Of a stretch of DNA of 64,000 nucleotides, positions 1 through 64,000 are shown in pieces. Source of the stretch: Blattabacterium cuenoti (GTDB lineage Bacteria; Bacteroidota; Bacteroidia; Flavobacteriales; Blattabacteriaceae). The notes under the pieces are model-generated. The model saw only the letters and a program-made list of their open reading frames with translations. It was not told where the DNA came from and did not search any database. The position numbers were made by a program, and so were the translations under genes. The stretch lies in NCBI RefSeq assembly GCF_014252275.1, contig NZ_CP059214.1, forward strand, positions 63,906-127,905, read 5' to 3'. The stretch's first letter is position 1; every line of letters begins with the position of its first letter.

Positions 1-1203
1 AACAATGAATTAGAAGAAGATAAAATTATCAAACGTTCCCGTATAGAAGGTCTTGATCCCATGGAAATAGTTCAAAAATATACAATATATTTTCATGAAT
101 CCTTAAATATTTTAAATGTACTTCGTCCCAATATAGAACCTATAGCAACTGGACATATTACGGAACAAATAGAATATGTCAAAAAAATTCTTTGTAATAA
201 ATTTGCTTATGAAAAAAACGGATCTATATATTTTGATTTAAAAAATTATTCAAATCATTTTTTATATGGAAGGTTAAGCAATAATAATATAAAGGAACTT
301 ATGGATAGAAATTTTCTTTTTTCTAAAGAAAAACGTGATATAAAAGATTTTTGCCTATGGAAAAAGGCAAAAAAAAATCATATTATGAATTGGAATTCTC
401 CATGGGGAAAGGGATTTCCTGGTTGGCACATAGAATGTTCCGTTATGAGTACAAAATATTTAGGAGGATATTTCGATATTCATGGAGGAGGAATAGATTT
501 AAAATTTCCTCATCATGAATGTGAGTTAGCTCAATCCACAAGTTTTTTTAACAAAAAAAACGATTTATCTCGTTATTGGATGCATGTAAATATGTTAAAT
601 ATAAATGGAGAAAAAATGAGTAAATCAAAAAAAAATTTCATGTATCCTTCTCATATATACGAGAATTTTAAAATATCTTCTAATATTCTTCGATTTTTTA
701 TGTTACAAACACATTATAGAAGTATTTTAATTTTTTCGAATAAAAATCTTTTAGATGCAAAAAAAAATTACAATTTTATTATAAATTCTATCAATAAATT
801 AAATAATGTAAAATTCCATAAAGATATTATTTCATACGACTTTATTCACCAATGGATTGATGATTGTTATAATGCAATAAATGATGACTTTAATACTCCT
901 TTATTAATTTCTTATTTATTAAAAGGTTCTCGAATAATTAATGATATTATTATCAATAATAAAAAGAATTCTCTTTATTTATTAAAAAAATATATAAACT
1001 ATTTTATGTTTGAAATATTGGGATTCAAGAAGAATAAAGAAGAAACAAATAACTATAAAAAAAAATTAGAAATTTTAGTTCAAAGATTAATCAATCTTCG
1101 AAAAGAATATAGAATTCAAAAGAATTGGGAAGTATCTGATAAAATACGAAAAGAATTAAATCATATTGGAATATTAATAAATGATCATAAATTATTGAAA
1201 TAA
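1..1203 (+). CDS. cysS: Cysteinyl-tRNA synthetase, 5' end outside window
   Basis: Class I aminoacyl-tRNA synthetase that charges tRNA-Cys in the cytosol. The frame is open from base 1, so about 400 codons are visible and the N-terminal catalytic part with the HIGH motif lies upstream. Visible signatures are the zinc-site residues Cys146 (in IECSVM) and the HHE at 171-173 (FPHHECELAQ), and the KMSKS loop at visible residues 205-209 (GEKMSKSKKNF). The C-terminal helical anticodon-binding part is present but short, as expected for a reduced genome (E. coli enzyme 461 residues). The last 12 bases overlap the end of the convergent cystathionine-synthase gene. The ATG at 61 is internal, not the start. 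Confidence 0.95.
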   Translation, partial: NNELEEDKIIKRSRIEGLDPMEIVQKYTIYFHESLNILNVLRPNIEPIATGHITEQIEYVKKILCNKFAYEKNGSIYFDLKNYSNHFLYGRLSNNNIKELMDRNFLFSKEKRDIKDFCLWKKAKKNHIMNWNSPWGKGFPGWHIECSVMSTKYLGGYFDIHGGGIDLKFPHHECELAQSTSFFNKKNDLSRYWMHVNMLNINGEKMSKSKKNFMYPSHIYENFKISSNILRFFMLQTHYRSILIFSNKNLLDAKKNYNFIINSINKLNNVKFHKDIISYDFIHQWIDDCYNAINDDFNTPLLISYLLKGSRIINDIIINNKKNSLYLLKKYINYFMFEILGFKKNKEETNNYKKKLEILVQRLINLRKEYRIQKNWEVSDKIRKELNHIGILINDHKLLK

Positions 1204-2346
1204 TAATGATTGATGTAAATCTTTTATCAAATCATCCACATGTTCTATTCCTACCGATAAACGAATAAGAGAGTTTTGTATTCCAGAAGCAATTCTTCTT
1301 GATTCAGGGGTTGATTTATGAGTCATAGTTGACGGATGACAAATCAAACTTTTTGTACCACCTAAACTTTCCGCTAGTTTAAATAATTTCGTAGAAGAAA
1401 CAATTTTTTTAGCATGTTCTTCAGTATCTTCTTTCATGCTGAAAGAAATTATTCCTCCAAAATATTTTTGTTGTTTAGAGGCAATTAAATGATTTTTATG
1501 ATGAGAAAATCCAGGATAATAAATTTTATCAATCCCAAACTGTTCTTTTTTTTCATGTAAAAAATAAGCAATTTTTGAAGCACTTTCTGATTGTGTTTTG
1601 ACTCTTAAATGAAGAGTTTGAATTCCTCGTATGGTTAACCAAGAATCGATAGGAGATAGTACCCCACCAGTAGAGTTCTGAATATATTTTAGTTTATCAT
1701 ATAAATCTTTGTTTTTTACTGTAAGTACTCCTGATAAAACATCGGAATGTCCTGATAAATATTTAGTTGCACTATGTATAACAATATCTGCCCCCAATTT
1801 AATAGGATTTTGAATAATAGGAGATGCAAATGTATTATCTACAACAACAATAATATCTTCATTAATTTCCTTTGATTTTTTACTTATATATTCAATATCA
1901 GATATTTTTAATGTAGGATTTGTAGGAGTTTCTAACCAAATCAACTTTGTAGTTTTAGAAATATGTGAAATTGTATTTTTTTCATTGGTTGTATCAATAA
2001 ATGTTGTATTGACTCCAAAATTTTTATATAAATCCAATACGCGAAAAGTCCCTCCATAAATATCGTCTACGGCAATAACTTCATCTTTGTTACTAAGAAG
2101 TTTTAATACAGCATCAACAGATGCTAATCCTGATGAAAATGCAAGACTTGCATATCCTTCTTCTAAATCAGTCATTAAACGTTCTAATACATTTCTTGTA
2201 GGATTATTCGTCCTTGTATAATCAAATCCCTTATGAACTCCTGGATATTTTTGAACATATGTAGAAGTTTGATAGATAGGAAAAGAAATGGCACCAGTAA
2301 GTGAATCAGGTAAAATATTGTGAATAATTTTTGTTTCTTTCTTCAT
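1192..2346 (-). CDS. metB: Cystathionine gamma-synthase/lyase family PLP enzyme
   Basis: PLP-dependent enzyme of Cys/Met metabolism, 384 residues. The PLP lysine is K195 in HSATKYLSGHSD, with the family signature around it and the conserved substrate-binding segment SLGGTKSLICHPSTMTH near the C terminus. The family includes cystathionine gamma-synthase (MetB), beta-lyase (MetC) and gamma-lyase; sequence inspection alone does not separate them, so the symbol is tentative. The frame continues 11 codons upstream to a non-ATG codon at 2379, but the ATG at 2346 (MKKETKIIHN) matches the usual N terminus and is preferred. It is divergent from the atp operon and ends inside the last codons of cysS. 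Confidence 0.88.
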   Translation of the reverse strand: MKKETKIIHNILPDSLTGAISFPIYQTSTYVQKYPGVHKGFDYTRTNNPTRNVLERLMTDLEEGYASLAFSSGLASVDAVLKLLSNKDEVIAVDDIYGGTFRVLDLYKNFGVNTTFIDTTNEKNTISHISKTTKLIWLETPTNPTLKISDIEYISKKSKEINEDIIVVVDNTFASPIIQNPIKLGADIVIHSATKYLSGHSDVLSGVLTVKNKDLYDKLKYIQNSTGGVLSPIDSWLTIRGIQTLHLRVKTQSESASKIAYFLHEKKEQFGIDKIYYPGFSHHKNHLIASKQQKYFGGIISFSMKEDTEEHAKKIVSSTKLFKLAESLGGTKSLICHPSTMTHKSTPESRRIASGIQNSLIRLSVGIEHVDDLIKDLHQSLLFQ

Positions 2347-2376
2347 TCCAAATAACAACATTATCATTACATAAAG

Positions 2377-2384
2377 CAAATGTA
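2377..2384 (-). promoter_or_regulatory. Possible Bacteroidetes -7 box for metB
   Basis: TACATTTG on the reverse strand matches the Bacteroidetes -7 consensus TAnnTTTG and lies about 30 bases before the chosen metB start. A TTG at 2399-2401 would be the -33 element, but the spacer of 14 bases is shorter than usual. Such short motifs occur often by chance in AT-rich DNA. Confidence 0.28.
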
Positions 2385-2472
2385 ATTTTTTTTACTTTCA
2401 AAAAGTACTGAAATTGTAAAAATTTATTAAAAAAAATATAAATTTATCCTTTATTTTTCTGAAAAACATCAA

Positions 2473-3519
2473 GTGTTAAGAGTTTACAACATTTTAGGAA
2501 ATTTATTAATCTTATTATGCTCAATATGCCTTTCTATTCAATCGAAAAATGATGAAAAAAATAATTTACCTTCGAAATTGGATATATCACATATTATTAT
2601 CGAACATGTAGGAGATTCTCATGAATGGAAAGTGACAGAAAACAGATCGATTTCTTTACCAATTATCTTAATAAAGAAATGGAAGGGGATTGAATTTTTT
2701 TGTTCTTCCAAATTTTATAATAATGAAGTTGTCAAAGGACGATATGGTTATTACAAAATGTTAAACGATAAAATTTATGAAGTGAATTCTATTGGAGATA
2801 GATTTAAAAAAAGAATTATAATCGATATATCCATTACAAAAAATGTTTTATCAGATTTTATCTCTTTTTTTATATTGATCTATTTATTTGTTCGAATGAA
2901 ACATCAATATAAAAATGGTCGAATGAAATGGAATTTTGGAATTCTTTTAGAACAGATCATTGTATTTTTACGTAATGAAATTGCTATTCCCTATATTGGA
3001 AAAAAGGAATATCATCCTTATTTTCCATTTTTATTAACATTATTTTTTTTCATACTTATCAATAATTTAATGGGGATTATTCCATTATTTCCAAATGTTA
3101 CAGGAAATATAAATATTACATTTTCGTTGTCTTTGTTCACATTTTTCGTTACACTTTTTAGTGGAAATAAAAGTTATTGGAAACATACATTATGGATGCC
3201 TAAAGTACCAATACCAGTAAAATTATTGTTATCTCCCATAGAATTAATTGGAATATTAATTCGTCCATTAACTATGTCTATTCGATTATTTGCAAATATT
3301 ACAGCAGGACACATTATTATTTTGAGTTTTATATGTATTATTTTTATTTTTAAGAATATTTTTATTGCTGGATTTTCTGTAATGTTTGGATTGTTTATTT
3401 CTATTTTAGAAGTAATGGTATCATTTCTACAATCTTTTATCTTTACAACTTTATCTGCTTTATTTATAGGAATTTCTATTAAAAAATATCACGAAAAAAA
3501 AATAATTAAAAAATTATGA
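2473..3519 (+). CDS. atpB: F1Fo ATP synthase subunit a
   Basis: Membrane subunit a of the Fo proton channel, 348 residues. The essential arginine is R271 in the TM helix SIRLFANITAGH, and about five hydrophobic segments follow residue 120. The N-terminal ~120 residues form an extra periplasmic extension preceded by a signal-like hydrophobic stretch (NILGNLLILLCSICLSI), a known feature of Bacteroidetes subunit a. No ATG lies near the start of the frame; a GTG at 2473 is the best start because it leaves the signal intact. First gene of atpBEFHAG; its stop overlaps the atpE start by four bases. No atpI or atpDC is nearby, which is normal for the phylum. Confidence 0.93.
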   Translation: MLRVYNILGNLLILLCSICLSIQSKNDEKNNLPSKLDISHIIIEHVGDSHEWKVTENRSISLPIILIKKWKGIEFFCSSKFYNNEVVKGRYGYYKMLNDKIYEVNSIGDRFKKRIIIDISITKNVLSDFISFFILIYLFVRMKHQYKNGRMKWNFGILLEQIIVFLRNEIAIPYIGKKEYHPYFPFLLTLFFFILINNLMGIIPLFPNVTGNINITFSLSLFTFFVTLFSGNKSYWKHTLWMPKVPIPVKLLLSPIELIGILIRPLTMSIRLFANITAGHIIILSFICIIFIFKNIFIAGFSVMFGLFISILEVMVSFLQSFIFTTLSALFIGISIKKYHEKKIIKKL

Positions 3520-3743
3520 ATATAGATTTAACATACGCAGGATTAGCTGCTTTAGGAGCAGGATTATCCGTTATAGGAGCAGGATTAGGAATTGGAAAAA
3601 TTGGAAGTTCGGCCATGGATGCAATTGCTAGACAACCTGAAGCTTCAGATAAAATTCAAAATGCAATGATTATTGCTTCAGCACTTATTGAAGGGGCTTC
3701 TTTATTTGGAATAGTTACAACACTTTTAGCCGTTTTTAAATAA
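3516..3743 (+). CDS. atpE: F1Fo ATP synthase subunit c
   Basis: Ring-forming proteolipid of Fo, 75 residues, two transmembrane hairpin helices joined by the polar loop RQPE (residues 39-42) that contacts F1. The proton-binding carboxylate is Glu59 in ASALIEGASLFG. Glycine-rich first helix (GAGLSVIGAGLGIGKIG) is typical. It overlaps atpB by four bases (ATGA), so the two are translationally coupled, and is followed one base later by atpF. Confidence 0.96.
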   Translation: MNIDLTYAGLAALGAGLSVIGAGLGIGKIGSSAMDAIARQPEASDKIQNAMIIASALIEGASLFGIVTTLLAVFK

Positions 3744-3744
3744 T

Positions 3745-4251
3745 ATGGACTTAGTATCTCCTTCTATTGGATTAATTTTCTGGCATACAATCATTTTTCT
3801 CACACTAATATTTGTTCTTTCTAAATTTGCTTGGAAACCAATTATAAATGTTATTGAACATAGAGAAAAAATCATTAGAATATCATTAGAAAATTCGGAG
3901 AAATTACAAAAAGAAATAAAAAATATGGAAAATAAGAGAAATCATATTCTAAAAGAGGCTTATATAAAAAGAGATTGTATTTTAAGAAAAACGTTACAAA
4001 TAACGAATGAAATGAAACGTAATGCAGAAAAAGAAGGAATTTTAAAAAAAATGGAAATTATTAATAATGCAAAACAAACCATGAAAAACGAAAAAAAAAT
4101 ATATATGCATAAACTTCAATATCAAATAGGAAATATTTCTATTATGATTGCTGAAAAAATATTGGAAAAAAAATTAAATAACGAAAATGATCAAAAAAAA
4201 TTAATCAAAAATCTCATGGAAAAAATAAATTCATCATATATACGTTTATAA
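3745..4251 (+). CDS. atpF: F1Fo ATP synthase subunit b
   Basis: Peripheral stalk subunit b, 168 residues: one N-terminal transmembrane helix (about residues 8-28) and then a long charged alpha-helical, coiled-coil-type domain (residues ~30-168, rich in E, K, N). Both features match the family and its usual length of about 160. It lies one base after atpE and one base before atpH, inside the atp operon. Confidence 0.92.
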   Translation: MDLVSPSIGLIFWHTIIFLTLIFVLSKFAWKPIINVIEHREKIIRISLENSEKLQKEIKNMENKRNHILKEAYIKRDCILRKTLQITNEMKRNAEKEGILKKMEIINNAKQTMKNEKKIYMHKLQYQIGNISIMIAEKILEKKLNNENDQKKLIKNLMEKINSSYIRL

Positions 4252-4252
4252 T

Positions 4253-4794
4253 ATGTTTTTTAATAAAAAAATTATAAGACATTATTCTTCTATTTTATTT
4301 GATTATTCCTCAAAACAAATAGGAAATGATTTTTATAAAGAAACAAAAAAAATTTACGTTCTTATTTCTAAAGATCATATTTTTTATAACATATTGTGTA
4401 CACGGTTATTGACTCCTAAAAAAAAAAAAAAAAATTAGAAAAAATATTCCTTTATTTTCATTCATTAAATGCAAATTTTTTGAAATTAATCATTGATAAA
4501 CAAAAAGGATTTTATTATAAAGAAATTTTATTAGCATATCAAAAACTTTATGAAGAAAAAATAATGAATGTTAAAAAATGTATCATCACCTCTTCTTTTC
4601 CATTAAATGAAAAAGAAAAAGAATTAATATCTATAAAAATGAATTCTTTTGAGGAAAAAAATTGTTATTTACAAATAACAAATCAAATAGATAAGTCTAT
4701 AATTGGTGGATTTTCTATTCAAATAGGATTTAAAAAATTAGATTTGAGCGTTAAAAATCAAATTGAATTAATTAAAAAACAATTTTTAAATTAA
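4253..4794 (+). CDS. atpH: ATP synthase delta subunit, frame broken at an A17 run
   Basis: Delta (OSCP-like) subunit joining F1 to the peripheral stalk. The frame from ATG 4253 runs through residues ending RLLTPKKKKKN and stops at 4436, just after 17 consecutive A (4418-4434). Reading continues in the frame one base back as LEKIFLYFHSLNANFLKLII and on to a stop at 4792-4794. With 18 A the two parts join into a 180-residue protein, the normal length, including the conserved central NFL segment. The gene lies between atpF (one base away) and atpA and should be essential, so I expect it to work through RNA polymerase slippage at the A run, unless the count of A is a sequencing undercall. Confidence 0.9.
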
Positions 4795-4812
4795 TATTTA
4801 TTTTTTTATAAT

Positions 4813-6414
4813 ATGTCAGAATTACAATACTCTGAAATATCATCAATACTTAAAAAGAAGTTATCAAATTTTCAATTTGAATCAGAATTATATGAATACG
4901 GAATTGTTGTACAAGTAGGGGACGGAATCGTTCAATCTTATGGATTAAATTCGGCATTTTATGGAGAAATAGTTTCTTTTGAAAAAAATATAAAAGGAGT
5001 AGTTTTAAATCTTGAAGAAGATCATGTCGGAATTGTTTTGTTAAACACTTCAAAAAATATTAAGGAAGGAGATTATGTAAGAAGAACAGGAAAATCGTTT
5101 TCTATTAAAGTAGGAGAGGGAATGTTAGGGCGTGTCATTAATATGATGGGAGAACCTATTGATGGTAAAGGGCCAATATTAGGAGATTTATTTGAAATGC
5201 CAATAGAAAGGAAAGCTCCAGAAGTCATTTATAGAGAACCAGTAAACGAGCCACTATATACAGGAATCAAATTTATAGATTCTATGATTCCTATAGGAAA
5301 AGGACAAAGAGAATTGATTATTGGAGATAGACAAACAGGAAAAACTACAATTGCAATCGATACGATTATTAATCAAAATAAATTTTATAAAGAAAAAAAA
5401 CCAGTTTATTGTATTTATGTAGCTATTAGTCAGAAAGCGTCGTCCATTGCAAATACGATGAAAATATTAGAAGAAAAACATGCACTTTCTTATACAGTAA
5501 TAGTTGCATCTAGTGCTTCGGATTCAGCATCTATGCAAGTTTATGCACCTTTTTCAGGCACTTCTATTGGAGAATATTTTCGTGATACTGGTCGATCATC
5601 ATTAATCGTATATGATGATTTATCTAAACAAGCGGCTTCTTATAGAGAAATATCTCTTTTATTGAAACGACCACCAGGAAGAGAAGCATATCCAGGAGAT
5701 GTTTTTTATTTGCATTCTCGTCTTTTGGAACGATCTTCTAAAATCATAAAAGATCAAAAAATGGCTGAAAATATGAATGACGTTCCAAATTCTATTCGTA
5801 AAAAAATTAAAGGAGGAGGTTCATTAACTGCTTTACCTATTATTGAAACCCAATCGGGAGATATTTCTTCCTATATTCCTACTAATGTGATTTCCATAAC
5901 AGATGGACAGATTTTTTTAGAAAAGGAATTATTTAATGCTGGAATAAGACCAGCGATTAATGAAAGTATCTCCGTTTCTCGTGTGGGAGGAGCAGCACAA
6001 ATTAATTCTATGAGAAAAGTTTCTTCAACACTTAAAATGGATCAAGCACAATTCAAGGAATTAGAAGCCTTCTCTAAATTTGGTTCTGAATTAGATCCAT
6101 TTACCATGAAAATTATAAACAAAGGAAAAGTAAATACGGAAATTCTTAAGCAAGAACCTTATCATCCATCTGATATTGCAGATCAGATCGCAATGATATT
6201 TATTGGCAATAAAGGATTAATGGATCAAATTCCTATCTCAAAGATTTCATCTTTTGAAAAAGAATATTTAAAATGTTTAAATCATCAATATTTCGAATAT
6301 TTAACTCTTTTAAGAAAAGGAATTTTTAATGAACAAATATCTAAAATATTAGTCGATGTTGCTTTAACAATAAAAAAAAATCATGTTTATAAAAAAAAAG
6401 ATCCTCATAAATGA
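4813..6414 (+). CDS. atpA: F1Fo ATP synthase subunit alpha
   Basis: Non-catalytic nucleotide-binding subunit of F1, 533 residues. Walker A is GDRQTGKTT at residues 171-179; the Walker B-type strand is [11 protein letters not shown] and the ATPase alpha/beta signature is [15 protein letters not shown]-terminal beta-barrel and C-terminal helical domain are complete. The start ATG (MSELQYSEI) fits the family. It follows atpH by 18 bases and overlaps atpG by four (ATGA). The catalytic beta subunit (atpD) and epsilon (atpC) are not in this window; in Flavobacteriia they sit in a separate locus. Confidence 0.97.
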
Positions 6415-7262
6415 CGAATGTTAAAGAAATTAAAAGGAGAATTTTATCAATGGATAACGTTATAAAAACAACGGAAGCCATGAAAATGATTTCTACTTTA
6501 AAGTTAAAAAAAGTTAAAGAATTATTGCATCATGTACAAACATATCTAAATGATATGCAACTCATTTTTTCAAATTTTTCATCTACTTTAGATATTTATT
6601 TTTATAAAAAAACATGTAGATATTTTTTTCATAAGAATAGATCCAAATCATTATTGATTTTTATTACCTCAAATAGAGGATTATGTGGATCTTTTAATTC
6701 TTTGATTTTTGAAAAGGTTAATCAACTTATAAAAGAAAAAAATGGAAAAAAATATGTGCTTTTTTCTATAGGAAAAAAAGGAAATGAATTTATTCTAAAT
6801 AATAAGTTTCATCGAGCAAAAATACATCATTTTTCTTTTGAAAATTACGATTTATTTTTTCAAGATTTAACGAAGTTATTTTTTAACCGATTTGATTCTA
6901 TATATTTTATATATAATAAGTTACAAACGTCCATGCATGTGGAAACAATAGTAGAAAAAATTCTACCGATTTCTATCCAACAATTTCCTTATCAAAAAAA
7001 CCAAATTCCTCCTATTTTAGGATCATCAAAAAAAAAAATTATCAATTTTTTGATTGAAAAATTACTCATTTTAAAGTGTAAAAAATTTTTTTTACATTCT
7101 TCTTCTTCAGAACATACAGAACGGATGATTTCTATGCATAAAGCATCAGAAAATGCTAAGGATATAAAAGAAAATTTAATTATAAATTACAACAAAGAAA
7201 GACAATATCTGATTACCAAAGAAATACTAGAAATTGTAGGAGGATTAGAATCTTTAAAGTGA
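6411..7262 (+). CDS. atpG: F1Fo ATP synthase subunit gamma
   Basis: Rotor subunit of F1, 283 residues. The N-terminal helix carries the conserved [20 protein letters not shown] pattern and the C-terminal helix ends with an asparagine-rich coiled coil ([12 protein letters not shown]...). The central Rossmann-like part contains the [10 protein letters not shown] motif. The start overlaps the atpA stop (ATGA), which supports translational coupling. Last gene of the atp cluster; trpS follows 31 bases later on the same strand. Confidence 0.95.
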
Positions 7263-7293
7263 TGATGTAATAAATTCATTAAATTTAAATAAT

Positions 7294-8304
7294 ATGAAAA
7301 GAATGCTAACTGGAATTAGAAGTACCGGTACGCCTCATTTAGGAAATATTTTGAGTGTTATTATTCCGTCTATACATATAGCAAATAAAAGTGAAAAATA
7401 TTCCTCATTCATATTTATAGCGGATTTACATTCTTTAATCAAATTAGATAATAGAAATAAAATTAGAAATAACATTTATAAAATATTATCTACATGGTTA
7501 GCATTTGGATTAAATATAGATAATTGTTTAATTTATCGTCAATCTGACATTCCTGAAGTTACGGAATTAGCATGGTATTTAAGTTGTTGTTTTCCATATC
7601 AGAGATTAAAATTATCACATTCTTTTAAAAAGGAAATTAAACATAAAAAAAAACAAGAAAGTAAAATTAATGTAGGATTGTTTAGTTATCCTATTTTAAT
7701 GGCAGCAGATATTCTTCTTTATGATGCAAAAATTATTCCAGTAGGAAAAGATCAACTTCAACATATAGAAATTACGCGTTTTATTGCAAACTTATTTAAT
7801 AAAAAAATAGGAAAAAACATTTTTGTATTACCTCAAGCTTTACTGCAAAATGAAGCAATGTGTGTTCCAGGAATAGATGGAAATAAAATGAGTAAGTCGA
7901 AAAATAATTATATTAATATTTTTTCTTCAAAAGAAATATTAAAAAAACAAATTATGCACATTCAAACAGATAATAAATCTTTTCAAGAAAAAAAAAATCC
8001 CGATGAAGATTGTATTATGTCTTTATATAAACTTGTTTCCAATAAACATGAAATAAATAACATGAAAAAAAAGTATCTTAATGGAAGATATGGATATTCA
8101 GACGCTAAAATAGAATTGTACCATAGAATTAACCAAAAATTTGATAAAGAAAGAGAGAAATTCTTTCATTTTATGAAAAATGAACAATTATTAGATAAAA
8201 TTTTATTTTGTGGTGCAAAAAAAGTAAAACATATAGCTATTAATAAATTAAATATTGTGAGAAAATATTTAAATCTCAATTCATTGTTTTATTTTATGTC
8301 ATAA
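7294..8304 (+). CDS. trpS: Tryptophanyl-tRNA synthetase
   Basis: Class I aminoacyl-tRNA synthetase charging tRNA-Trp, 336 residues, close to the usual ~330. The HIGH-type motif appears as TGTPHLGN near residue 12 and the KMSKS loop as GNKMSKSKNNY near residue 205. The middle holds the GKDQLQHIE motif of TrpRS. It lies on the plus strand between atpG and grpE. A 7-bp inverted repeat (ATGTCAT-AA-ATGACAT) straddles the stop codon. Confidence 0.96.
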   Translation: MKRMLTGIRSTGTPHLGNILSVIIPSIHIANKSEKYSSFIFIADLHSLIKLDNRNKIRNNIYKILSTWLAFGLNIDNCLIYRQSDIPEVTELAWYLSCCFPYQRLKLSHSFKKEIKHKKKQESKINVGLFSYPILMAADILLYDAKIIPVGKDQLQHIEITRFIANLFNKKIGKNIFVLPQALLQNEAMCVPGIDGNKMSKSKNNYINIFSSKEILKKQIMHIQTDNKSFQEKKNPDEDCIMSLYKLVSNKHEINNMKKKYLNGRYGYSDAKIELYHRINQKFDKEREKFFHFMKNEQLLDKILFCGAKKVKHIAINKLNIVRKYLNLNSLFYFMS

Positions 8305-8311
8305 ATGACAT
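8296..8311. repeat. Short perfect inverted repeat across the trpS stop
   Basis: ATGTCAT, two bases, ATGACAT: a perfect 7-bp dyad over the trpS stop codon (8302-8304). It has no T-run immediately after it, so it is not a clear intrinsic terminator; it may be a weak 3' hairpin or chance. Confidence 0.35.
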
Positions 8312-8374
8312 AATAATAAATTATGGCAAATATTTTGCTTATAATGAGTAAAATTGTGATGAATATATATTGTT

Positions 8375-8935
8375 ATGAATATTGATCAAAAAAAAATTGA
8401 AAAATCATTATCTTCTTCAAAAAATAGTTCTATTGTTAAAGAAAATTCTTGTAAAAAAAAACTAAAGAAAAATCATAATGTAGAAAAAGACATTGAATTT
8501 TTAAAAAAACAGTTAAAAGAAGAAAAAGAAAAATTTATTCGTATTTTTGCGGAATTTGAAAATTATAAAAAACGAATACAAAAAGAAAAATTCGATATTT
8601 TTAGAATTCTTCATGAAGAAATCCTTGTAGACTTAATTCCAATTTTAGATGATTTTGAACGAGGAATAAAAGAATTGAAAAAATCTGAAGAAGATTTCCT
8701 TGTAAAAGGAATATTCTTAATCCAAGAAAAATTAATTAAAATTTTAGAAGAAAAAGGATTAAAAAAAATCCATACAAAACGAGGAGATCTTTTTAATACA
8801 GATTTACATGAAGCGATTTCTCAAATTCCAGCTGTTAAAAAAGATTTAAAAGGAAAAATTATAGAAATCATAGAAAATGGATATCTATTAAAAGACAAGG
8901 TAATACGACATGCCAAAGTGGTTACAGGAAAGTAA
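8375..8935 (+). CDS. grpE: Nucleotide exchange factor GrpE
   Basis: Hsp70 (DnaK) nucleotide exchange factor, 186 residues. It has a low-complexity charged N terminus (residues 1-45), then the long dimerising helix (FLKKQLKEEKEKFIRIFAEFENYKKR), and the C-terminal beta domain with the signature HEAISQIPA and VIRHAKVVTGK. Only 27 bases separate it from dnaJ on the same strand, a common chaperone pair; dnaK itself is not in this window. Confidence 0.95.
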   Translation: MNIDQKKIEKSLSSSKNSSIVKENSCKKKLKKNHNVEKDIEFLKKQLKEEKEKFIRIFAEFENYKKRIQKEKFDIFRILHEEILVDLIPILDDFERGIKELKKSEEDFLVKGIFLIQEKLIKILEEKGLKKIHTKRGDLFNTDLHEAISQIPAVKKDLKGKIIEIIENGYLLKDKVIRHAKVVTGK

Positions 8936-8962
8936 TTTATATGTATCAATAATTTTTTATTC

Positions 8963-10084
8963 ATGATAAAAAAAGATTACTACGAAGTATTAGGAGTTTC
9001 TAGAAATGCTACTTCAGAAGAAATTAAAAAAGCTTATAGAAAATTAGCCATTAAACATCATCCTGATAAAAATCCAAATAATAAAAAAAAAGCAGAAGAA
9101 AAATTCAAAGAAGCTGCTGAAGCTTATGAAGTTTTAAGTAATGTAAATAAAAGAAATCTTTATAATAAATATGGACATTCTGGAATAAGAGGTAATAATA
9201 CATCAGGACATGGAATGAACATGGAAGATATTTTTACAAATTTTGGAGATATTTTTGCAGATGCATTTGGGGAAGGATTTTCAAATTTTGGTTTTGGAAG
9301 ATCTGGTCAAAATAGAGTAATCAAAGGAAGTGATCTAAGAATTAGAGTTAAATTAACGTTAGAAGAAATAGCGGTTGGAGTAGAAAAAAAAGTAAAAGTA
9401 AAAAGACTGAATGTTGCTAAAGGAGTCAAATATCACAATTGTCCTTCTTGTAATGGAAGTGGACAAAATATACGTGTGACAAATACTATTTTAGGTAGAA
9501 TGCAAACGTCTTCTCAATGTTATGCATGTTCAGGAACTGGGAAAAGTGTAAAAAATGTTCCTAATGGAGCAAATAACCATGGATTAATCAAAGAAGAAGA
9601 ATTAGTTAATATAAAAATTCCTGCAGGTCTTACAGAAGGAATACAACTAAAAATATCGGAAAAAGGAAATGCTGCTCCATTCGGAGGAATATCAGGAGAT
9701 TTAATTGTTTTAATAGAAGAGATTCCTCATCAAGAGTTAAAAAGAGAAGGAAGTAACCTACACTATGATTTGTACATTTCCTTCCCAGACGCTATACTAG
9801 GAGCGTATAAAGAAGTTCCCACTATTAATGGAAAAGCACGAATAAAAATAGATCCTGGGACACAATCGGGAAAAACACTTAGATTAAAAAATAAAGGATT
9901 ACCAAATATAGAAGAATATGGTCATGGAAGTTTATTCATTCATGTTAATGTTTGGACACCAAAAAAAATCAATAATGAACAAAAAAAATTTTTTGAAAAA
10001 ATGAAAAAAAATGAAAATTTTCTTCCTCATCCAGGAAATTCGGAAAAATCGTTTTTTGATCGTGTAAGGGAAATGTTTTCATAA
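8963..10084 (+). CDS. dnaJ: Chaperone DnaJ, two-repeat zinc domain
   Basis: Hsp40 co-chaperone of DnaK, 373 residues. J domain at residues 1-70 with HPD at 33-35; Gly/Phe-rich linker at ~75-115 ([19 protein letters not shown]); the zinc region has only two Cys motifs, CPSCNGSG and CYACSGTG, instead of the canonical four CxxCxGxG; substrate-binding C-terminal domains follow. From memory, flavobacterial DnaJ proteins commonly share this two-repeat form, so I treat it as a lineage trait and not decay. Downstream of grpE on the same strand. Confidence 0.95.
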
Positions 10085-10132
10085 AAATCGTCAATTATTA
10101 GATATAAAATTTTCATAATTGAAAAATTTTTT

Positions 10133-11314
10133 ATGAAAAAAGTAGTTGTAGCTATGTCAGGGGGTGTTGATTCCAGTGTATCAGCATTAATTTTAAAAAA
10201 AAGTGGATATGAAGTAATTGGTATGTTTATGAACTATTGGAATCATTTATTATTAAATAATCATTGTTCTCTTAATCAAGATGGTCTTGATGCTATGTTG
10301 ATTGCTAATCAATTAAACATTCCTTTTCATGTATTAGAAATGAGAAATGAATACAAAAAATATGTATTAAATTACATGTTTTACGGATACAAGATCGGAT
10401 ATACACCTAATCCGGATATATTGTGCAATAAAAAAATTAAATTTCATCTTTTTTTAAAGAAAGCTATTAGTTTAGGAGCAGATTTTATTGCTACAGGGCA
10501 TTATGTAAAAAAAAAGATTATTACCAAGAATAATAAAAAAATATATAGTCTTTTAATAGGAAAAGATGGAAATAAAGATCAATCATATTTTTTATGTCAA
10601 TTAACACAAAATCAGATAAAAAAAACAATTTTTCCATTAGGTTCACTCACCAAAAAGGAAGTTCGATCCATTGCAAAAAAAAATGGATTAAGTAATGCTT
10701 ATAAAAAAGAATCTCAAGGATTATGTTTTCTTGGAAAAATTCAATTATCTGATTTTTTATCCAAAAAAATTCCTCGTAAAAAAGGAGAAATTATTTATAT
10801 CAGCTCTCATTCGGAAATCTATAAAAAAGAAAATAAAACATTTTCTTCCAAAGTAGAAGAACTTTTATTCTTATCAAAAAAAAAAGACTATAAAAAATCT
10901 AATGGATCTATTATTGGATCCCATGAAGGAGCTCATTTTTTTACTAAAGGACAGAGAAAAGGAATTTCTTTAGGAGGATATAAAAAAGCTCTTTTTGTTA
11001 TTGATACAGATGTAAAAAAAAATATTGTTTATACTGGGATGGGAAATAACCATCCTGGATTATATAGAAAACATTTATTTATTAGAGAAGATGAGATTCA
11101 TTGGATACGAAAAGATCTTATGTTATCTAATGGAAAATATATGGATGTTTTTTGCCGAATTCGATATAGACAACCCTTACAAAGATCCAGATTATACAAA
11201 ATAAAAAATGGTTTATTAATTGAATTTGAATATATGCAACGAGCAATTACTGAAGGACAGTTTGCTGCTTGGTATTTTAATGAAGAATTAATTGGATCTG
11301 GAATTATTTCCTAA
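10133..11314 (+). CDS. mnmA: tRNA-uridine 2-sulfurtransferase MnmA
   Basis: Thiolates U34 of tRNA-Glu, -Gln and -Lys, 393 residues. The PP-loop ATP site is SGGVDSS at residues 9-15. The two catalytic cysteines are Cys98 (NPDILCN) and Cys198 (SQGLCFLG). The C-terminal beta-barrel is complete (EGQFAAWYFNEELIGSGII). A partner modification gene, mnmG, lies at 31.8-33.6 kb in this window; both act on the same wobble uridine. Confidence 0.95.
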   Translation: MKKVVVAMSGGVDSSVSALILKKSGYEVIGMFMNYWNHLLLNNHCSLNQDGLDAMLIANQLNIPFHVLEMRNEYKKYVLNYMFYGYKIGYTPNPDILCNKKIKFHLFLKKAISLGADFIATGHYVKKKIITKNNKKIYSLLIGKDGNKDQSYFLCQLTQNQIKKTIFPLGSLTKKEVRSIAKKNGLSNAYKKESQGLCFLGKIQLSDFLSKKIPRKKGEIIYISSHSEIYKKENKTFSSKVEELLFLSKKKDYKKSNGSIIGSHEGAHFFTKGQRKGISLGGYKKALFVIDTDVKKNIVYTGMGNNHPGLYRKHLFIREDEIHWIRKDLMLSNGKYMDVFCRIRYRQPLQRSRLYKIKNGLLIEFEYMQRAITEGQFAAWYFNEELIGSGIIS

Positions 11315-11440
11315 ACGAATTTTTCCTATTTATATCCATTTATTATTGATCAATTGTAAAAATTTTAATATTTTTTAAAAATATTTCAATGAAATTGATG
11401 AATAAAGATAATATTTCTTTATAGAACGTTATTTTTTTTA

Positions 11441-11448
11441 TATTTTTG
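11441..11448 (+). promoter_or_regulatory. Possible -7 box for the ilv operon
   Basis: TATTTTTG matches the Bacteroidetes consensus TAnnTTTG, 79 bases before ilvD within the 212-base gap after mnmA. No convincing TTG at -33 is present, so this is weak. A purine-rich AAGGGAGA at 11513-11520 just before ilvD may help ribosome binding. Confidence 0.28.
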
Positions 11449-11526
11449 CAAGTTTAATAAACTATATGATTTCATTAAAAAAAATACAGTGAAATTTTTT
11501 GATCGATTTATGAAGGGAGATATTTC

Positions 11527-13215
11527 ATGAAAAAAACAATAAATAACTTTAGCAAAAAAATAACAAAAAACAACGATTTACCAGCTGCACATGCTATGTT
11601 GTATGCAATAGGAATGAAAGAATCGGATTTTAATAAAGCTCAAATAGGAATAGTGAGTAATTGGTATGAGGGAAATCCTTGTAACATACATTTAAATCGA
11701 CTATCTAAAAAAGTTAAGTCATCTGTATTAAATCACAATCTACTTGGGATTCAAATAACCACTATTGGAGTAAGTGATGGAATTACTATGGGGACATCAG
11801 GAATGAGATATTCTCTTCCTTCTAGAGAAATAATAGCAGATAGCATAGAAACAGTAATTGATGCTCATTATTATGATGGAGTTATTGCTATTCCTGGATG
11901 TGATAAAAATATTCCTGGAGTTATGATGGCTTTACTTAGATTAAACAGACCATCTGTGATAGTTTATGGGGGAACAATTTCACCCGGATATTATAATGGA
12001 AAAAGATTGGATATTGTTTCTTCTTTTGAAGCATTAGGTAAAAAAAATGCTTGCAGCATTAGTGAAAAAGAATATAAAAACATTATAAAACATTCTTGTC
12101 CAGGCCCTGGAGCATGTGGTGGAATGTATACCGCTAATACAATGGCTATTGCTTTAGAAGCCTCAGGAATGACGCTTCCCCATTCTTCATCTGCACCATC
12201 ACAAAGTGAAGAAAAATTACAAGAGTGTAACCAAGTTGCAATTTGTATAAAAAATTTATTACAAAAACAGATAACTCCAGAAAAAATTATTACAAAAAAT
12301 TCTTTGGAAAATGGAATTAAGTTATCTATGTGTCTTGGAGGTTCTACCAATATTGTTTTACATTTTTTAGCAATAGCTAAAACAGCAAATATTGATTTAT
12401 CACTAAAAGATTTTCAAAGGATCAGTGATCAAGTTCCTCTTATTGGAAATTTAAAACCAAGTGGAATTTTTCTGATGGAAGATATTCATAAAAAAATTGG
12501 AGGAATTCCAGTAATTATCAAATACCTTATAGATCAAGGAATATTATATGGGGATTGTTTAACCGTTACTGGAAAATCTCTTTATGAAAACGTTAAAAAT
12601 TTTCCTGACATAAATTTTAATAAAAAGGTTGTTTACTCTTTAGATCATCCTATTAAAAAACAAGGACATATTCGAGTATTATACGGAAACATTGCTCCAG
12701 AAGGAGCAATTGCAAAAATTACAGGAAAAGAAGGAAATTTTTTTATGGGAAAAGCACAAGTTTTTAATTCCGAAAAAGAGGCAAACCAATTTATATTAGA
12801 GAATAAAACTAAACCTGGTACGGTAATTGTCATTAGATATGTAGGTCCTAAAGGTGGACCAGGAATGCCAGAAATGCTAAAACCCACATCATACATTATG
12901 GGAAGTGGATTAGGAAAAAAAGTTGCTCTTATCACTGATGGAAGATTTTCTGGAGGATCACATGGGTTTGTTGTCGGACATATATCCCCTGAAGCATATA
13001 TAGGTGGATTAATTGCTCTTATAAAAAATGGAGATGTTATTAAAATAGATGCAGTGAGTAATACAATCGATTTAGAAGTAAATAAAAATGAAATTAATAG
13101 AAGAAAAAAATTATGGAAAACTCCTGTTTCGAAATTTCAAAAAGGATATTTAAATAAATATAAAAAAATAGTTTCTTCTGCTTCTCAAGGATGTATTACG
13201 GATGATGAATCATAA
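11527..13215 (+). CDS. ilvD: Dihydroxy-acid dehydratase
   Basis: Iron-sulfur dehydratase forming the 2-oxo acid precursors of isoleucine and valine, 562 residues. Likely cluster ligands are Cys52 (GNPCN), Cys125 (IPGCDKN) and Cys197 (CPGPGACGGMYTANT). The C-terminal TDGRFSGGSHG motif is intact. First gene of ilvD-ilvB-ilvN-ilvC-ilvA, all on the plus strand with gaps of at most 43 bases; its 3' end overlaps the ilvB start. Confidence 0.97.
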   Translation: MKKTINNFSKKITKNNDLPAAHAMLYAIGMKESDFNKAQIGIVSNWYEGNPCNIHLNRLSKKVKSSVLNHNLLGIQITTIGVSDGITMGTSGMRYSLPSREIIADSIETVIDAHYYDGVIAIPGCDKNIPGVMMALLRLNRPSVIVYGGTISPGYYNGKRLDIVSSFEALGKKNACSISEKEYKNIIKHSCPGPGACGGMYTANTMAIALEASGMTLPHSSSAPSQSEEKLQECNQVAICIKNLLQKQITPEKIITKNSLENGIKLSMCLGGSTNIVLHFLAIAKTANIDLSLKDFQRISDQVPLIGNLKPSGIFLMEDIHKKIGGIPVIIKYLIDQGILYGDCLTVTGKSLYENVKNFPDINFNKKVVYSLDHPIKKQGHIRVLYGNIAPEGAIAKITGKEGNFFMGKAQVFNSEKEANQFILENKTKPGTVIVIRYVGPKGGPGMPEMLKPTSYIMGSGLGKKVALITDGRFSGGSHGFVVGHISPEAYIGGLIALIKNGDVIKIDAVSNTIDLEVNKNEINRRKKLWKTPVSKFQKGYLNKYKKIVSSASQGCITDDES

Positions 13216-14914
13216 CTTTATGAAAAAACAATTAATTTCTGGTTCTTCTATTGTTATGGAAACCCTTTTACATGAAAAGGTACAATGGATATTCGGATAT
13301 CCAGGAGGTGCAATTATGCCTATATATGACGCTTTACATAATTATTTAGATCGTATTTCTCATGTATTAATGCGTCATGAACAAGGTGCGATTCATGCCG
13401 CACAAGGATATGCTAGAGTAACTGGAAAAGTTGGAGTCTGTTTCACTACTTCAGGACCTGGAGCAACAAATTTAATTACTGGATTAGCAGATGCTTTAAT
13501 TGACAGCACACCAATTGTTTGTATTACTGGACAAGTATTTTCTTATCTCCTTGGAACAGATGCATTTCAAGAAACTAATATTATAGATATCTCTCTTCCC
13601 GTTACAAAATGGAATACACAAGTGTTAGCAGCAGAAAATATATGTAAATCTATTCAAAAAGGTTTTTTTATTGCAAAAAAAGGAAGACCAGGTCCAGTAT
13701 TAATTGATATTACTAAAGATGCTCAGATGCAAAATATTGTATTTGATTTTTCTCCTTATAAAAAAGGAAAATATGTTTATTCATTTCCTTGTATAAAAGA
13801 CAAAAATATTATTGAAGCAGCAAGATTAATTAATCTTTCCAAAAAACCTCTCATTCTAGCGGGACAAGGAATTATACTTGCTAATGCAGAAGATATTTTT
13901 AAAAAATTTGTAGAAAAAACTGGAATACCTGTAGCAAGTACTTTATTAGGATTGGGGTCAATACAAAGTACACACCATTTACATGTTGGAATGTTAGGAA
14001 TGCATGGAAACTATGCCCCTAATATTTTAACTAATCAATGTGATGTTCTTATTGCAATAGGGATGCGATTTGACGATCGTGTTACAGGAAATCTAAAAAC
14101 ATATGCAAAACAATCTAAAATTATTCATTTAGAAATTGATTCATCAGAAATTAATAAAAATGTTTTGTGTCATATTTCTATTTTAGGAGATTGCAAAAAT
14201 TCTCTAAAAAAATTACTTGATTATGTACATCCATCTCATCACAAAGAATGGATGAAGAAATTTTCATTTCTTAAAACAAAAGAAGAAAAATCAGTCATAA
14301 AAAAAGATATTCATCCAATCAAAGGAGGAATTACAATGGGAGAAGTTTTAAAGTGGATTAATAAATATAAAAAAGAAAATTCTATTCTAGTCACAGATGT
14401 AGGTCAACATCAAATGATTGCTTCAAGATATTTTAATTTTACTTGTAAAAAAAGCCAGATTACATCGGGTGGTTTAGGGACCATGGGGTTTGCATTACCT
14501 GCTTCAATAGGTGCAAAAATAGGTTCGAAGAATAGACAAGTAATTTGTATTGTAGGAGATGGAGGAATTCAAATGACGATACAAGAAATGGGAGTGATTT
14601 TACAGAATTGTATTTGCATAAAAATTATATTATTAAATAATAACTATTTAGGAATGGTACGTCAGTGGCAACAACTATTTTTCAACAAACGTTACTCTTG
14701 TACCAAATTAGTTAATCCTGATTTCATAAAATTATCAAATGCTTATGAAATCCATTCAAAAAGAGTGGAAAAAAGAGAAGAATTACAATACGCTGTAAAA
14801 GAAACTTTACAACATAAACATTCTTTTTTGTTAGAAGTCATTGTCGAAAAAGAAAAAAATGTATTTCCTATGATTCCTTCAGGATCATCTGTAGATGAAA
14901 TTCGTTTGGAATAG
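13202..14914 (+). CDS. ilvB: Acetolactate synthase large subunit
   Basis: TPP-dependent catalytic subunit of acetohydroxy-acid synthase, 570 residues; condenses pyruvate with pyruvate or 2-oxobutyrate. N-terminal PYR domain contains the TPP glutamate (RHEQGAIHAAQGYAR); the central domain is present; the C-terminal PP domain holds the GDGGIQMT...NNNYLGMVRQWQ cofactor motif. Adjacent ATGs at 13202 and 13205 overlap the end of ilvD by up to 14 bases; an ATG at 13220 is another possible start. Next gene is the regulatory subunit. Confidence 0.97.
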   Translation: MMNHNFMKKQLISGSSIVMETLLHEKVQWIFGYPGGAIMPIYDALHNYLDRISHVLMRHEQGAIHAAQGYARVTGKVGVCFTTSGPGATNLITGLADALIDSTPIVCITGQVFSYLLGTDAFQETNIIDISLPVTKWNTQVLAAENICKSIQKGFFIAKKGRPGPVLIDITKDAQMQNIVFDFSPYKKGKYVYSFPCIKDKNIIEAARLINLSKKPLILAGQGIILANAEDIFKKFVEKTGIPVASTLLGLGSIQSTHHLHVGMLGMHGNYAPNILTNQCDVLIAIGMRFDDRVTGNLKTYAKQSKIIHLEIDSSEINKNVLCHISILGDCKNSLKKLLDYVHPSHHKEWMKKFSFLKTKEEKSVIKKDIHPIKGGITMGEVLKWINKYKKENSILVTDVGQHQMIASRYFNFTCKKSQITSGGLGTMGFALPASIGAKIGSKNRQVICIVGDGGIQMTIQEMGVILQNCICIKIILLNNNYLGMVRQWQQLFFNKRYSCTKLVNPDFIKLSNAYEIHSKRVEKREELQYAVKETLQHKHSFLLEVIVEKEKNVFPMIPSGSSVDEIRLE

Positions 14915-14950
14915 AATAGAATGGAATAACAAATTAATTATATTTTTTTT

Positions 14951-15238
14951 ATGAAACAAAAGAAGTTTAGGATTAGAGTAGTTGGAGAAAATGACAATAG
15001 ATTATTGAGTAGAATATTAATCATATTGAATAGAAAAAATTTAAAAATTTTATATATACATGGTGATATGAATATAAAAAATAACTTAAAAAATGAACAT
15101 CAATATATCATTGATTTAGAATGTTTCAAAGAACAGTTAATTCAAATAAAAAAATTAATTGAAAAATTGATTGGAATTATTTGTATTTCTTATCATCATC
15201 AACCATTGTTAATGAAAGAACCTATAAAAAATATTTGA
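14951..15238 (+). CDS. ilvN: Acetolactate synthase small subunit, ACT domain only
   Basis: Regulatory subunit of acetohydroxy-acid synthase, only 95 residues. It keeps an N-terminal ACT-type fold (residues ~5-80: RIRVVGENDNRLLSRILIILNRKN...) but lacks the C-terminal domain that takes flavobacterial and most bacterial IlvN proteins to about 160-190 residues. It is closer in size to IlvM. The next 43 bases to ilvC cannot encode the missing part, so the truncation is real in this sequence. It may alter valine feedback while still activating the catalytic subunit. Confidence 0.85.
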   Translation: MKQKKFRIRVVGENDNRLLSRILIILNRKNLKILYIHGDMNIKNNLKNEHQYIIDLECFKEQLIQIKKLIEKLIGIICISYHHQPLLMKEPIKNI

Positions 15239-15281
15239 TATTTTAACATTATTAAAAACGTTCAATTAATAAATAAAAATT

Positions 15282-16325
15282 ATGAAAATTACATTTGGAA
15301 ATGTAGAGGAAAATATTGTTACAAGGAAAGAATTTTCTTTGGAAAGAGCAAAAAATACTTTAAAAAACGAAACCTTATCTGTATTAGGATATGGAGTTCA
15401 AGGACCAGGTCAAGGGTTAAATTTAAAAGATAATGGATTCCGAGTAATTATCGGACAAAGAAAAAATTCTCCTTCTTGGGATAAAGCGGTACAAGATGGA
15501 TGGATCCCTAATAAAAATTTATTTTCTTTAGAAGAAGCATCCGAACGAGGATCTATATTAATGTATTTACTATCAGATGCGGGTCAAATATCTTTTTGGA
15601 AAATTTTAAAAAACTATTTAAAAAAAGGAAAATCTTTATATTTTTCTCATGGATTTGGATTGACTTTTCATGAAAAAACAAATATCCATCCTCCTAAGGA
15701 AATAGATGTTTTTTTAGTAGCACCTAAAGGATCTGGAACAAGTTTAAGAAGACTTTTTAAAGAAGGAAAGGGGATTAATTCAAGTTATGCTATTTATCAA
15801 GATTATAGTGGAAACAGTTTAGAAAAAGTATTATCTATTGGGATAGGGATTGGTTCTGGATATCTATTTGAAACAAATTTCCAAAACGAAGTATACTCTG
15901 ATTTGGTCGGAGAAAGAGGAACTTTAATGGGTGCAATACAAGGAATATTTGCAGCACAATATCAAGTGTTAAGAGAAAATGGACATTCTCCATCAGAATC
16001 ATTTAATGAAACTGTTGAGGAATTAACACAGAGTCTCATGCCATTAGTTTCAGAAAAAGGAATGGATTGGATGTACGAAAACTGTTCTACTACGGCACAA
16101 AGAGGTGCTTTAGATTGGTGGAAAAAATTTCAACAAGTAAACCTCCCAATTTTTAAAGAATTGTATCAAGAAGTTTCATCAGGAAAAGAAGCAAAAAGAA
16201 TTATAACATATAACATTGATAAAAATTATAGAAAAAAGTTACAAAAAGAATTACAAGATTTAAGGAAAAGTGAATTATGGACTGTAGGAAATATAATTAG
16301 AAAATTACGACCAGAAAAAGATTAA
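15282..16325 (+). CDS. ilvC: Ketol-acid reductoisomerase
   Basis: NADPH-dependent isomeroreductase of the Ile/Val pathway, 347 residues. The nucleotide-binding motif is LGYGVQGPGQ near residue 36; the catalytic metal-binding domain has DLVGERGTLMGAI and ESFNETVEELTQSL; the C-terminal YENCSTTAQRGALDWW segment is conserved. The length and sequence agree with the ~347-residue Bacteroidetes type and not the longer E. coli form. Third metabolic step in the ilv cluster. Confidence 0.95.
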   Translation: MKITFGNVEENIVTRKEFSLERAKNTLKNETLSVLGYGVQGPGQGLNLKDNGFRVIIGQRKNSPSWDKAVQDGWIPNKNLFSLEEASERGSILMYLLSDAGQISFWKILKNYLKKGKSLYFSHGFGLTFHEKTNIHPPKEIDVFLVAPKGSGTSLRRLFKEGKGINSSYAIYQDYSGNSLEKVLSIGIGIGSGYLFETNFQNEVYSDLVGERGTLMGAIQGIFAAQYQVLRENGHSPSESFNETVEELTQSLMPLVSEKGMDWMYENCSTTAQRGALDWWKKFQQVNLPIFKELYQEVSSGKEAKRIITYNIDKNYRKKLQKELQDLRKSELWTVGNIIRKLRPEKD

Positions 16326-16328
16326 AAA

Positions 16329-17597
16329 TTGAAAAAAAAGTTACCAAAATATTATCCTTCTTGTGAAGAAATTATGAAGGCGAATGAACGTTTAAAGAAT
16401 GTCATTAATGAAACTCCATTACAAAAAAATTTACTTTTATCCGATAAATACAAAGCAAATGTTTTTCTTAAAAGAGAAGACTTACAAATTATACGTTCAT
16501 ATAAAATACGAGGAGCTTACAATAAAATAAAAAGTGTTTGTTATCAAACAATTTTAAAAAAAGGAGTTGTATGTGCTAGTGCAGGAAATCATGCGCAAGG
16601 AGTAGCTTATTCTTGTAAAAAATTAAAAATTCCAGGAAGAATATACATGCCTAGCACAACACCTCAACAAAAAATAGAACGTGTAAAAATGTTTGGAAAA
16701 GATTTTGTTGAAATTATTCTTATCGGAGATACGTTTGATTCAGTCAATGTTGAAGCTTTAGACTTTTGTAAAAAAAATAAAAAAATTTTTATACATCCTT
16801 TTGATGATGTAAAAATCATTGAAGGACAAGCAACAGTAGGATTAGAAATATTACAACAGTATCCATTTCATATTGATTATATTTTTATTCCTGTTGGAGG
16901 AGGAGGTTTAATTTCAGGAGTGGGAAGTTACTTTCATCAATATAGTCCACATACAAAAATTATAGGTGTAGAACCTGAAGGAGCTCCATCTATGAGTATT
17001 TCTTTAAAACATGGAAAAGTTGTAGAATTAGAAAATATAGATAGATTTATTGATGGAGCTTCCGTAAAAAAAGTAGGAAAATTAAATTTTAAAATATGTC
17101 ATAAAATATTGTATGATATGAAAACAGTTCCAGAAGGCAAAGTTTGTACTACTATTTTGGAACTCTATAATTTAGAAGCAATTGTTGCAGAACCTGCTGG
17201 AGCACTTTCCATCTCTGCCTTAGATTTTTATTCTAAAGAAATAGAAGGAAAAACCATTGTTTGTATATTAAGTGGTGGTAATTCTGATATTACTAGAACA
17301 GAAGAAATTAGAGAAAGATCCTTATTATATGAAGAGAAAAAACATTACTTTATTGTTCAATTTCCACAAAGATCCGGTGCATTAAAAGAATTTGTAAACA
17401 ATGTTTTAAGCAAAAAAGATGATATTACTTATTTTGAATATTCAAAAAAAAATTCTAAAGAAAAAGGACCTGCAATTATAGGAATAGAATTATCCGATAA
17501 AAACGAATTTACTTCATTATTAAAAAGAATGAAAAAAAATAAAGTTCATTTTCAATATATAAATAAAAATCCTGATCTTTTTCGTATACTAATATGA
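16329..17597 (+). CDS. ilvA: Threonine dehydratase (biosynthetic)
   Basis: PLP enzyme that deaminates threonine to 2-oxobutyrate, the entry to isoleucine, 422 residues. The PLP lysine lies in SYKIRGAYNK near residue 58; the cofactor phosphate loop is VGGGGLISG, and SGGNSD is present near residue 317. A shorter C-terminal ACT-like region (from ~335) replaces the double ACT of the E. coli enzyme. The best start is a TTG at 16329, three bases after ilvC; an ATG at 16374 would remove conserved N-terminal residues. Substrate threonine is made by thrABC at 57-62 kb. Confidence 0.95.
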   Translation: MKKKLPKYYPSCEEIMKANERLKNVINETPLQKNLLLSDKYKANVFLKREDLQIIRSYKIRGAYNKIKSVCYQTILKKGVVCASAGNHAQGVAYSCKKLKIPGRIYMPSTTPQQKIERVKMFGKDFVEIILIGDTFDSVNVEALDFCKKNKKIFIHPFDDVKIIEGQATVGLEILQQYPFHIDYIFIPVGGGGLISGVGSYFHQYSPHTKIIGVEPEGAPSMSISLKHGKVVELENIDRFIDGASVKKVGKLNFKICHKILYDMKTVPEGKVCTTILELYNLEAIVAEPAGALSISALDFYSKEIEGKTIVCILSGGNSDITRTEEIRERSLLYEEKKHYFIVQFPQRSGALKEFVNNVLSKKDDITYFEYSKKNSKEKGPAIIGIELSDKNEFTSLLKRMKKNKVHFQYINKNPDLFRILI

Positions 17598-17617
17598 TAA
17601 AATATTTTTTGAATGAA

Positions 17618-17707
17618 TACCCACGACTGGATTCGAACCAGCACATCCTATTTTTTTCGGATATCACCCCCTCAAAGTGACGTGTCTACCAATTTCACCA
17701 CGTAGGC
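17618..17707 (-). tRNA. tRNA-Leu (anticodon GAG)
   Basis: Reverse-strand class II tRNA of 90 bases. Acceptor arms GCCTACG / CGTGGGT pair with one G-T, discriminator A; D-arm GGTGAAATTGGTAGAC is typical of tRNA-Leu; anticodon loop TTGAGGG gives GAG; the variable arm forms a hairpin (GATATCC...GGATGT); T-arm GCTGGTTCGAATCCAGT. CCA is not encoded. Confidence 0.95.
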
Positions 17708-17795
17708 AATACATCAAAAATAACAAGATAAAAAAAATTAATTAAACAAGACAAAAAAAATTATAATATTTAGATATTAAAACAATTGTATTATT

Positions 17796-18500
17796 ATGAA
17801 TATAGCAATCATTGGATATGGAAAAATGGGAAAAACGGTTGAAAGAATCGCAAAAAAAAGGAATCATGTCATCAAAATTTGTGTAGATAATACTCCACCA
17901 GAATATATATTGAAAAATATTGATGTAGCAATTGAATTTAGCCATCCCAATTCTGTTATTAATAATATTAAAGTATGTTTAAAAAAACATATACCTGTTG
18001 TATGTGGAACTACAGGATGGTTTAATAAATTGGATTATGTAAAAACAATATGTCAAGAAAAAAAAGGATCTTTTTTATACGCTTCTAATTTTAGTATTGG
18101 AATGAATATTTTTTACAAAATGAATCAATATTTATCTAAATTATTGCATCCATATGCAAATGATTATCAAGTAACCATTGAAGAAATACATCATAAAGAT
18201 AAAGTCGATAAACCTAGTGGAACAGCTATATCATTAGCAAATGATATTATAAAAAATAATGTCAAAAAGAAATGGGAATTGGATTGTCAAGAAAAAAAAG
18301 AAGAAAGTATATCTATTATATCAAGAAGAATGGGGAAAGAGATAGGAACGCATTCTATTAAATACGAATCCGAAATCGATGATATACAAATTTCCCATAA
18401 GGCAAATAATAGAGATGGATTTGCTCTAGGATCTGTTATTGCTGCAGAATGGATTCAAAATAAAAAAGGATTTTTTTCTATGCAAGATGTATTAAATTAA
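17796..18500 (+). CDS. dapB: 4-hydroxy-tetrahydrodipicolinate reductase
   Basis: Lysine/diaminopimelate pathway reductase, 234 residues. N-terminal nucleotide site [11 protein letters not shown] at residues 3-13; GTTGW motif near residue 71; catalytic segment [13 protein letters not shown] with the conserved His-His and Lys. The shorter length compared with E. coli (273) is typical for Flavobacteriia. Feeds peptidoglycan and lysine, the latter an essential amino acid for the insect host. Confidence 0.95.
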
Positions 18501-18538
18501 CTATATTAATTTCTATATCATCATTTTTTATATTATCA

Positions 18539-20017
18539 ATGTTTCATTATGTTTGTTTTAGCATTATATTTTTCTTAATTGAAAATATTATTCATACATT
18601 GGTAACATGTAGACTTTATAAGAAATGTGGGATGAATCCATGGGAAACTTATCTTCCCATTTACAATATTTTTGCATGGTTAAAAAAACATAAACATTCT
18701 TTATATTGGATGTTTCTTTTATTCATTCCTTTTACAAGCATTATATTTTTTATAATATTTTGGATAGATATCCTACAATTTTTTGGAAGAAATAAAACGA
18801 AAGACCTTTCGTTATTTTTTTTATTTGCATGTGTTTTTTACATGTATTACATAAATTATTTCACGCATTTGAAATATAATGATAAAAAAACATTGTTATA
18901 CATGTATGATGTAAAGTATTTGTTTTCTATGATATGTTATTTTATTACACATCATTATCTTATTCAACCATTTATGATTCCTACTTCTTCCATGGAAAAA
19001 ACGTTATTAGTAGGAGATTTTATTTTAGTTAGTAAAATTCATTATGGATTACGAATGCCTATTACTCCGATTTCTATTCCTTTTATTCATAATAAAATTA
19101 TAGGAAATGTAAGATCCTATATATCATGGATCCATTGGCCATACTATCGTATTCCATCTATCCAACCCATACAAAGAAATGATTTAGTTGTTTTTAATCT
19201 TCCAACAGATAAAAAAAATAACATGATAGATAGAAAAGAAAATTATATTAAACGGTGTATGGGATTGCCAGGAGATATAGTTCAAATTCAAAAAGGAATT
19301 TGTTTTGTTAATCATAAAAAAGAAAAAGGATTTCTTACACAAGAAAAATCTTACATTGTTCAAACACATAATTCCCCTTTAAATGAAAAATTTCTTAAGA
19401 GTAAAATGGATATTGAAGAAATAAATTTTATAAAAAAAATAAAAAATAATTATTTTTATCAAATCATGTTAACAAGAACAAATGCAATAAGAATACAAAA
19501 AATATTTAAAAATATTTTTTGTATAAAAAAACAAATAGATCCCATTTATTTTAAGGAAAATTCAATATATAATAATACTTATCCAAAGTGGAATAGGGAT
19601 TTTTTTGGACCATTATACATTCCTAAAAAGGGAGATACAATTCAATGGAATTCAAAAAATATTGATGTCTATAAACATATATTATTATATGAACATCCTG
19701 ATAACCATCAGAAACATTATAAATTAAAAAATAATTATTATTTTATGATAGGAGATAATAGAGATAATTCTTATGATTCTCGTTATTGGGGTCTTGTTCC
19801 AGAAGATCATATTTTGGGAAAACCTATCTTTATATGGATGAGCATTGATTGGATTAGAAATCATCCATTGAACCTATTCAGTTGGAAAATTCGATGGGAA
19901 CGTGTGATGAAATCTATGAATAAAGAAAGTAATTCTCTATCTTTATTTTTTCTATTTATCTTTTGTAATATGTTCTATTTTTCATGTATTCATCAGAATC
20001 ATCAAAATGATTCATAA
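18539..20017 (+). CDS. lepB: Signal peptidase I, long Bacteroidetes form
   Basis: Membrane-bound protease removing secretory signal peptides, 492 residues. Four hydrophobic segments in the first ~140 residues include a conserved [10 protein letters not shown] stretch common in Bacteroidetes LepB. Catalytic Ser151 lies in [13 protein letters not shown] and the general-base Lys238 in [11 protein letters not shown]; the C-terminal box [14 protein letters not shown] is intact. A long insert between box D and box E is normal for the phylum. Its last 16 bases overlap the convergent rhomboid protease gene. Confidence 0.94.
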
Positions 20018-20715
20018 AGTGTTTTTTTTACGAAAAATCGTATAAAAAAATATCCAAAAATCATTCCTCCTATATGAGCAAAATGAGCGATTCCAGGAGT
20101 TAAATTAAACATGGAAGAAAGAAAACTCATAAAGAGAACAATAAATACTGCCGTTCTAATAGGAATTGGAAAAGGAATTGGTAATATAAAAATTTTATGA
20201 TGAGGATAAAATTTTGCAAAAGCTCCGACTATTCCACTGATGGCACCAGAAGATCCCATCATCGGTGAATACATAAGACTAAATATTGTCATTCTTTGTT
20301 CTTCGTTAAGTGAGTAAAAACTCATTATTTGATCAATTTCTGAAAAATCTATTGTTTGGAAAAAGTAATATAGTACACTACTATTAAATAATAACTGTAA
20401 ACATGCAGCAAAAAACCCTGATAATAGGTATAATACAAGGAATTTTTTTATTCCTAAAATATTTTCTATTTTTCTTCCAAACATAAATAAAGCTAACATA
20501 TTAAAAAATACATGAAAAAATATATGTTCAGAATGGATGAACATATGTGTAAAAATTTGATATGATTCAAAACGATGATCATTAGGATGATATAAAGAAA
20601 AAATATCTTCTATTCTAGAATAAGGAAAAAGTAATATTGCTGTATATATCAATATATTGATACATATTAAATGTTTCACAGCATACGAAGAGTTAAAATT
20701 GGAATAAAAATTCAC
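20002..20715 (-). CDS. Rhomboid family intramembrane serine protease
   Basis: Six or so transmembrane helices in 237 residues. Catalytic Ser156 is in the GSSG motif ([11 protein letters not shown]) and His214 in [12 protein letters not shown]; the N-terminal [17 protein letters not shown] loop-helix is characteristic. It starts with GTG at 20715, overlapping the mutL stop by four bases (GTGA), so it is the last gene of a reverse-strand run. Substrates are unknown. It overlaps the convergent lepB by 16 bases, so two membrane proteases end on each other. Confidence 0.92.
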
Positions 20716-22433
20716 TTGTAAAAAATTTGTTCAAAAAAATCATTTTTGAAAATGAAAAATATAGGATTTCCTGAATTATTATAACGAGGATTTTTGCAAA
20801 AAAAAAGATTTCTTATCAAGAAAATCATATTACTACTTGATAATAAACATCCATATTTTATAGAAATAAATGAAGAAATGTGATCTATAAGAATTCTTTT
20901 ATTACGTTGACAATCATTATTTAAATGATATTTAAATACATGTTTAAATACTTCAATGAGTAAATTTGTTTTGATGTTTTTAGGAAATGTATGTAAATAC
21001 ATATATTCTGTACAAATAGTAAAACGACATGCTATATAATTTAAATTATTTTCAATTTCATTTAAGAATAATTTATCTTTTTTTAATAAAGAAATTTTAA
21101 TCGGTAAAAAGAAATTCTTAGAAGGAATTTCTTTTTTGTTGATTAACAGTTCATATAATATTTTTTGATGTGCCCTATGTTGATCGACTAACACCATACA
21201 ATTATCATTTCCAAATGTAAATATGATATATTTCTTATTTATTTGAAATATCTCTAATTTTGTTTTTTTAATTTTATTAAAAATATAATGATCAAAATCA
21301 TCTTCTATTACTACAAAAGATTTATATAAATGGTTTATACTATCATTAATACTTTGATTTTTTTTTTTTACAAATTTTAATACGTCATTTCTTAATAATG
21401 GATTCTTATTTTTATAAGAAAAAATATTGTAACGATTTATATTTTTTTTATTGATTTCATACTGATAAAATAATGTTTCTTTTATTTCTTTGTGAATACA
21501 TTCTCCTATTATAGACTCATATTCTATATGAACTTCTTTTTTTAAAGGATGAATATTGAAATTAATCGAAATAGGTCTTATATAAATAAAAATACAGTAA
21601 GAAATTGTATTGATTTTTTTTACAAATCCTTTATAAGATTGAATAATTTTATTATGTAATGATAAATAGTTGACACACCTTTTATTAAGAAATATAAATT
21701 GACTTCCTTTTTTAACAGAGGAATCAGGAATGCTTACGTATCCTTTTATACAAAAGGTTTTTTTTTTTTTATAAATAAATTTAAAACTTCCTTTTATAAG
21801 AGATTCAATTCTTTTTTTCAAAGAATCTTTTTTGAAAAAAAAGACCATTTTCCCATTATGATAAAATCGATAAGTAATTTGTCTATGTGCCAAAATAATC
21901 TTATAAAATTCTTCCACAATATGTAAAAATTCTATTCTAGAAGATTTTAAAAATTTTCTCCTAGCTGGAAACTTATGGAAAATATTTTTTACAGAAATTC
22001 TTGTCCCTTCCAACATATTTATTGGAATTTCCTTTTTCAATTTTCCATCTTCTATGAAAAGATGAACTCCCATTATACTATTTCTAGTTTTTGTTTGTAT
22101 TTCCAACTGAGAAACAAGAGAAATAGAAGATAAGGCTTCTCCACGAAATCCTTTCGTATGAATGTTTAATAAATCTTCATAATTTTTAATTTTTGAAGTA
22201 GCATATCTTTGAATACTCATTTTGGCATCTAAAAAATTCATTCCTATTCCATCATCAAATAATTGAATTAATGTTTTTCCAGCATCTTGTATAAAAAGAT
22301 CGATTTTATTCGCTTGTGCATCTATAGAATTTTCTAATAACTCCTTTACAACAGTAGATGGTCGATCAATAATTTCTCCGGCAGCTATTTGATTAATTAC
22401 TTTTTTAGGTAATACTTTGATTGAATTTTCCAT
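20712..22433 (-). CDS. mutL: DNA mismatch repair protein MutL
   Basis: GHKL ATPase coordinating mismatch repair, about 573 residues. N-terminal motifs: ELLENSIDA, DDGIGM and TKGFRGEALSSI; the C-terminal dimerisation domain is recognisable but divergent. The ATG at 22433 (MENSIKVLP) matches the family; the frame also extends to a TTG at 22451. A run of 13 A in the coding sense (21758-21770) lies in frame around residue 225 (YKKKKTF), so slippage there would truncate the protein. mutS is not in this window; mutY lies three genes upstream on the same strand. Confidence 0.93.
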   Translation of the reverse strand: MENSIKVLPKKVINQIAAGEIIDRPSTVVKELLENSIDAQANKIDLFIQDAGKTLIQLFDDGIGMNFLDAKMSIQRYATSKIKNYEDLLNIHTKGFRGEALSSISLVSQLEIQTKTRNSIMGVHLFIEDGKLKKEIPINMLEGTRISVKNIFHKFPARRKFLKSSRIEFLHIVEEFYKIILAHRQITYRFYHNGKMVFFFKKDSLKKRIESLIKGSFKFIYKKKKTFCIKGYVSIPDSSVKKGSQFIFLNKRCVNYLSLHNKIIQSYKGFVKKINTISYCIFIYIRPISINFNIHPLKKEVHIEYESIIGECIHKEIKETLFYQYEINKKNINRYNIFSYKNKNPLLRNDVLKFVKKKNQSINDSINHLYKSFVVIEDDFDHYIFNKIKKTKLEIFQINKKYIIFTFGNDNCMVLVDQHRAHQKILYELLINKKEIPSKNFFLPIKISLLKKDKLFLNEIENNLNYIACRFTICTEYMYLHTFPKNIKTNLLIEVFKHVFKYHLNNDCQRNKRILIDHISSFISIKYGCLLSSSNMIFLIRNLFFCKNPRYNNSGNPIFFIFKNDFFEQIFYK

Positions 22434-22447
22434 GCAATCATAATTTT

Positions 22448-23092
22448 TCAATTATGAATATATTGTTGATTTTTTGAATATGAAAGATATTTATCGACAT
22501 TATCGATATATAAAAAATTAGGATATTTATTTTTTATTTTGTTTAAAAAATATGATGCGTTTTCATATTTTTTTATATTCAAATATAATAAGGAAATCTT
22601 GTAATAGTAAATCGGAGTAAGCATATCATTATCTTCTACATTAGCCGCTTTTATATAATTATGGATAGCATGATTCCTTTGGTTCATTTGAATATAAGAA
22701 TCCCCTATTATTCCGTATTTCATGGCAATCGAAAATTTTTCTTTTGTTTGGAATTTTTTCATCATTTTTATCGATTTTTTATAATCTCCTAATTTATAAT
22801 AACAAATACTTGCATAAAACTTCGAAATGTTTTCTTCTTGAGTGAAAGGATAAGTGGAAATAATTCCTAAAAAACCTAAATGTTTAGAATCGGTATGCAA
22901 CGATTGATAAAAATATCCCTTTTCAAAACATTTTTGTGCATAATTTAATTCATACAAACATCTTTGATAAGATGGATTAAAAATTTTTTCAAAACAAATG
23001 ATAAGAAGTAAAAATAAAGAAAAAAATATTAGATAATTGACAAAATTATTGGTCCAATATTTTTTTTTGTATAAATCCCATTTTTTTTTCAT
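22448..23092 (-). CDS. Membrane-anchored TPR-like protein, function unknown
   Basis: 214 residues. One transmembrane helix at ~18-36 (FVNYLIFFSLFLLLIICF) and then helical repeats that read as tetratricopeptide units (for example ISKFYASICYYKLGDYKKSIKMM, YGIIGDSYIQMNQRNHAIHNY, YYKISLLYLNIKKYENASYFL). The arrangement (N-terminal anchor plus TPR) resembles YfgM/BamD-like envelope scaffold proteins, and flavobacterial genomes often carry such a gene near mutL, but no specific function can be assigned. Sits between gldE and mutL on the reverse strand. Confidence 0.8.
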   Translation of the reverse strand: MKKKWDLYKKKYWTNNFVNYLIFFSLFLLLIICFEKIFNPSYQRCLYELNYAQKCFEKGYFYQSLHTDSKHLGFLGIISTYPFTQEENISKFYASICYYKLGDYKKSIKMMKKFQTKEKFSIAMKYGIIGDSYIQMNQRNHAIHNYIKAANVEDNDMLTPIYYYKISLLYLNIKKYENASYFLNKIKNKYPNFLYIDNVDKYLSYSKNQQYIHN

Positions 23093-23115
23093 AGAACGTT
23101 ATTCTATTTTTCTAT

Positions 23116-24510
23116 TCATTTTTTTTCATTTCTTATCACTTTGATTGTTTTTATTCTTTTGTGATCAATACTTTGGATTACGAAAGAATAGCGAAAAAAA
23201 TCTATTTTTTGTTTTTCTTTAGGAAATTCTTTACATATTTCCATAATAAAACCTCCTAACGTATCTGCTTCTCCTTTCTCATTTTCAAAAAAAATTTCAT
23301 CATCAATTTCCATGATACGATAAAAATTAATCAAAGCAGTTTTTCCATCAAAAAAATAAGTATTTTTATTTACTTTGGAATAATTTAGATATTCCTTATC
23401 AAATTCATCTGTAATATCTCCAACAATTTCTTCAACAACATCTTCAAGAGTTACTAAACCACAAGTTCCTCCATATTCATCGACTACAATAGCTAAATGT
23501 ATTTTTCTAATTTTAAAATCATTTAAAAGATTGTCTATTTTTTTTTTTTGTGGTACAAAAAAGGGAGGATGAATTAGTATTTTCCAAGAAAATTTTTTAT
23601 TATGATAAATAAAGGGAAGTAAGTCTTTTGCAAATAACACTCCTTCTATATCATCTATGCTATTATTATAAATGGGAATTCTTGAATATTCTTGGTATCG
23701 AACCAACCTAATTACATCAGAAAAATTTGTATTTATACTTATGGCAAACATGTCGATTCTAGGAGTCATAATTTGATGAATTTCCGTATTTCCGAAGTCT
23801 ACAATTTTTTGTAAAAATTTAATCTCTTTATTATTTTTTTGGTTGTAAGAAGTAATTTTTAATGCTTTTGATAGTTGATCGATAGATATTATATTATTTT
23901 TCTTGATGATTTTATTTTCTAATAATTCCGAAAAAGAAATCATAATTTTACTAATAGGTTCTAATATTTTACTAATGAAAAATAAGGGCTTTGCCATAAA
24001 TATAGAAAATCGAAAATTATTTTTTTCTGCATATATTTTAGGAATTATTTCTCCAAATAATAATAGAATAAAAGTAATAGATATAATTTCTAATAAAAGA
24101 GAAAAAGAAATGTTAATAGTTTTTGAAAACTTGTCTTTTTGAAAGAATTCTTCTAATAAAGAAGAAGTGAGAATCACAATCCCAACATTGAAAAAATTGT
24201 TTGCAATTAATATGATTGCTAAAAGTTTTTTTCTATACTTAAGAATTTTTAAAAGAATATGTTTTTTCTTTCGATTCTTCTTTGTTTTTTGATCGATAGT
24301 TTTTTTATCAAGACAAAAAAAAGCAGTTTCTGATCCAGAAACTAATGCAGAAAACAATAATAAAATAATTATTAAAGTAAAATATAAAAATAGATAAAAG
24401 ACACTTTTTAAAATAAAATTCGTCGAATATTCTTTTTCCAATATATTAAATTTTTTATGAAAAATTTCATGAATCTTATGTGAAAAAGAGGTTTTTTTAT
24501 AAAATGACAA
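23116..24510 (-). CDS. gldE: CBS/CorC_HlyC membrane protein, GldE-like
   Basis: 464 residues: N-terminal DUF21 (CNNM) membrane domain with hydrophobic helices at ~30-60, 90-115 and 135-180 and the SGSETAFFCL motif; a tandem CBS pair (~residues 215-340, EIHQIMTPRIDMFAI and HLAIVVDEYGGTCGLVTLEDVVEEIVGD); and a C-terminal CorC_HlyC domain (~355-455). In gliding Flavobacteriia this family is GldE, which supports motility. No other gliding gene is in the window and the symbiont is not expected to glide, so an ion-transport or general envelope role is more likely here. Confidence 0.85.
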   Translation of the reverse strand: MSFYKKTSFSHKIHEIFHKKFNILEKEYSTNFILKSVFYLFLYFTLIIILLLFSALVSGSETAFFCLDKKTIDQKTKKNRKKKHILLKILKYRKKLLAIILIANNFFNVGIVILTSSLLEEFFQKDKFSKTINISFSLLLEIISITFILLLFGEIIPKIYAEKNNFRFSIFMAKPLFFISKILEPISKIMISFSELLENKIIKKNNIISIDQLSKALKITSYNQKNNKEIKFLQKIVDFGNTEIHQIMTPRIDMFAISINTNFSDVIRLVRYQEYSRIPIYNNSIDDIEGVLFAKDLLPFIYHNKKFSWKILIHPPFFVPQKKKIDNLLNDFKIRKIHLAIVVDEYGGTCGLVTLEDVVEEIVGDITDEFDKEYLNYSKVNKNTYFFDGKTALINFYRIMEIDDEIFFENEKGEADTLGGFIMEICKEFPKEKQKIDFFRYSFVIQSIDHKRIKTIKVIRNEKK

Positions 24511-24637
24511 ATAAATAAACTTTTTCTTTTATCCATGCAATCATCAAAATTTTTTAAAAAAAAATGTATTCATAATGTAAAAAATACTGTATAAAAATAC
24601 AAATTCCTTATATTTTTACTTGAAATACAAAAAATTT

Positions 24638-25300
24638 TCATTTTTTTTTATTTTTTTTAGGAAATTGATCAACAACGTTGTTGTTCTTTGAAAAACAAAA
24701 ATCGTTAATAGGACAGGAAAAGCATTGATATTTTTTAAACGTACATAAAGTAGCACCCAAATCCATAATAGCTTGATTAAAAAGACCTGGATATTTCACG
24801 TCCATGATTTTTTTAATCATGATGGAAAGATTTGTCCTATCCAAAGATTTTGATATATCATAATGTATTCCAAAATATCTAGAAAATACTCGAACCACAT
24901 TACAGTCAATCGCAGGAACAATTTCACTAAAACATATAGAAGATACCGCTGCTGCGGTATATGGACCAATTCCTTTAAATTTTATCAACTTATGGTATCT
25001 ATCAGGAAAAAATTTTTTTTTATATATCAATTTTGCAAAATTATAAAGATTTTTTGCCCTAAAATAGTAACCTAACCCCTTCCATTCTTTAAGAATATTT
25101 TTCTCACTAGATTCTGCTACTTTTTCTATAGTAGGAAACTTTTGTATAAAATTTGAATAATATTTTACAACGTGTGAAACTCTTGTTTGTTGTAACATTA
25201 ATTCAGAAATCAGTATATGGAAAGGATTGATTGTTTTTCTCCAAGGAAGATTTCTTTTGTTTTTTGAATACCAATTCATAATTTTATTAGAAAAATTCAT
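24638..25300 (-). CDS. mutY: A/G-specific adenine glycosylase, C-terminally truncated
   Basis: Base-excision glycosylase removing A opposite 8-oxoG, 220 residues. Catalytic Glu33 (SELMLQQTR) and Asp132 (AIDCNVVRV) are present, as is the helix-hairpin-helix GIGPYTAAAV and the 4Fe-4S site Cys186-X6-Cys193-X2-Cys196-X5-Cys202. The C-terminal NUDIX-like 8-oxoG recognition domain (~120 residues in most MutY) is missing, and the 127 bases before gldE cannot hold it. The catalytic core alone keeps activity but with weaker discrimination in characterised truncations of the E. coli enzyme. Confidence 0.9.
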   Translation of the reverse strand: MNFSNKIMNWYSKNKRNLPWRKTINPFHILISELMLQQTRVSHVVKYYSNFIQKFPTIEKVAESSEKNILKEWKGLGYYFRAKNLYNFAKLIYKKKFFPDRYHKLIKFKGIGPYTAAAVSSICFSEIVPAIDCNVVRVFSRYFGIHYDISKSLDRTNLSIMIKKIMDVKYPGLFNQAIMDLGATLCTFKKYQCFSCPINDFCFSKNNNVVDQFPKKNKKK

Positions 25301-25383
25301 TTCTATTTAATTTTAAAATAATTTTACAAAAAATTGGTATATTTAATAAACCAAATTTTGTTATTTGATTATAATGATTTAAT

Positions 25384-25677
25384 ATGACAAAAGCAGAAAT
25401 AATAACAGAAATTATATCAGAAATTGGATCTGAACGAATCGATACTCAAAGAGTTATAGAATCATTTATGAAAAAAATAAAGCAAAGTCTCACATCAGGA
25501 GAAAATGTTTATTTAAGAGGTTTTGGTTCATTTATTATTAAATATCGAGCAAAAAAACTTGGACGTCATATATCTAAAGATAAATCTATTGTCATTCCTG
25601 CGCATAATATTCCAGCATTTAAACCTTCCAAATCTTTCACAGATCTAGTGAAAAAAGAGGTTCCTATCAAGAAATAA
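25384..25677 (+). CDS. hup: HU/IHF family DNA-binding protein
   Basis: Nucleoid protein, 97 residues. N-terminal helices (MTKAEIITEIISEI), the beta-arm core GENVYLRGFGSFIIKYRAKK, then a PAHNIPAFKPSKSFTDLVK tail with the conserved proline tip and C-terminal helix. Dimers bend DNA; in reduced genomes this is often the only HU/IHF protein. It is monocistronic or paired with the tiny basic peptide gene that follows 40 bases later. Confidence 0.93.
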   Translation: MTKAEIITEIISEIGSERIDTQRVIESFMKKIKQSLTSGENVYLRGFGSFIIKYRAKKLGRHISKDKSIVIPAHNIPAFKPSKSFTDLVKKEVPIKK

Positions 25678-25717
25678 TCAATAATTCAAAACAATATAAC
25701 AATTAAAAATCTTTAAT

Positions 25718-25810
25718 ATGCCAAACGGGAAAAAACGTAAAAGAAAAAAAATAGCAACTCATAAAAGAAAAAAACGTAAAAGAAAAAATAGACATAAAAA
25801 GAAATTATAA
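25718..25810 (+). CDS. 30-residue basic ribosomal-type peptide
   Basis: ATG to TAA encodes 30 residues beginning MPNGKKRKRKKIATHKRKK, almost entirely K, R and H. A near-identical short peptide of the MPSGKKRKRHKVATHKRKKR type is conserved in Bacteroidetes and I recall it being placed in the AURKAIP1/COX24-like (mS38-related) small ribosomal protein family; that family name is from memory. Its conservation in a shrunken genome and its composition argue for a real ribosome-associated product. Confidence 0.8.
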   Translation: MPNGKKRKRKKIATHKRKKRKRKNRHKKKL

Positions 25811-25901
25811 AATTTTCTTACAAAAATAGAATACGAATATTTATCATATTTCTTATTTTTTAATGAGGAATTTATTTTCCATATGTTACAGACAATGTTT
25901 T

Positions 25902-25988
25902 GTGGGTGTGGTGGAATTCGGTAGACACGTCAGACTTAGGATCTGATGCCTGATTCATGGCATAAGGGTTCGACTCCCTTCACCCGCA
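25902..25988 (+). tRNA. tRNA-Leu (anticodon UAG)
   Basis: Class II tRNA of 87 bases. Acceptor arms GTGGGTG / CACCCGC with one T-G pair, discriminator A; tRNA-Leu D-arm TGGTGGAATTCGGTAGAC; anticodon arm TCAGA-CTTAGGA-TCTGA gives UAG; variable arm TGCCTGATTCATGGCA; T-arm AGGGTTCGACTCCCT. No encoded CCA. Confidence 0.96.
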
Positions 25989-26003
25989 CTAACTCATTTC
26001 AAT

Positions 26004-27275
26004 TCATATATTCCTTCTTTTACATCCTACATAAATTTGTCTGGGTCTTCCTATAGGATCGCTGTTTGAGTTCATTTCCATCCAGTGAGCAATCCATCCT
26101 GGCAATCTTCCCAATGCAAACATGACTGTAAACATATCTTTTGGAATTCCGATAAATTGATAAATAATTCCAGAATAAAAATCAATATTTGGATAAAGTT
26201 TTTTTTCTATAAAATAGGGATCTTTCAATGCTTTTTCCTCAAGATTTTTAGCTAATTCTAAAATGGGATCAAAAATCCCTAATTTATTAATTAAATGATC
26301 AGCTACTTTTTTTGCAATCCTAGCTCTAGGATCAAAATTTTTATAAATCCTATGACCAAATCCCATTAAACGAAACGAATTATTCTTATTTTTTGCTTGA
26401 TTTATCCATTTTTCAATATTTCCACCATCATTCATAATGCCTACTAACATTTCTATAACAGCTTGATTTGCCCCTCCATGAAGTGTCCCCCAAAGAGCAC
26501 TAATTCCTGCAGATATAGAAGCCAATAGTCCTACATGAGCGGATCCTAATAATCGGACTGTAGTTGTAGAACAATTTTGTTCATGATCTGCATGTAAGAT
26601 AAAAAGTTTATCCAAAGATTCCATGATAATATGATTATTATAATAATCTTCATAATTAGAATTGGAAAAAAACATATTTAAAATATTAGAAGTATAATAG
26701 ATATTCTTATCTACATCTACAACACGATCTAAACTTAATGAAGGAAGATTATATTTTTTTCTATAAGTTAATGCCGCTAACATGGGTAATTTAGCAAACA
26801 AATCTAAATATAGATCTTCATATTTTTCATGAACATTAGAAAACGCATGTAATATATGAGTGAAAGAAGCTAAAATTCCCATAGGATGATAAGAATTAGG
26901 AATTTTATTAATAAAATTTATAATTTCATTATCTAGAACACTACGTGTACGAATTTTTTTAGAAAAACATCTAAAATGAACATCATCAGGAAGTTCTCCA
27001 TTTAAAATGAGATAACTTGTTTCTAAAAATGAACATTTTTCAGCTATTTGCTCAATAGGATATCCTCTATATAAAAGTTCTCCTTTTTCTCCATTTATAA
27101 AACTAATAGAGCTTTTCGTAATTCCTGTATTTTTAAAACCTGGATCAAAAGTAATAAGTCCAGTATTTTCTCTCAATTTTGAAATATTAATTGCTTTATT
27201 ATCATGAAATGTTCCAAAAACGATAGGAAAATAATGAGGAATTCCATCAATATCAAATTCTACAACACTGCACAT
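26004..27275 (-). CDS. gltA: Citrate synthase
   Basis: First TCA-cycle enzyme, 423 residues, hexameric type II family. Catalytic His residues are in LHADHEQNCST and WGTLHGGANQAV, and Asp in the FGHRIYKNFDPRA segment is followed by the conserved arginine region. The N-terminal beta domain (VEFDIDGIPHYFPIVFG) matches flavobacterial enzymes and fixes the ATG at 27275. With fumC at 30 kb it is the visible part of the TCA cycle. Confidence 0.96.
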   Translation of the reverse strand: MCSVVEFDIDGIPHYFPIVFGTFHDNKAINISKLRENTGLITFDPGFKNTGITKSSISFINGEKGELLYRGYPIEQIAEKCSFLETSYLILNGELPDDVHFRCFSKKIRTRSVLDNEIINFINKIPNSYHPMGILASFTHILHAFSNVHEKYEDLYLDLFAKLPMLAALTYRKKYNLPSLSLDRVVDVDKNIYYTSNILNMFFSNSNYEDYYNNHIIMESLDKLFILHADHEQNCSTTTVRLLGSAHVGLLASISAGISALWGTLHGGANQAVIEMLVGIMNDGGNIEKWINQAKNKNNSFRLMGFGHRIYKNFDPRARIAKKVADHLINKLGIFDPILELAKNLEEKALKDPYFIEKKLYPNIDFYSGIIYQFIGIPKDMFTVMFALGRLPGWIAHWMEMNSNSDPIGRPRQIYVGCKRRNI

Positions 27276-27334
27276 ATCAAATTTTATTTAAAAATAATAT
27301 CAACAATAAGATATATACTTTTCTTTATTAAAAA

Positions 27335-28260
27335 TTAAAAAATTATTTCATTAAATGAAAAAATTGTATAAAATCCTTTATTATTGAAATAATTTTTCAT
27401 TCCTTTTCGATAACTTATTAAAACAAAATCTCCACCCCAAGCTCCTAAACTTTTTACTATTCCTAAATAGTCAGGAAAATATATTTCTTGAATCGTAGGA
27501 ATATTTAAAGCATTTGATATAATCATTTCATGTTGGAACAATAACCGTTCAAATTCTTCTAATGTTTTACAAAAAGTTAATTTTAAAGTAATAGAGGATA
27601 TTTCATCTATAAGGCATTTATTAAAAAATCTTTTTTTATAAAAAAATTTGATTCCACAAATAGTACTTTGTTTTTTATTAAGATGTAAAAAATAAAGTTT
27701 ATTCTTAAATGTAGGATGAAATACGATAGTAGTAATTAAAGATTTTTTTTTTTATGTACTTGATAAATAATTGGTCGAGATGTATTTCCACATGCTATAT
27801 CATAACCACTTCCTAAAAAATCATTTCCTATTAAAAGATATGGAGATATATTGGCCCATTTTGCAATATTATTAATTAACGTCGAACTACTTCCTAATCC
27901 CCAATCTATTGAAAATTCTAATTTGGTGTAAACATTGATATTAAAAGAATCTGTCAGAAATTTTTTCTGATTTTTTTTTGACAGTAATAACAATCTTTGT
28001 AAAAAAAGAGATGTTTTTTTTTCTGTTTCGTAATAAATATCTAAAGAAGGAAGTTTAAAAATTGCTTCGAACCAAACATGGTTAAATTCATCTAAACTCT
28101 TCCAGTGTAGTAAAGGATAAGAACAATTTTTTTCATAATTAAAAACAGTTAGTGATTGACCCTTAATGGTAGGTAAAGCAATTCCCATAGATCCACATAA
28201 TAAAAAATATTCCCCCGTTAATAACAATTTTCCATGACAAAAATATTTATATCGATTCAT
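27335..28260 (-). pseudogene. GYDIA-type GHMP kinase, frame broken at an A11 run
   Basis: GHMP-superfamily kinase typical of Bacteroidetes. The upstream part (MNRYKYFCHGKLLLTGEY) has the GHMP ATP motif GLGSSSTLINN and the GSGYDIACG motif that names the family. The frame then stops at 27736 just after 11 A in the coding sense (27743-27753). Reading resumes one base back as SLITTIVFHPTFKNKLYF and runs to the stop at 27335, ending with SLGAWGGDFVLISY. One extra A gives a 308-residue protein, the usual length. Substrate unknown; mevalonate-type and sugar kinases are relatives. The frame also extends to 28290 inside fabD, but ATG 28260 is the better start. Confidence 0.85.
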
Positions 28261-28267
28261 CTTAACA

Positions 28268-29164
28268 TTATTTAACATTGATGTGATCATAATGATTTAT
28301 AATGTTTTTTACCATCTTGATTAAAAATTTTTTTTGACTTATTTCCTCAAATAACGTTGCTCCATCAATCATCATATTTTTTATAGATTGTTTCCACTTG
28401 ACTGGAGAAGTAGTTTGTTCAATGAGATTTTTTTTTATTTCAATACAATTTATAACGGGTTTTCCATGTATATTTTGATATATGGGACATATAGGAGGAT
28501 GAAAATGAATATTCTTGATCAATTTTTCTAATGCTTTTTTAGCGGGTTCCATGATAGGAGAATGAAACGCTCCATGAACAGGAAGGTAAAGGATTTTTTT
28601 AGCACCAATTTGATATAAAATATGACAAACTTTCTTAAGAGTTTGATATTCTCCGGATATCACAATTTGTTTATGTGCATTATAATTAGATGGAACAACA
28701 ATTCTATCACCATTAGTGGAACGCGTTTGTTGATAACAAACGCGTTCCACTAATTCATCTTCTAACCCAAGGATCACTGCCATTCCTCCAGAAATACGTT
28801 CACAAATTTTTTGCATTATTTGAGCTCTTTTTTTTACTAAAATTAATCCTTCTTCAAAAGAAAAAGCATTAATGGCAGCTAAAGCAGAAAATTCTCCAAG
28901 AGAATGTCCAGATACCATATCCGGATAAAAATTGCTTAATGTTTTGATTTTTATGAATGAATAAATATAAATAGAAAGTTGTGTATATTGAGTTTCTTTC
29001 AATATATTCATTGAATGTTTCGAAAACATAATATCAGTTATTTTAAATCCTAAAATATCATTAGATAATTGAAACAATTTTTTAGCTATAAAATATTTTT
29101 TGTACAAATCCGATCCCATTCCTATAAATTGAGAACCTTGACCAGGAAATAAATAAGCTTTCAT
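28268..29164 (-). CDS. fabD: Malonyl-CoA:ACP transacylase
   Basis: Loads malonyl onto acyl carrier protein for fatty-acid synthesis, 298 residues. N-terminal LFPGQGSQFIGMG, nucleophile Ser88 in GHSLGEFSALAA, catalytic His near residue 200 (GAFHSPIMEP). Around residue 140 it carries an unusual insert (QQTRSTNGDR) encoded by a perfect 19-bp inverted repeat (listed separately), placed between the conserved VILGLED strand and VPSNYNAHKQIVISG. It overlaps no upstream gene and is followed seven bases later by the GHMP kinase. Confidence 0.95.
   Translation of the reverse strand: MKAYLFPGQGSQFIGMGSDLYKKYFIAKKLFQLSNDILGFKITDIMFSKHSMNILKETQYTQLSIYIYSFIKIKTLSNFYPDMVSGHSLGEFSALAAINAFSFEEGLILVKKRAQIMQKICERISGGMAVILGLEDELVERVCYQQTRSTNGDRIVVPSNYNAHKQIVISGEYQTLKKVCHILYQIGAKKILYLPVHGAFHSPIMEPAKKALEKLIKNIHFHPPICPIYQNIHGKPVINCIEIKKNLIEQTTSPVKWKQSIKNMMIDGATLFEEISQKKFLIKMVKNIINHYDHINVK
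28713..28753. repeat. Perfect 19-bp inverted repeat inside fabD
   Basis: Left arm TTAGTGGAACGCGTTTGTT (28713-28731), three-base loop GAT, right arm its exact reverse complement (28735-28753). It is relatively GC-rich for this genome and sits wholly in the fabD coding sequence in a surface loop region. The mRNA could form a very strong hairpin. Confidence 0.95.
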
Positions 29165-29195
29165 GTAATTTTATTTATTTAAATTAATTAGTATA

Positions 29196-29987
29196 ATGAA
29201 AATTACTGATACTCATACTCATTTATATATGGATGAATTTCAACACGATGTAGAATCGATCATTAACAAATGCCAATGTAAAGGAATTCATAGATTTTTT
29301 CTTCCTTCTATTAACTCCAATTCAATTCTAAAAATAATACAATTCGATAAGAAATATCCTAATATATGTTATCCTATGATTGGATTACATCCTAATTATG
29401 TAAATGACAAAAATTTAGATCAAGAATTATCTAATATTCAAAATTATATGAAAAAATATAGGTTTCTGTCTGTCGGAGAAATAGGATTAGATTTTCATGT
29501 TAGTCGAAAATTTGAAATGGAACAAAAATATGTATTTCAACAACAATTAACATGGGCAAATCAAATGGATTTACCTGTTATTATTCATAGTCGAAACTCC
29601 TTCGAAACAATTTTGAATATTCTTATTCAAGGAAATCATATCCCTTTAAAAGGAGTATTTCATTGTTTTAATGGAAATCTTGAACAAGCCTTAAAAATCA
29701 TTAAAATAGGAATGAAATTAGGAATTGGAGGGATTATTACTTTTAAAAATAACAAAATAGTTCATTTTTTAAAAAAAATTGATTTAAATCATATTCTATT
29801 AGAGACTGATTCTCCATATCTTTCTCCCCATCCTTTAAGGGGAAAAAGAAATGATCCAGGAAATATAAGAATCATCTTAAAAAAACTTTCAGAAATTTAT
29901 TCTTTGTCAGAAGATAAAGTTGCATACATTATTGAAAATAATGTAAATCATCTTTTTTTTCCTAGGAAAAAAATTAAACCATTTTAG
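29196..29987 (+). CDS. tatD: TatD family metal-dependent hydrolase
   Basis: 263-residue TIM-barrel metalloenzyme (DNase or quality-control nuclease family). Metal ligands visible: THTHLYMDE (His7, His9), GEIGLDFH (Glu ~95), [16 protein letters not shown] and [11 protein letters not shown] with the conserved Asp. It is divergent from fabD with a 31-base gap and its last 14 bases overlap fumC from the opposite strand. Confidence 0.93.
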
Positions 29988-31359
29988 ATGGATCGACAAT
30001 TTTATCAAACGTATCAGCATTTAAATATCCTAAACGAATTGCTTCTTTTTTTAATGTACTATTATTAAGATACGCTGATTTTGCTATATGTGCTGATTTT
30101 TCATAACCAATATAATTATTTAGAGAGGTAACTAACATTAGTGATTGGTTTACAAAATGTTGTATTCTTTCATGATTTGGTCGAATTCCGTCAACACACA
30201 AAGATGAAAAGGACAAACAAGAATCTGAAAGCAACTTAGAAGATTGTAAAAAATTATATATTAATAAAGGTTTACAAACATTTAATTCATAATTACCTGA
30301 AGCACCGGCTATTGATATAGAAACATCATTTCCTATAATTTGTGTACAAACCATAATCATACTTTCACATTGAGTCGGATTTATTTTTCCCGGCATAATA
30401 GAAGATCCTGGTTCATTTTCTGGTATATAAATTTCTCCTATTCCTGAACGTGGACCAGATGATAAAAAACGAATATCATTGGATATTTTAATCAAAGATA
30501 CTGCGATCTGTTTGATCGCACTATGTGATTCTACTATAGCGTCATGAGATGCAATTGATTCAAATTTATTTTTAGCAACTTTAAATGGATATCCCGTCCA
30601 TTCCGATAAATATTTTGTAACCTCTAGATCATAATTTTTAGGTGCATTCAATCCGGTACCAACAGCTGTTCCTCCTATAGCTAATTCAGAAAGGTGATTC
30701 AAAGTTGTTTTTAAAAACTTTAATCCATGATCAATTTGTGAAACATATCCAGAAAACTCTTGTCCTAAAGTAATTGGAGTAGCATCCATAAGATGAGTTC
30801 TCCCTATTTTTACAATATTCTTAAATAAATGAGATTTTTTTTTCAGTGAATTTTTAAGATGTTCAACGGAAGGAATGGTTTTTTCTACTAATATTTTATA
30901 GGAAGCAATATGCATTGCTGTAGAAAAAGTATCATTGGAAGATTGAGACTTATTCACATCATCATTAGGATGAATGAATGGTATTTCTTTCCCAAGATGT
31001 TTTCCCATAAAAACATGGGATCTATTAGAAATTACTTCATTAATATTCATATTAGTATGTGTCCCTGAACCTGTTTGCCAAATAACTAAAGGAAATTGAT
31101 CGTCTAACTTTCCATTTATAATTTCATCACAAACTTTGGATATAAGATGTTTTTTTTCACTTGATAAAAGACCCTTTTGATAATTCACATAAGCCGATGC
31201 TTTTTTTAATAATCCAAAGGCATGAATGACTTCAATTGGCATGGATCCTTTTGGTCCAATTCTAAAATTTCTTATAGATCTTTCTGTTTGAGCACCCCAA
31301 TATTTATCGTAAGGAACTTGAATGGATCCTAAAGTATCTCGTTCTTCTCTATGATTCAT
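29974..31359 (-). CDS. fumC: Fumarate hydratase class II
   Basis: TCA-cycle fumarase, 461 residues, iron-independent class. Signature [15 protein letters not shown] near residue 313, [14 protein letters not shown] near residue 97 and [13 protein letters not shown] with the catalytic His region. Convergent with tatD with a 14-base overlap. Its product or substrate fumarate is also the electron acceptor of class 1A PyrD, encoded at 47.7 kb. Confidence 0.96.
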
Positions 31360-31405
31360 ATTTCTTTTTTTTTGCGAAATTATACAAAAAATAATAACTT
31401 ATTTT

Positions 31406-31537
31406 ATGTTCATAAAATTTTTAGGTTTTTTAATTTTTATGTTTTTCACTATTGTAGGATTTTGGTGTATTATATTTTTATCTATTTTCAGTGTATATTG
31501 GATTATTATGAAATTTTTTAATGATATAAAAAAATAA
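31406..31537 (+). CDS. Small hydrophobic membrane protein, unknown
   Basis: A 43-codon ATG-TAA frame begins MFIKFLGFLIFMFF and is hydrophobic almost throughout (about residues 4-34), ending with a charged tail FFNDIKK. It lies six bases before ftsB on the same strand, which suggests co-transcription. I do not recognise it; it may be a real single-pass membrane peptide or the remnant of a larger gene. AT-rich DNA makes chance hydrophobic frames common, so confidence is limited. Confidence 0.4.
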   Translation: MFIKFLGFLIFMFFTIVGFWCIIFLSIFSVYWIIMKFFNDIKK

Positions 31538-31543
31538 CGAATC

Positions 31544-31777
31544 ATGAAATTGTTATGGAAGAGAAAGTATTTTTTCATGAGTTGTTTATTTATTATATGG
31601 ATATCTTTTTTTGATAGCAATTCTTTATTGATGTACTATCAATACAATAAAATATATAATCAAATGTTATTACATCAATCTTATTTAAAAAAAAAGATTG
31701 CAAAAGAAAAATATCTTACAAAAAAGATATTTGATAATATCAGACAAAAATCCTCATCTTCCCATATAAATAAGTAA
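31544..31777 (+). CDS. ftsB: FtsB/DivIC-like septum protein, short form
   Basis: 77 residues: short basic N terminus, one transmembrane helix (~residues 9-27, [15 protein letters not shown]) and a coiled-coil tail ([28 protein letters not shown]). The FDSNSLL segment after the helix resembles flavobacterial septum formation initiators. It is about 25-30 residues shorter than those relatives, and its 3' end runs 24 bases into the opposite-strand mnmG gene, which may mark a lost C terminus. Likely cytokinesis role with FtsL/FtsQ partners, not seen here. Confidence 0.7.
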
Positions 31778-33622
31778 AATACTTAAGTCAGAAGGAGATA
31801 TTCCGCTAATTCTAGAAGCTTGTCCCAAAGAAATTGGACGGTAAAAGTTTAATTTTTCTAATGCTTCGTTAGATAACGAATGTACTTTTTTATAATCAAA
31901 ATGAATTGGAATTGGAATATTTTCAAGTCTTAATAATTTTTTTGCATTCTCTTGTTCTCTTTCTATGTATCCTTTATATTTGATTCGAATAAAAACTTGT
32001 TCTAATACTTCTGGTTCAAATTGATGGAAAGAATCCATGATTGATGAAATACTTTTCATATCTTGTAACTTTATTTCAGCACGAGATAATATCTGATTAA
32101 TATTTTTTTTATAATCAATTTCAGGAGATTTTTTTTTCCTTAAAAAAGGATTAATAACTTTGGGTTCCAGAAATGTATGGGTAAATAAATACATGCATTC
32201 ATTAATTTTTCTTTTTTTTTCTTTTACTATTTCTATATGCTTATTTGAGATTAATCCGATCTTGTATCCAATATGACTTAATCTTTCATCTGCATTATCT
32301 TGTCGTAATAACATTCGATATTCTGCCCTCGATGTGAACATCCTGTAAGGTTCTTTTGTCCCTTTTGTTACTAAATCATCTATTAAAACACCAATATACG
32401 CCTCATTTCTTTTTAAAATTAAAGGTTCTTTGTCATGAATTTTTAAAAAAGCATTAATACCAGCAATCAATCCTTGTGCTGCAGCTTCTTCATATCCAGT
32501 AGTACCATTTATTTGTCCAGCAAAAAAAAGATTTTCTATAAATTTATTTTCTAATGTTAATGTTAACTGATTCGGATGAAAATAATCATATTCTACCGCA
32601 TATCCTGGTCTTAATATTTTTACTTTTTCAAATCCTTGAATTTCTTTTAAAGCTTGATATTGAATTGTTTCTGAAAAAGAAGTAGAAAATCCATTAACAT
32701 ACATTTCTACTGTATTCCATCCTTCTGGTTCAACAAAAATAGGATGTTGATTTTTATCATAAAATCTAAAAATTTTTTCTTCTATAGATGGACAATATCT
32801 TGGACTGATTCCTTCAATAGATTTATTGAAAATTGGAGATGATCCTATGTTATTACGCAATATACGATGAACTTTATTGTTTGTATATGTAATAAAACAG
32901 GTACATTGTTGATGTAATTTTTTCGAAGAATGAAAAAAAGAAAATTTTTTTGGATTAGCATCACCATATTGTTTTTCCATTTTTTGATAATTTAAAGAAC
33001 GTCCATCTACTCGTGGAGAAGTTCCAGTTTTCATTCTTCCATATTTCATATTAAAACAGGTACTTAACTGTTCCGTAATTCCTTGTACCTCATTTTCCGA
33101 TAATCTTCCTCCTTTAATTATGTTTTTTCCAATATGGACTCTTCCATTTAAAAACGTTCCGTTTGTTAAAATTACGGTATGAGATGGAATCTTCATTCCC
33201 AAAACCGTGACTACACCTTTCACTTTATATTTGCTTATAATAAGTGATTTTACTGTATCTTGGTATAAATCTAATTTTATATTTTTTTCTAACAAATATC
33301 TCCAATAGAAAGCAAATAATTTCCTATCACATTGAGCCCTTGGACTCCACATGGCTGGACCTTTAGATTTATTTAACATTCTAAATTGTATGGTACTATG
33401 ATCCGTAACAATTCCTGAATATCCTCCTAAAGCATCTATTTCTCTGATGATTTGACCCTTTGCAATTCCTCCCATCGCAGGATTGCAAGACATTTTTCCT
33501 ATTGTTTGTAAATTTGTTGTAATAAGAAGAGTTTTCCCACCCATTTTTGCTGATGCGTGAGCCGCTTCTATTCCTGCATGTCCTCCACCAACTACAATTA
33601 CATCGTATACGTCTGAAAACAT
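31754..33622 (-). CDS. mnmG: tRNA uridine 5-carboxymethylaminomethyl modification enzyme MnmG
   Basis: FAD-dependent enzyme that with MnmE modifies U34 of several tRNAs, 622 residues. N-terminal FAD site [21 protein letters not shown], the [14 protein letters not shown] region and [11 protein letters not shown] are hallmarks; the C-terminal helical MnmE-binding domain is complete. mnmA (10.1 kb) acts on the same base. Convergent with ftsB (24-base overlap); upstream neighbour on the strand is ybeY. Confidence 0.97.
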
Positions 33623-33631
33623 AAAATATTT

Positions 33632-34048
33632 TTAATATTTCAATAAATGTAAATAAAAATTCTCCTTATTTTTCATAATTTTTTTTTCTTCTTCTTTTTG
33701 ATCATTATATCCTAAAAAATGCAATAATGCATGGATCATTACTCTTTTCAATTCATAAAAAAAAATATAGTTCCATATGGAAGAATTATCTAAAACGCGA
33801 TCTATACTAATAAAAATATCTCCTGATACAAATTTTCCTTTTGAATAATCAAAAGCAATCACATCGGTATAAAAATTTTTTTTTAAATATTTATTATTTA
33901 TTTTTAATAGATAATGATCACAACAGAATATATAATTGATATCTCCGATACATTTATTTTCGTTTTTTAAAACAATGGAAATTTCTTGAAGAAATAAGGG
34001 TTCATTCACAAAATGAAAGTAGACAATTTCATAAAATAGTTTAATCAT
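33632..34048 (-). CDS. ybeY: Endoribonuclease YbeY (rRNA maturation)
   Basis: 138-residue metallo-RNase for 16S rRNA 3' maturation and ribosome quality control. The motif is HALLHFLGYNDQKEEEKKIM; the third metal-binding His of the canonical HGxLHLxGYDH is replaced by Asp, a variation common in Bacteroidetes. The frame precedes mnmG by nine bases, a conserved pairing in the phylum. Confidence 0.9.
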   Translation of the reverse strand: MIKLFYEIVYFHFVNEPLFLQEISIVLKNENKCIGDINYIFCCDHYLLKINNKYLKKNFYTDVIAFDYSKGKFVSGDIFISIDRVLDNSSIWNYIFFYELKRVMIHALLHFLGYNDQKEEEKKIMKNKENFYLHLLKY

Positions 34049-34175
34049 TTATTTCTTATAATTGAATAAATAATAAATATTTAAAAAAATTTTTGATGAA
34101 ATCAATTTTATGAAATATTTGAAAACACATGATTTTTCTTATTAAATATTTTTATTTTTACAAAAATAAAAAAAT

Positions 34176-34949
34176 ATGAAATTAAAAATTTATCGACCTA
34201 TTTGTTTTTTTGATATAGAAGCAACAGGAATTGACATAGGAAAAGATAGAATTATAGAAATATCTATTCTAAAAGTATTTCCTAATAATGATCAAGAACA
34301 TAAAACATGGCTAGTATGTCCTGGAATTCCAATACCTCAACAATCTACAGATATTCATGGAATTACAAACAAAGATGTAGAAGGAAAATTAAAATTTAAA
34401 GACGTTGCATCTTCAATATTTAGGATGATTGAACATACTGATTTAGCAGGATATAACTCAAACAGATTTGATATACCTATTTTAGCGGAAGAAATGTTAA
34501 GAGCAGGAATTTCTTTCGATATCACAAAACATAAAACCATAGATGTACAAGTTATTTTTCATAAAATGGAACCGAGAACATTATCTGCTGCTTATAAATT
34601 CTTTTGCAAAAAAACACTAACAAAAGCACATAGTTCAAAAGCCGATGTTTTTGCAACATATGAAATATTAATGGCACAATTAGAAAAATATGAAAATTTA
34701 AAAAAAGATGTGAAAAGTCTCAATCAATTTTCTTATCAAAAAAACATTGCGGATCTAGCTGGTTTTATTAAAATAGACAATGATGGAAACGAGATATTCA
34801 ATTTTGGAAAATATAAAGGGAAAAGAGTTATAGAAATATTTGAAAAAAATCCTCATTATTATGGATGGATACAAAATTCGAATTTCCCTTTATATACGAA
34901 AAAAATATTTACAGGTGTAAAATTAAAAAAGTTTAATAAAAAGAATTAA
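34176..34949 (+). CDS. dnaQ: DnaQ-like 3'-5' exonuclease
   Basis: DEDDh exonuclease, 257 residues, related to DNA polymerase III epsilon. ExoI FFDIEATGIDIGKDRIIEI, ExoII GYNSNRFDIPIL and ExoIII-type AHSSKADVFATYEI (His and Asp) are all present. The C terminus carries a DUF3820-like tail (FNFGKYKGKRVIEIF...YYGWIQNSNFPLYTKK). This is the flavobacterial exonuclease form; whether it is the replicative proofreading subunit is inference. Its last four bases overlap htpG on the other strand. Confidence 0.88.
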   Translation: MKLKIYRPICFFDIEATGIDIGKDRIIEISILKVFPNNDQEHKTWLVCPGIPIPQQSTDIHGITNKDVEGKLKFKDVASSIFRMIEHTDLAGYNSNRFDIPILAEEMLRAGISFDITKHKTIDVQVIFHKMEPRTLSAAYKFFCKKTLTKAHSSKADVFATYEILMAQLEKYENLKKDVKSLNQFSYQKNIADLAGFIKIDNDGNEIFNFGKYKGKRVIEIFEKNPHYYGWIQNSNFPLYTKKIFTGVKLKKFNKKN

Positions 34950-36796
34950 TGATTTACCAATTCTTTAAATTTTTCTGAAACAAAAGAAGAAAGATTTTTT
35001 CCTTTCAATAAATTTTTTGATAAAAGAGTTAATTTTAATGCATTTTGTAGAATTTTTATACGTTTTTCTTCTGGAAGAATTTCCTGTAATATTTTTTTTA
35101 CGATAAGATGATTAGGATTTACTATTAATTGATAATTTTTATCTAAATCGTTATCAGAAATGTTATTTTTTGTGCTAAAATCATTCATTTCTTTAATTCT
35201 TCTTAAGAACTCAGGAACAACAATTAAAAATGGATCTTCTTTTTCAGAAAGATGTTCTATTATATCAATGTTATGAAAATTGATATTTTCTATAGAATAT
35301 TTCTTAATAAAACTTATTAATCTTTTTTGATCCATTTCAGAAATAATAGATGGAAGTTGAATTTTCTTATCTTTAAGAATTAATTTATCAATATGATCTG
35401 AATCAATTCTTACAAAAGAAAGATCTTTAAAGGACATTTCAAATTTTTGAATTAAATGAACTGAAAGAGGAGAATCCAATAATAATACCTCATATGTTTT
35501 ATTTTTTGCACTTTGAATATAACTATACTGTTCATTTATATTTGATGCATAAAGTACAATCATCTTTCCATATTTATCCTTATGTTTTTCTATTATTTGA
35601 TTTTTGAACTCATCGAATGTATAAAATATCTTATCTACTGTTTGGAACAAATAGAAATTGATCGCTTTATCAAAAAAATGTTGTGTAGTAATCATCCCAT
35701 ATTCTACTATCATTTTAATATCCTTCCATTTTTTTTGAAAATCGACTCGGTCATTTGTAAAAATGAAATTTAATTTATCTGAAACTTTTCGAACTATATA
35801 TTTAGAAATATTGATTATGGAATTGTCTGACTGAAGATGTGAACGAGAAACGTTAAGAGGAATATTTGGAGAGTCTATTACCCCTATTAAAAAACTTAGA
35901 AATTCCGGTACAATTCCTTCTAAATTATCTGTAATATATACTTGATTTTGATACAAATGTATTTTTTCTTTTTGAAAATCAAATTTTCTTTCTAGTTTTG
36001 GAAAAAATAAAATTCCTTGTAAACTAAAAGGATGATCTATGTTTAGATGGACCCAAAAAAGAGGATTTTCTTTATGAGGATATAATTCTTTATAAAATGT
36101 TAAATATTTCCCTTCTCTCAGTTGAGAGGGATTTTTTTTCCAAAGAGGAAATGGATTATTAACAAGAAATTCCTTTTCTTTTTTTGAAGAAATATAAATT
36201 TCCACTGGCATGAATCTACAATATTTTTTTAATATTTTGAGTATGCGATCATATTCTAGAAATTCTTTATATTTTTCTCCAATACATAAGATAATTTCCG
36301 TTCCTCTATTTCTTTTTTCAACCTCTTTCATGAAAAATTTTGGAGTTCCATCACAAGACCAGAATATTGAAGGATATTCCGGTTTGTAAGATTGTGAAAA
36401 AATCATTACTTTATCCGATACCATAAAAGACGAATAAAATCCTAGTCCAAAATTTCCTATGATTTCTGACGAAGTCTCTTTATGTTTTTGAATAAATTCT
36501 TCTGCTCCAGAAAAAGCAATCTGATTAATATATTTTTTTATCTCCTTTTCATTCATTCCAATTCCATTATCAATAATGTGAATTTCTTTTTTTTCATTAT
36601 CGATAAACACATTTATTTTCAAATTATTGACGATATCTTCTACTTTTGAAATGTTCGATATTGTCTTTAATTTTGTTATGGAATCTACGGCATTGGATAC
36701 AAGTTCACGCAAAAAAATTTCTTGATTAGAATAAAGAAATTTTTTTATAATAGGAAATATATTTTCGGAAGTAACACTAATCTTATTTTTATCCAT
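34946..36796 (-). CDS. htpG: Molecular chaperone HtpG (Hsp90)
   Basis: Dimeric ATP-dependent chaperone, 616 residues. N-terminal GHKL ATPase motifs: RELVSNAVDS, DNGIGMNEKEI and GNFGLGFYSSFMVSD; middle domain with the SPNIPLNVSRSHLQ loop; shortened C-terminal dimerisation domain. Heat-shock class protein; no clear regulatory site seen in the 25-base gap to ftsY. Convergent overlap of four bases with the DnaQ-like gene. Confidence 0.96.
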   Translation of the reverse strand: MDKNKISVTSENIFPIIKKFLYSNQEIFLRELVSNAVDSITKLKTISNISKVEDIVNNLKINVFIDNEKKEIHIIDNGIGMNEKEIKKYINQIAFSGAEEFIQKHKETSSEIIGNFGLGFYSSFMVSDKVMIFSQSYKPEYPSIFWSCDGTPKFFMKEVEKRNRGTEIILCIGEKYKEFLEYDRILKILKKYCRFMPVEIYISSKKEKEFLVNNPFPLWKKNPSQLREGKYLTFYKELYPHKENPLFWVHLNIDHPFSLQGILFFPKLERKFDFQKEKIHLYQNQVYITDNLEGIVPEFLSFLIGVIDSPNIPLNVSRSHLQSDNSIINISKYIVRKVSDKLNFIFTNDRVDFQKKWKDIKMIVEYGMITTQHFFDKAINFYLFQTVDKIFYTFDEFKNQIIEKHKDKYGKMIVLYASNINEQYSYIQSAKNKTYEVLLLDSPLSVHLIQKFEMSFKDLSFVRIDSDHIDKLILKDKKIQLPSIISEMDQKRLISFIKKYSIENINFHNIDIIEHLSEKEDPFLIVVPEFLRRIKEMNDFSTKNNISDNDLDKNYQLIVNPNHLIVKKILQEILPEEKRIKILQNALKLTLLSKNLLKGKNLSSFVSEKFKELVNH

Positions 36797-36821
36797 AAAA
36801 AATTTTAATTTTAATCATAAA

Positions 36822-37712
36822 TTACAATTTTTTGAAAAGAGAATTAATAAATTTTTCTTGATCAAAAATCTTTAAATCTTCTATTTTTTCTCCTAATCCC
36901 ATATAACGGATAGGCAATTTGTAAGAATTTGATATACTAATAATAATCCCTCCTTTAGCTGTACCTTCCATTTTGGTTAAAATAATTGATGATATTTTTA
37001 CAAAATCAAGAAATTTTCTTACTTGTTCTAAAGCATTTTGTCCTATTGTTCCATCTAAAATAAGAATAGTTTCATTTGGATGATACCCCAGTATTTTTTT
37101 AATAACTCTTCTAATTTTAGAAAGTTCATTCATAAGACTTACGCGATTATGTAAACGACCAGCGGTATCAATAATTGCTACATCAATATTTTTTGATATC
37201 GCTGATTGTACAGTATCATAGGCAACTGAAGCGGGATCAGATCGAAGTTGTTGTTTGACAATGGGAACATTGGCTCTATTAGCCCATATCTCAAGTTGTT
37301 CTATCGCAGCTTCTCGAAAAGTATCTGATGCACCTATAATCGAAGAAAATCCTTTTTTCTTGAAAAAAAAGGCTAATTTTCCTACCGTTGTCGTTTTTCC
37401 AACCCCATTCACTCCTACTATTAAAATAACAAATGGTTTTTTATTTTTTTTAATACTTATAGACAAACATTCATTGTGAATGTTTGAGAATACATTTTGT
37501 ATTTCATCCTTTAGAAATTCGTATAAATTTTTTGAATTTCCTTGATTTTTCTTAATTTTTTCTTCTAAACTATTTATAATTTCTATAGTAGTTTTTGTTC
37601 CTATATCTGAAGAGAGTAATAGATTTTCTATTTCATCTATATCTTGAATCCTGATTTCGTATTTTTTAGAAAAAAAATTTTTTATTTTAGAAAAAAATGT
37701 ATTTCCTTTCAT
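36822..37712 (-). CDS. ftsY: Signal recognition particle receptor FtsY
   Basis: SRP receptor GTPase for co-translational membrane targeting, 296 residues comprising only the N and G domains; the acidic A domain of E. coli FtsY is absent, as is usual here. G1 GVNGVGKTTTVGKLA near residue 95, DTFREAAIEQL, DTAGRL, TKMEGTAKGG and the GLGEKIEDLKIFD closing motif are intact. Last gene of rpmB-rpmG-DUF4295-ftsY, a conserved Bacteroidetes cluster. Confidence 0.96.
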   Translation of the reverse strand: MKGNTFFSKIKNFFSKKYEIRIQDIDEIENLLLSSDIGTKTTIEIINSLEEKIKKNQGNSKNLYEFLKDEIQNVFSNIHNECLSISIKKNKKPFVILIVGVNGVGKTTTVGKLAFFFKKKGFSSIIGASDTFREAAIEQLEIWANRANVPIVKQQLRSDPASVAYDTVQSAISKNIDVAIIDTAGRLHNRVSLMNELSKIRRVIKKILGYHPNETILILDGTIGQNALEQVRKFLDFVKISSIILTKMEGTAKGGIIISISNSYKLPIRYMGLGEKIEDLKIFDQEKFINSLFKKL

Positions 37713-37755
37713 TTTTATGAGTCTATAAGAAATTTCATTTAATTTTTTTAAAAAA

Positions 37756-37929
37756 TTATTCTTCTAAAAAAAATTTTTTTACTTCTTTTTCGGAAATAAT
37801 TTTTTTCTCGAATTTATAAGAATAGGTGTTATCATGTTTTTTTTTTCTTTTAAACATTTTAATAGCTAAAACCATTTTATTGCTTTCTTCTTTTTTTTGA
37901 TTTTTTTCTAATTTTTTTTTAGATATCAT
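37756..37929 (-). CDS. DUF4295 family small protein
   Basis: 57 residues starting [14 protein letters not shown], very lysine-rich. The core [13 protein letters not shown] and the ending [12 protein letters not shown] match the pattern of the DUF4295 proteins (KAIKMVKSPKTGAYTF ... VxxFL) that sit between rpmG and ftsY throughout Bacteroidetes. Its start overlaps the rpmG stop by four bases, supporting expression with the ribosomal proteins. Function unknown, presumably ribosome-associated. Confidence 0.85.
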
Positions 37930-38108
37930 TTAATTTCTTTATGTATTGTGTGTTTTCTTAATATTGGATTGTATTTTTTCAATACAATTCTATTTGGAGT
38001 GTTTTTTTTATTTTTTGTTGTGATATATCTAGAAATTCCATGACACTTTTTTTTATCTTTTTCAGTACATTCCAATATCACTTGAATCCTATTTCCTTTT
38101 TTTCCCAT
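37926..38108 (-). CDS. rpmG: 50S ribosomal protein bL33
   Basis: 60 residues. [13 protein letters not shown] near the N terminus and the [27 protein letters not shown] pattern are typical for L33 of the zinc-free type. Overlaps the DUF4295 start by four bases and follows rpmB by three bases. Ribosomal exit-site region protein. Confidence 0.95.
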
Positions 38109-38111
38109 ATT

Positions 38112-38345
38112 TTATTTAATTCGCTTATTTTTAAATCTTTTTAACGCACGTTCAATTCCTATTTTATCAATCATTTTCATAGTAGAAACACACACTCTCA
38201 ATGTAATCCATTTTTTTTCTTTTTCTAAAAAAAAACGTTTTTTTCTAAAATTTATATTAAAACGACGTTTATTTTTATTATGGGCATGAGAAATATGATT
38301 TCCAATCATCATTTTTTTTCCTGTTAATTCACATACTTTTGACAT
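38112..38345 (-). CDS. rpmB: 50S ribosomal protein bL28
   Basis: 77 residues. Starts [32 protein letters not shown], the defining bL28 segment; the C-terminal part ([27 protein letters not shown]) agrees with the family. First gene of rpmB-rpmG-DUF4295-ftsY, divergent from yebC across a 52-base gap. Confidence 0.95.
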
Positions 38346-38397
38346 AATAAAATTTTTTTAATAAATTATTAAAGATAAAAAAAAAGAAAGACATTTC

Positions 38398-39105
38398 ATG
38401 TCAGGACACAGTAAATGGTCGAATATACAACATAGAAAACAGAATAAAGATTTTCAAAAATCTAAAAAATTTTCAAAATGTATTAAAGAAATATTTATCG
38501 CAGTAAAACAATCAGGTATAAATAATTTTCATTTCAAAAATGCTATTGTTAATGCAAAATCTTTAAATATTCCAAAAAAAACCATAGAAAGAACTATTGA
38601 GAAAGCTCTACAAAAAAAAAATAATAACTTTATTCCATTGAATTTAGAAGGAAAAATTCACGGAATTAGCATGATTATCGAGTGTTTAACAGATAACAAT
38701 ATTAGAACCATTTCAAATATAAAAACTTTTTTTAATAAAAGTGGAGGAACATTATGTAAACATGGAGAACTTTCACATTTTTTCAATCGAGTGGGATCTT
38801 TTCTAATAAAAAAAAAAAATATTCCCAATTCTATAGAGGAATTTGAACTTATGATGATTGATTTTGGAGCAAATGATTTTTTTGAAAAAAACAATAAAAT
38901 TTATATATATACAAAGATTGAATATTTTGGATGTATGAAAAATAATTTAGAACGATTAAATATATTCCATGCATGTAAATTAAAACGTATTCCAAAAGAG
39001 GTTCGATATTTATCAAATAATAAAAAAGAAAAAGTGTTAAATTTAATAGAAAAAATTCAATTAGATGATGATGTTGATCATGTCTATTGTAATTTACAAA
39101 AATAA
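38398..39105 (+). CDS. yebC: YebC/PmpR family protein
   Basis: 235 residues, begins MSGHSKWSNIQHRKQ, the family hallmark. YebC proteins have been described as transcription regulators and, in some bacteria, as translation factors relieving proline stalling. An in-frame run of 12 A (38808-38819) encodes IKKKN in mid-protein. It ends one base before the predicted RNase P RNA, so the two may share a transcript. Confidence 0.94.
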   Translation: MSGHSKWSNIQHRKQNKDFQKSKKFSKCIKEIFIAVKQSGINNFHFKNAIVNAKSLNIPKKTIERTIEKALQKKNNNFIPLNLEGKIHGISMIIECLTDNNIRTISNIKTFFNKSGGTLCKHGELSHFFNRVGSFLIKKKNIPNSIEEFELMMIDFGANDFFEKNNKIYIYTKIEYFGCMKNNLERLNIFHACKLKRIPKEVRYLSNNKKEKVLNLIEKIQLDDDVDHVYCNLQK

Positions 39106-39106
39106 T

Positions 39107-39426
39107 AAAGTGAAATGTCCTATCGCGTTTTTTTTATAAAATGAGGAAAGTCCGGACACCATTGAGCAGCATAATGGGTAATTCCCATCCATCGAAAGAT
39201 GAGGAATAGTGCAACAGAAAGAATGTACAGAATAGAATAAATCTGTAGTGAAATCATGTAAACTCTATGTGGTGAAATGCCATGTATACCGGAAAATTGC
39301 TCAGTTGTTAATCCCGGGGGGTAGGCAGATAGAAATTTTGGGTAACCTAAATTCAAGATAAATGATAGGATGAATTATGAATTAAGATATTCATGTAAAA
39401 CAGAATCCGGCTTATAGTTTCACTTT
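39107..39426 (+). ncRNA. rnpB: RNase P RNA
   Basis: Catalytic RNA of RNase P. Conserved blocks GAGGAAAGTCCGGACACC (from 39142) and ACAGAATCCGGCTTATAG (from 39400) are diagnostic, with GTGCAACAGAAAG and TAAACTC elements in between. The outer P1 helix is formed by AAAGTGAAA (39107-39115) and TTTCACTTT (39418-39426), which sets the ends. The protein partner rnpA lies at 50.66-51.03 kb with a broken frame. Confidence 0.93.
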
Positions 39427-39435
39427 TTTGTTTAA

Positions 39436-39522
39436 GGAGAGATGGCCGAGTGGTTTAAGGCGCACGTCTGGAAAGCGTGTACATAAAAAAATTTGTCAAG
39501 GGTTCGAATCCCTTTCTCTCCG
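39436..39522 (+). tRNA. tRNA-Ser (anticodon GGA)
   Basis: Class II tRNA of 87 bases. Acceptor arms GGAGAGA / TCTCTCC, discriminator G as in all tRNA-Ser; D-arm TGGCCGAGTGGTTTAAGGC; anticodon arm CACGT-CTGGAAA-GCGTG gives GGA; T-arm AGGGTTCGAATCCCT. No encoded CCA. Ten bases after rnpB. Confidence 0.96.
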
Positions 39523-39529
39523 TTATTCA

Positions 39530-40683
39530 TTAACAATTTTCTATATCTTTTAATTTTTTTTCTATTAAATGTCTTTTTGCTCCCAACAGTTTATCTATAT
39601 CATTCGTAGCTCCTTGTAATTTATTCTTTGCTTGATGAAGTAACAATCCAAACTTAGAGAATTCTTGTTTTACAGATTCTAATACAATCCAAACTTCAGA
39701 CGTTCGTTTTTGTATAGCTAATGTTCGAAATCCAATTTGTAAACTATTCAATAAAGCAGCTAAAGTGGATGGACCAGCAATAACGGTTTTATACTTTCTT
39801 AATAATTCTTCTAACAATCCTGAATTTTTTGTAATCTCCGCATAGATTCCCTCAAAAGGAAGGAATAAAATAGCAAAATCAGTGGTATTTGGTGGATCTA
39901 TATATTTTTCTTGAATATTTTTAGACATTTTCTTCAATACAGATTCTAAATTTTTTATTGCAGAATCTATAGATTTTTTATTTCCTTCAGAATAAGATTT
40001 TTGTAGTTTCTCATATGTTTCCTTTGGAAATTTTACATCAATGGGTAACCAAATATTTTTCTTTCCATTTCCTGGAAGTTTGATCGCAAATTCTACCACA
40101 AAATTTGTATTAGATTTCGTGATTACATTTGAATCGTATTGTTCTGGAGATAAAATTTGTTCCAACAACATAGAAAGTTGCATTTCACTAAAATTTCCAC
40201 ATATTTTTACATGATTGAGTGTTTTTTTTAAATCTCCAACATCTTGAGATAAAAGTTTCATTTCTCCTAATCCTTTCTGTAGACATAAAAGTTGATTGCC
40301 AATAATTTCAAAAGATTTTCCAAGATGGAAATTAATAGATTTCTGAAGCTTATTATTTACAGAATGTTTAATTTCCTCTAAATTTTTTTCTAAAAAAATA
40401 ACAATTTTTTTATGTTCTTCATAAAGATTATCTATTTTTTTCGACTGTTTTTCAATTTCAAAACGAATTTCATGTTTAATATTATTGAACATATGAAAAT
40501 GATTGTTCAACCACAATTCTTTAAATTCTTTTAAAGAACTATGTAAATTTTTTTCATAAACTTGTTGTAAGTTTTGATTTTCATTTTTTTGATCTATGAA
40601 TTCATTTTTTATGAACGATCGAAACCAATAAGCATAAAGAAAAAATAAAAAAAAAAGGAAATAATCAAAAATAAGTAATACAT
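39530..40683 (-). CDS. rmuC: DNA recombination protein RmuC, probable N-terminal frameshift
   Basis: RmuC limits recombination at inverted repeats. The clear part is 39530-40516: a coiled-coil region (residues ~1-100), then the conserved RmuC domain (VEFAIKLPGNG...WLPIDVKFP, FLPFEGIYAEI, AGPSTLAALLNSLQIGFRTLAIQKR). This frame stays open upstream with no ATG. A fitting start, ATG 40683 followed by a membrane helix (MYYLFLIISFFFYFFF), lies in another frame and runs into 10 T in the coding sense (40647-40656). One extra base there joins it to YAYWFRSFIKNEFIDQK and gives 384 residues. A TTG at 40516 could instead start a shorter soluble protein. Confidence 0.7.
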
Positions 40684-40724
40684 AAAATAAAAGAGATCTT
40701 TATCAAAAAGATGATGGAAAAAAA

Positions 40725-40797
<73 letters not shown>

Positions 40798-40856
40798 ATA
40801 ATTGTAATATAATATTTTTCATGTACAAAATCAAATTTTTCAAAATGAAAAAATGA

Positions 40857-42440
40857 TTATCCATTCATAGATATTAAAAATTCTTCATTATTTTGAGTTC
40901 TAGACATTCTGGATCTTAAAAATTCCATTGCTTCTACTGGATTCATATCTGAAAGATGTTTTCTTAGAATCCACATCCTTTGTAAGGTATTAGTATCTAA
41001 TAATAAATCATCTTTTCTCGTGCTTGAAGAAACAAGATCAATCGCAGGATAAATTCGTTTATTAGCTATTTTTCTATCTAATTGAAGTTCTTTATTTCCT
41101 GTTCCTTTAAATTCTTCAAAAATCACTTCATCCATTTTTGACCCTGTATCAATCATGGCCGTAGCAATAATAGATAAAGATCCTCCGTTTTCTATATTTC
41201 TTGCAGCACCAAAAAATCTTTTAGGTCGATGTAAAGCATTCGCATCAACTCCTCCTGATAATACTTTTCCAGAAGCTGGTGCAACCGTATTATAAGCACG
41301 TGCTAAACGGGTAATCGAATCTAATAATATGACTACGTCATGAGAACATTCAACCATTCTCTTTGCTTTTTGTAAAACAATATTAGCCACTTTAACATGT
41401 CTATCCGCAGGTTCATCGAATGTTGAGGCTATAACTTCTCCTTTCACATTCCTTTGCATATCCGTTACTTCTTCTGGTCTTTCATCAATTAATAAAATAA
41501 TTAAGTATACTTCTTGATGATTTGCTGCAATAGCATTCGCTATTTCTTTTAATAACGTAGTTTTTCCTGTTTTAGGAGGAGCTACAATCATCCCTCTCTG
41601 TCCTTTTCCTATAGGAGTAAAAAGATCAACAATTCTTGTAGATAGAGTCGCATTTTTTTTAGCTAACTGAAATTTCTCATTAGGAAACAATGGAGTTAAA
41701 TGTTCAAAAGAATTTCTTCCTCTTACAAAAGAAGGAGAACGTCCATTAATTTCAAGAATTTTAATCAGAGGAAAATATTTTTCTCCCTCTTTAGGAGGAC
41801 GTACTTCTCCTCTAATTGTATCTCCTGTTTTCATCCCAAAAAGTCTTATTTGTGATTGGGACACATAAATATCGTCAGGAGATGATAGATAATTAAAATC
41901 AGATGATCTTAAAAATCCATAATTTTCTGGCATTATTTCTAAAACCCCTTCACTAATGATGATACCTTCAAACTCATATTCAGGAGATCTATATTTATTA
42001 GATAATTTGCTATTCTTGCTATTTTTTGTAATATTCTCTGTACTACCACTAGCATATGATTCCGATCGTTCATTTTTTTTCCATTTAGAATGGGAATAAT
42101 AGGGATATTTTTTATGAGATTTAGAAGATTCTTCAGATATTTTTTTTGATGTATTTATCTGATGTTCTTTATTCGGATATTTCTTTACATTTGTTTTGTT
42201 TGTTTCATTAAATATATTTTGATTATTAACATTTTTTTGTGTATTAAATTCTTTCTTTTCAGAATCTTCTTTCTTCAACTTTGAAGACGAATTAATAGAG
42301 ATCTTTTTATTCAGAATAGAAATAATTTTTTCAAGAAGCTCGTTTTTTCGTAATTGTGTACATTTCTTCAAACCTGAAGAACGAGCAATTTCCTGTAGTT
42401 CAAAAAGTTTTTTACTTTTTAATTCAGTGATATCAAACAT
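40857..42440 (-). CDS. rho: Transcription termination factor Rho
   Basis: Hexameric RNA helicase ending untranslated transcripts, 527 residues. Rho N-terminal helix bundle ([23 protein letters not shown]), then a low-complexity K/N/S-rich insert at ~50-150 common in Bacteroidetes Rho, the RNA-binding domain ([20 protein letters not shown]), Walker [12 protein letters not shown] and Walker [16 protein letters not shown], and the Q/R-loop [16 protein letters not shown]. Divergent from DUF4293, its usual phylum neighbour. Confidence 0.96.
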
Positions 42441-42532
42441 ACAATCATTCGGTTATATAGTAAATGGATAGTAATTACGTAAAATACAAAAAATTAAATT
42501 GAACTTAAATAAAAATTATTAAATAATTTAAT

Positions 42533-42931
42533 ATGATATACAGAATACAAACATTATATTTATTTGCATCTATTTTAATTTATTCCATAATTTTATTTTT
42601 CCTATACAAAATAGATCTTTGGAATCCCATAATAGAAATTCTTTTGATCATCGTATCAGTATGTACAATTTTATCTTTTTTAAGTATCTGTTGTTTTAAA
42701 AAACAAAAGGTGCAAATTTCCTTAAACAAAACAAATATACTTTTAAATATTAGTATGAATATACTTCTTATGAGTATTTATTTATATAATTATAACTATT
42801 TATTTTTTTTTACAAAAAAAATTCTTTTGTTTTTATTTCTATGTATTTGTAACATTTTATTATTTCATAAATCTAATAAATATATAAATGAAGATATTAA
42901 AATGATTAATTCTATGGATAGAATACGTTAG
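42533..42931 (+). CDS. DUF4293 family membrane protein
   Basis: 132 residues, four hydrophobic helices (about 8-26, 32-50, 66-84, 90-110). Starts [14 protein letters not shown], the common N-terminal signature of DUF4293, a family restricted to Bacteroidetes and normally encoded beside rho, as here. Function unknown. It precedes prfA by 25 bases on the same strand. Confidence 0.85.
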
Positions 42932-42956
42932 AATAAAAAAATATATTTGGATAATT

Positions 42957-44048
42957 ATGAATGATAAACAGTTAATAGAAAAATTAGAAAAATGTAAAAA
43001 AGAATTTATCTCTCTTCATGAAGAAACGACAAAAAAAAGTGTATTATCCAATCCAAAAAAATATAAAATACTTTTTAAAAAGTACCTAAACATAGAGAAA
43101 ATTCTTTCTTTATACAAAGAATATAAAAAAAAAAATTCTTCTTTAAAAGAAGCTAATTTTATTTTAAAAAATGATTTAGATGAAGAAATGAAAAAATTAG
43201 CTTATGAAGAAAAACAAAATATTATATCTCAGTTAAATAGTTTAAAAAAAAAAATTCATATTTTTCTTATTGAGAAAGATAAAAAAAAAACATATGAAGA
43301 TTATGGTCGAAATGTTCTATTAGAAATTCGTTCAGGAACAGGAGGAAGTGAGGCATGTCTTTTTGTAGAAGACATATTACGTATGTACACCATGTATTTT
43401 AAAAAAATCGGATGGTATTATAAACCATTACATCTTCAAAAAGGAAACATAAAAGGATATAAAGAAATAATTTTAGAAGTAGATGGAGAAAAGGAAGTAT
43501 ATGAAAATCTAAAATTTGAATCTGGAGTTCATAGAGTACAAAGAATACCTCAAACTGAATCTCAAGGTAGAATTCATACGTCTGCAATCACTGTAGCCGT
43601 TCTTCCAAAAATAGAAAACATTAAGATAAATATTAATTTCAACGAAGTGAAAAAAGATACTTTCCGATCTAGTGGAGCAGGTGGACAACATGTAAACAAA
43701 ACAGAATCCGCTGTCAGACTTACTCATATTCCTAGTAAAATTACAGTAGAATGTCAAGAAGAAAGATCACAACATAAAAATTTTGAAAAAGCTATTCGTA
43801 TTTTAAAATCAAGACTTTATAGATCCAAAATAGATAAAATTTTAAAAAACAGATCAATGGAAAGAAAATCTCTTGTTCTAACAGGAGATCGTTCTGTAAA
43901 AATACGTACTTACAATTATCCGAAAAATAGAGTGACTGATCATAGAATTAAGAAATCTATGTATAATCTTACAAATTTTATGAACGGAAATATTCAAGAA
44001 ATGATTGATCATTTAAAGCATTTTGAATATAACCAATCCTTTCAATGA
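42957..44048 (+). CDS. prfA: Peptide chain release factor 1
   Basis: Reads UAA and UAG, 363 residues. The GGQ catalytic loop is [20 protein letters not shown]. The tripeptide anticodon region reads [13 protein letters not shown], in place of the PAT of E. coli RF1. An A11 run (43125-43135) lies in frame. Its last seven bases overlap accC on the opposite strand. UGA stops also occur in this window, so RF2 should be encoded elsewhere. Confidence 0.95.
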
Positions 44049-45403
44049 TTGTATAAAAAAAAATTTAAATTTTTTTCTTGAAGAAAATTTATATTGTAAT
44101 CTCCTATTACAAAATCGTGGTAACTCATAATACGACTATAAAATGGAATTGTTGTAGGAATTCCTTCTATAACAAATTCTTCTAAAGCACGTTTCATTTT
44201 TTCAATTGTTTCTTTTCTATTATTGGATGTTGCAATTAATTTAGCAATCATTGAATCATAATAATGTGAGACACCATATCCAGAATAAATATGAGTATCA
44301 ATACGCACTCCTTTTCCACCTGGTAAATGAAGTTTTGTAATTGTTCCGGAAATAGGTTGAAAATTTTTTAATGGATTCTCTGCGTTAATTCTACATTCAA
44401 TAGAATGCATTTGATTGTGAATAATTTTTTTTTTATAAATTTTTTTTCCATATGCTATGAAAATTTGTTCTTTGATTAAATCTAAACCTGTAATTTCCTC
44501 TGTTATAGTATGTTCTACTTGAATCCTTGGATTCATTTCCATAAAATAAAAATTTTTTTTCTCATCAACCAAAAATTCTATAGTTCCCACTCCTTCATAA
44601 CGCATATATTGAATTGCTTTTATCGATTGATCTCCCATTCTTTTTCTTAAAGAAGAATTTAAAAATGGAGAAGGAGTTTCTTCTATTAATTTTTGATTTC
44701 TTCTTTGAATAGAACAATCTCTCTCGTAAAAATAGCGTACATTTCCGTATTTATCACTTATAATTTGTATTTCAATATGACGTGGATCTAAAAGATATTT
44801 CTCTATATAAATATCTTCTTTTCCAAAACATGCATATGATTCTTTTTTGGCATCTTCTAAAGAACTTTTTAATTGATTTTTTTGTAAAACAGATCGTATT
44901 CCTCTTCCTCCTCCTCCAAAAACAGATTTAATAACAATAGGATATCCTATTTCATCCGCTTGTTTTTCTATTTCTATGAAAGACAATCCTTTCAAGCATA
45001 ATGAACCTGGAATACATGGAATTCCAGCATTATACATAGTTTGTTTTGCTAAAATTTTATTTCCCATTTGTACCATATGATGAGGCTTTGCCCCTATAAA
45101 AATAATTCTATGCTTTTCGCACATAGAAGAAAAGTACGGATCCTCGGATAAAAATCCATAACCAGGATGTATTGCATCGGCATTTGTAATCTCCGCTGCA
45201 GATATTAAATTAGGAATGTTTAAATAAGATTGATAGGGATCGGAAGGCCCAATGCAAACAGCTTCATCCGCAAAATAGACATGTAGACTATGCTTGTCTT
45301 CCGTTGAATATACTGCGACAGTTTGTATTCCAATTTCTTTTGCAGTTCGTATAATACGTAAGGCAATCTCTCCACGATTTGCTATTAATATTTTATTAAA
45401 CAT
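44042..45403 (-). CDS. accC: Acetyl-CoA carboxylase, biotin carboxylase subunit
   Basis: ATP-grasp enzyme carboxylating biotin on AccB, first step of fatty-acid synthesis. About 453 residues from ATG 45403 ([17 protein letters not shown], the conserved N terminus). ATP-binding glycine loop [13 protein letters not shown], catalytic [15 protein letters not shown] are intact. The frame extends six codons upstream, but that would overlap accB. Ten bases after accB and convergent with prfA. Confidence 0.96.
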
Positions 45404-45413
45404 AACATAATCA

Positions 45414-45860
45414 TTAATCATTGGGATCTAAAAGAAATAAAGGTTGATCATAATCAACAGGATTTGCATCTTCTACAAAAATTTTAATAAGTTTTCCATT
45501 GAATTCTGATTCTATATCATTAAATAATTTCATGGATTCTATAACACATAATTTTTGTCCTATTTTTATATTATCTCCTATTTTTACAAAAGGTTCCTTA
45601 TCTGGATGAGATTTTCTATAAAATGTGCCAATCATAGGAGATTTAATTGTTAAATATTGTTTATCAATATTTTTTTTTTTATATTGAGATTTTAAATAAT
45701 GATCTTCATCATTATGTTGATGTGAAAGGTGATATAATATTTTTTTATAAATATTTTTTTTTACATAAATCTCCATTTTTTCTGTACGAATCCTGACTTC
45801 ATCTATATTTAATTTCTCGATAAACTTTAAAATACATTGAATTTTTTTTGTATCATCCAT
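45414..45860 (-). CDS. accB: Biotin carboxyl carrier protein of acetyl-CoA carboxylase
   Basis: 148 residues. C-terminal biotinyl domain from ~residue 70; the biotinylated lysine is K111 in IESMKLFNDIE (the usual EAMKM has Ser here). N-terminal ~60 residues are the structural and linker part, short and charged. Between rpmF and accC on the reverse strand, consistent with co-expression of AccB and AccC. Confidence 0.95.
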   Translation of the reverse strand: MDDTKKIQCILKFIEKLNIDEVRIRTEKMEIYVKKNIYKKILYHLSHQHNDEDHYLKSQYKKKNIDKQYLTIKSPMIGTFYRKSHPDKEPFVKIGDNIKIGQKLCVIESMKLFNDIESEFNGKLIKIFVEDANPVDYDQPLFLLDPND

Positions 45861-45880
45861 ATTTTATTTCCTTAAAGGGA

Positions 45881-46078
45881 TCAAAGTTCTTCATATTTCT
45901 TTTTATATAAAACTATTCTCCCTCTATAGTAGAGTTTATTTCCATACCAATACGCATGATGATATAAATGTTTTTTTTTAGTTAATTGACACTTAACTAA
46001 AAGGGGACTTTTTATTTTAAAATGACTTCTTCTTTTATTCTTTTTTGATTTTGATTTTTTCCTTTTTGGATGTGCCAT
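45881..46078 (-). CDS. rpmF: 50S ribosomal protein bL32
   Basis: 65 residues from ATG 46078 ([22 protein letters not shown]), the conserved N terminus; the frame extends five codons upstream but these are not part of the family. The C-terminal HAYWYGNKLYYRGRIVLYKK is typical of Bacteroidetes bL32, which lacks the four-cysteine zinc site. Upstream of accB by 20 bases: a shortened version of the usual rpmF-fab/acc neighbourhood. Confidence 0.94.
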   Translation of the reverse strand: MAHPKRKKSKSKKNKRRSHFKIKSPLLVKCQLTKKKHLYHHAYWYGNKLYYRGRIVLYKKKYEEL

Positions 46079-46180
46079 AATTATGAAATTCAACTAAAAA
46101 TTATAATCACACTAATTTATAAATAAAATTAAAGGTGTTGAATAATTTTCTATATATTTAAGTTTAAGGTAAATATTTAC

Positions 46181-47647
46181 ATGAAAAGTACACGAAAAAA
46201 AAATTATTCTAAATGGTATCATGAGATTATTGAAAAATCAGAATTAGCAGAATATTCTGGAGTTCGTGGATTTATGATTATTAAACCCTATGGATATGCA
46301 TTGTGGGAAATAATAAAAAATGAGTTAGATAAAATTTTAAAAAATACAGGGCATGAAAATGTATATTTTCCTTTATTAATTCCAAAGTCTTTTCTTGAAA
46401 AAGAAAAAGAACATATGGAAATTTTTTCTGAAGGATGTGCCGTAGTTACTCATTCTAGAATAAAAAAAAATGAAAAAGAAAAACATCTTGTCGTAGACTA
46501 CCAATCAAAATTACGAGAAGAATTAGTGATACGACCAACTTCTGAAAGTATTGTATGGAATACTTATCAACGTTGGATTCAATCTTACAGAGATTTACCA
46601 ATATTATTAAATCAGTGGGGAAATGCAGTAAGATGGGAAATGCGCAATAGATTATTTCTTAGAAATTCTGAATTTTTATGGCAAGAAGGACATACTGCAC
46701 ATGCTACTAAAGAAGAGGCTTTCAAAGAAACAGAAAAAATGTTAAATGTTTATACAAATTTTTCTAAAAATTTTCTTGCTATTCCTGTTATAAAAGGGAT
46801 AAAACCTCATACAGAAAAATTTCAAGGATCAAAAATGACTTTTTGTATAGAAGCCCTTATGCAAGACGGAAAATCCTTACAGATGGCAACCTCTCATTTT
46901 TTAGGACAAAATTTTTCAAAAGCATTTAATGTTAAATTCACAAATTATGATGGAACTAAACATTATGCATGGGGGACTTCTTGGGGAACATCGACAAGAT
47001 TAATAGGTGGATTGATAATGTCACATGCTGATGATATGGGTCTTATTATTCCTCCTAAAATTGCTCCTATACAAGTAGTTATTATTCCAATCTATCATAA
47101 AAACATAAAAGATCACCTAATTGATGAATTATCAACAACTATTTTACATTGTTTAGAAAAACAAAAAATACGTGTAAAATATGATCAAAGAAAGCAATTT
47201 ACACCGGGATGGAAATTTCATGAATATGAAATGAAAGGAATTCCTATAAGAATTCATATTGGATTGAAAGAAATAAAAAGTAAAATAATAGAAATTGTTA
47301 GGAGAGATACTCATGAAAAAAGATCTATTGTAATAGATAAAATACATAATATCATTATAAAACTTCTTGAAAAAATTCAAAATAATTTATACGAAAAATC
47401 TTTGGTACGAACTCAACAATCCATTATTCAAATTGATCAATATCAAAAATTTAAAGAACAATTAAATGGTCCAGGTGGATTTATATTATCTCACTGGGAT
47501 GGTACTGATGAAACGTTAAAAAAAATTCAGAAAGAGACAGAAGCAACGATAAGATGTATTCCTTTTTCTTATGGCAAAAAACAAGGACATTGTATCTATT
47601 CTGGTAGAGTTTCGCAACAAAGAGTAGTTTTTTCTAAATCTTATTGA
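46181..47647 (+). CDS. proS: Prolyl-tRNA synthetase, archaeal/eukaryote-like type
   Basis: Class II synthetase, 488 residues, of the short type lacking the bacterial INS editing domain. Motif 2 region VIRPTSESIVWNTYQRWIQSYRDLP and WRTE-type QEGHTAHAT, then an anticodon-binding domain and the C-terminal zinc-type domain ending in Tyr (VVFSKSY), diagnostic for this class. This form is standard in Bacteroidetes. Convergent with pyrD with a 12-base gap. Confidence 0.96.
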   Translation: MKSTRKKNYSKWYHEIIEKSELAEYSGVRGFMIIKPYGYALWEIIKNELDKILKNTGHENVYFPLLIPKSFLEKEKEHMEIFSEGCAVVTHSRIKKNEKEKHLVVDYQSKLREELVIRPTSESIVWNTYQRWIQSYRDLPILLNQWGNAVRWEMRNRLFLRNSEFLWQEGHTAHATKEEAFKETEKMLNVYTNFSKNFLAIPVIKGIKPHTEKFQGSKMTFCIEALMQDGKSLQMATSHFLGQNFSKAFNVKFTNYDGTKHYAWGTSWGTSTRLIGGLIMSHADDMGLIIPPKIAPIQVVIIPIYHKNIKDHLIDELSTTILHCLEKQKIRVKYDQRKQFTPGWKFHEYEMKGIPIRIHIGLKEIKSKIIEIVRRDTHEKRSIVIDKIHNIIIKLLEKIQNNLYEKSLVRTQQSIIQIDQYQKFKEQLNGPGGFILSHWDGTDETLKKIQKETEATIRCIPFSYGKKQGHCIYSGRVSQQRVVFSKSY

Positions 47648-47659
47648 AAAATTTTTATC

Positions 47660-48598
47660 CTACTTATCAATAGTTTTTAGTTTTCCTTTAAAATCATTAA
47701 TAGATTTATAATTTTTTTTTTCCAAAAATTCAATTAATTCTTTTCTTAATCGATCAAAAACAGTAATTCCTTCGTTAATAAATTTTGTACCAATTTGTAC
47801 AGCATTCGCTCCACATAATATATGTTCGAAAATGTCCTTTCCTGAGGAGATTCCTCCACATCCTATTATAGAAATATTTTTCTTGAGATAAGAATAAAAT
47901 TTAGAAATATTTGATAATGCAAATGGTTTGATCATTTTTCCACCTATTCCTCCAAATCCTTGATTTGGCCGTATAATAACGGATTCTTTTTCAATATCAA
48001 TATACATTCCATTAGGAACACTGTTAACACAAGTAACAAAAGAAATCGGAAATTGATTCAGTATAGAAGACATATTTTTTATATGTCTATCTGTAAAATA
48101 TGGAGGTAATTTTACTCCAATAGGTTTTTTGCTAATATGAAATACATACGTTAAAAATTGAACAACTTTTTTAAGGTTATATCCTAATATTTCAATATTG
48201 TTATTTGGACAAGATAAATTTAATTCTATAGCCGTGATTTTTGAAGATCGATTAGATTTTTTGAGAATTGAAATATTTTCTTCCATTGAAAATCCCGATA
48301 TTGAAAGAAAAATAGGTTTATTAATATCTTTTTTCTCAAAAAAATCTATGTAAAAATCAATTCCTAAATTGGGTAATCCCATAGAATTTATACTTCCGAT
48401 GCTCCATTCAAAATATCTTGGTTTCTCATTTCCTATTCTCGGATAATAGGTACAACTTTTTGTAATCAATGCTCCAGAAGAGCTGTTCATCAAATTTAAT
48501 AATTCTTTCTCAGAACTACATAATGCTCCAGAAGCATTCATGATGCATGACGAAAGATGGATTCCTTTTATATTAGAAGATATGTCTATTTTTTCCAT
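47660..48598 (-). CDS. pyrD: Dihydroorotate dehydrogenase, class 1A (fumarate-type)
   Basis: FMN enzyme oxidising dihydroorotate to orotate, 312 residues. The catalytic base is a cysteine, Cys130 in ELNLSCPNNN, at the same position as in Lactococcus PyrDA, and the class 1A markers MGLPNLGIDFYID, KPIGVKLPPYF, GFGGIGGKMIKP and HILCGANAVQIGT are all present. Class 1A enzymes are soluble homodimers that reduce fumarate to succinate, unlike the membrane quinone-linked class 2 common in Flavobacteriia. No pyrK-type partner is adjacent, which agrees with 1A. Divergent from the pyrEF fusion across 51 bases. Confidence 0.93.
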   Translation of the reverse strand: MEKIDISSNIKGIHLSSCIMNASGALCSSEKELLNLMNSSSGALITKSCTYYPRIGNEKPRYFEWSIGSINSMGLPNLGIDFYIDFFEKKDINKPIFLSISGFSMEENISILKKSNRSSKITAIELNLSCPNNNIEILGYNLKKVVQFLTYVFHISKKPIGVKLPPYFTDRHIKNMSSILNQFPISFVTCVNSVPNGMYIDIEKESVIIRPNQGFGGIGGKMIKPFALSNISKFYSYLKKNISIIGCGGISSGKDIFEHILCGANAVQIGTKFINEGITVFDRLRKELIEFLEKKNYKSINDFKGKLKTIDK

Positions 48599-48620
48599 AA
48601 TTATAATATAACAAAAAATT

Positions 48621-48628
48621 TAACTTTG
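48621..48628 (+). promoter_or_regulatory. Possible -7 box for pyrEF
   Basis: TAACTTTG fits the Bacteroidetes consensus TAnnTTTG and ends 21 bases before the ATG at 48650, inside the 51-base divergent gap. No TTG is seen at the expected -33 distance. Confidence 0.35.
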
Positions 48629-48649
48629 TATAAACAGTTAGGTTGAGTG

Positions 48650-50008
48650 ATGAAAAAAAAAGAACATTTTTTTTTAAAAATTTACAAATTGGGAATTATA
48701 AAATTTGGAGATTTTCTTTTGAAAAGTGGAATACACACTCCAATGTACATTGATTTTCGACCTGTAGCCTCTTGTCCAGATTTATTAATAAAACTTTCAG
48801 ATTTAATTTTATATGAAATATCTCATTCCAACTTTGAATTAATTTGTGGAGTTCCATATGCTGCATTACCTATAGCTACGGCACTATCTATACAATCAAA
48901 AATTCCTTTAATTATTAAGAGAAAAGAAAATAAAGGATACGGAACGCAGCGAATGATTGAAGGAATTTATAAAAAAGGACAACAATGTTTACTTTTAGAA
49001 GATGTGATTACAAGTGGAGATAGTTTATTAGAAACCATTGAAGACATTGAATCGGAAGGGTTAATTGTAAAACAAATAGTGACTATTCTTGATAGAGAAC
49101 AAGGAGGTTTGGAACATATAAAGAAAAAAGGATACAAAATACAAACATTATTTCGTATAGAAAACATATTCAAAATATTAGAAAAGAAAAATTTTTTAAA
49201 AGAAAAAGAATTGCAAACTATGCGATTATTTATCATGAAAAAAGATAATGGAAGTTTTTATAAACGAAAATCTTATGAAGAAAAAAAAAAAAAAATTCCC
49301 CATCCTATAGCAAAAAAACTTATTGAAATAACATTGGAAAAAAAAACGAATCTGATATTTTCTGCAGATTTAACAGAGTCAAATAAAATATTAAAATTAA
49401 TCCATCTCATTGGAGATATGATCTGTGTATTAAAATTACACGTCGACATTATCACTGATTTTTCTCCATCTTTTATTAGAAAAATAAAAGAAATTTCGAT
49501 AGAAAAAAAATTTTTATTATTTGAAGATAGAAAATTTTGTGATGTAGGACATACCAATTTTCTTCAATTTCATTACGGAATGCATAAAATATCTTCCTGG
49601 GCAGATATTATTACGGTACATGTCCTATCAGGAAGACAAAGTATAAAAACACTGAATATCCCTCCTAATATAGGTTTAATTACTATATCTGAAATGTCTT
49701 CTTACGGGAATTTGTTTAATGACAACTATGTACGAAATGCATTAGATATTTCTTTAAAAAATTCAAAAGTTATTGGCACTGTCGCACAAAGAAAAGTAGA
49801 TAATCGATTACTGTTATTTACGCCGGGAATTCATTTGTATGAAGAACAAAAATTAGGAAATACTTATATGACTCCTAAAACTGCATTTCAAAAAAAAGGA
49901 AGTGACTTTATTATTGTTGGAAAAGGGATTTATCAGTCTGATAATCCCATAAAAATTGCATCAATTTATAGAAAAAAGGCTTGGGAAGCTTACGAATCTA
50001 GCTTGTAA
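48650..50008 (+). CDS. pyrEF: Fused orotate phosphoribosyltransferase / OMP decarboxylase (UMP synthase)
   Basis: Last two steps of UMP synthesis in one 452-residue chain from ATG 48650 (a GTG at 48647 is also possible; positions here count from that GTG). N-terminal OPRT, residues ~1-195, with the PRPP motif LLLEDVITSGDS at 115-126. C-terminal OMP decarboxylase, ~215-453, with catalytic D294-K296-D299 in FEDRKFCDVGHT. The decarboxylase resembles eukaryotic UMPS (SSWADIITVHV, ISEMSSYGNL, TPGIHL, KAWEAYESSL) more than bacterial PyrF. The junction is encoded by an in-frame run of 15 A (49281-49295; K213-K216). One base more or less there gives an early stop, leaving OPRT alone. Confidence 0.93.
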   Translation: MKKKEHFFLKIYKLGIIKFGDFLLKSGIHTPMYIDFRPVASCPDLLIKLSDLILYEISHSNFELICGVPYAALPIATALSIQSKIPLIIKRKENKGYGTQRMIEGIYKKGQQCLLLEDVITSGDSLLETIEDIESEGLIVKQIVTILDREQGGLEHIKKKGYKIQTLFRIENIFKILEKKNFLKEKELQTMRLFIMKKDNGSFYKRKSYEEKKKKIPHPIAKKLIEITLEKKTNLIFSADLTESNKILKLIHLIGDMICVLKLHVDIITDFSPSFIRKIKEISIEKKFLLFEDRKFCDVGHTNFLQFHYGMHKISSWADIITVHVLSGRQSIKTLNIPPNIGLITISEMSSYGNLFNDNYVRNALDISLKNSKVIGTVAQRKVDNRLLLFTPGIHLYEEQKLGNTYMTPKTAFQKKGSDFIIVGKGIYQSDNPIKIASIYRKKAWEAYESSL

Positions 50009-50095
50009 TTGTGTTTTTTTTGAAAAAAGTATGATACTGATGATATTTTTCTTTAATTTTAGGAGATAATTTGTGATCTATTTTTTTTTTTCATT

Positions 50096-50671
50096 ATGGA
50101 ATGGATAAATTCATTGATTAGTTGTTTTATGATACTTTTTAGTATTATTGATATATTGGGAAATGCTCCTATTATTATGGGATTTAAATCGAAAGGAATG
50201 GTTATAGATACAAAAAAAATTATCATAACTTCTCTAATCATATTTTTATTCTTTTTATTTTTAGGTCAACCTATTCTAAAAATCATTGGAGTTGATGTTT
50301 ATTCTTTTTCCGTAGCAGGATCCATTGTTTTATTTTTAATTGGATTAGAGATGATACTAGGAGTAGATTTTCATAAAATCACTAAACACTCACAAACGTC
50401 GGTCGTCCCCATTGCATTTCCTTTGATCGCAGGACCTGGATCGTTAACAACGTTAATTTCTCTAAGAACTACATATAATGTTAATATTATTCTCTTATCT
50501 CTTATCCTTAATCTATTTGTTGTTTATTTTGTTGTCGATAATTGTGATGCCATAGCAAAAAAAATAGGAAATAATGGATTAGATATCTTAAAAAAAGTTT
50601 TTGGTATTGTTTTATTAGCATTTGCTGTTAAAATATTTGGAGCGAATGCCTCACAATTATTTCAAAATTGA
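50096..50671 (+). CDS. MarC family integral membrane protein
   Basis: 191 residues with six hydrophobic helices. Conserved family segments are LFSIIDILGNAPIIM near the N terminus, VVPIAFPLIAGPGSLTTLISL in the middle and the repeat-like second half. MarC proteins were once linked to antibiotic resistance but their substrate is not established; some are annotated as amino-acid transporters. Its last 10 bases overlap the restored rnpA frame on the other strand. Confidence 0.9.
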   Translation: MEWINSLISCFMILFSIIDILGNAPIIMGFKSKGMVIDTKKIIITSLIIFLFFLFLGQPILKIIGVDVYSFSVAGSIVLFLIGLEMILGVDFHKITKHSQTSVVPIAFPLIAGPGSLTTLISLRTTYNVNIILLSLILNLFVVYFVVDNCDAIAKKIGNNGLDILKKVFGIVLLAFAVKIFGANASQLFQN

Positions 50672-51026
50672 TTCTTCATTTCATGAAGAATTTTTTTAAT
50701 AGAATGGTTGATGTGTTGATGATTATACCTAATTGATGATTTATATATAAAAATGACATAAAAACATTTTTTTTCGTTCATAAGAATTTTTTTATGATAT
50801 ATAAACGATTCTTTGATAAATCTTTTTATTTTATTTCTTTCAACAGATGTTCTGATAATTTTTTTTTTACAATTGTTCCAATTAGCATTGATGAACTTTT
50901 TTCGAAATTTTGATTTTCTATAGTAAAAAACGAAAGAATAGGATCAATGAATAGACAATGACCATGTTTCATGATAATTTGAAAAAATTTTTTCTTTATC
51001 TTTTTTTTGAAAAAAAATTTATTCAT
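50662..51026 (-). CDS. rnpA: RNase P protein component, frame broken at an A10 run
   Basis: Protein subunit of RNase P. From ATG 51026 the frame gives [14 protein letters not shown]...[10 protein letters not shown] and then, after 10 A in the coding sense (50859-50868), stops at 50826. Reading one base back continues [19 protein letters not shown] and runs to TGA at 50662. That continuation holds the RnpA signature (basic helix RNxxKRxxxE). With 11 A the product is 121 residues, the normal size. It overlaps fbp upstream by eight bases and marC by ten. Because RNase P protein is essential and rnpB is intact in this window, I expect expression by slippage or an undercounted A run. Confidence 0.88.
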
Positions 51027-52008
51027 TTGTAAACTCTTCTAATTTTTCAACCATTTCTTTGGGACCACAAAAGAAAGGAGTTCTTTGATGTAGATTTTTA
51101 GGTAAAATATCTAATATCCTTCTTTTACCATCAGAAGCTTTTCCACCCGCTTGTTCTGTAAGAAAAGCAATGGGATTACATTCATAAAGTAATCTTAATT
51201 TTCCTTCTGGGAAAAAAACCGTTTTTGGATACATATAGATTCCACCTTTAATTAAGTTTCGATGAAAATCACCGACCAAAGATCCAATGTATCTTGCCGT
51301 ATAAGGTCGATTTTCTTTTTCTTCTTGACAATACCTCAAAAATCTCTTAATTCCATTAGAAAATCGCGTATAATTTCCTTCATTAACAGAATATATATTT
51401 CCATTCTTAGGAAAAAAAAGATTAGGATGTGATAAATAAAAGGTTCCAATAGAAGGATCTAAAGTAAATCCATGTACTCCATTTCCTACACTATATACTA
51501 ATATAGTCGAAGATCCATAAATAATGTAACCTGCTAGGATTTGACGATTTCCTACTTGTAAAAAATCATTGATTGATAAATGATCTTTTGTGGAAGATGA
51601 TCTCATATAGACAGAAAAAATTGTTCCAATTGATACATTCACATCGATATTAGAAGATCCATCAAGAGGATCTATCAAAACAATATATGGATTGTTCATG
51701 ATTTTTTTATTTTTTATTTCTATAAAATTCTTACTTTCTTCCGATGCTATTCCGCAAACAACATTTCTACTTTTAAAAGAATTAATAAACGCTTGATTAG
51801 CAAAATCATCTACTTTTTTCTGTACTTCCCCTTGTATATTTTTTACTCCAGAAACTCCTATAATTTTTTTTGTTAATCCCGCTTTATTTACCTCTTTATG
51901 AATTTCTTTAGAAGCTAATTTTATACAACTAAATAATCGTAACAATGATTCCGTTGAATAAGAAAAACAATCTTTATTTTTTATAATAAACTCTCCTAAG
52001 GTATACAT
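51019..52008 (-). CDS. fbp: Fructose-1,6-bisphosphatase class I
   Basis: Gluconeogenic phosphatase, 329 residues from ATG 52008 ([11 protein letters not shown] matches the family; the frame extends to a TTG at 52029). Metal-site motifs [29 protein letters not shown], and [23 protein letters not shown] are intact, and [20 protein letters not shown] forms the substrate pocket. Suggests sugar synthesis from amino-acid carbon. Ends eight bases inside rnpA. Confidence 0.96.
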
Positions 52009-52567
52009 ATCATAAATAATGTAATACAATGTACATTATCATATTTTTTTTACAAAAATATGACATTATACAGTAAATTATGCATTAGTTATTAATATTA
52101 TTTTTAATGAAAATAACAAAAATATTATTCTTATTGTTGTATTTTACATGTTATTTTTAAAATTTTTGATCTCATTTTAGTCTTTATTTTCTTTTTTATA
52201 TTTACTTTAAGAAAATTATTATCCTCATTATATATTAGTTTTCTCCAAATGTGTTTAAGGAAAAGTAGTTGATTTTTAATGGATTTTTTTGTATGTATAA
52301 AAAAATATTAGATGATCATTAATTATCCATAGATGATGATTCATCGTACAACGTCTACCCTGGATATTGTGATTATAGATTTTATAATTTGGTATAAACA
52401 AAAAATACTATATTTTTAAATTTATTTATAAATGGATCTTAAGTTATTGCATTGATTAAATAAAAAAATTCTAACTAATCCTTTTATTATAAAACAAAAT
52501 GTTTCATCAAAGAAACAAGTATCAGTTAGAAAAATTTGAACGTAAAAGATAATAATCATAAAATTTT
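52009..52567. other. Gene-free divergent region between fbp and rnhA
   Basis: About 560 bases, the only stretch over 300 without a gene in the window. Stop codons crowd all six frames and no RNA gene signature (tmRNA, SRP RNA, tRNA) is visible. A slightly GC-richer patch at ~52360-52375 (TCTACCCTGGATATTG) stands out. A 17-codon frame from ATG 52500 (MFHQRNKYQLEKFERKR) is open but unrecognised. Best read as the remains of a lost gene plus the promoters of fbp and rnhA. Confidence 0.6.
52053..52060 (-). promoter_or_regulatory. Possible -7 box for fbp
   Basis: TATTTTTG on the reverse strand fits TAnnTTTG, 44 bases before the fbp ATG at 52008. No TTG is found at -33; low confidence in such AT-rich sequence. 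Confidence 0.27.
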
Positions 52568-53079
52568 ATGAATAACAATAGGAAAATTCATATTTATACA
52601 GATGGATCTTCAAGAGGAAATCCTGGGGTTGGAGGATATGGTATTTTTATCGAAATATTTTCGAATAATTCTCATTTTTATAAAACCACTATTCTGAATG
52701 AAGGATACCGTTATACAACAAATAATAGAATGGAATTATTAGCAATTATCATTGGATTAGAAAAAATAAAAAAAAAAAATATTCTGTATCAATATTTACT
52801 GATTCAAAATATGTTGTTAATGCAGTGAAAAATCATTGGATTGATAAGTGGAAAAAGAATAATTTTTATAAAAAAAAAAATATAGATTTATGGAAAAGAT
52901 TTATCAAAATATTTAATAGAAATTTAGTTACATTTCATTGGATTAAATCACATAATAATCACTATATCAATGATTATTGTGACCAAATTTCTTTACAATC
53001 CTCAAAAAAAAAGAATCTAAAAATTGATGATGTATACGAAAAACATCTATTAAAAATTGGGTTAAACCATCAAAGATAA
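52568..53079 (+). pseudogene. rnhA: Ribonuclease HI, frame broken at an A12 run
   Basis: RNase HI degrades RNA in RNA-DNA hybrids. The first part MNNNRKIHIYTDGSSRGNPG...NNRMELLAIIIGLEKI holds the first active-site Asp and the Glu. After 12 A (52768-52779) the frame runs off to a stop at 52828. One base back, the sequence reads SVSIFTDSKYVVNAVKNHWIDKWKK, with the third catalytic Asp, and continues to NDYCDQIS, with the last Asp, ending at 53079. One extra A yields 170 residues, a normal length with all four DEDD residues. It may be rescued by slippage or be an early pseudogene. Last 10 bases overlap the opposite-strand methyltransferase gene. Confidence 0.88.
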
Positions 53080-53845
53080 TTTCTTTGTCTCATAATTTCA
53101 TATCCTATGATCGACATTGCATTACTTACGTTTAATGAATCGATATATCCAAACATAGGAATATGTAAAACTTTATGTGATTCACGAAACCAAATATGAG
53201 ATAAACCCTTATTTTCGGATCCAAGAACCAATGCTATTTTAGAATGGGTAAATTGACATTTGTATAAATTCGTTGATTTTTGATTACATCCTGTCGTAAA
53301 AATTTGGAATTTATTTTTTTTTAACCATTTTATTACACAATTTATTTTATTTTCTATATAGATATTGATGCTAAAAACATATCCTAAACTACATCTAATT
53401 ACATTAGGATTAAAAATATATGTCTTGATATTTGATAATATAATCATATCAAATCCAATCGCTAAAGATGTTCGGAAAATAGCACCTAAATTTCCCGGAT
53501 TTTCTATTCCATCTAATACAAGTAAAGAATAATCTTTTTCTTTTAAAAAATTAATATTTTTTAATTGATGATTCCATCTCCTTTTTTCTTGAAACAATGC
53601 TACTATTCCACCAGAATTTTCTCTGTAGGAAATCTTTTTAAATACTTTCTTATTTATACAATATGTAATCTTGTAATATGGTTGAACTATACGTTGATGA
53701 TCAAATATAGAATTGCATATGAATATTGTGTTTGGAATAAATTGATTTTTAATAGCTAATAGAAATTCTTTTACTCCTTCTACAAGAAAAAGACCTTTTT
53801 TTTTTTATAAATTTTTTTTAAAAAATTTATTTTTGTATTTTTCAT
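53070..53845 (-). pseudogene. TrmH/SpoU-family RNA methyltransferase, frame broken at an A11 run
   Basis: SAM-dependent 2'-O-methyltransferase. The intact part reads GLFLVEGVKEFLLAI (substrate-binding domain), NSGGIVALFQEK, then the SPOUT knot motifs DGIENPGNLGAIFRTS, LVLGSENKGLS and IPMFGYIDSLNVSNAMSI. It has no ATG in its own frame: going upstream it reaches 11 A in the coding sense (53796-53806) and a stop. An ATG at 53845 (MKNTKINFLKKIYKKKK) lies one frame away and joins it if one A is added, giving 258 residues. The frame from 53597 alone would lack the N-terminal domain. Convergent overlap of 10 bases with rnhA. Confidence 0.85.
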
Positions 53846-53861
53846 GGTTTCTATTCTTTTC

Positions 53862-54301
53862 ATGACTATGGAATTTATAAAAAAAAATAACAGAGACGTT
53901 ATTTATATGAAAATGGCGATTGAGCAATCAACATATTCTGTTTGTAAAAAAAAAAAGTTGGTGCAGTAATTGTTTATGATAATAAAATTGTATCTCATGG
54001 GTATAATCAAACTCCATACGGATATCATGGAAAGTGCGAAGATGTTTATGGAGATACAAAATGGTATGTGATTCATGCAGAAGCTAATGCCATTTTTAAA
54101 CTAGATGCAAGATTTCCAAAATTTTTCAATCATTCGATAATATACATTACACATTTTCCGTGCAAAGAATGCAGTAAATTAATATATTTATCAAATATTA
54201 AAAGGGTTTGTTATTTATACCCTAAAGAAGGAGTAAAAGAAACGATAAATTTTTTCAAAAAAGTTCATATATCTATAAATAGTATTTCTATTTTATCTTA
54301 A
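53862..54301 (+). pseudogene. dCMP/cytidine deaminase family protein, frame broken at an A11 run
   Basis: Zinc deaminase resembling flavobacterial dCMP deaminase (dCMP to dUMP, feeding thyA at 61.8 kb). The N-terminal part MTMEFIKKNNRDVIYMKMAIEQ...YSVC ends at 11 A (53946-53956). Without a correction the frame stops at once; one base back it reads VGAVIVYDNKIVSHGYNQTP, then CEDVYGDTKWYVIHAEANAIF with the HAE zinc site and PCKECSK with the two cysteines. One extra A gives 146 residues, the usual size. An in-frame ATG at 53844 is an alternative start and would overlap the divergent methyltransferase start. Confidence 0.86.
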
Positions 54302-54308
54302 AACGATT

Positions 54309-54396
54309 ACCCAAGTGGCGGAATTAGGTATACGCGCTGGACTCAAAATCCAGTGATATAATCATTATCATGCGGGTTCAAATCCCGCCTTGGGTA
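54309..54396 (+). tRNA. tRNA-Leu (anticodon CAA)
   Basis: Class II tRNA of 88 bases. Acceptor arms ACCCAAG / CTTGGGT, discriminator A; D-arm TGGCGGAATTAGGTATAC; anticodon arm CTGGA-CTCAAAA-TCCAG gives CAA; variable arm TGATATAATCATTATCA; T-arm GCGGGTTCAAATCCCGC. No encoded CCA. Third leucine tRNA in the window. Confidence 0.96.
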
Positions 54397-54405
54397 TTTT
54401 TTTTA

Positions 54406-56118
54406 CTAAAATAAGAAATACCTTTGAGCAAGGGGAACAACCTCAGAAGGAATGGATTGTATTTTTTCTCCATTAATAAATACACTATATTTTTTCGGAT
54501 CAATTTCGATATTTGGAGTTTGTTCATTTAAAATCATATTTTTTTTACTAATGGTTCGACATCCTTTCACTAATCGTATTTGTTTATTAATTTCATTTTG
54601 AAAAAATATATGATTACTCATAGAATTTTTTGAAACAAAAAGACTACTTAATTTTGGATTAAAATATCCAAACATTTTTCGATACATAAATGGTTGAGGA
54701 GTTGGAATAGTGGCATTAGGATCTCCTAAAGCGGCATAGATAATCATTCCTCCTTTTATGACTAATTCTGGTTTAACTCCAAAAAAAGAAGGTTTCCATA
54801 ATACCATATCTGCTATTTTTCCTACTTGTATAGAACCTACATATTCAGAAATACCATGAGTAATAGACGGATTAATTGTATATTTAGAAATATATCGTTT
54901 TACTCGGAAATTATCGTTCCTATTTTCCCTATCTTCCTTATTTATTGGACCTATTTGTTTTTTCATTTTATCCGCAGTTTGCCATGTTCTCGTTATAACT
55001 TCCCCAATCCTTCCCATAGCTTGAGAATCAGAACTGGTCATACTAATCGCACCCATATCATGGAGTACACCTTCAGCACTAATAGTTTCTGATCTTATTC
55101 GTGATTGTGCAAAAGCAATATCTTCTGGTAATTTATCATCTAAATGATGACATATCATCAACATATCAAAATGTTCATCAATAGTATTCCTTGTATAAGG
55201 CATAGTGGGTGTAGTAGAAGAAGGTAGAACATTTTCTAATGAAATGACTTTTAATAAATCAGGGGCATGTCCTCCACCAGCTCCTTCTGTATGATAGGTA
55301 TGAATCGTACAGTTTTTAAATGCTTTTATGGTGTCCTCTATATATCCTGATTCATTCAATGAATCGGTATGGATATTTACTTGTATATCATATTTTTCGG
55401 ATAGATCTAAACATTTTTCAATCACATGTGGAGTACTTCCCCAATCTTCATGTATTTTTAATCCTCCAGCACCAGCATCTAATTGTTCTATTAACGCGTT
55501 AGGATTGGAACTATTTCCCTTAGCAAGAAGAAGTAAGTTAACTGGAATATGATCAGTACTTTTTAACATATTTTTTATATTCCATGCTCCTGAAGTACAA
55601 TTAGTTGCAATTGTTCCCGTAGCAGGTCCAGTTCCACCTCCAATAATGGTTGTTGTTCCGCTTTCCAACGCTAGGTTAAATAACTGTGGACATATATAAT
55701 GAACATGACTATCAACACAACCAGCGGTTACAATGAAATTTTCTGAAGAAATTACTTCTGTTCCAACTCCGATGATCATATTATTATTGACTCCATCCAT
55801 TATATCAGGATTTCCAGATTTTCCAATAGATACAATCATTCCATTTTTTATTCCAATGTCAGCTTTGACAATGCCCCAATAATCGATAATAATGGCATTT
55901 GTCAAAACTAAATCTAATACTCCTTCCTCTTTGGTGGCCGTCGCATGTTGTCCCATTCCATCTCGAATTACTTTTCCTCCTCCAAACACACATTCATCTC
56001 CATAAAATGTATAATCTTTTTCTATTTCAATCCAAAGGCAAGTATCTCCTAAACGAATTTTATCTCCTGTAGTAGGACCATACATATTTGCATAAGAAAT
56101 TCTATCTATTTGTTTCAT
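54406..56118 (-). CDS. ureC: Urease subunit alpha
   Basis: Catalytic nickel subunit hydrolysing urea to ammonia and carbamate, 570 residues. Nickel ligands and active-site motifs are intact: [11 protein letters not shown], the carbamylated lysine in [31 protein letters not shown] and the mobile-flap cysteine in [22 protein letters not shown]. Downstream partner of ureAB with a four-base overlap. The accessory genes ureD/E/F/G needed for nickel loading are not in this window. In cockroach symbionts urease recycles host nitrogen. Confidence 0.97.
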
Positions 56119-56744
56119 ACTTTTGTATTTACTTTTCCTGAAAAACCATAAATTTTTTGATTTCCTCCTATTTTTACCAAATCCACTTTTTTTGTTTCTC
56201 CTGATTCAAAACGTATTGAACGTCCTGAGGGAACATCTAATCGATATCCTTGAGTTCCTTTTCTTTCAAAAAGAAGGAATCTATTAGTTTCATAAAAATG
56301 ATAATGGGACCCCACTTGGATAGGACGCGTACCTACATTTGATACAATCCTATGAATTCTCCTTCTTCCAGAAAGGAGAGGAATATCTTCCTTCAATAAT
56401 TTATATTCTCCCGGTATCATTTTATTTAGATATGATTTTATTTTTTTAATGGGATTATGGATAGTAACTAATTTTTTTCCATCTGGAAATGTAGCTTCTA
56501 CTTGAACAACATTAAGTAATTCATCTACCCCATCCATAACTTGTTCATTGTTTAAAATACTACTCGATTCATTCATTAATTGTTTTACTGTTTTTCCATC
56601 TCTCGCACCTTCCATGATGTGATGAGTAATGAGTGCTAAAGATTCAGGATAATTCAATTTTACACCTCTTTTTAAACGTTTTTTTGATAATTCTCCCGCA
56701 ACGTACAGAAGAATTTTTTCCTTTTCATAAGAAGTTAAATGCAT
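56115..56744 (-). CDS. ureAB: Fused urease subunits gamma and beta
   Basis: Structural subunits of urease in one chain of 209 residues. Residues 1-100 are the gamma subunit ([47 protein letters not shown]), and ~105-209 the beta subunit ([49 protein letters not shown]). The gamma-beta fusion resembles Helicobacter UreA. The beta domain ends early compared with free UreB (no long tail). Four-base ATGA overlap with ureC ensures coupled translation. Confidence 0.95.
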
Positions 56745-56837
56745 ATAAAAAAATTTTCTTTAGATATAACAAGTACTTACTCCATTTATTTAAGAACTAC
56801 ATATTCATTCAATAAAGAAGATTAAGGAATCATATCC

Positions 56838-56876
56838 AAGTTCTTTCTTTGAAGGAATCAAATCAAAGAAAAACTT
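56838..56876. promoter_or_regulatory. Imperfect hairpin between ureAB and thrA
   Basis: AAGTTCTTTCTTTG (56838-56851) and CAAAGAAAAACTT (56864-56876) form an inverted repeat with an exact 8-bp core (TTTCTTTG / CAAAGAAA) and a 12-base loop. It lies in the 292-base divergent spacer and is not a classical terminator. Could be an operator or mRNA leader structure for thrA or ureAB. Confidence 0.4.
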
Positions 56877-56979
56877 ATTTTTATGATCCACTTTCAGTCG
56901 ATATTTACAAAACATTTTGATAAATTTAAATTTTATACAAACAAATCATAAAAAAACATATGTCTCCATAAATTATCAT

Positions 56980-56987
56980 TATTTTTG
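56980..56987 (+). promoter_or_regulatory. Possible -7 box for thrA
   Basis: TATTTTTG fits TAnnTTTG, 50 bases before the thrA ATG. No matching TTG is seen upstream at the proper distance. Confidence 0.27.
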
Positions 56988-57036
56988 TTAACATATTTAT
57001 AATAATGGGAAAGATTGTAAAAAATAGTTAAAAATA

Positions 57037-59484
57037 ATGCAAGTTTTAAAGTTTGGAGGAAGTTCTGTTGCTAATTCTCATTCCATAAAACGAATTTGTT
57101 CTTTATTAGAAAAAAAACCTAATGGAAAATATGCAATTATTGTATCTGCTTTAGGAAAGATAACAGATCAGTTAGTTCAATGTGGAAAATTAGCTTCTAA
57201 CAGAAAGAATGTTTATAAAAATATATTAGAACACATAGAAATTCGTCATATTAATATAATTAGAGAATTATTCCCAATCACTTACCATAGTCATTTAATT
57301 AGTTGGATCAAAAAAAATATCAATGATTTAGAAAACCTTTGTGACGGAATTTTTCAAGTAGAAGAATTATCGAAACGTTCTTTGGATAAAATTATGAGTT
57401 TTGGAGAACTTAGTTCTTCATTTCTTATTTCAGAAAAATTAAAACAATGTGGTTTAGATGCTATTTGTAAGGATAGTCGAGATTTAATTACTACTGATTC
57501 ACAATTTGGATGTGCGCAAGTAGATTTTATGAAAAGTAATCAACAAATTGATCAATTTTTTTTAAAAAATACATATAAATACGTAGTTTTTCCTGGATTC
57601 ATTGGTGCTACTAGAAGAAAGGAAACAACAACCCTGGGAAGAGGAGGATCTGATTATACTTCTGCAATTATTGCTGCAGCTACATCTGCTAGATTACTAG
57701 AAATATGGACAGATGTAAGTGGAATGATGACAGCGAATCCAAAAATAGTGAATCAAGCTTTTCCTATCAGAGAAATATCCTATGAAGAAGCCATGGAACT
57801 ATCGCATTTTGGTGCAAAGGTAATTTATCCTCCGACTATACAACCTGCTATGAAAAAGAACATTCCTATTCATATAAAAAATACATTTTTTCCCTTAGAT
57901 GAGGGGACTATCATTTATATCAATAAAAATAAAAATATTAGTCAACCAGTAACCGGAATTTCTGGAATTCAGCAGATTTCATTAATTACTTTAGAAGGAA
58001 GTGGGATGGTTGGAGTTCCTGGATATTCAAAAAGATTATTCGCCGCTCTATCAAGAGAAAAAATAAATGTTATTTTGATAACTCAAAGTTCTTCAGAACA
58101 TTCAATAACAACAGGAATTCATGAAACAGATGTTGTAAAAGCTAAATCAGCGATAGATCTTGAATTTTATCAAGAAATAAAACAAAAACGTATTGATCCA
58201 TTAAGAATTGAGAAAGATCTTTGTATTATTGCAGTAGTAGGAGAAAATATGAAAAATCTTCACGGGACCAGTGGAAAAATGTTTTCTTCACTAGGAAGAA
58301 ACAGTATTAATGTAAGAGCTATTGCACAGGGATCTACTGAAAAAAATATATCGGCCGTGATTCAAAAAAAAGATTTTAAAAAAGCATTAAATACCTTACA
58401 CGAAGCATTTTTTAAAATGCCCACAAAACAGATTAATCTATTTGTTTGTGGATTAGGAAATGTAGGAAGCAAATTACTTGAACAAATCGATCAACAAAAA
58501 AATTATCTGTTGGAAGAATTAAAACTTCAAATGAGAGTTATAGGAATTTCGAATAGTAAAAAAATGTATTTTCATGATCATGGAATTAATCTCCGTCATT
58601 GGAAAGAATTTCTTAATCAAGAAGGAGAGAAAATGAATATAATTTCTTTCATAAAAAAAGTATGGAAGTTAAACTTAAGAAATAGTTTATTTGTTGATAA
58701 TACTGCAAGTGAAGAAACAGCAAAAATTTACGGAGAATTTTTAAAACATGGAATTGGAGTAATCACTTGTAATAAAATTGCTTGTTCTTCAACTTATAGT
58801 CAATATAAAAAATTAAAAACACTTTCTAGAAATTTTAATGCTCCATTTTTATTTGAAACTAATGTTGGTGCTAGTTTACCGGTTATTAGTACCCTCAATG
58901 ATCTAATTAATAGTGGAGATAAAATTCATAAAATAGAAGCTGTATTATCAGGAAGTTTAAATTTCATATTCAATCACTTCATTAATGATATTACTTTTTC
59001 AGAAGTAGTTCAAGAAGCTCAATTAAAAGGATATACAGAACCAGATCCTAGAATAGATTTAAGTGGATTAGACGTGATGAGAAAAATTCTCATTCTTGCA
59101 AGAGAGTGTGGTTCTTCATTGGAATTAAAAGATATAAATCAAACATCTTTTCTACCGAAAAGTTGTTATCAATCTAATTCGATAAAAAGTTTTTATCAAG
59201 AATTGAAAAAATATAATGAACATTTTTTAAACATACGAAATGTTTCGGAGAAAAATCAATCAAGATTACGTTTCGTTGCACGTTACGAAAATGGAAAAGC
59301 TTTCGTAGGATTGGAGTCCATTAAACGAAATCATCCATTTTTTCAATTAGAAGGAAAAGATAATATGGTTTTATATAATACTTCTCGATATGAAGAACAG
59401 CCTCTAATCATAAAAGGGGCAGGTGCTGGTGCAGAAGTAACTGCTTCGGGAGTTTTTTCTGATATTATTAAAGCTACTAAATAA
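57037..59484 (+). CDS. thrA: Bifunctional aspartokinase / homoserine dehydrogenase
   Basis: 815 residues catalysing the first and third steps from aspartate to threonine. N-terminal aspartokinase (KFGGSSVANS at 5-14; TTLGRGGSDYTSA near 205), two ACT-type regulatory domains (~310-460), and C-terminal homoserine dehydrogenase with an NAD(P) site (FVCGLGNVGSKLLEQI near 470) and catalytic EAVLSGSLNFIFN and GYTEPDPRIDLSGLDV. First gene of thrA-thrB-thrC; also supplies aspartyl phosphate for the dapB branch. Spacer upstream of 292 bases separates it from the divergent urease genes. Confidence 0.97.
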   Translation: MQVLKFGGSSVANSHSIKRICSLLEKKPNGKYAIIVSALGKITDQLVQCGKLASNRKNVYKNILEHIEIRHINIIRELFPITYHSHLISWIKKNINDLENLCDGIFQVEELSKRSLDKIMSFGELSSSFLISEKLKQCGLDAICKDSRDLITTDSQFGCAQVDFMKSNQQIDQFFLKNTYKYVVFPGFIGATRRKETTTLGRGGSDYTSAIIAAATSARLLEIWTDVSGMMTANPKIVNQAFPIREISYEEAMELSHFGAKVIYPPTIQPAMKKNIPIHIKNTFFPLDEGTIIYINKNKNISQPVTGISGIQQISLITLEGSGMVGVPGYSKRLFAALSREKINVILITQSSSEHSITTGIHETDVVKAKSAIDLEFYQEIKQKRIDPLRIEKDLCIIAVVGENMKNLHGTSGKMFSSLGRNSINVRAIAQGSTEKNISAVIQKKDFKKALNTLHEAFFKMPTKQINLFVCGLGNVGSKLLEQIDQQKNYLLEELKLQMRVIGISNSKKMYFHDHGINLRHWKEFLNQEGEKMNIISFIKKVWKLNLRNSLFVDNTASEETAKIYGEFLKHGIGVITCNKIACSSTYSQYKKLKTLSRNFNAPFLFETNVGASLPVISTLNDLINSGDKIHKIEAVLSGSLNFIFNHFINDITFSEVVQEAQLKGYTEPDPRIDLSGLDVMRKILILARECGSSLELKDINQTSFLPKSCYQSNSIKSFYQELKKYNEHFLNIRNVSEKNQSRLRFVARYENGKAFVGLESIKRNHPFFQLEGKDNMVLYNTSRYEEQPLIIKGAGAGAEVTASGVFSDIIKATK

Positions 59485-59489
59485 AAATC

Positions 59490-60455
59490 ATGAAGGCAAT
59501 TAAAATATTTTCTCCGGCTACTGTGGCAAATGTAGTTTGTGGATTCGATATTATCGGATTAGCTTTAGATTTTCCAAAAGATGAAATTCATTTATATAAA
59601 TCTAATCATCCTGGAATTCGAATAAATAAAATTTGTGGATCTTCATTGCCTAAAGATCCTAATAAAAACGTTGCGTTTGTAGCTTTACAATTTTTATTAG
59701 AAAAATATCAACAAAAACAAAAATTTCATCAAAAAAATGATCAAGATGAAAAAATAGGATTTGAAGTAGAATTAATAAAAAATATTAATCCCGGTAGTGG
59801 AATAGGTTCGAGTGCTGCGAGTGCCGCTGGAGTGGTTTTTGGCGCAAATATCTTATTAGGGAATCCTTTTAATAATATCCAATTAATTCGATTTGCAATG
59901 GAAGGGGAGCGTATAGCAAGTGGAACTGCACATGCTGATAATGTTGCACCTGCCATCATGGGAGGGTTGACTTTGGTAAGAAGTTATCAACCTTTAGATA
60001 TTACAAGATTACATGCCCCTAATGAATTATGGGTAAGTATCATTCATCCACAAATTGAAATTAAAACATCTGATGCAAGAAACATTTTGAAAAGAAAAAT
60101 ATTAATGACAGATGCGATACGTCAATGGGGTAATATTGGTGCATTGGTAGCAGGATTGTATCAAGAAAATTATGCGTTAATTAGTCGATCTTTAGAAGAT
60201 GTTATTGTAGAACCGATACGATCCATCCTTATTCCATCATTTTATGAATTAAAAATAAGATGCAAAGAAATTGGTGCATTAGGAGGGGGAATATCTGGTT
60301 CTGGTCCTTCGGTTTTTATGTTAAGCAAAGGAAATCAAACCGCAAAAAAAGTCACTGAAGTTATGAATCAAGTATACTCTTCCCTAAAAATTGGATATAA
60401 AACCTATACATCTCCTATTAATCAAGAAGGGTTGAAATGGATTAAGATTTTTTAA
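59490..60455 (+). CDS. thrB: Homoserine kinase
   Basis: GHMP kinase phosphorylating homoserine, 321 residues. ATP motif NPGSGIGSSAASAAGVV near residue 105, N-terminal FSPATVANVVCGFDIIGLAL, and C-terminal GGGISGSGPSVFML glycine loop. Five bases after thrA and 21 before thrC. Intact, in contrast to the frameshifted GHMP relative at 27.3-28.3 kb. Confidence 0.96.
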   Translation: MKAIKIFSPATVANVVCGFDIIGLALDFPKDEIHLYKSNHPGIRINKICGSSLPKDPNKNVAFVALQFLLEKYQQKQKFHQKNDQDEKIGFEVELIKNINPGSGIGSSAASAAGVVFGANILLGNPFNNIQLIRFAMEGERIASGTAHADNVAPAIMGGLTLVRSYQPLDITRLHAPNELWVSIIHPQIEIKTSDARNILKRKILMTDAIRQWGNIGALVAGLYQENYALISRSLEDVIVEPIRSILIPSFYELKIRCKEIGALGGGISGSGPSVFMLSKGNQTAKKVTEVMNQVYSSLKIGYKTYTSPINQEGLKWIKIF

Positions 60456-60476
60456 TGAAAGAAAAATTAATAAAAT

Positions 60477-61805
60477 ATGTTGTATCACAGTTTAACAAAT
60501 AGAAATAATTTATCTTCTTTTGAACATACTGTTTTATCTGGATTATCCTCGGATGGAGATTTATACGTTCCTCAATCTATTCCAAGATTGAATCCATCAT
60601 TCTTTGAACAAATAACAAGTTATGATATTCATCATATTGCTAGAGAAGTAATTATTCCATATATTGGAAATTCCATTCCTGATGATAGAATAGAAGAAAT
60701 TATTAAAAATACAATACAATTTGATTTTCCAATAAAGAATATCCATGATAATATTTATGCATTAGAACTATTTCATGGTCCTACTCTCGCTTTTAAAGAT
60801 ATTGGAGCAAAATTTATGTCTGAATGTTTAAGTTATTTTTATGAAAAAATAGGAAAAAAATTTACAGTTTTAGTTGCTACATCTGGGGATACTGGAGGAG
60901 CCGTAGCAAAAGGATTTAATAATAAAAGTGGAATTGAAGTTATTATTTTATATCCACATAATGGAATTAGTCCTTTACAGGAAAAACAAATTGCTTCATT
61001 AAATTCTTCTAATGTATTTGCATTAGAAATTTTTGGAAATTTTGATGATTGTCAAAAAATGGTAAAAAAAGCTTTTTCAGATAAACAAATAAAAAAAAAA
61101 TATACATTAACATCAGCGAATTCAATTAATACAGCAAGATTATTACCTCAAATGTTTTATTATTTTTCTGCTTATAAAAATATAAAAGAAATGTATGGAG
61201 GGAAAAAAATAATTTTTTCGGTTCCTAGTGGTAATTTTGGAAACATATGTGCAGGAATGATCGCTGAAAGAATGGGGTTACCTATCCATGGATTTGTTGC
61301 ATCTACAAACATCAACGATACTATTCCAAGATTCATGAAATCTGGAATATATCATCCTATTAATGTGAAAAAAACAATTTCTAATGCAATGGATATTGCC
61401 AATCCCAGTAATTTTCCAAGAATATGGAATTTTTTATATAAAAAAAATATGTTTTCATTGAAAAAGAAATTATCTTCTTTTCGATTTACCGATTATAATA
61501 CATTGTCCATGATCAAAAAAGTCTGGAAAAATCATAAATATATGTTAGATCCACATGGAGCAGTTGGATATTTAGGAGCTACAAAATATTTATATAAAGA
61601 TCCAAAAACTCCATATTTATCCGTTTTTTTGGAAACTGCACATCCCGTTAAATTTTTGGATAAAATTCCTTTTTCTTTGAGAAAAGAAGTTTTTTTTCCT
61701 AAAAAAATAAAAAAATTTTTAAAATCAATAGGAGAAGTAAAAAAAAATGCTATAAAAAATAATTTCAATGAATTTAAAAATTGGTTGTTAGATAGATCGA
61801 TCTAA
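60477..61805 (+). CDS. thrC: Threonine synthase
   Basis: PLP enzyme making threonine from phosphohomoserine, 442 residues. PLP lysine in GPTLAFKDIGAKFM near residue 109; ATSGDTGGAVAKGF phosphate loop; VPSGNFGNICAG; C-terminal DPHGAVGYLGA. Ends the thr operon and provides the substrate for ilvA. Convergent with thyA with an 18-base gap. Confidence 0.96.
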   Translation: MLYHSLTNRNNLSSFEHTVLSGLSSDGDLYVPQSIPRLNPSFFEQITSYDIHHIAREVIIPYIGNSIPDDRIEEIIKNTIQFDFPIKNIHDNIYALELFHGPTLAFKDIGAKFMSECLSYFYEKIGKKFTVLVATSGDTGGAVAKGFNNKSGIEVIILYPHNGISPLQEKQIASLNSSNVFALEIFGNFDDCQKMVKKAFSDKQIKKKYTLTSANSINTARLLPQMFYYFSAYKNIKEMYGGKKIIFSVPSGNFGNICAGMIAERMGLPIHGFVASTNINDTIPRFMKSGIYHPINVKKTISNAMDIANPSNFPRIWNFLYKKNMFSLKKKLSSFRFTDYNTLSMIKKVWKNHKYMLDPHGAVGYLGATKYLYKDPKTPYLSVFLETAHPVKFLDKIPFSLRKEVFFPKKIKKFLKSIGEVKKNAIKNNFNEFKNWLLDRSI

Positions 61806-61823
61806 ATAATCTATTTTTTAATT

Positions 61824-62633
61824 TTAAATAGCAATATCTCCTTTAATGTGTGAAAATGGATGGTAATTTTTTAATTGAAAATCTTCAAAAGAAAATTCAA
61901 AAATATTTTTTATCATCGGATTGATTATAATTTTTGGAAGATCTCTTGGATTTCTTTTTAATTGTTTTTTTACTTGTTTTATATGGTTCATATAGATATG
62001 CGCATCACCTATAAAATGGATAAACTCGTGTTCTCTAAAATTCAAGATATGAGCAATCATTGTTAACAACAAAGAATAGGAAGCAATATTAAAAGGTAGT
62101 CCAAGAAAAATATCCGCACTTCTTTGATATAGAAGTAAAGACAATTGTTTCTTTTCATTATCAACGAATAATTGAAACATGACATGACAAGGAGGTAATG
62201 CCATAAATTTAATCATTCCTACATTCCAAGAAGAGACAATAAGACGTCGAGAGGTTGGATTATATCGAATTTCTTTGATTACGTTGGATATTTGATCAAC
62301 ACATATTTCATTTCCACGATAATATGTAGGCCATTTTCTCCATTGATATCCATATATAGGTCCTAATTCTCCATTCTTATCAGCCCATTCATTCCAAATT
62401 GTTACTTTATTATCTTTCAAATATTGTATATTAGTATCTCCTTTTAAAAACCAAAGAAGTTCATGGATTATGGATTTTATACTCATTTTTTTAGTAGTTA
62501 ACAATGGAAATCCTTTCTTTAAATCAAATCGCATTTGATATCCAAATATACTTTTGGTTCCAACACCGGTTCGGTCGTTTCTTTTTTTTCCATGTTGCAA
62601 AACTTGTTGTATCAGCTCCAAATATTGTCTCAT
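61824..62633 (-). CDS. thyA: Thymidylate synthase
   Basis: Methylates dUMP to dTMP using methylene-THF, 269 residues. Nucleophilic Cys in [14 protein letters not shown], phosphate-binding [11 protein letters not shown], and [17 protein letters not shown] are all present. Its dUMP may come from the dCMP deaminase at 53.9 kb, whose frame is broken here. Divergent from prs across 58 bases. Confidence 0.97.
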
Positions 62634-62691
62634 GATTTAAAAATATGTTTATTTTTTCTTTTAGAAGTATTTTTGCATAAAAAATATAGAT

Positions 62692-63630
62692 ATGAATCAA
62701 AAAGTTCTCTTTTTCTCTACAAGACGTGGATTGGAATTATCTAAAAATATATCTCAATATTATGGAAAATTACTTGGAAAAGTAAAGTTTCTAGAATTTA
62801 GTGATGGAGAATATATTCCACATTTTCAAGAATCTGTTCGTGGTTGTAGAGTATTTTTAATTGGATCTACTTTTCCTCCAGTCGATAATCTCATGGAACT
62901 CCTATTAATGTGTGATGCTGCTAGGAGGGCATCTGCTTATAACATAACACTGGTAATTCCTTACTTTGGATGGGCAAGGCAAGATCATAAAGATCAACCA
63001 AGAACGCCAATTGCAGCAAAACTTGTTGCACAATTAATGGTCTCTTCTGGAGCTACCAGATTAATCACTATGGATTTACATGCAGATCAAATACAAGGAT
63101 TTTTTGATATTCCTGTAGATCATTTATATGCTTCTAGAATTTTTATTGATTATATTAAAAAATTAAATATTGATCGTCTAACTATCGCTTCTCCAGATAT
63201 GGGTGGAGCAAAAAGAGCAAGAAGCTATGCAGGATATTTAGGAACAGATGTAGTGATTTGTTATAAAGAAAGAAAAAAAGCAAATAAAATAGAATTCATG
63301 AATCTTATAGGAAAAGTAAAAGGAAAAAATATCGTACTGATAGATGACATGGTAGATACTGCAGGAACATTAACAGAAGCCGCAAATTTAATTAAACAAC
63401 AAGGAGCATTGAGTGTTCGTGCAATTGCTACACATCCGGTATTATCAGGAAATTCATACGATAAAATCTATCAATCTTCTATTGAAGAATTAGTAGTCAC
63501 AGATACTATTCCTATCAAAAAACATCAAACAAATCAAAAAATACGTGTCATCTCTTGTGCTCCACTTTTTGCAGAAGTGATGAAATCTATAAAAAATGAT
63601 GAGTCCATAAGCAATAAATTTATAATTTAA
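62692..63630 (+). CDS. prs: Ribose-phosphate pyrophosphokinase
   Basis: Makes PRPP, used by pyrEF and by purine, His and Trp synthesis, 312 residues. PRPP synthase signature DLHADQIQGFFDIPVDHL near residue 127 and the PRPP loop VLIDDMVDTAGTLTEA near 220. N-terminal FSDGEYIPHFQESVRG is standard. Two bases before rplY; the prs-rplY pair is common in bacteria. Confidence 0.97.
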   Translation: MNQKVLFFSTRRGLELSKNISQYYGKLLGKVKFLEFSDGEYIPHFQESVRGCRVFLIGSTFPPVDNLMELLLMCDAARRASAYNITLVIPYFGWARQDHKDQPRTPIAAKLVAQLMVSSGATRLITMDLHADQIQGFFDIPVDHLYASRIFIDYIKKLNIDRLTIASPDMGGAKRARSYAGYLGTDVVICYKERKKANKIEFMNLIGKVKGKNIVLIDDMVDTAGTLTEAANLIKQQGALSVRAIATHPVLSGNSYDKIYQSSIEELVVTDTIPIKKHQTNQKIRVISCAPLFAEVMKSIKNDESISNKFII

Positions 63631-63632
63631 GT

Positions 63633-64000
63633 ATGAAACAGGTAAATATATACGGTAAAAGAAGAGATATTGGAAAAAAAACAGTCCGTTTTCTTCGACG
63701 TTCAGATCAAATTCCATGCATTTTATACGGAAAAAATATCAACATTCCATTTTCAATTTCATTGGAAGAAATCAAAAAAATCATTCATAAGCAAGAGGTC
63801 TATAGAGTAGTGATAACCATTGAAAATTATGAAAAAAATATCCATACAATCCGTAAAGAAGTACAATTTGATCCTGTTAATGACCATCCACTTCATGTAG
63901 ATTTTTATAAATTCGATGAATTAAAACCTGTTGTGTTAGAAATTCCATTAAAATATACCGGAAGACCAATTGGAGTTTCTAAGGGTGGTCTCTTTTATTC
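63633..64000 (+). CDS. rplY: 50S ribosomal protein bL25 (Ctc/TL5), 3' end outside window
   Basis: 5S rRNA-binding protein. 122 complete codons are visible from ATG 63633, beginning MKQVNIYGKRRDIGKKTVRFLRR and containing the bL25 core (IPCILYGKN, EVQFDPVNDHPLHVDFYKF) and the start of the C-terminal Ctc domain (VLEIPLKYTGRPIGVSKGG). Frame is open to the window end. Directly follows prs. Confidence 0.93.
   Translation, partial: MKQVNIYGKRRDIGKKTVRFLRRSDQIPCILYGKNINIPFSISLEEIKKIIHKQEVYRVVITIENYEKNIHTIRKEVQFDPVNDHPLHVDFYKFDELKPVVLEIPLKYTGRPIGVSKGGLFY

Follow-up and report, generated by a model that had tools for sequence, protein, structure and literature searches.

A poly(A)-split atpH in Blattabacterium, probably a tolerated frameshift of a known kind, and a dCMP deaminase frameshift maintained in most of the genus

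Ribosomes undergo −1 frameshifting on the slippery heptamer A_AAA_AAG in Escherichia coli dnaX and in IS elements. In Buchnera and Blochmannia, 12 to 50% of the transcripts of genes carrying a frameshift at a homopolymer are corrected (reviewed in PMC5009743). Insertions at Buchnera homopolymers climb exponentially with run length, and a transcription error that restores a frame was not reported in that work (PMC5574713). The catalogue of Blochmannia frameshifts, some of which are private to one genome, proposes correction but does not show it (PMC3017870). We analyzed a 64,000-nucleotide stretch of the genome of Blattabacterium cuenoti, an endosymbiont of cockroaches (the stretch is here referred to as the window), in which atpH, encoding the delta subunit of ATP synthase, is split at a run of 17 A residues. 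Like genes of the slippage type, atpH has a single frameshift at a long coding homopolymer, and its intact flanks are homologous to complete orthologues. The frameshift is real as sequence and probably belongs with the tolerated poly(A) frameshifts already described.

The A17 run, which a first-pass annotation had placed inside atpH as the longest homopolymer in the window, was confirmed in the assembly (Table 1); the next longest are an A15 run at 49281 and a T13 run at 21758. From base composition alone, about 0.003 such A-runs are expected per 64 kb, so the A17 run is not a product of chance. The zero frame of atpH opens at ATG 4253 and closes immediately downstream of the run, and the remainder of delta lies in the −1 frame, which ends at a stop at 4792–4794. 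When read through, atpH matches TIGR01145 over its full length (64.1 bits, against a cutoff of 57.5). PF00213 matched a single delta gene in the whole genome, over the cutoff and with the stop inside it, which rules out a second intact copy. In an alignment to 7p2y_d, the best solved relative of the read-through protein, the break falls within the helical N-terminal domain and not at a domain border. Searches of GTDB r220 with the window's atpH protein found no close relatives, and searches of a plasmid collection found none. The earlier statement that the other atp genes of the window are complete also holds, as atpB, atpE, atpF, atpA, and atpG are all open. That atpH alone is split is correct among these atp genes but not across the window, where four more genes are split at poly(A) tracts. 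Outside the window, there is an open AtpD-like frame at 507503–509047 of the genome; a motif search of the genome for atpC gave no match. The A15 run (49281–49295) lies in frame near the junction of a 453-aa ORF resembling a pyrE-pyrF fusion (48647–50008, plus strand).

Table 1. Coordinates of the ATP synthase genes and of the genes split at poly(A) tracts (window positions unless stated otherwise)
Feature	Position	Strand	Remarks
atpB	2473..3519	+	Intact; name from atp operon position
atpE	3516..3743	+	Intact; name from atp operon position
atpF	3745..4251	+	Intact
atpH, upstream frame	4253..4438	+	61 codons; stop TAG 4436–4438
A17 run	4418..4434	+	Zero frame CCT AAA AAA AAA AAA AAA AAT TAG; 1 base short of relatives' frame
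atpH, downstream frame	4435..4794	+	119 codons without further stop, encoding the remainder of delta (OSCP family)
atpA	4813..6414	+	Intact
atpG	6411..7262	+	Intact; in-frame A11 at 7028–7038
GHMP kinase, GYDIA type	27335..28290	-	Two frames meeting at A11 (plus-strand T11, 27743–27753); 1 base short
rnhA	52568..53079	+	Two frames joined at A12 (52768–52779); 1 base short
TrmH-like RNA methyltransferase	53070..53863	-	Two frames meeting at A11 (plus-strand T11, 53796–53806); 1 base short
dCMP deaminase	53868..54301	+	Two frames joined at A11 (53946–53956); zero frame TGT AAA AAA AAA AAG
murD-like gene	G000 232382 (outside window)		Split at A10; 1 base short; name from sequence
Phosphopantetheinyl-transferase-like gene	G000 242243 (outside window)		Split at A10; 1 base short; name from sequence

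We compared the window genome (G000; 561,052 bp) with 48 other Blattabacterium genomes, giving a set of 49. In all 48 relatives, atpH is a single open frame, often with an A8 to A10 run at or near the position of the A17 run; G000 is the only genome in which it is split. When the run is read in whole codons, the G000 delta sequence aligns to those of the relatives without gaps (LLTPKKKKKKLEKIF / LLTSEKKIFYLEKIL), which indicates that the A17 run is one base short. Two origins for the long run were considered and rejected. Expansion of a lysine run was set aside because the alignment suggests that the A17 run took the place of other codons at equal length. Loss of mismatch repair was rejected on the presence of mutS in 49/49 genomes and of an open mutL in the window, the latter with in-frame A12 and A13 runs. 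The downstream frame of atpH contains no second stop or indel. Its mean outgroup distance relative to atpA is 2.30 (1.99 to 2.56 in the seven nearest genomes); it thus diverges no faster than the same part in relatives, as would also be seen after a recent break. Neither the additional disabling mutations nor the faster evolution that mark a pseudogene were found, and, considering that the delta of even the nearest relative (G009) is about half different, a rescued gene and a recently broken one are indistinguishable by this comparison.

We surveyed the G000 genome, minus 13.5 kb, for frameshifts at coding runs of at least 10 A residues by comparison with the ORFs of one relative (G042) and then with five genomes. 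Six clear frameshifts resulted, in atpH (A17), the GHMP kinase gene (A11), rnhA (A12), the dCMP deaminase gene (A11), the murD-like gene (A10), and the phosphopantetheinyl-transferase-like gene (A10). The TrmH-like gene (A11), overlooked by the survey, was added by eye as a seventh; five of these seven genes, split at coding runs of A10 to A17, are in the window. All seven are short by exactly one base, for which the two-sided P value is approximately 0.016 if both phases are equally likely. Contraction-biased mutation could be another source of this shared phase; the two T-run cases in the survey were one base long and are too few for deciding on such a bias. Among the coding A-runs of 10 or more in the survey, which missed the TrmH-like run, 150 of 156 were in frame, including 9/9 of those from A13 to A15, indicating that run lengths are constrained and that the assembly can mostly be trusted over this range. 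Frameshift calls based on antisense or N-terminally extended ORFs (for example, at window positions 3741, 25373, and 40652) were dropped. A small ORF (116 aa in G003) appears to be split at A10 or A11, one base short, in three genomes (window, ~50859; G025, 23774 on the minus strand of an 80-kb stretch; G007, 24572 on the minus strand) and is a possible second shared frameshift. Elsewhere in G000, low-complexity junk with a repeated seed (A20/A20/A38) occupies 523836–524003 in a prfB-like coding region and is a probable assembly artifact; many overlapping A15 matches also occur in G010, G030, and G031. At 1720–1905 of G000, an A22 run followed by a run of N lies inside a long open frame; this run exceeds A17 but adjoins the N gap.

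The dCMP deaminase frameshift is the finding worth following. Its poly(A) run is out of frame in 33 of the 49 genomes (A11 in 30 and A10 in 3), and the gene is in frame in the other 16, through A12 in 9, among them G042, and an interrupted run in 7. The A_AAA_AAG heptamer stands in the zero frame of all 30 A11 genomes, and in 28 of them the zero-frame sequence is TGT (or TGC) AAA AAA AAA AAG TAG, with the stop directly 3′ of the heptamer. From the A11 run, the conserved VGAxIV strand is reached through an added A or a −1 shift. In most of these genomes, the downstream frame is open for only about three codons before this strand, and the N terminus of the protein therefore cannot come from an internal start. 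All 49 genomes retain the zinc motif (HAE..PCxxC). The median dN/dS of the downstream part is 0.38 among A11 pairs and 0.32 among in-frame pairs, the pairs not being independent and one close pair (G006/G014), with few changes, giving a ratio close to 1. Mapped on an atpA tree, the four run states change at least 15 times, and the clade that includes G000 (eight genomes; support, 100/99) has A11 throughout (8/8). The downstream part is under purifying selection and the frameshift is maintained, unlike in a dead gene. A literature search of limited coverage found no paper joining Blattabacterium and dCMP deaminase.

Taken together, the conserved dCMP deaminase frameshift and the direction common to all seven G000 frameshifts indicate that poly(A) slippage very probably yields functional protein in Blattabacterium. 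Either the addition of one A or a −1 shift would restore the frame at a run that is one base short. Both transcriptional insertion of a single A and −1 ribosomal slippage fit the data. In favor of transcription, a −1 shift cannot restore the frame of the A10 dCMP deaminase genes of three genomes, and a stimulatory RNA structure was not seen at this gene: downstream of the run in the 30 A11 genomes, the mean z score was −0.09 and the consensus fold was empty. In favor of the ribosome, the slippery heptamer at dCMP deaminase is perfect. A zero-frame heptamer of the form X_XXY_YYZ is present in both genes, as A_AAA_AAA in atpH and as A_AAA_AAG in dCMP deaminase. Tentatively, and at somewhat short of an even likelihood, we propose that poly(A) slippage is a standing part of Blattabacterium gene expression: a dCMP deaminase needing a slip at A11 (A_AAA_AAG UAG) would have persisted across most of the genus, and other genes, atpH included, would have drifted into the one-base-short phase because the machinery cures that phase. 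The proposal of functional slippage in the first-pass annotation is therefore well supported at the level of the genus and plausible at atpH, which is split in 1 of 49 genomes. As for atpH being the best candidate for it, dCMP deaminase, in the same window, is the stronger one.

For atpH itself, the reading that we prefer, and regard as evenly poised between right and wrong, is that the gene is rescued by slippage and kept rather than dead, as one of a set of tolerated poly(A) frameshifts. Normal decoding of the short tract would give the 61-residue fragment, and a share of expression events would give full-length delta. RNA polymerase would add one A in copying the tract (A17 to A18 in the mRNA), and/or ribosomes would slip back one base on A_AAA_AAA, with the same protein resulting either way. 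The occurrence of slippage at atpH, the choice between these mechanisms, and the amount of delta made are the parts that we infer. The intact atpH of the relatives, the undamaged downstream frame, the lack of another delta gene, the phase shared by the seven split genes, and the dCMP deaminase case all point to rescue. Against it, the split occurs in one genome only, and assemblies are unreliable in counting runs of more than about 15, with A17 exceeding the range (to A15) over which the frame was checked in this one.

These last points bear on an alternative that is less likely than rescue but has to be taken seriously, in which the tract in the symbiont DNA is A18 or varies in length, the assembled A17 reflects a miscounted consensus or a single allele of a heterogeneous population, and atpH is intact in most copies. 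Runs of A17 tend to stutter in library PCR and in sequencing. The restriction of the split to G000 among 49 genomes would be explained in this way, and the assembly does have artifacts at poly(A) (A20/A20/A38 near 523.8–524.0 kb and the N gap after A22). However, coding runs of A13 to A15 are in frame in 9/9 cases in the same assembly, so miscounts are infrequent up to 15, and the one-base shortfall of the six other genes occurs at A10 to A12, lengths that are well resolved. A recent true loss of function, with atpH a young pseudogene and an ATP synthase that is impaired or works without complete delta, appears improbable, although it too would account for a split that relatives do not share. 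Delta is required for holding F1 to the stator, atpH has no other damage, the other atp genes seen are all open, including the AtpD-like frame, and the lineage tolerates poly(A) frameshifts in genes under selection. Such a loss would be in keeping with the erosion of Blattabacterium genomes, in one of which, as published, atpG is listed as a pseudogene (PMC6039017).

It was also proposed that the dose of delta is governed by the mix of slipped and unslipped mRNAs. This is very improbable: apart from the location of the run within an operon, nothing speaks for it, and the split, for which no sign of selection was seen, is absent in 48/48 relatives, whereas conservation would be expected of a regulatory device. 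Least probable of all is a working subunit assembled from the 61-residue fragment and a second protein started at the internal TTG 4480, where a 104-aa ORF does begin, since the break is inside the N-terminal helical domain and such a start would skip the first 15 downstream codons.

If rescue by slippage is correct, annotations of the genomes of such symbionts record as dead genes that are alive, and the phase bias, with every run one base short, indicates the direction of the cure. By itself, atpH would be a small gain, one further case of a known phenomenon. The dCMP deaminase gene, frameshifted in 33 of 49 genomes and still selected, allows a direct test of whether poly(A) frameshifts are fixed features or accidents that are tolerated.

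The slippage-corrected genes of Buchnera and Blochmannia (PMC5009743; PMC3017870) are the closest to atpH: each belongs to an AT-rich insect endosymbiont and has a single frameshift at a long coding A-run, with the rest of the gene intact; some of those frameshifts are common to several species. The atpH frameshift differs in being private to one genome and in its length, A17, the tracts described there reaching up to 12. Those cases were shown on cDNA, whereas the present one is known from DNA, and Buchnera and Blochmannia are Gammaproteobacteria, whereas Blattabacterium belongs to the Bacteroidota. Relative to F-type delta/OSCP subunits (PF00213 and TIGR01145), the read-through atpH product corresponds to the whole length but is encoded in two frames. 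With dnaX and the IS elements, the dCMP deaminase genes of the 30 A11 genomes share A_AAA_AAG, but no downstream stimulatory structure was found in them, and the three A10 genes are beyond the reach of a −1 shift; atpH offers A_AAA_AAA, its run ending in AAT instead of AAG.
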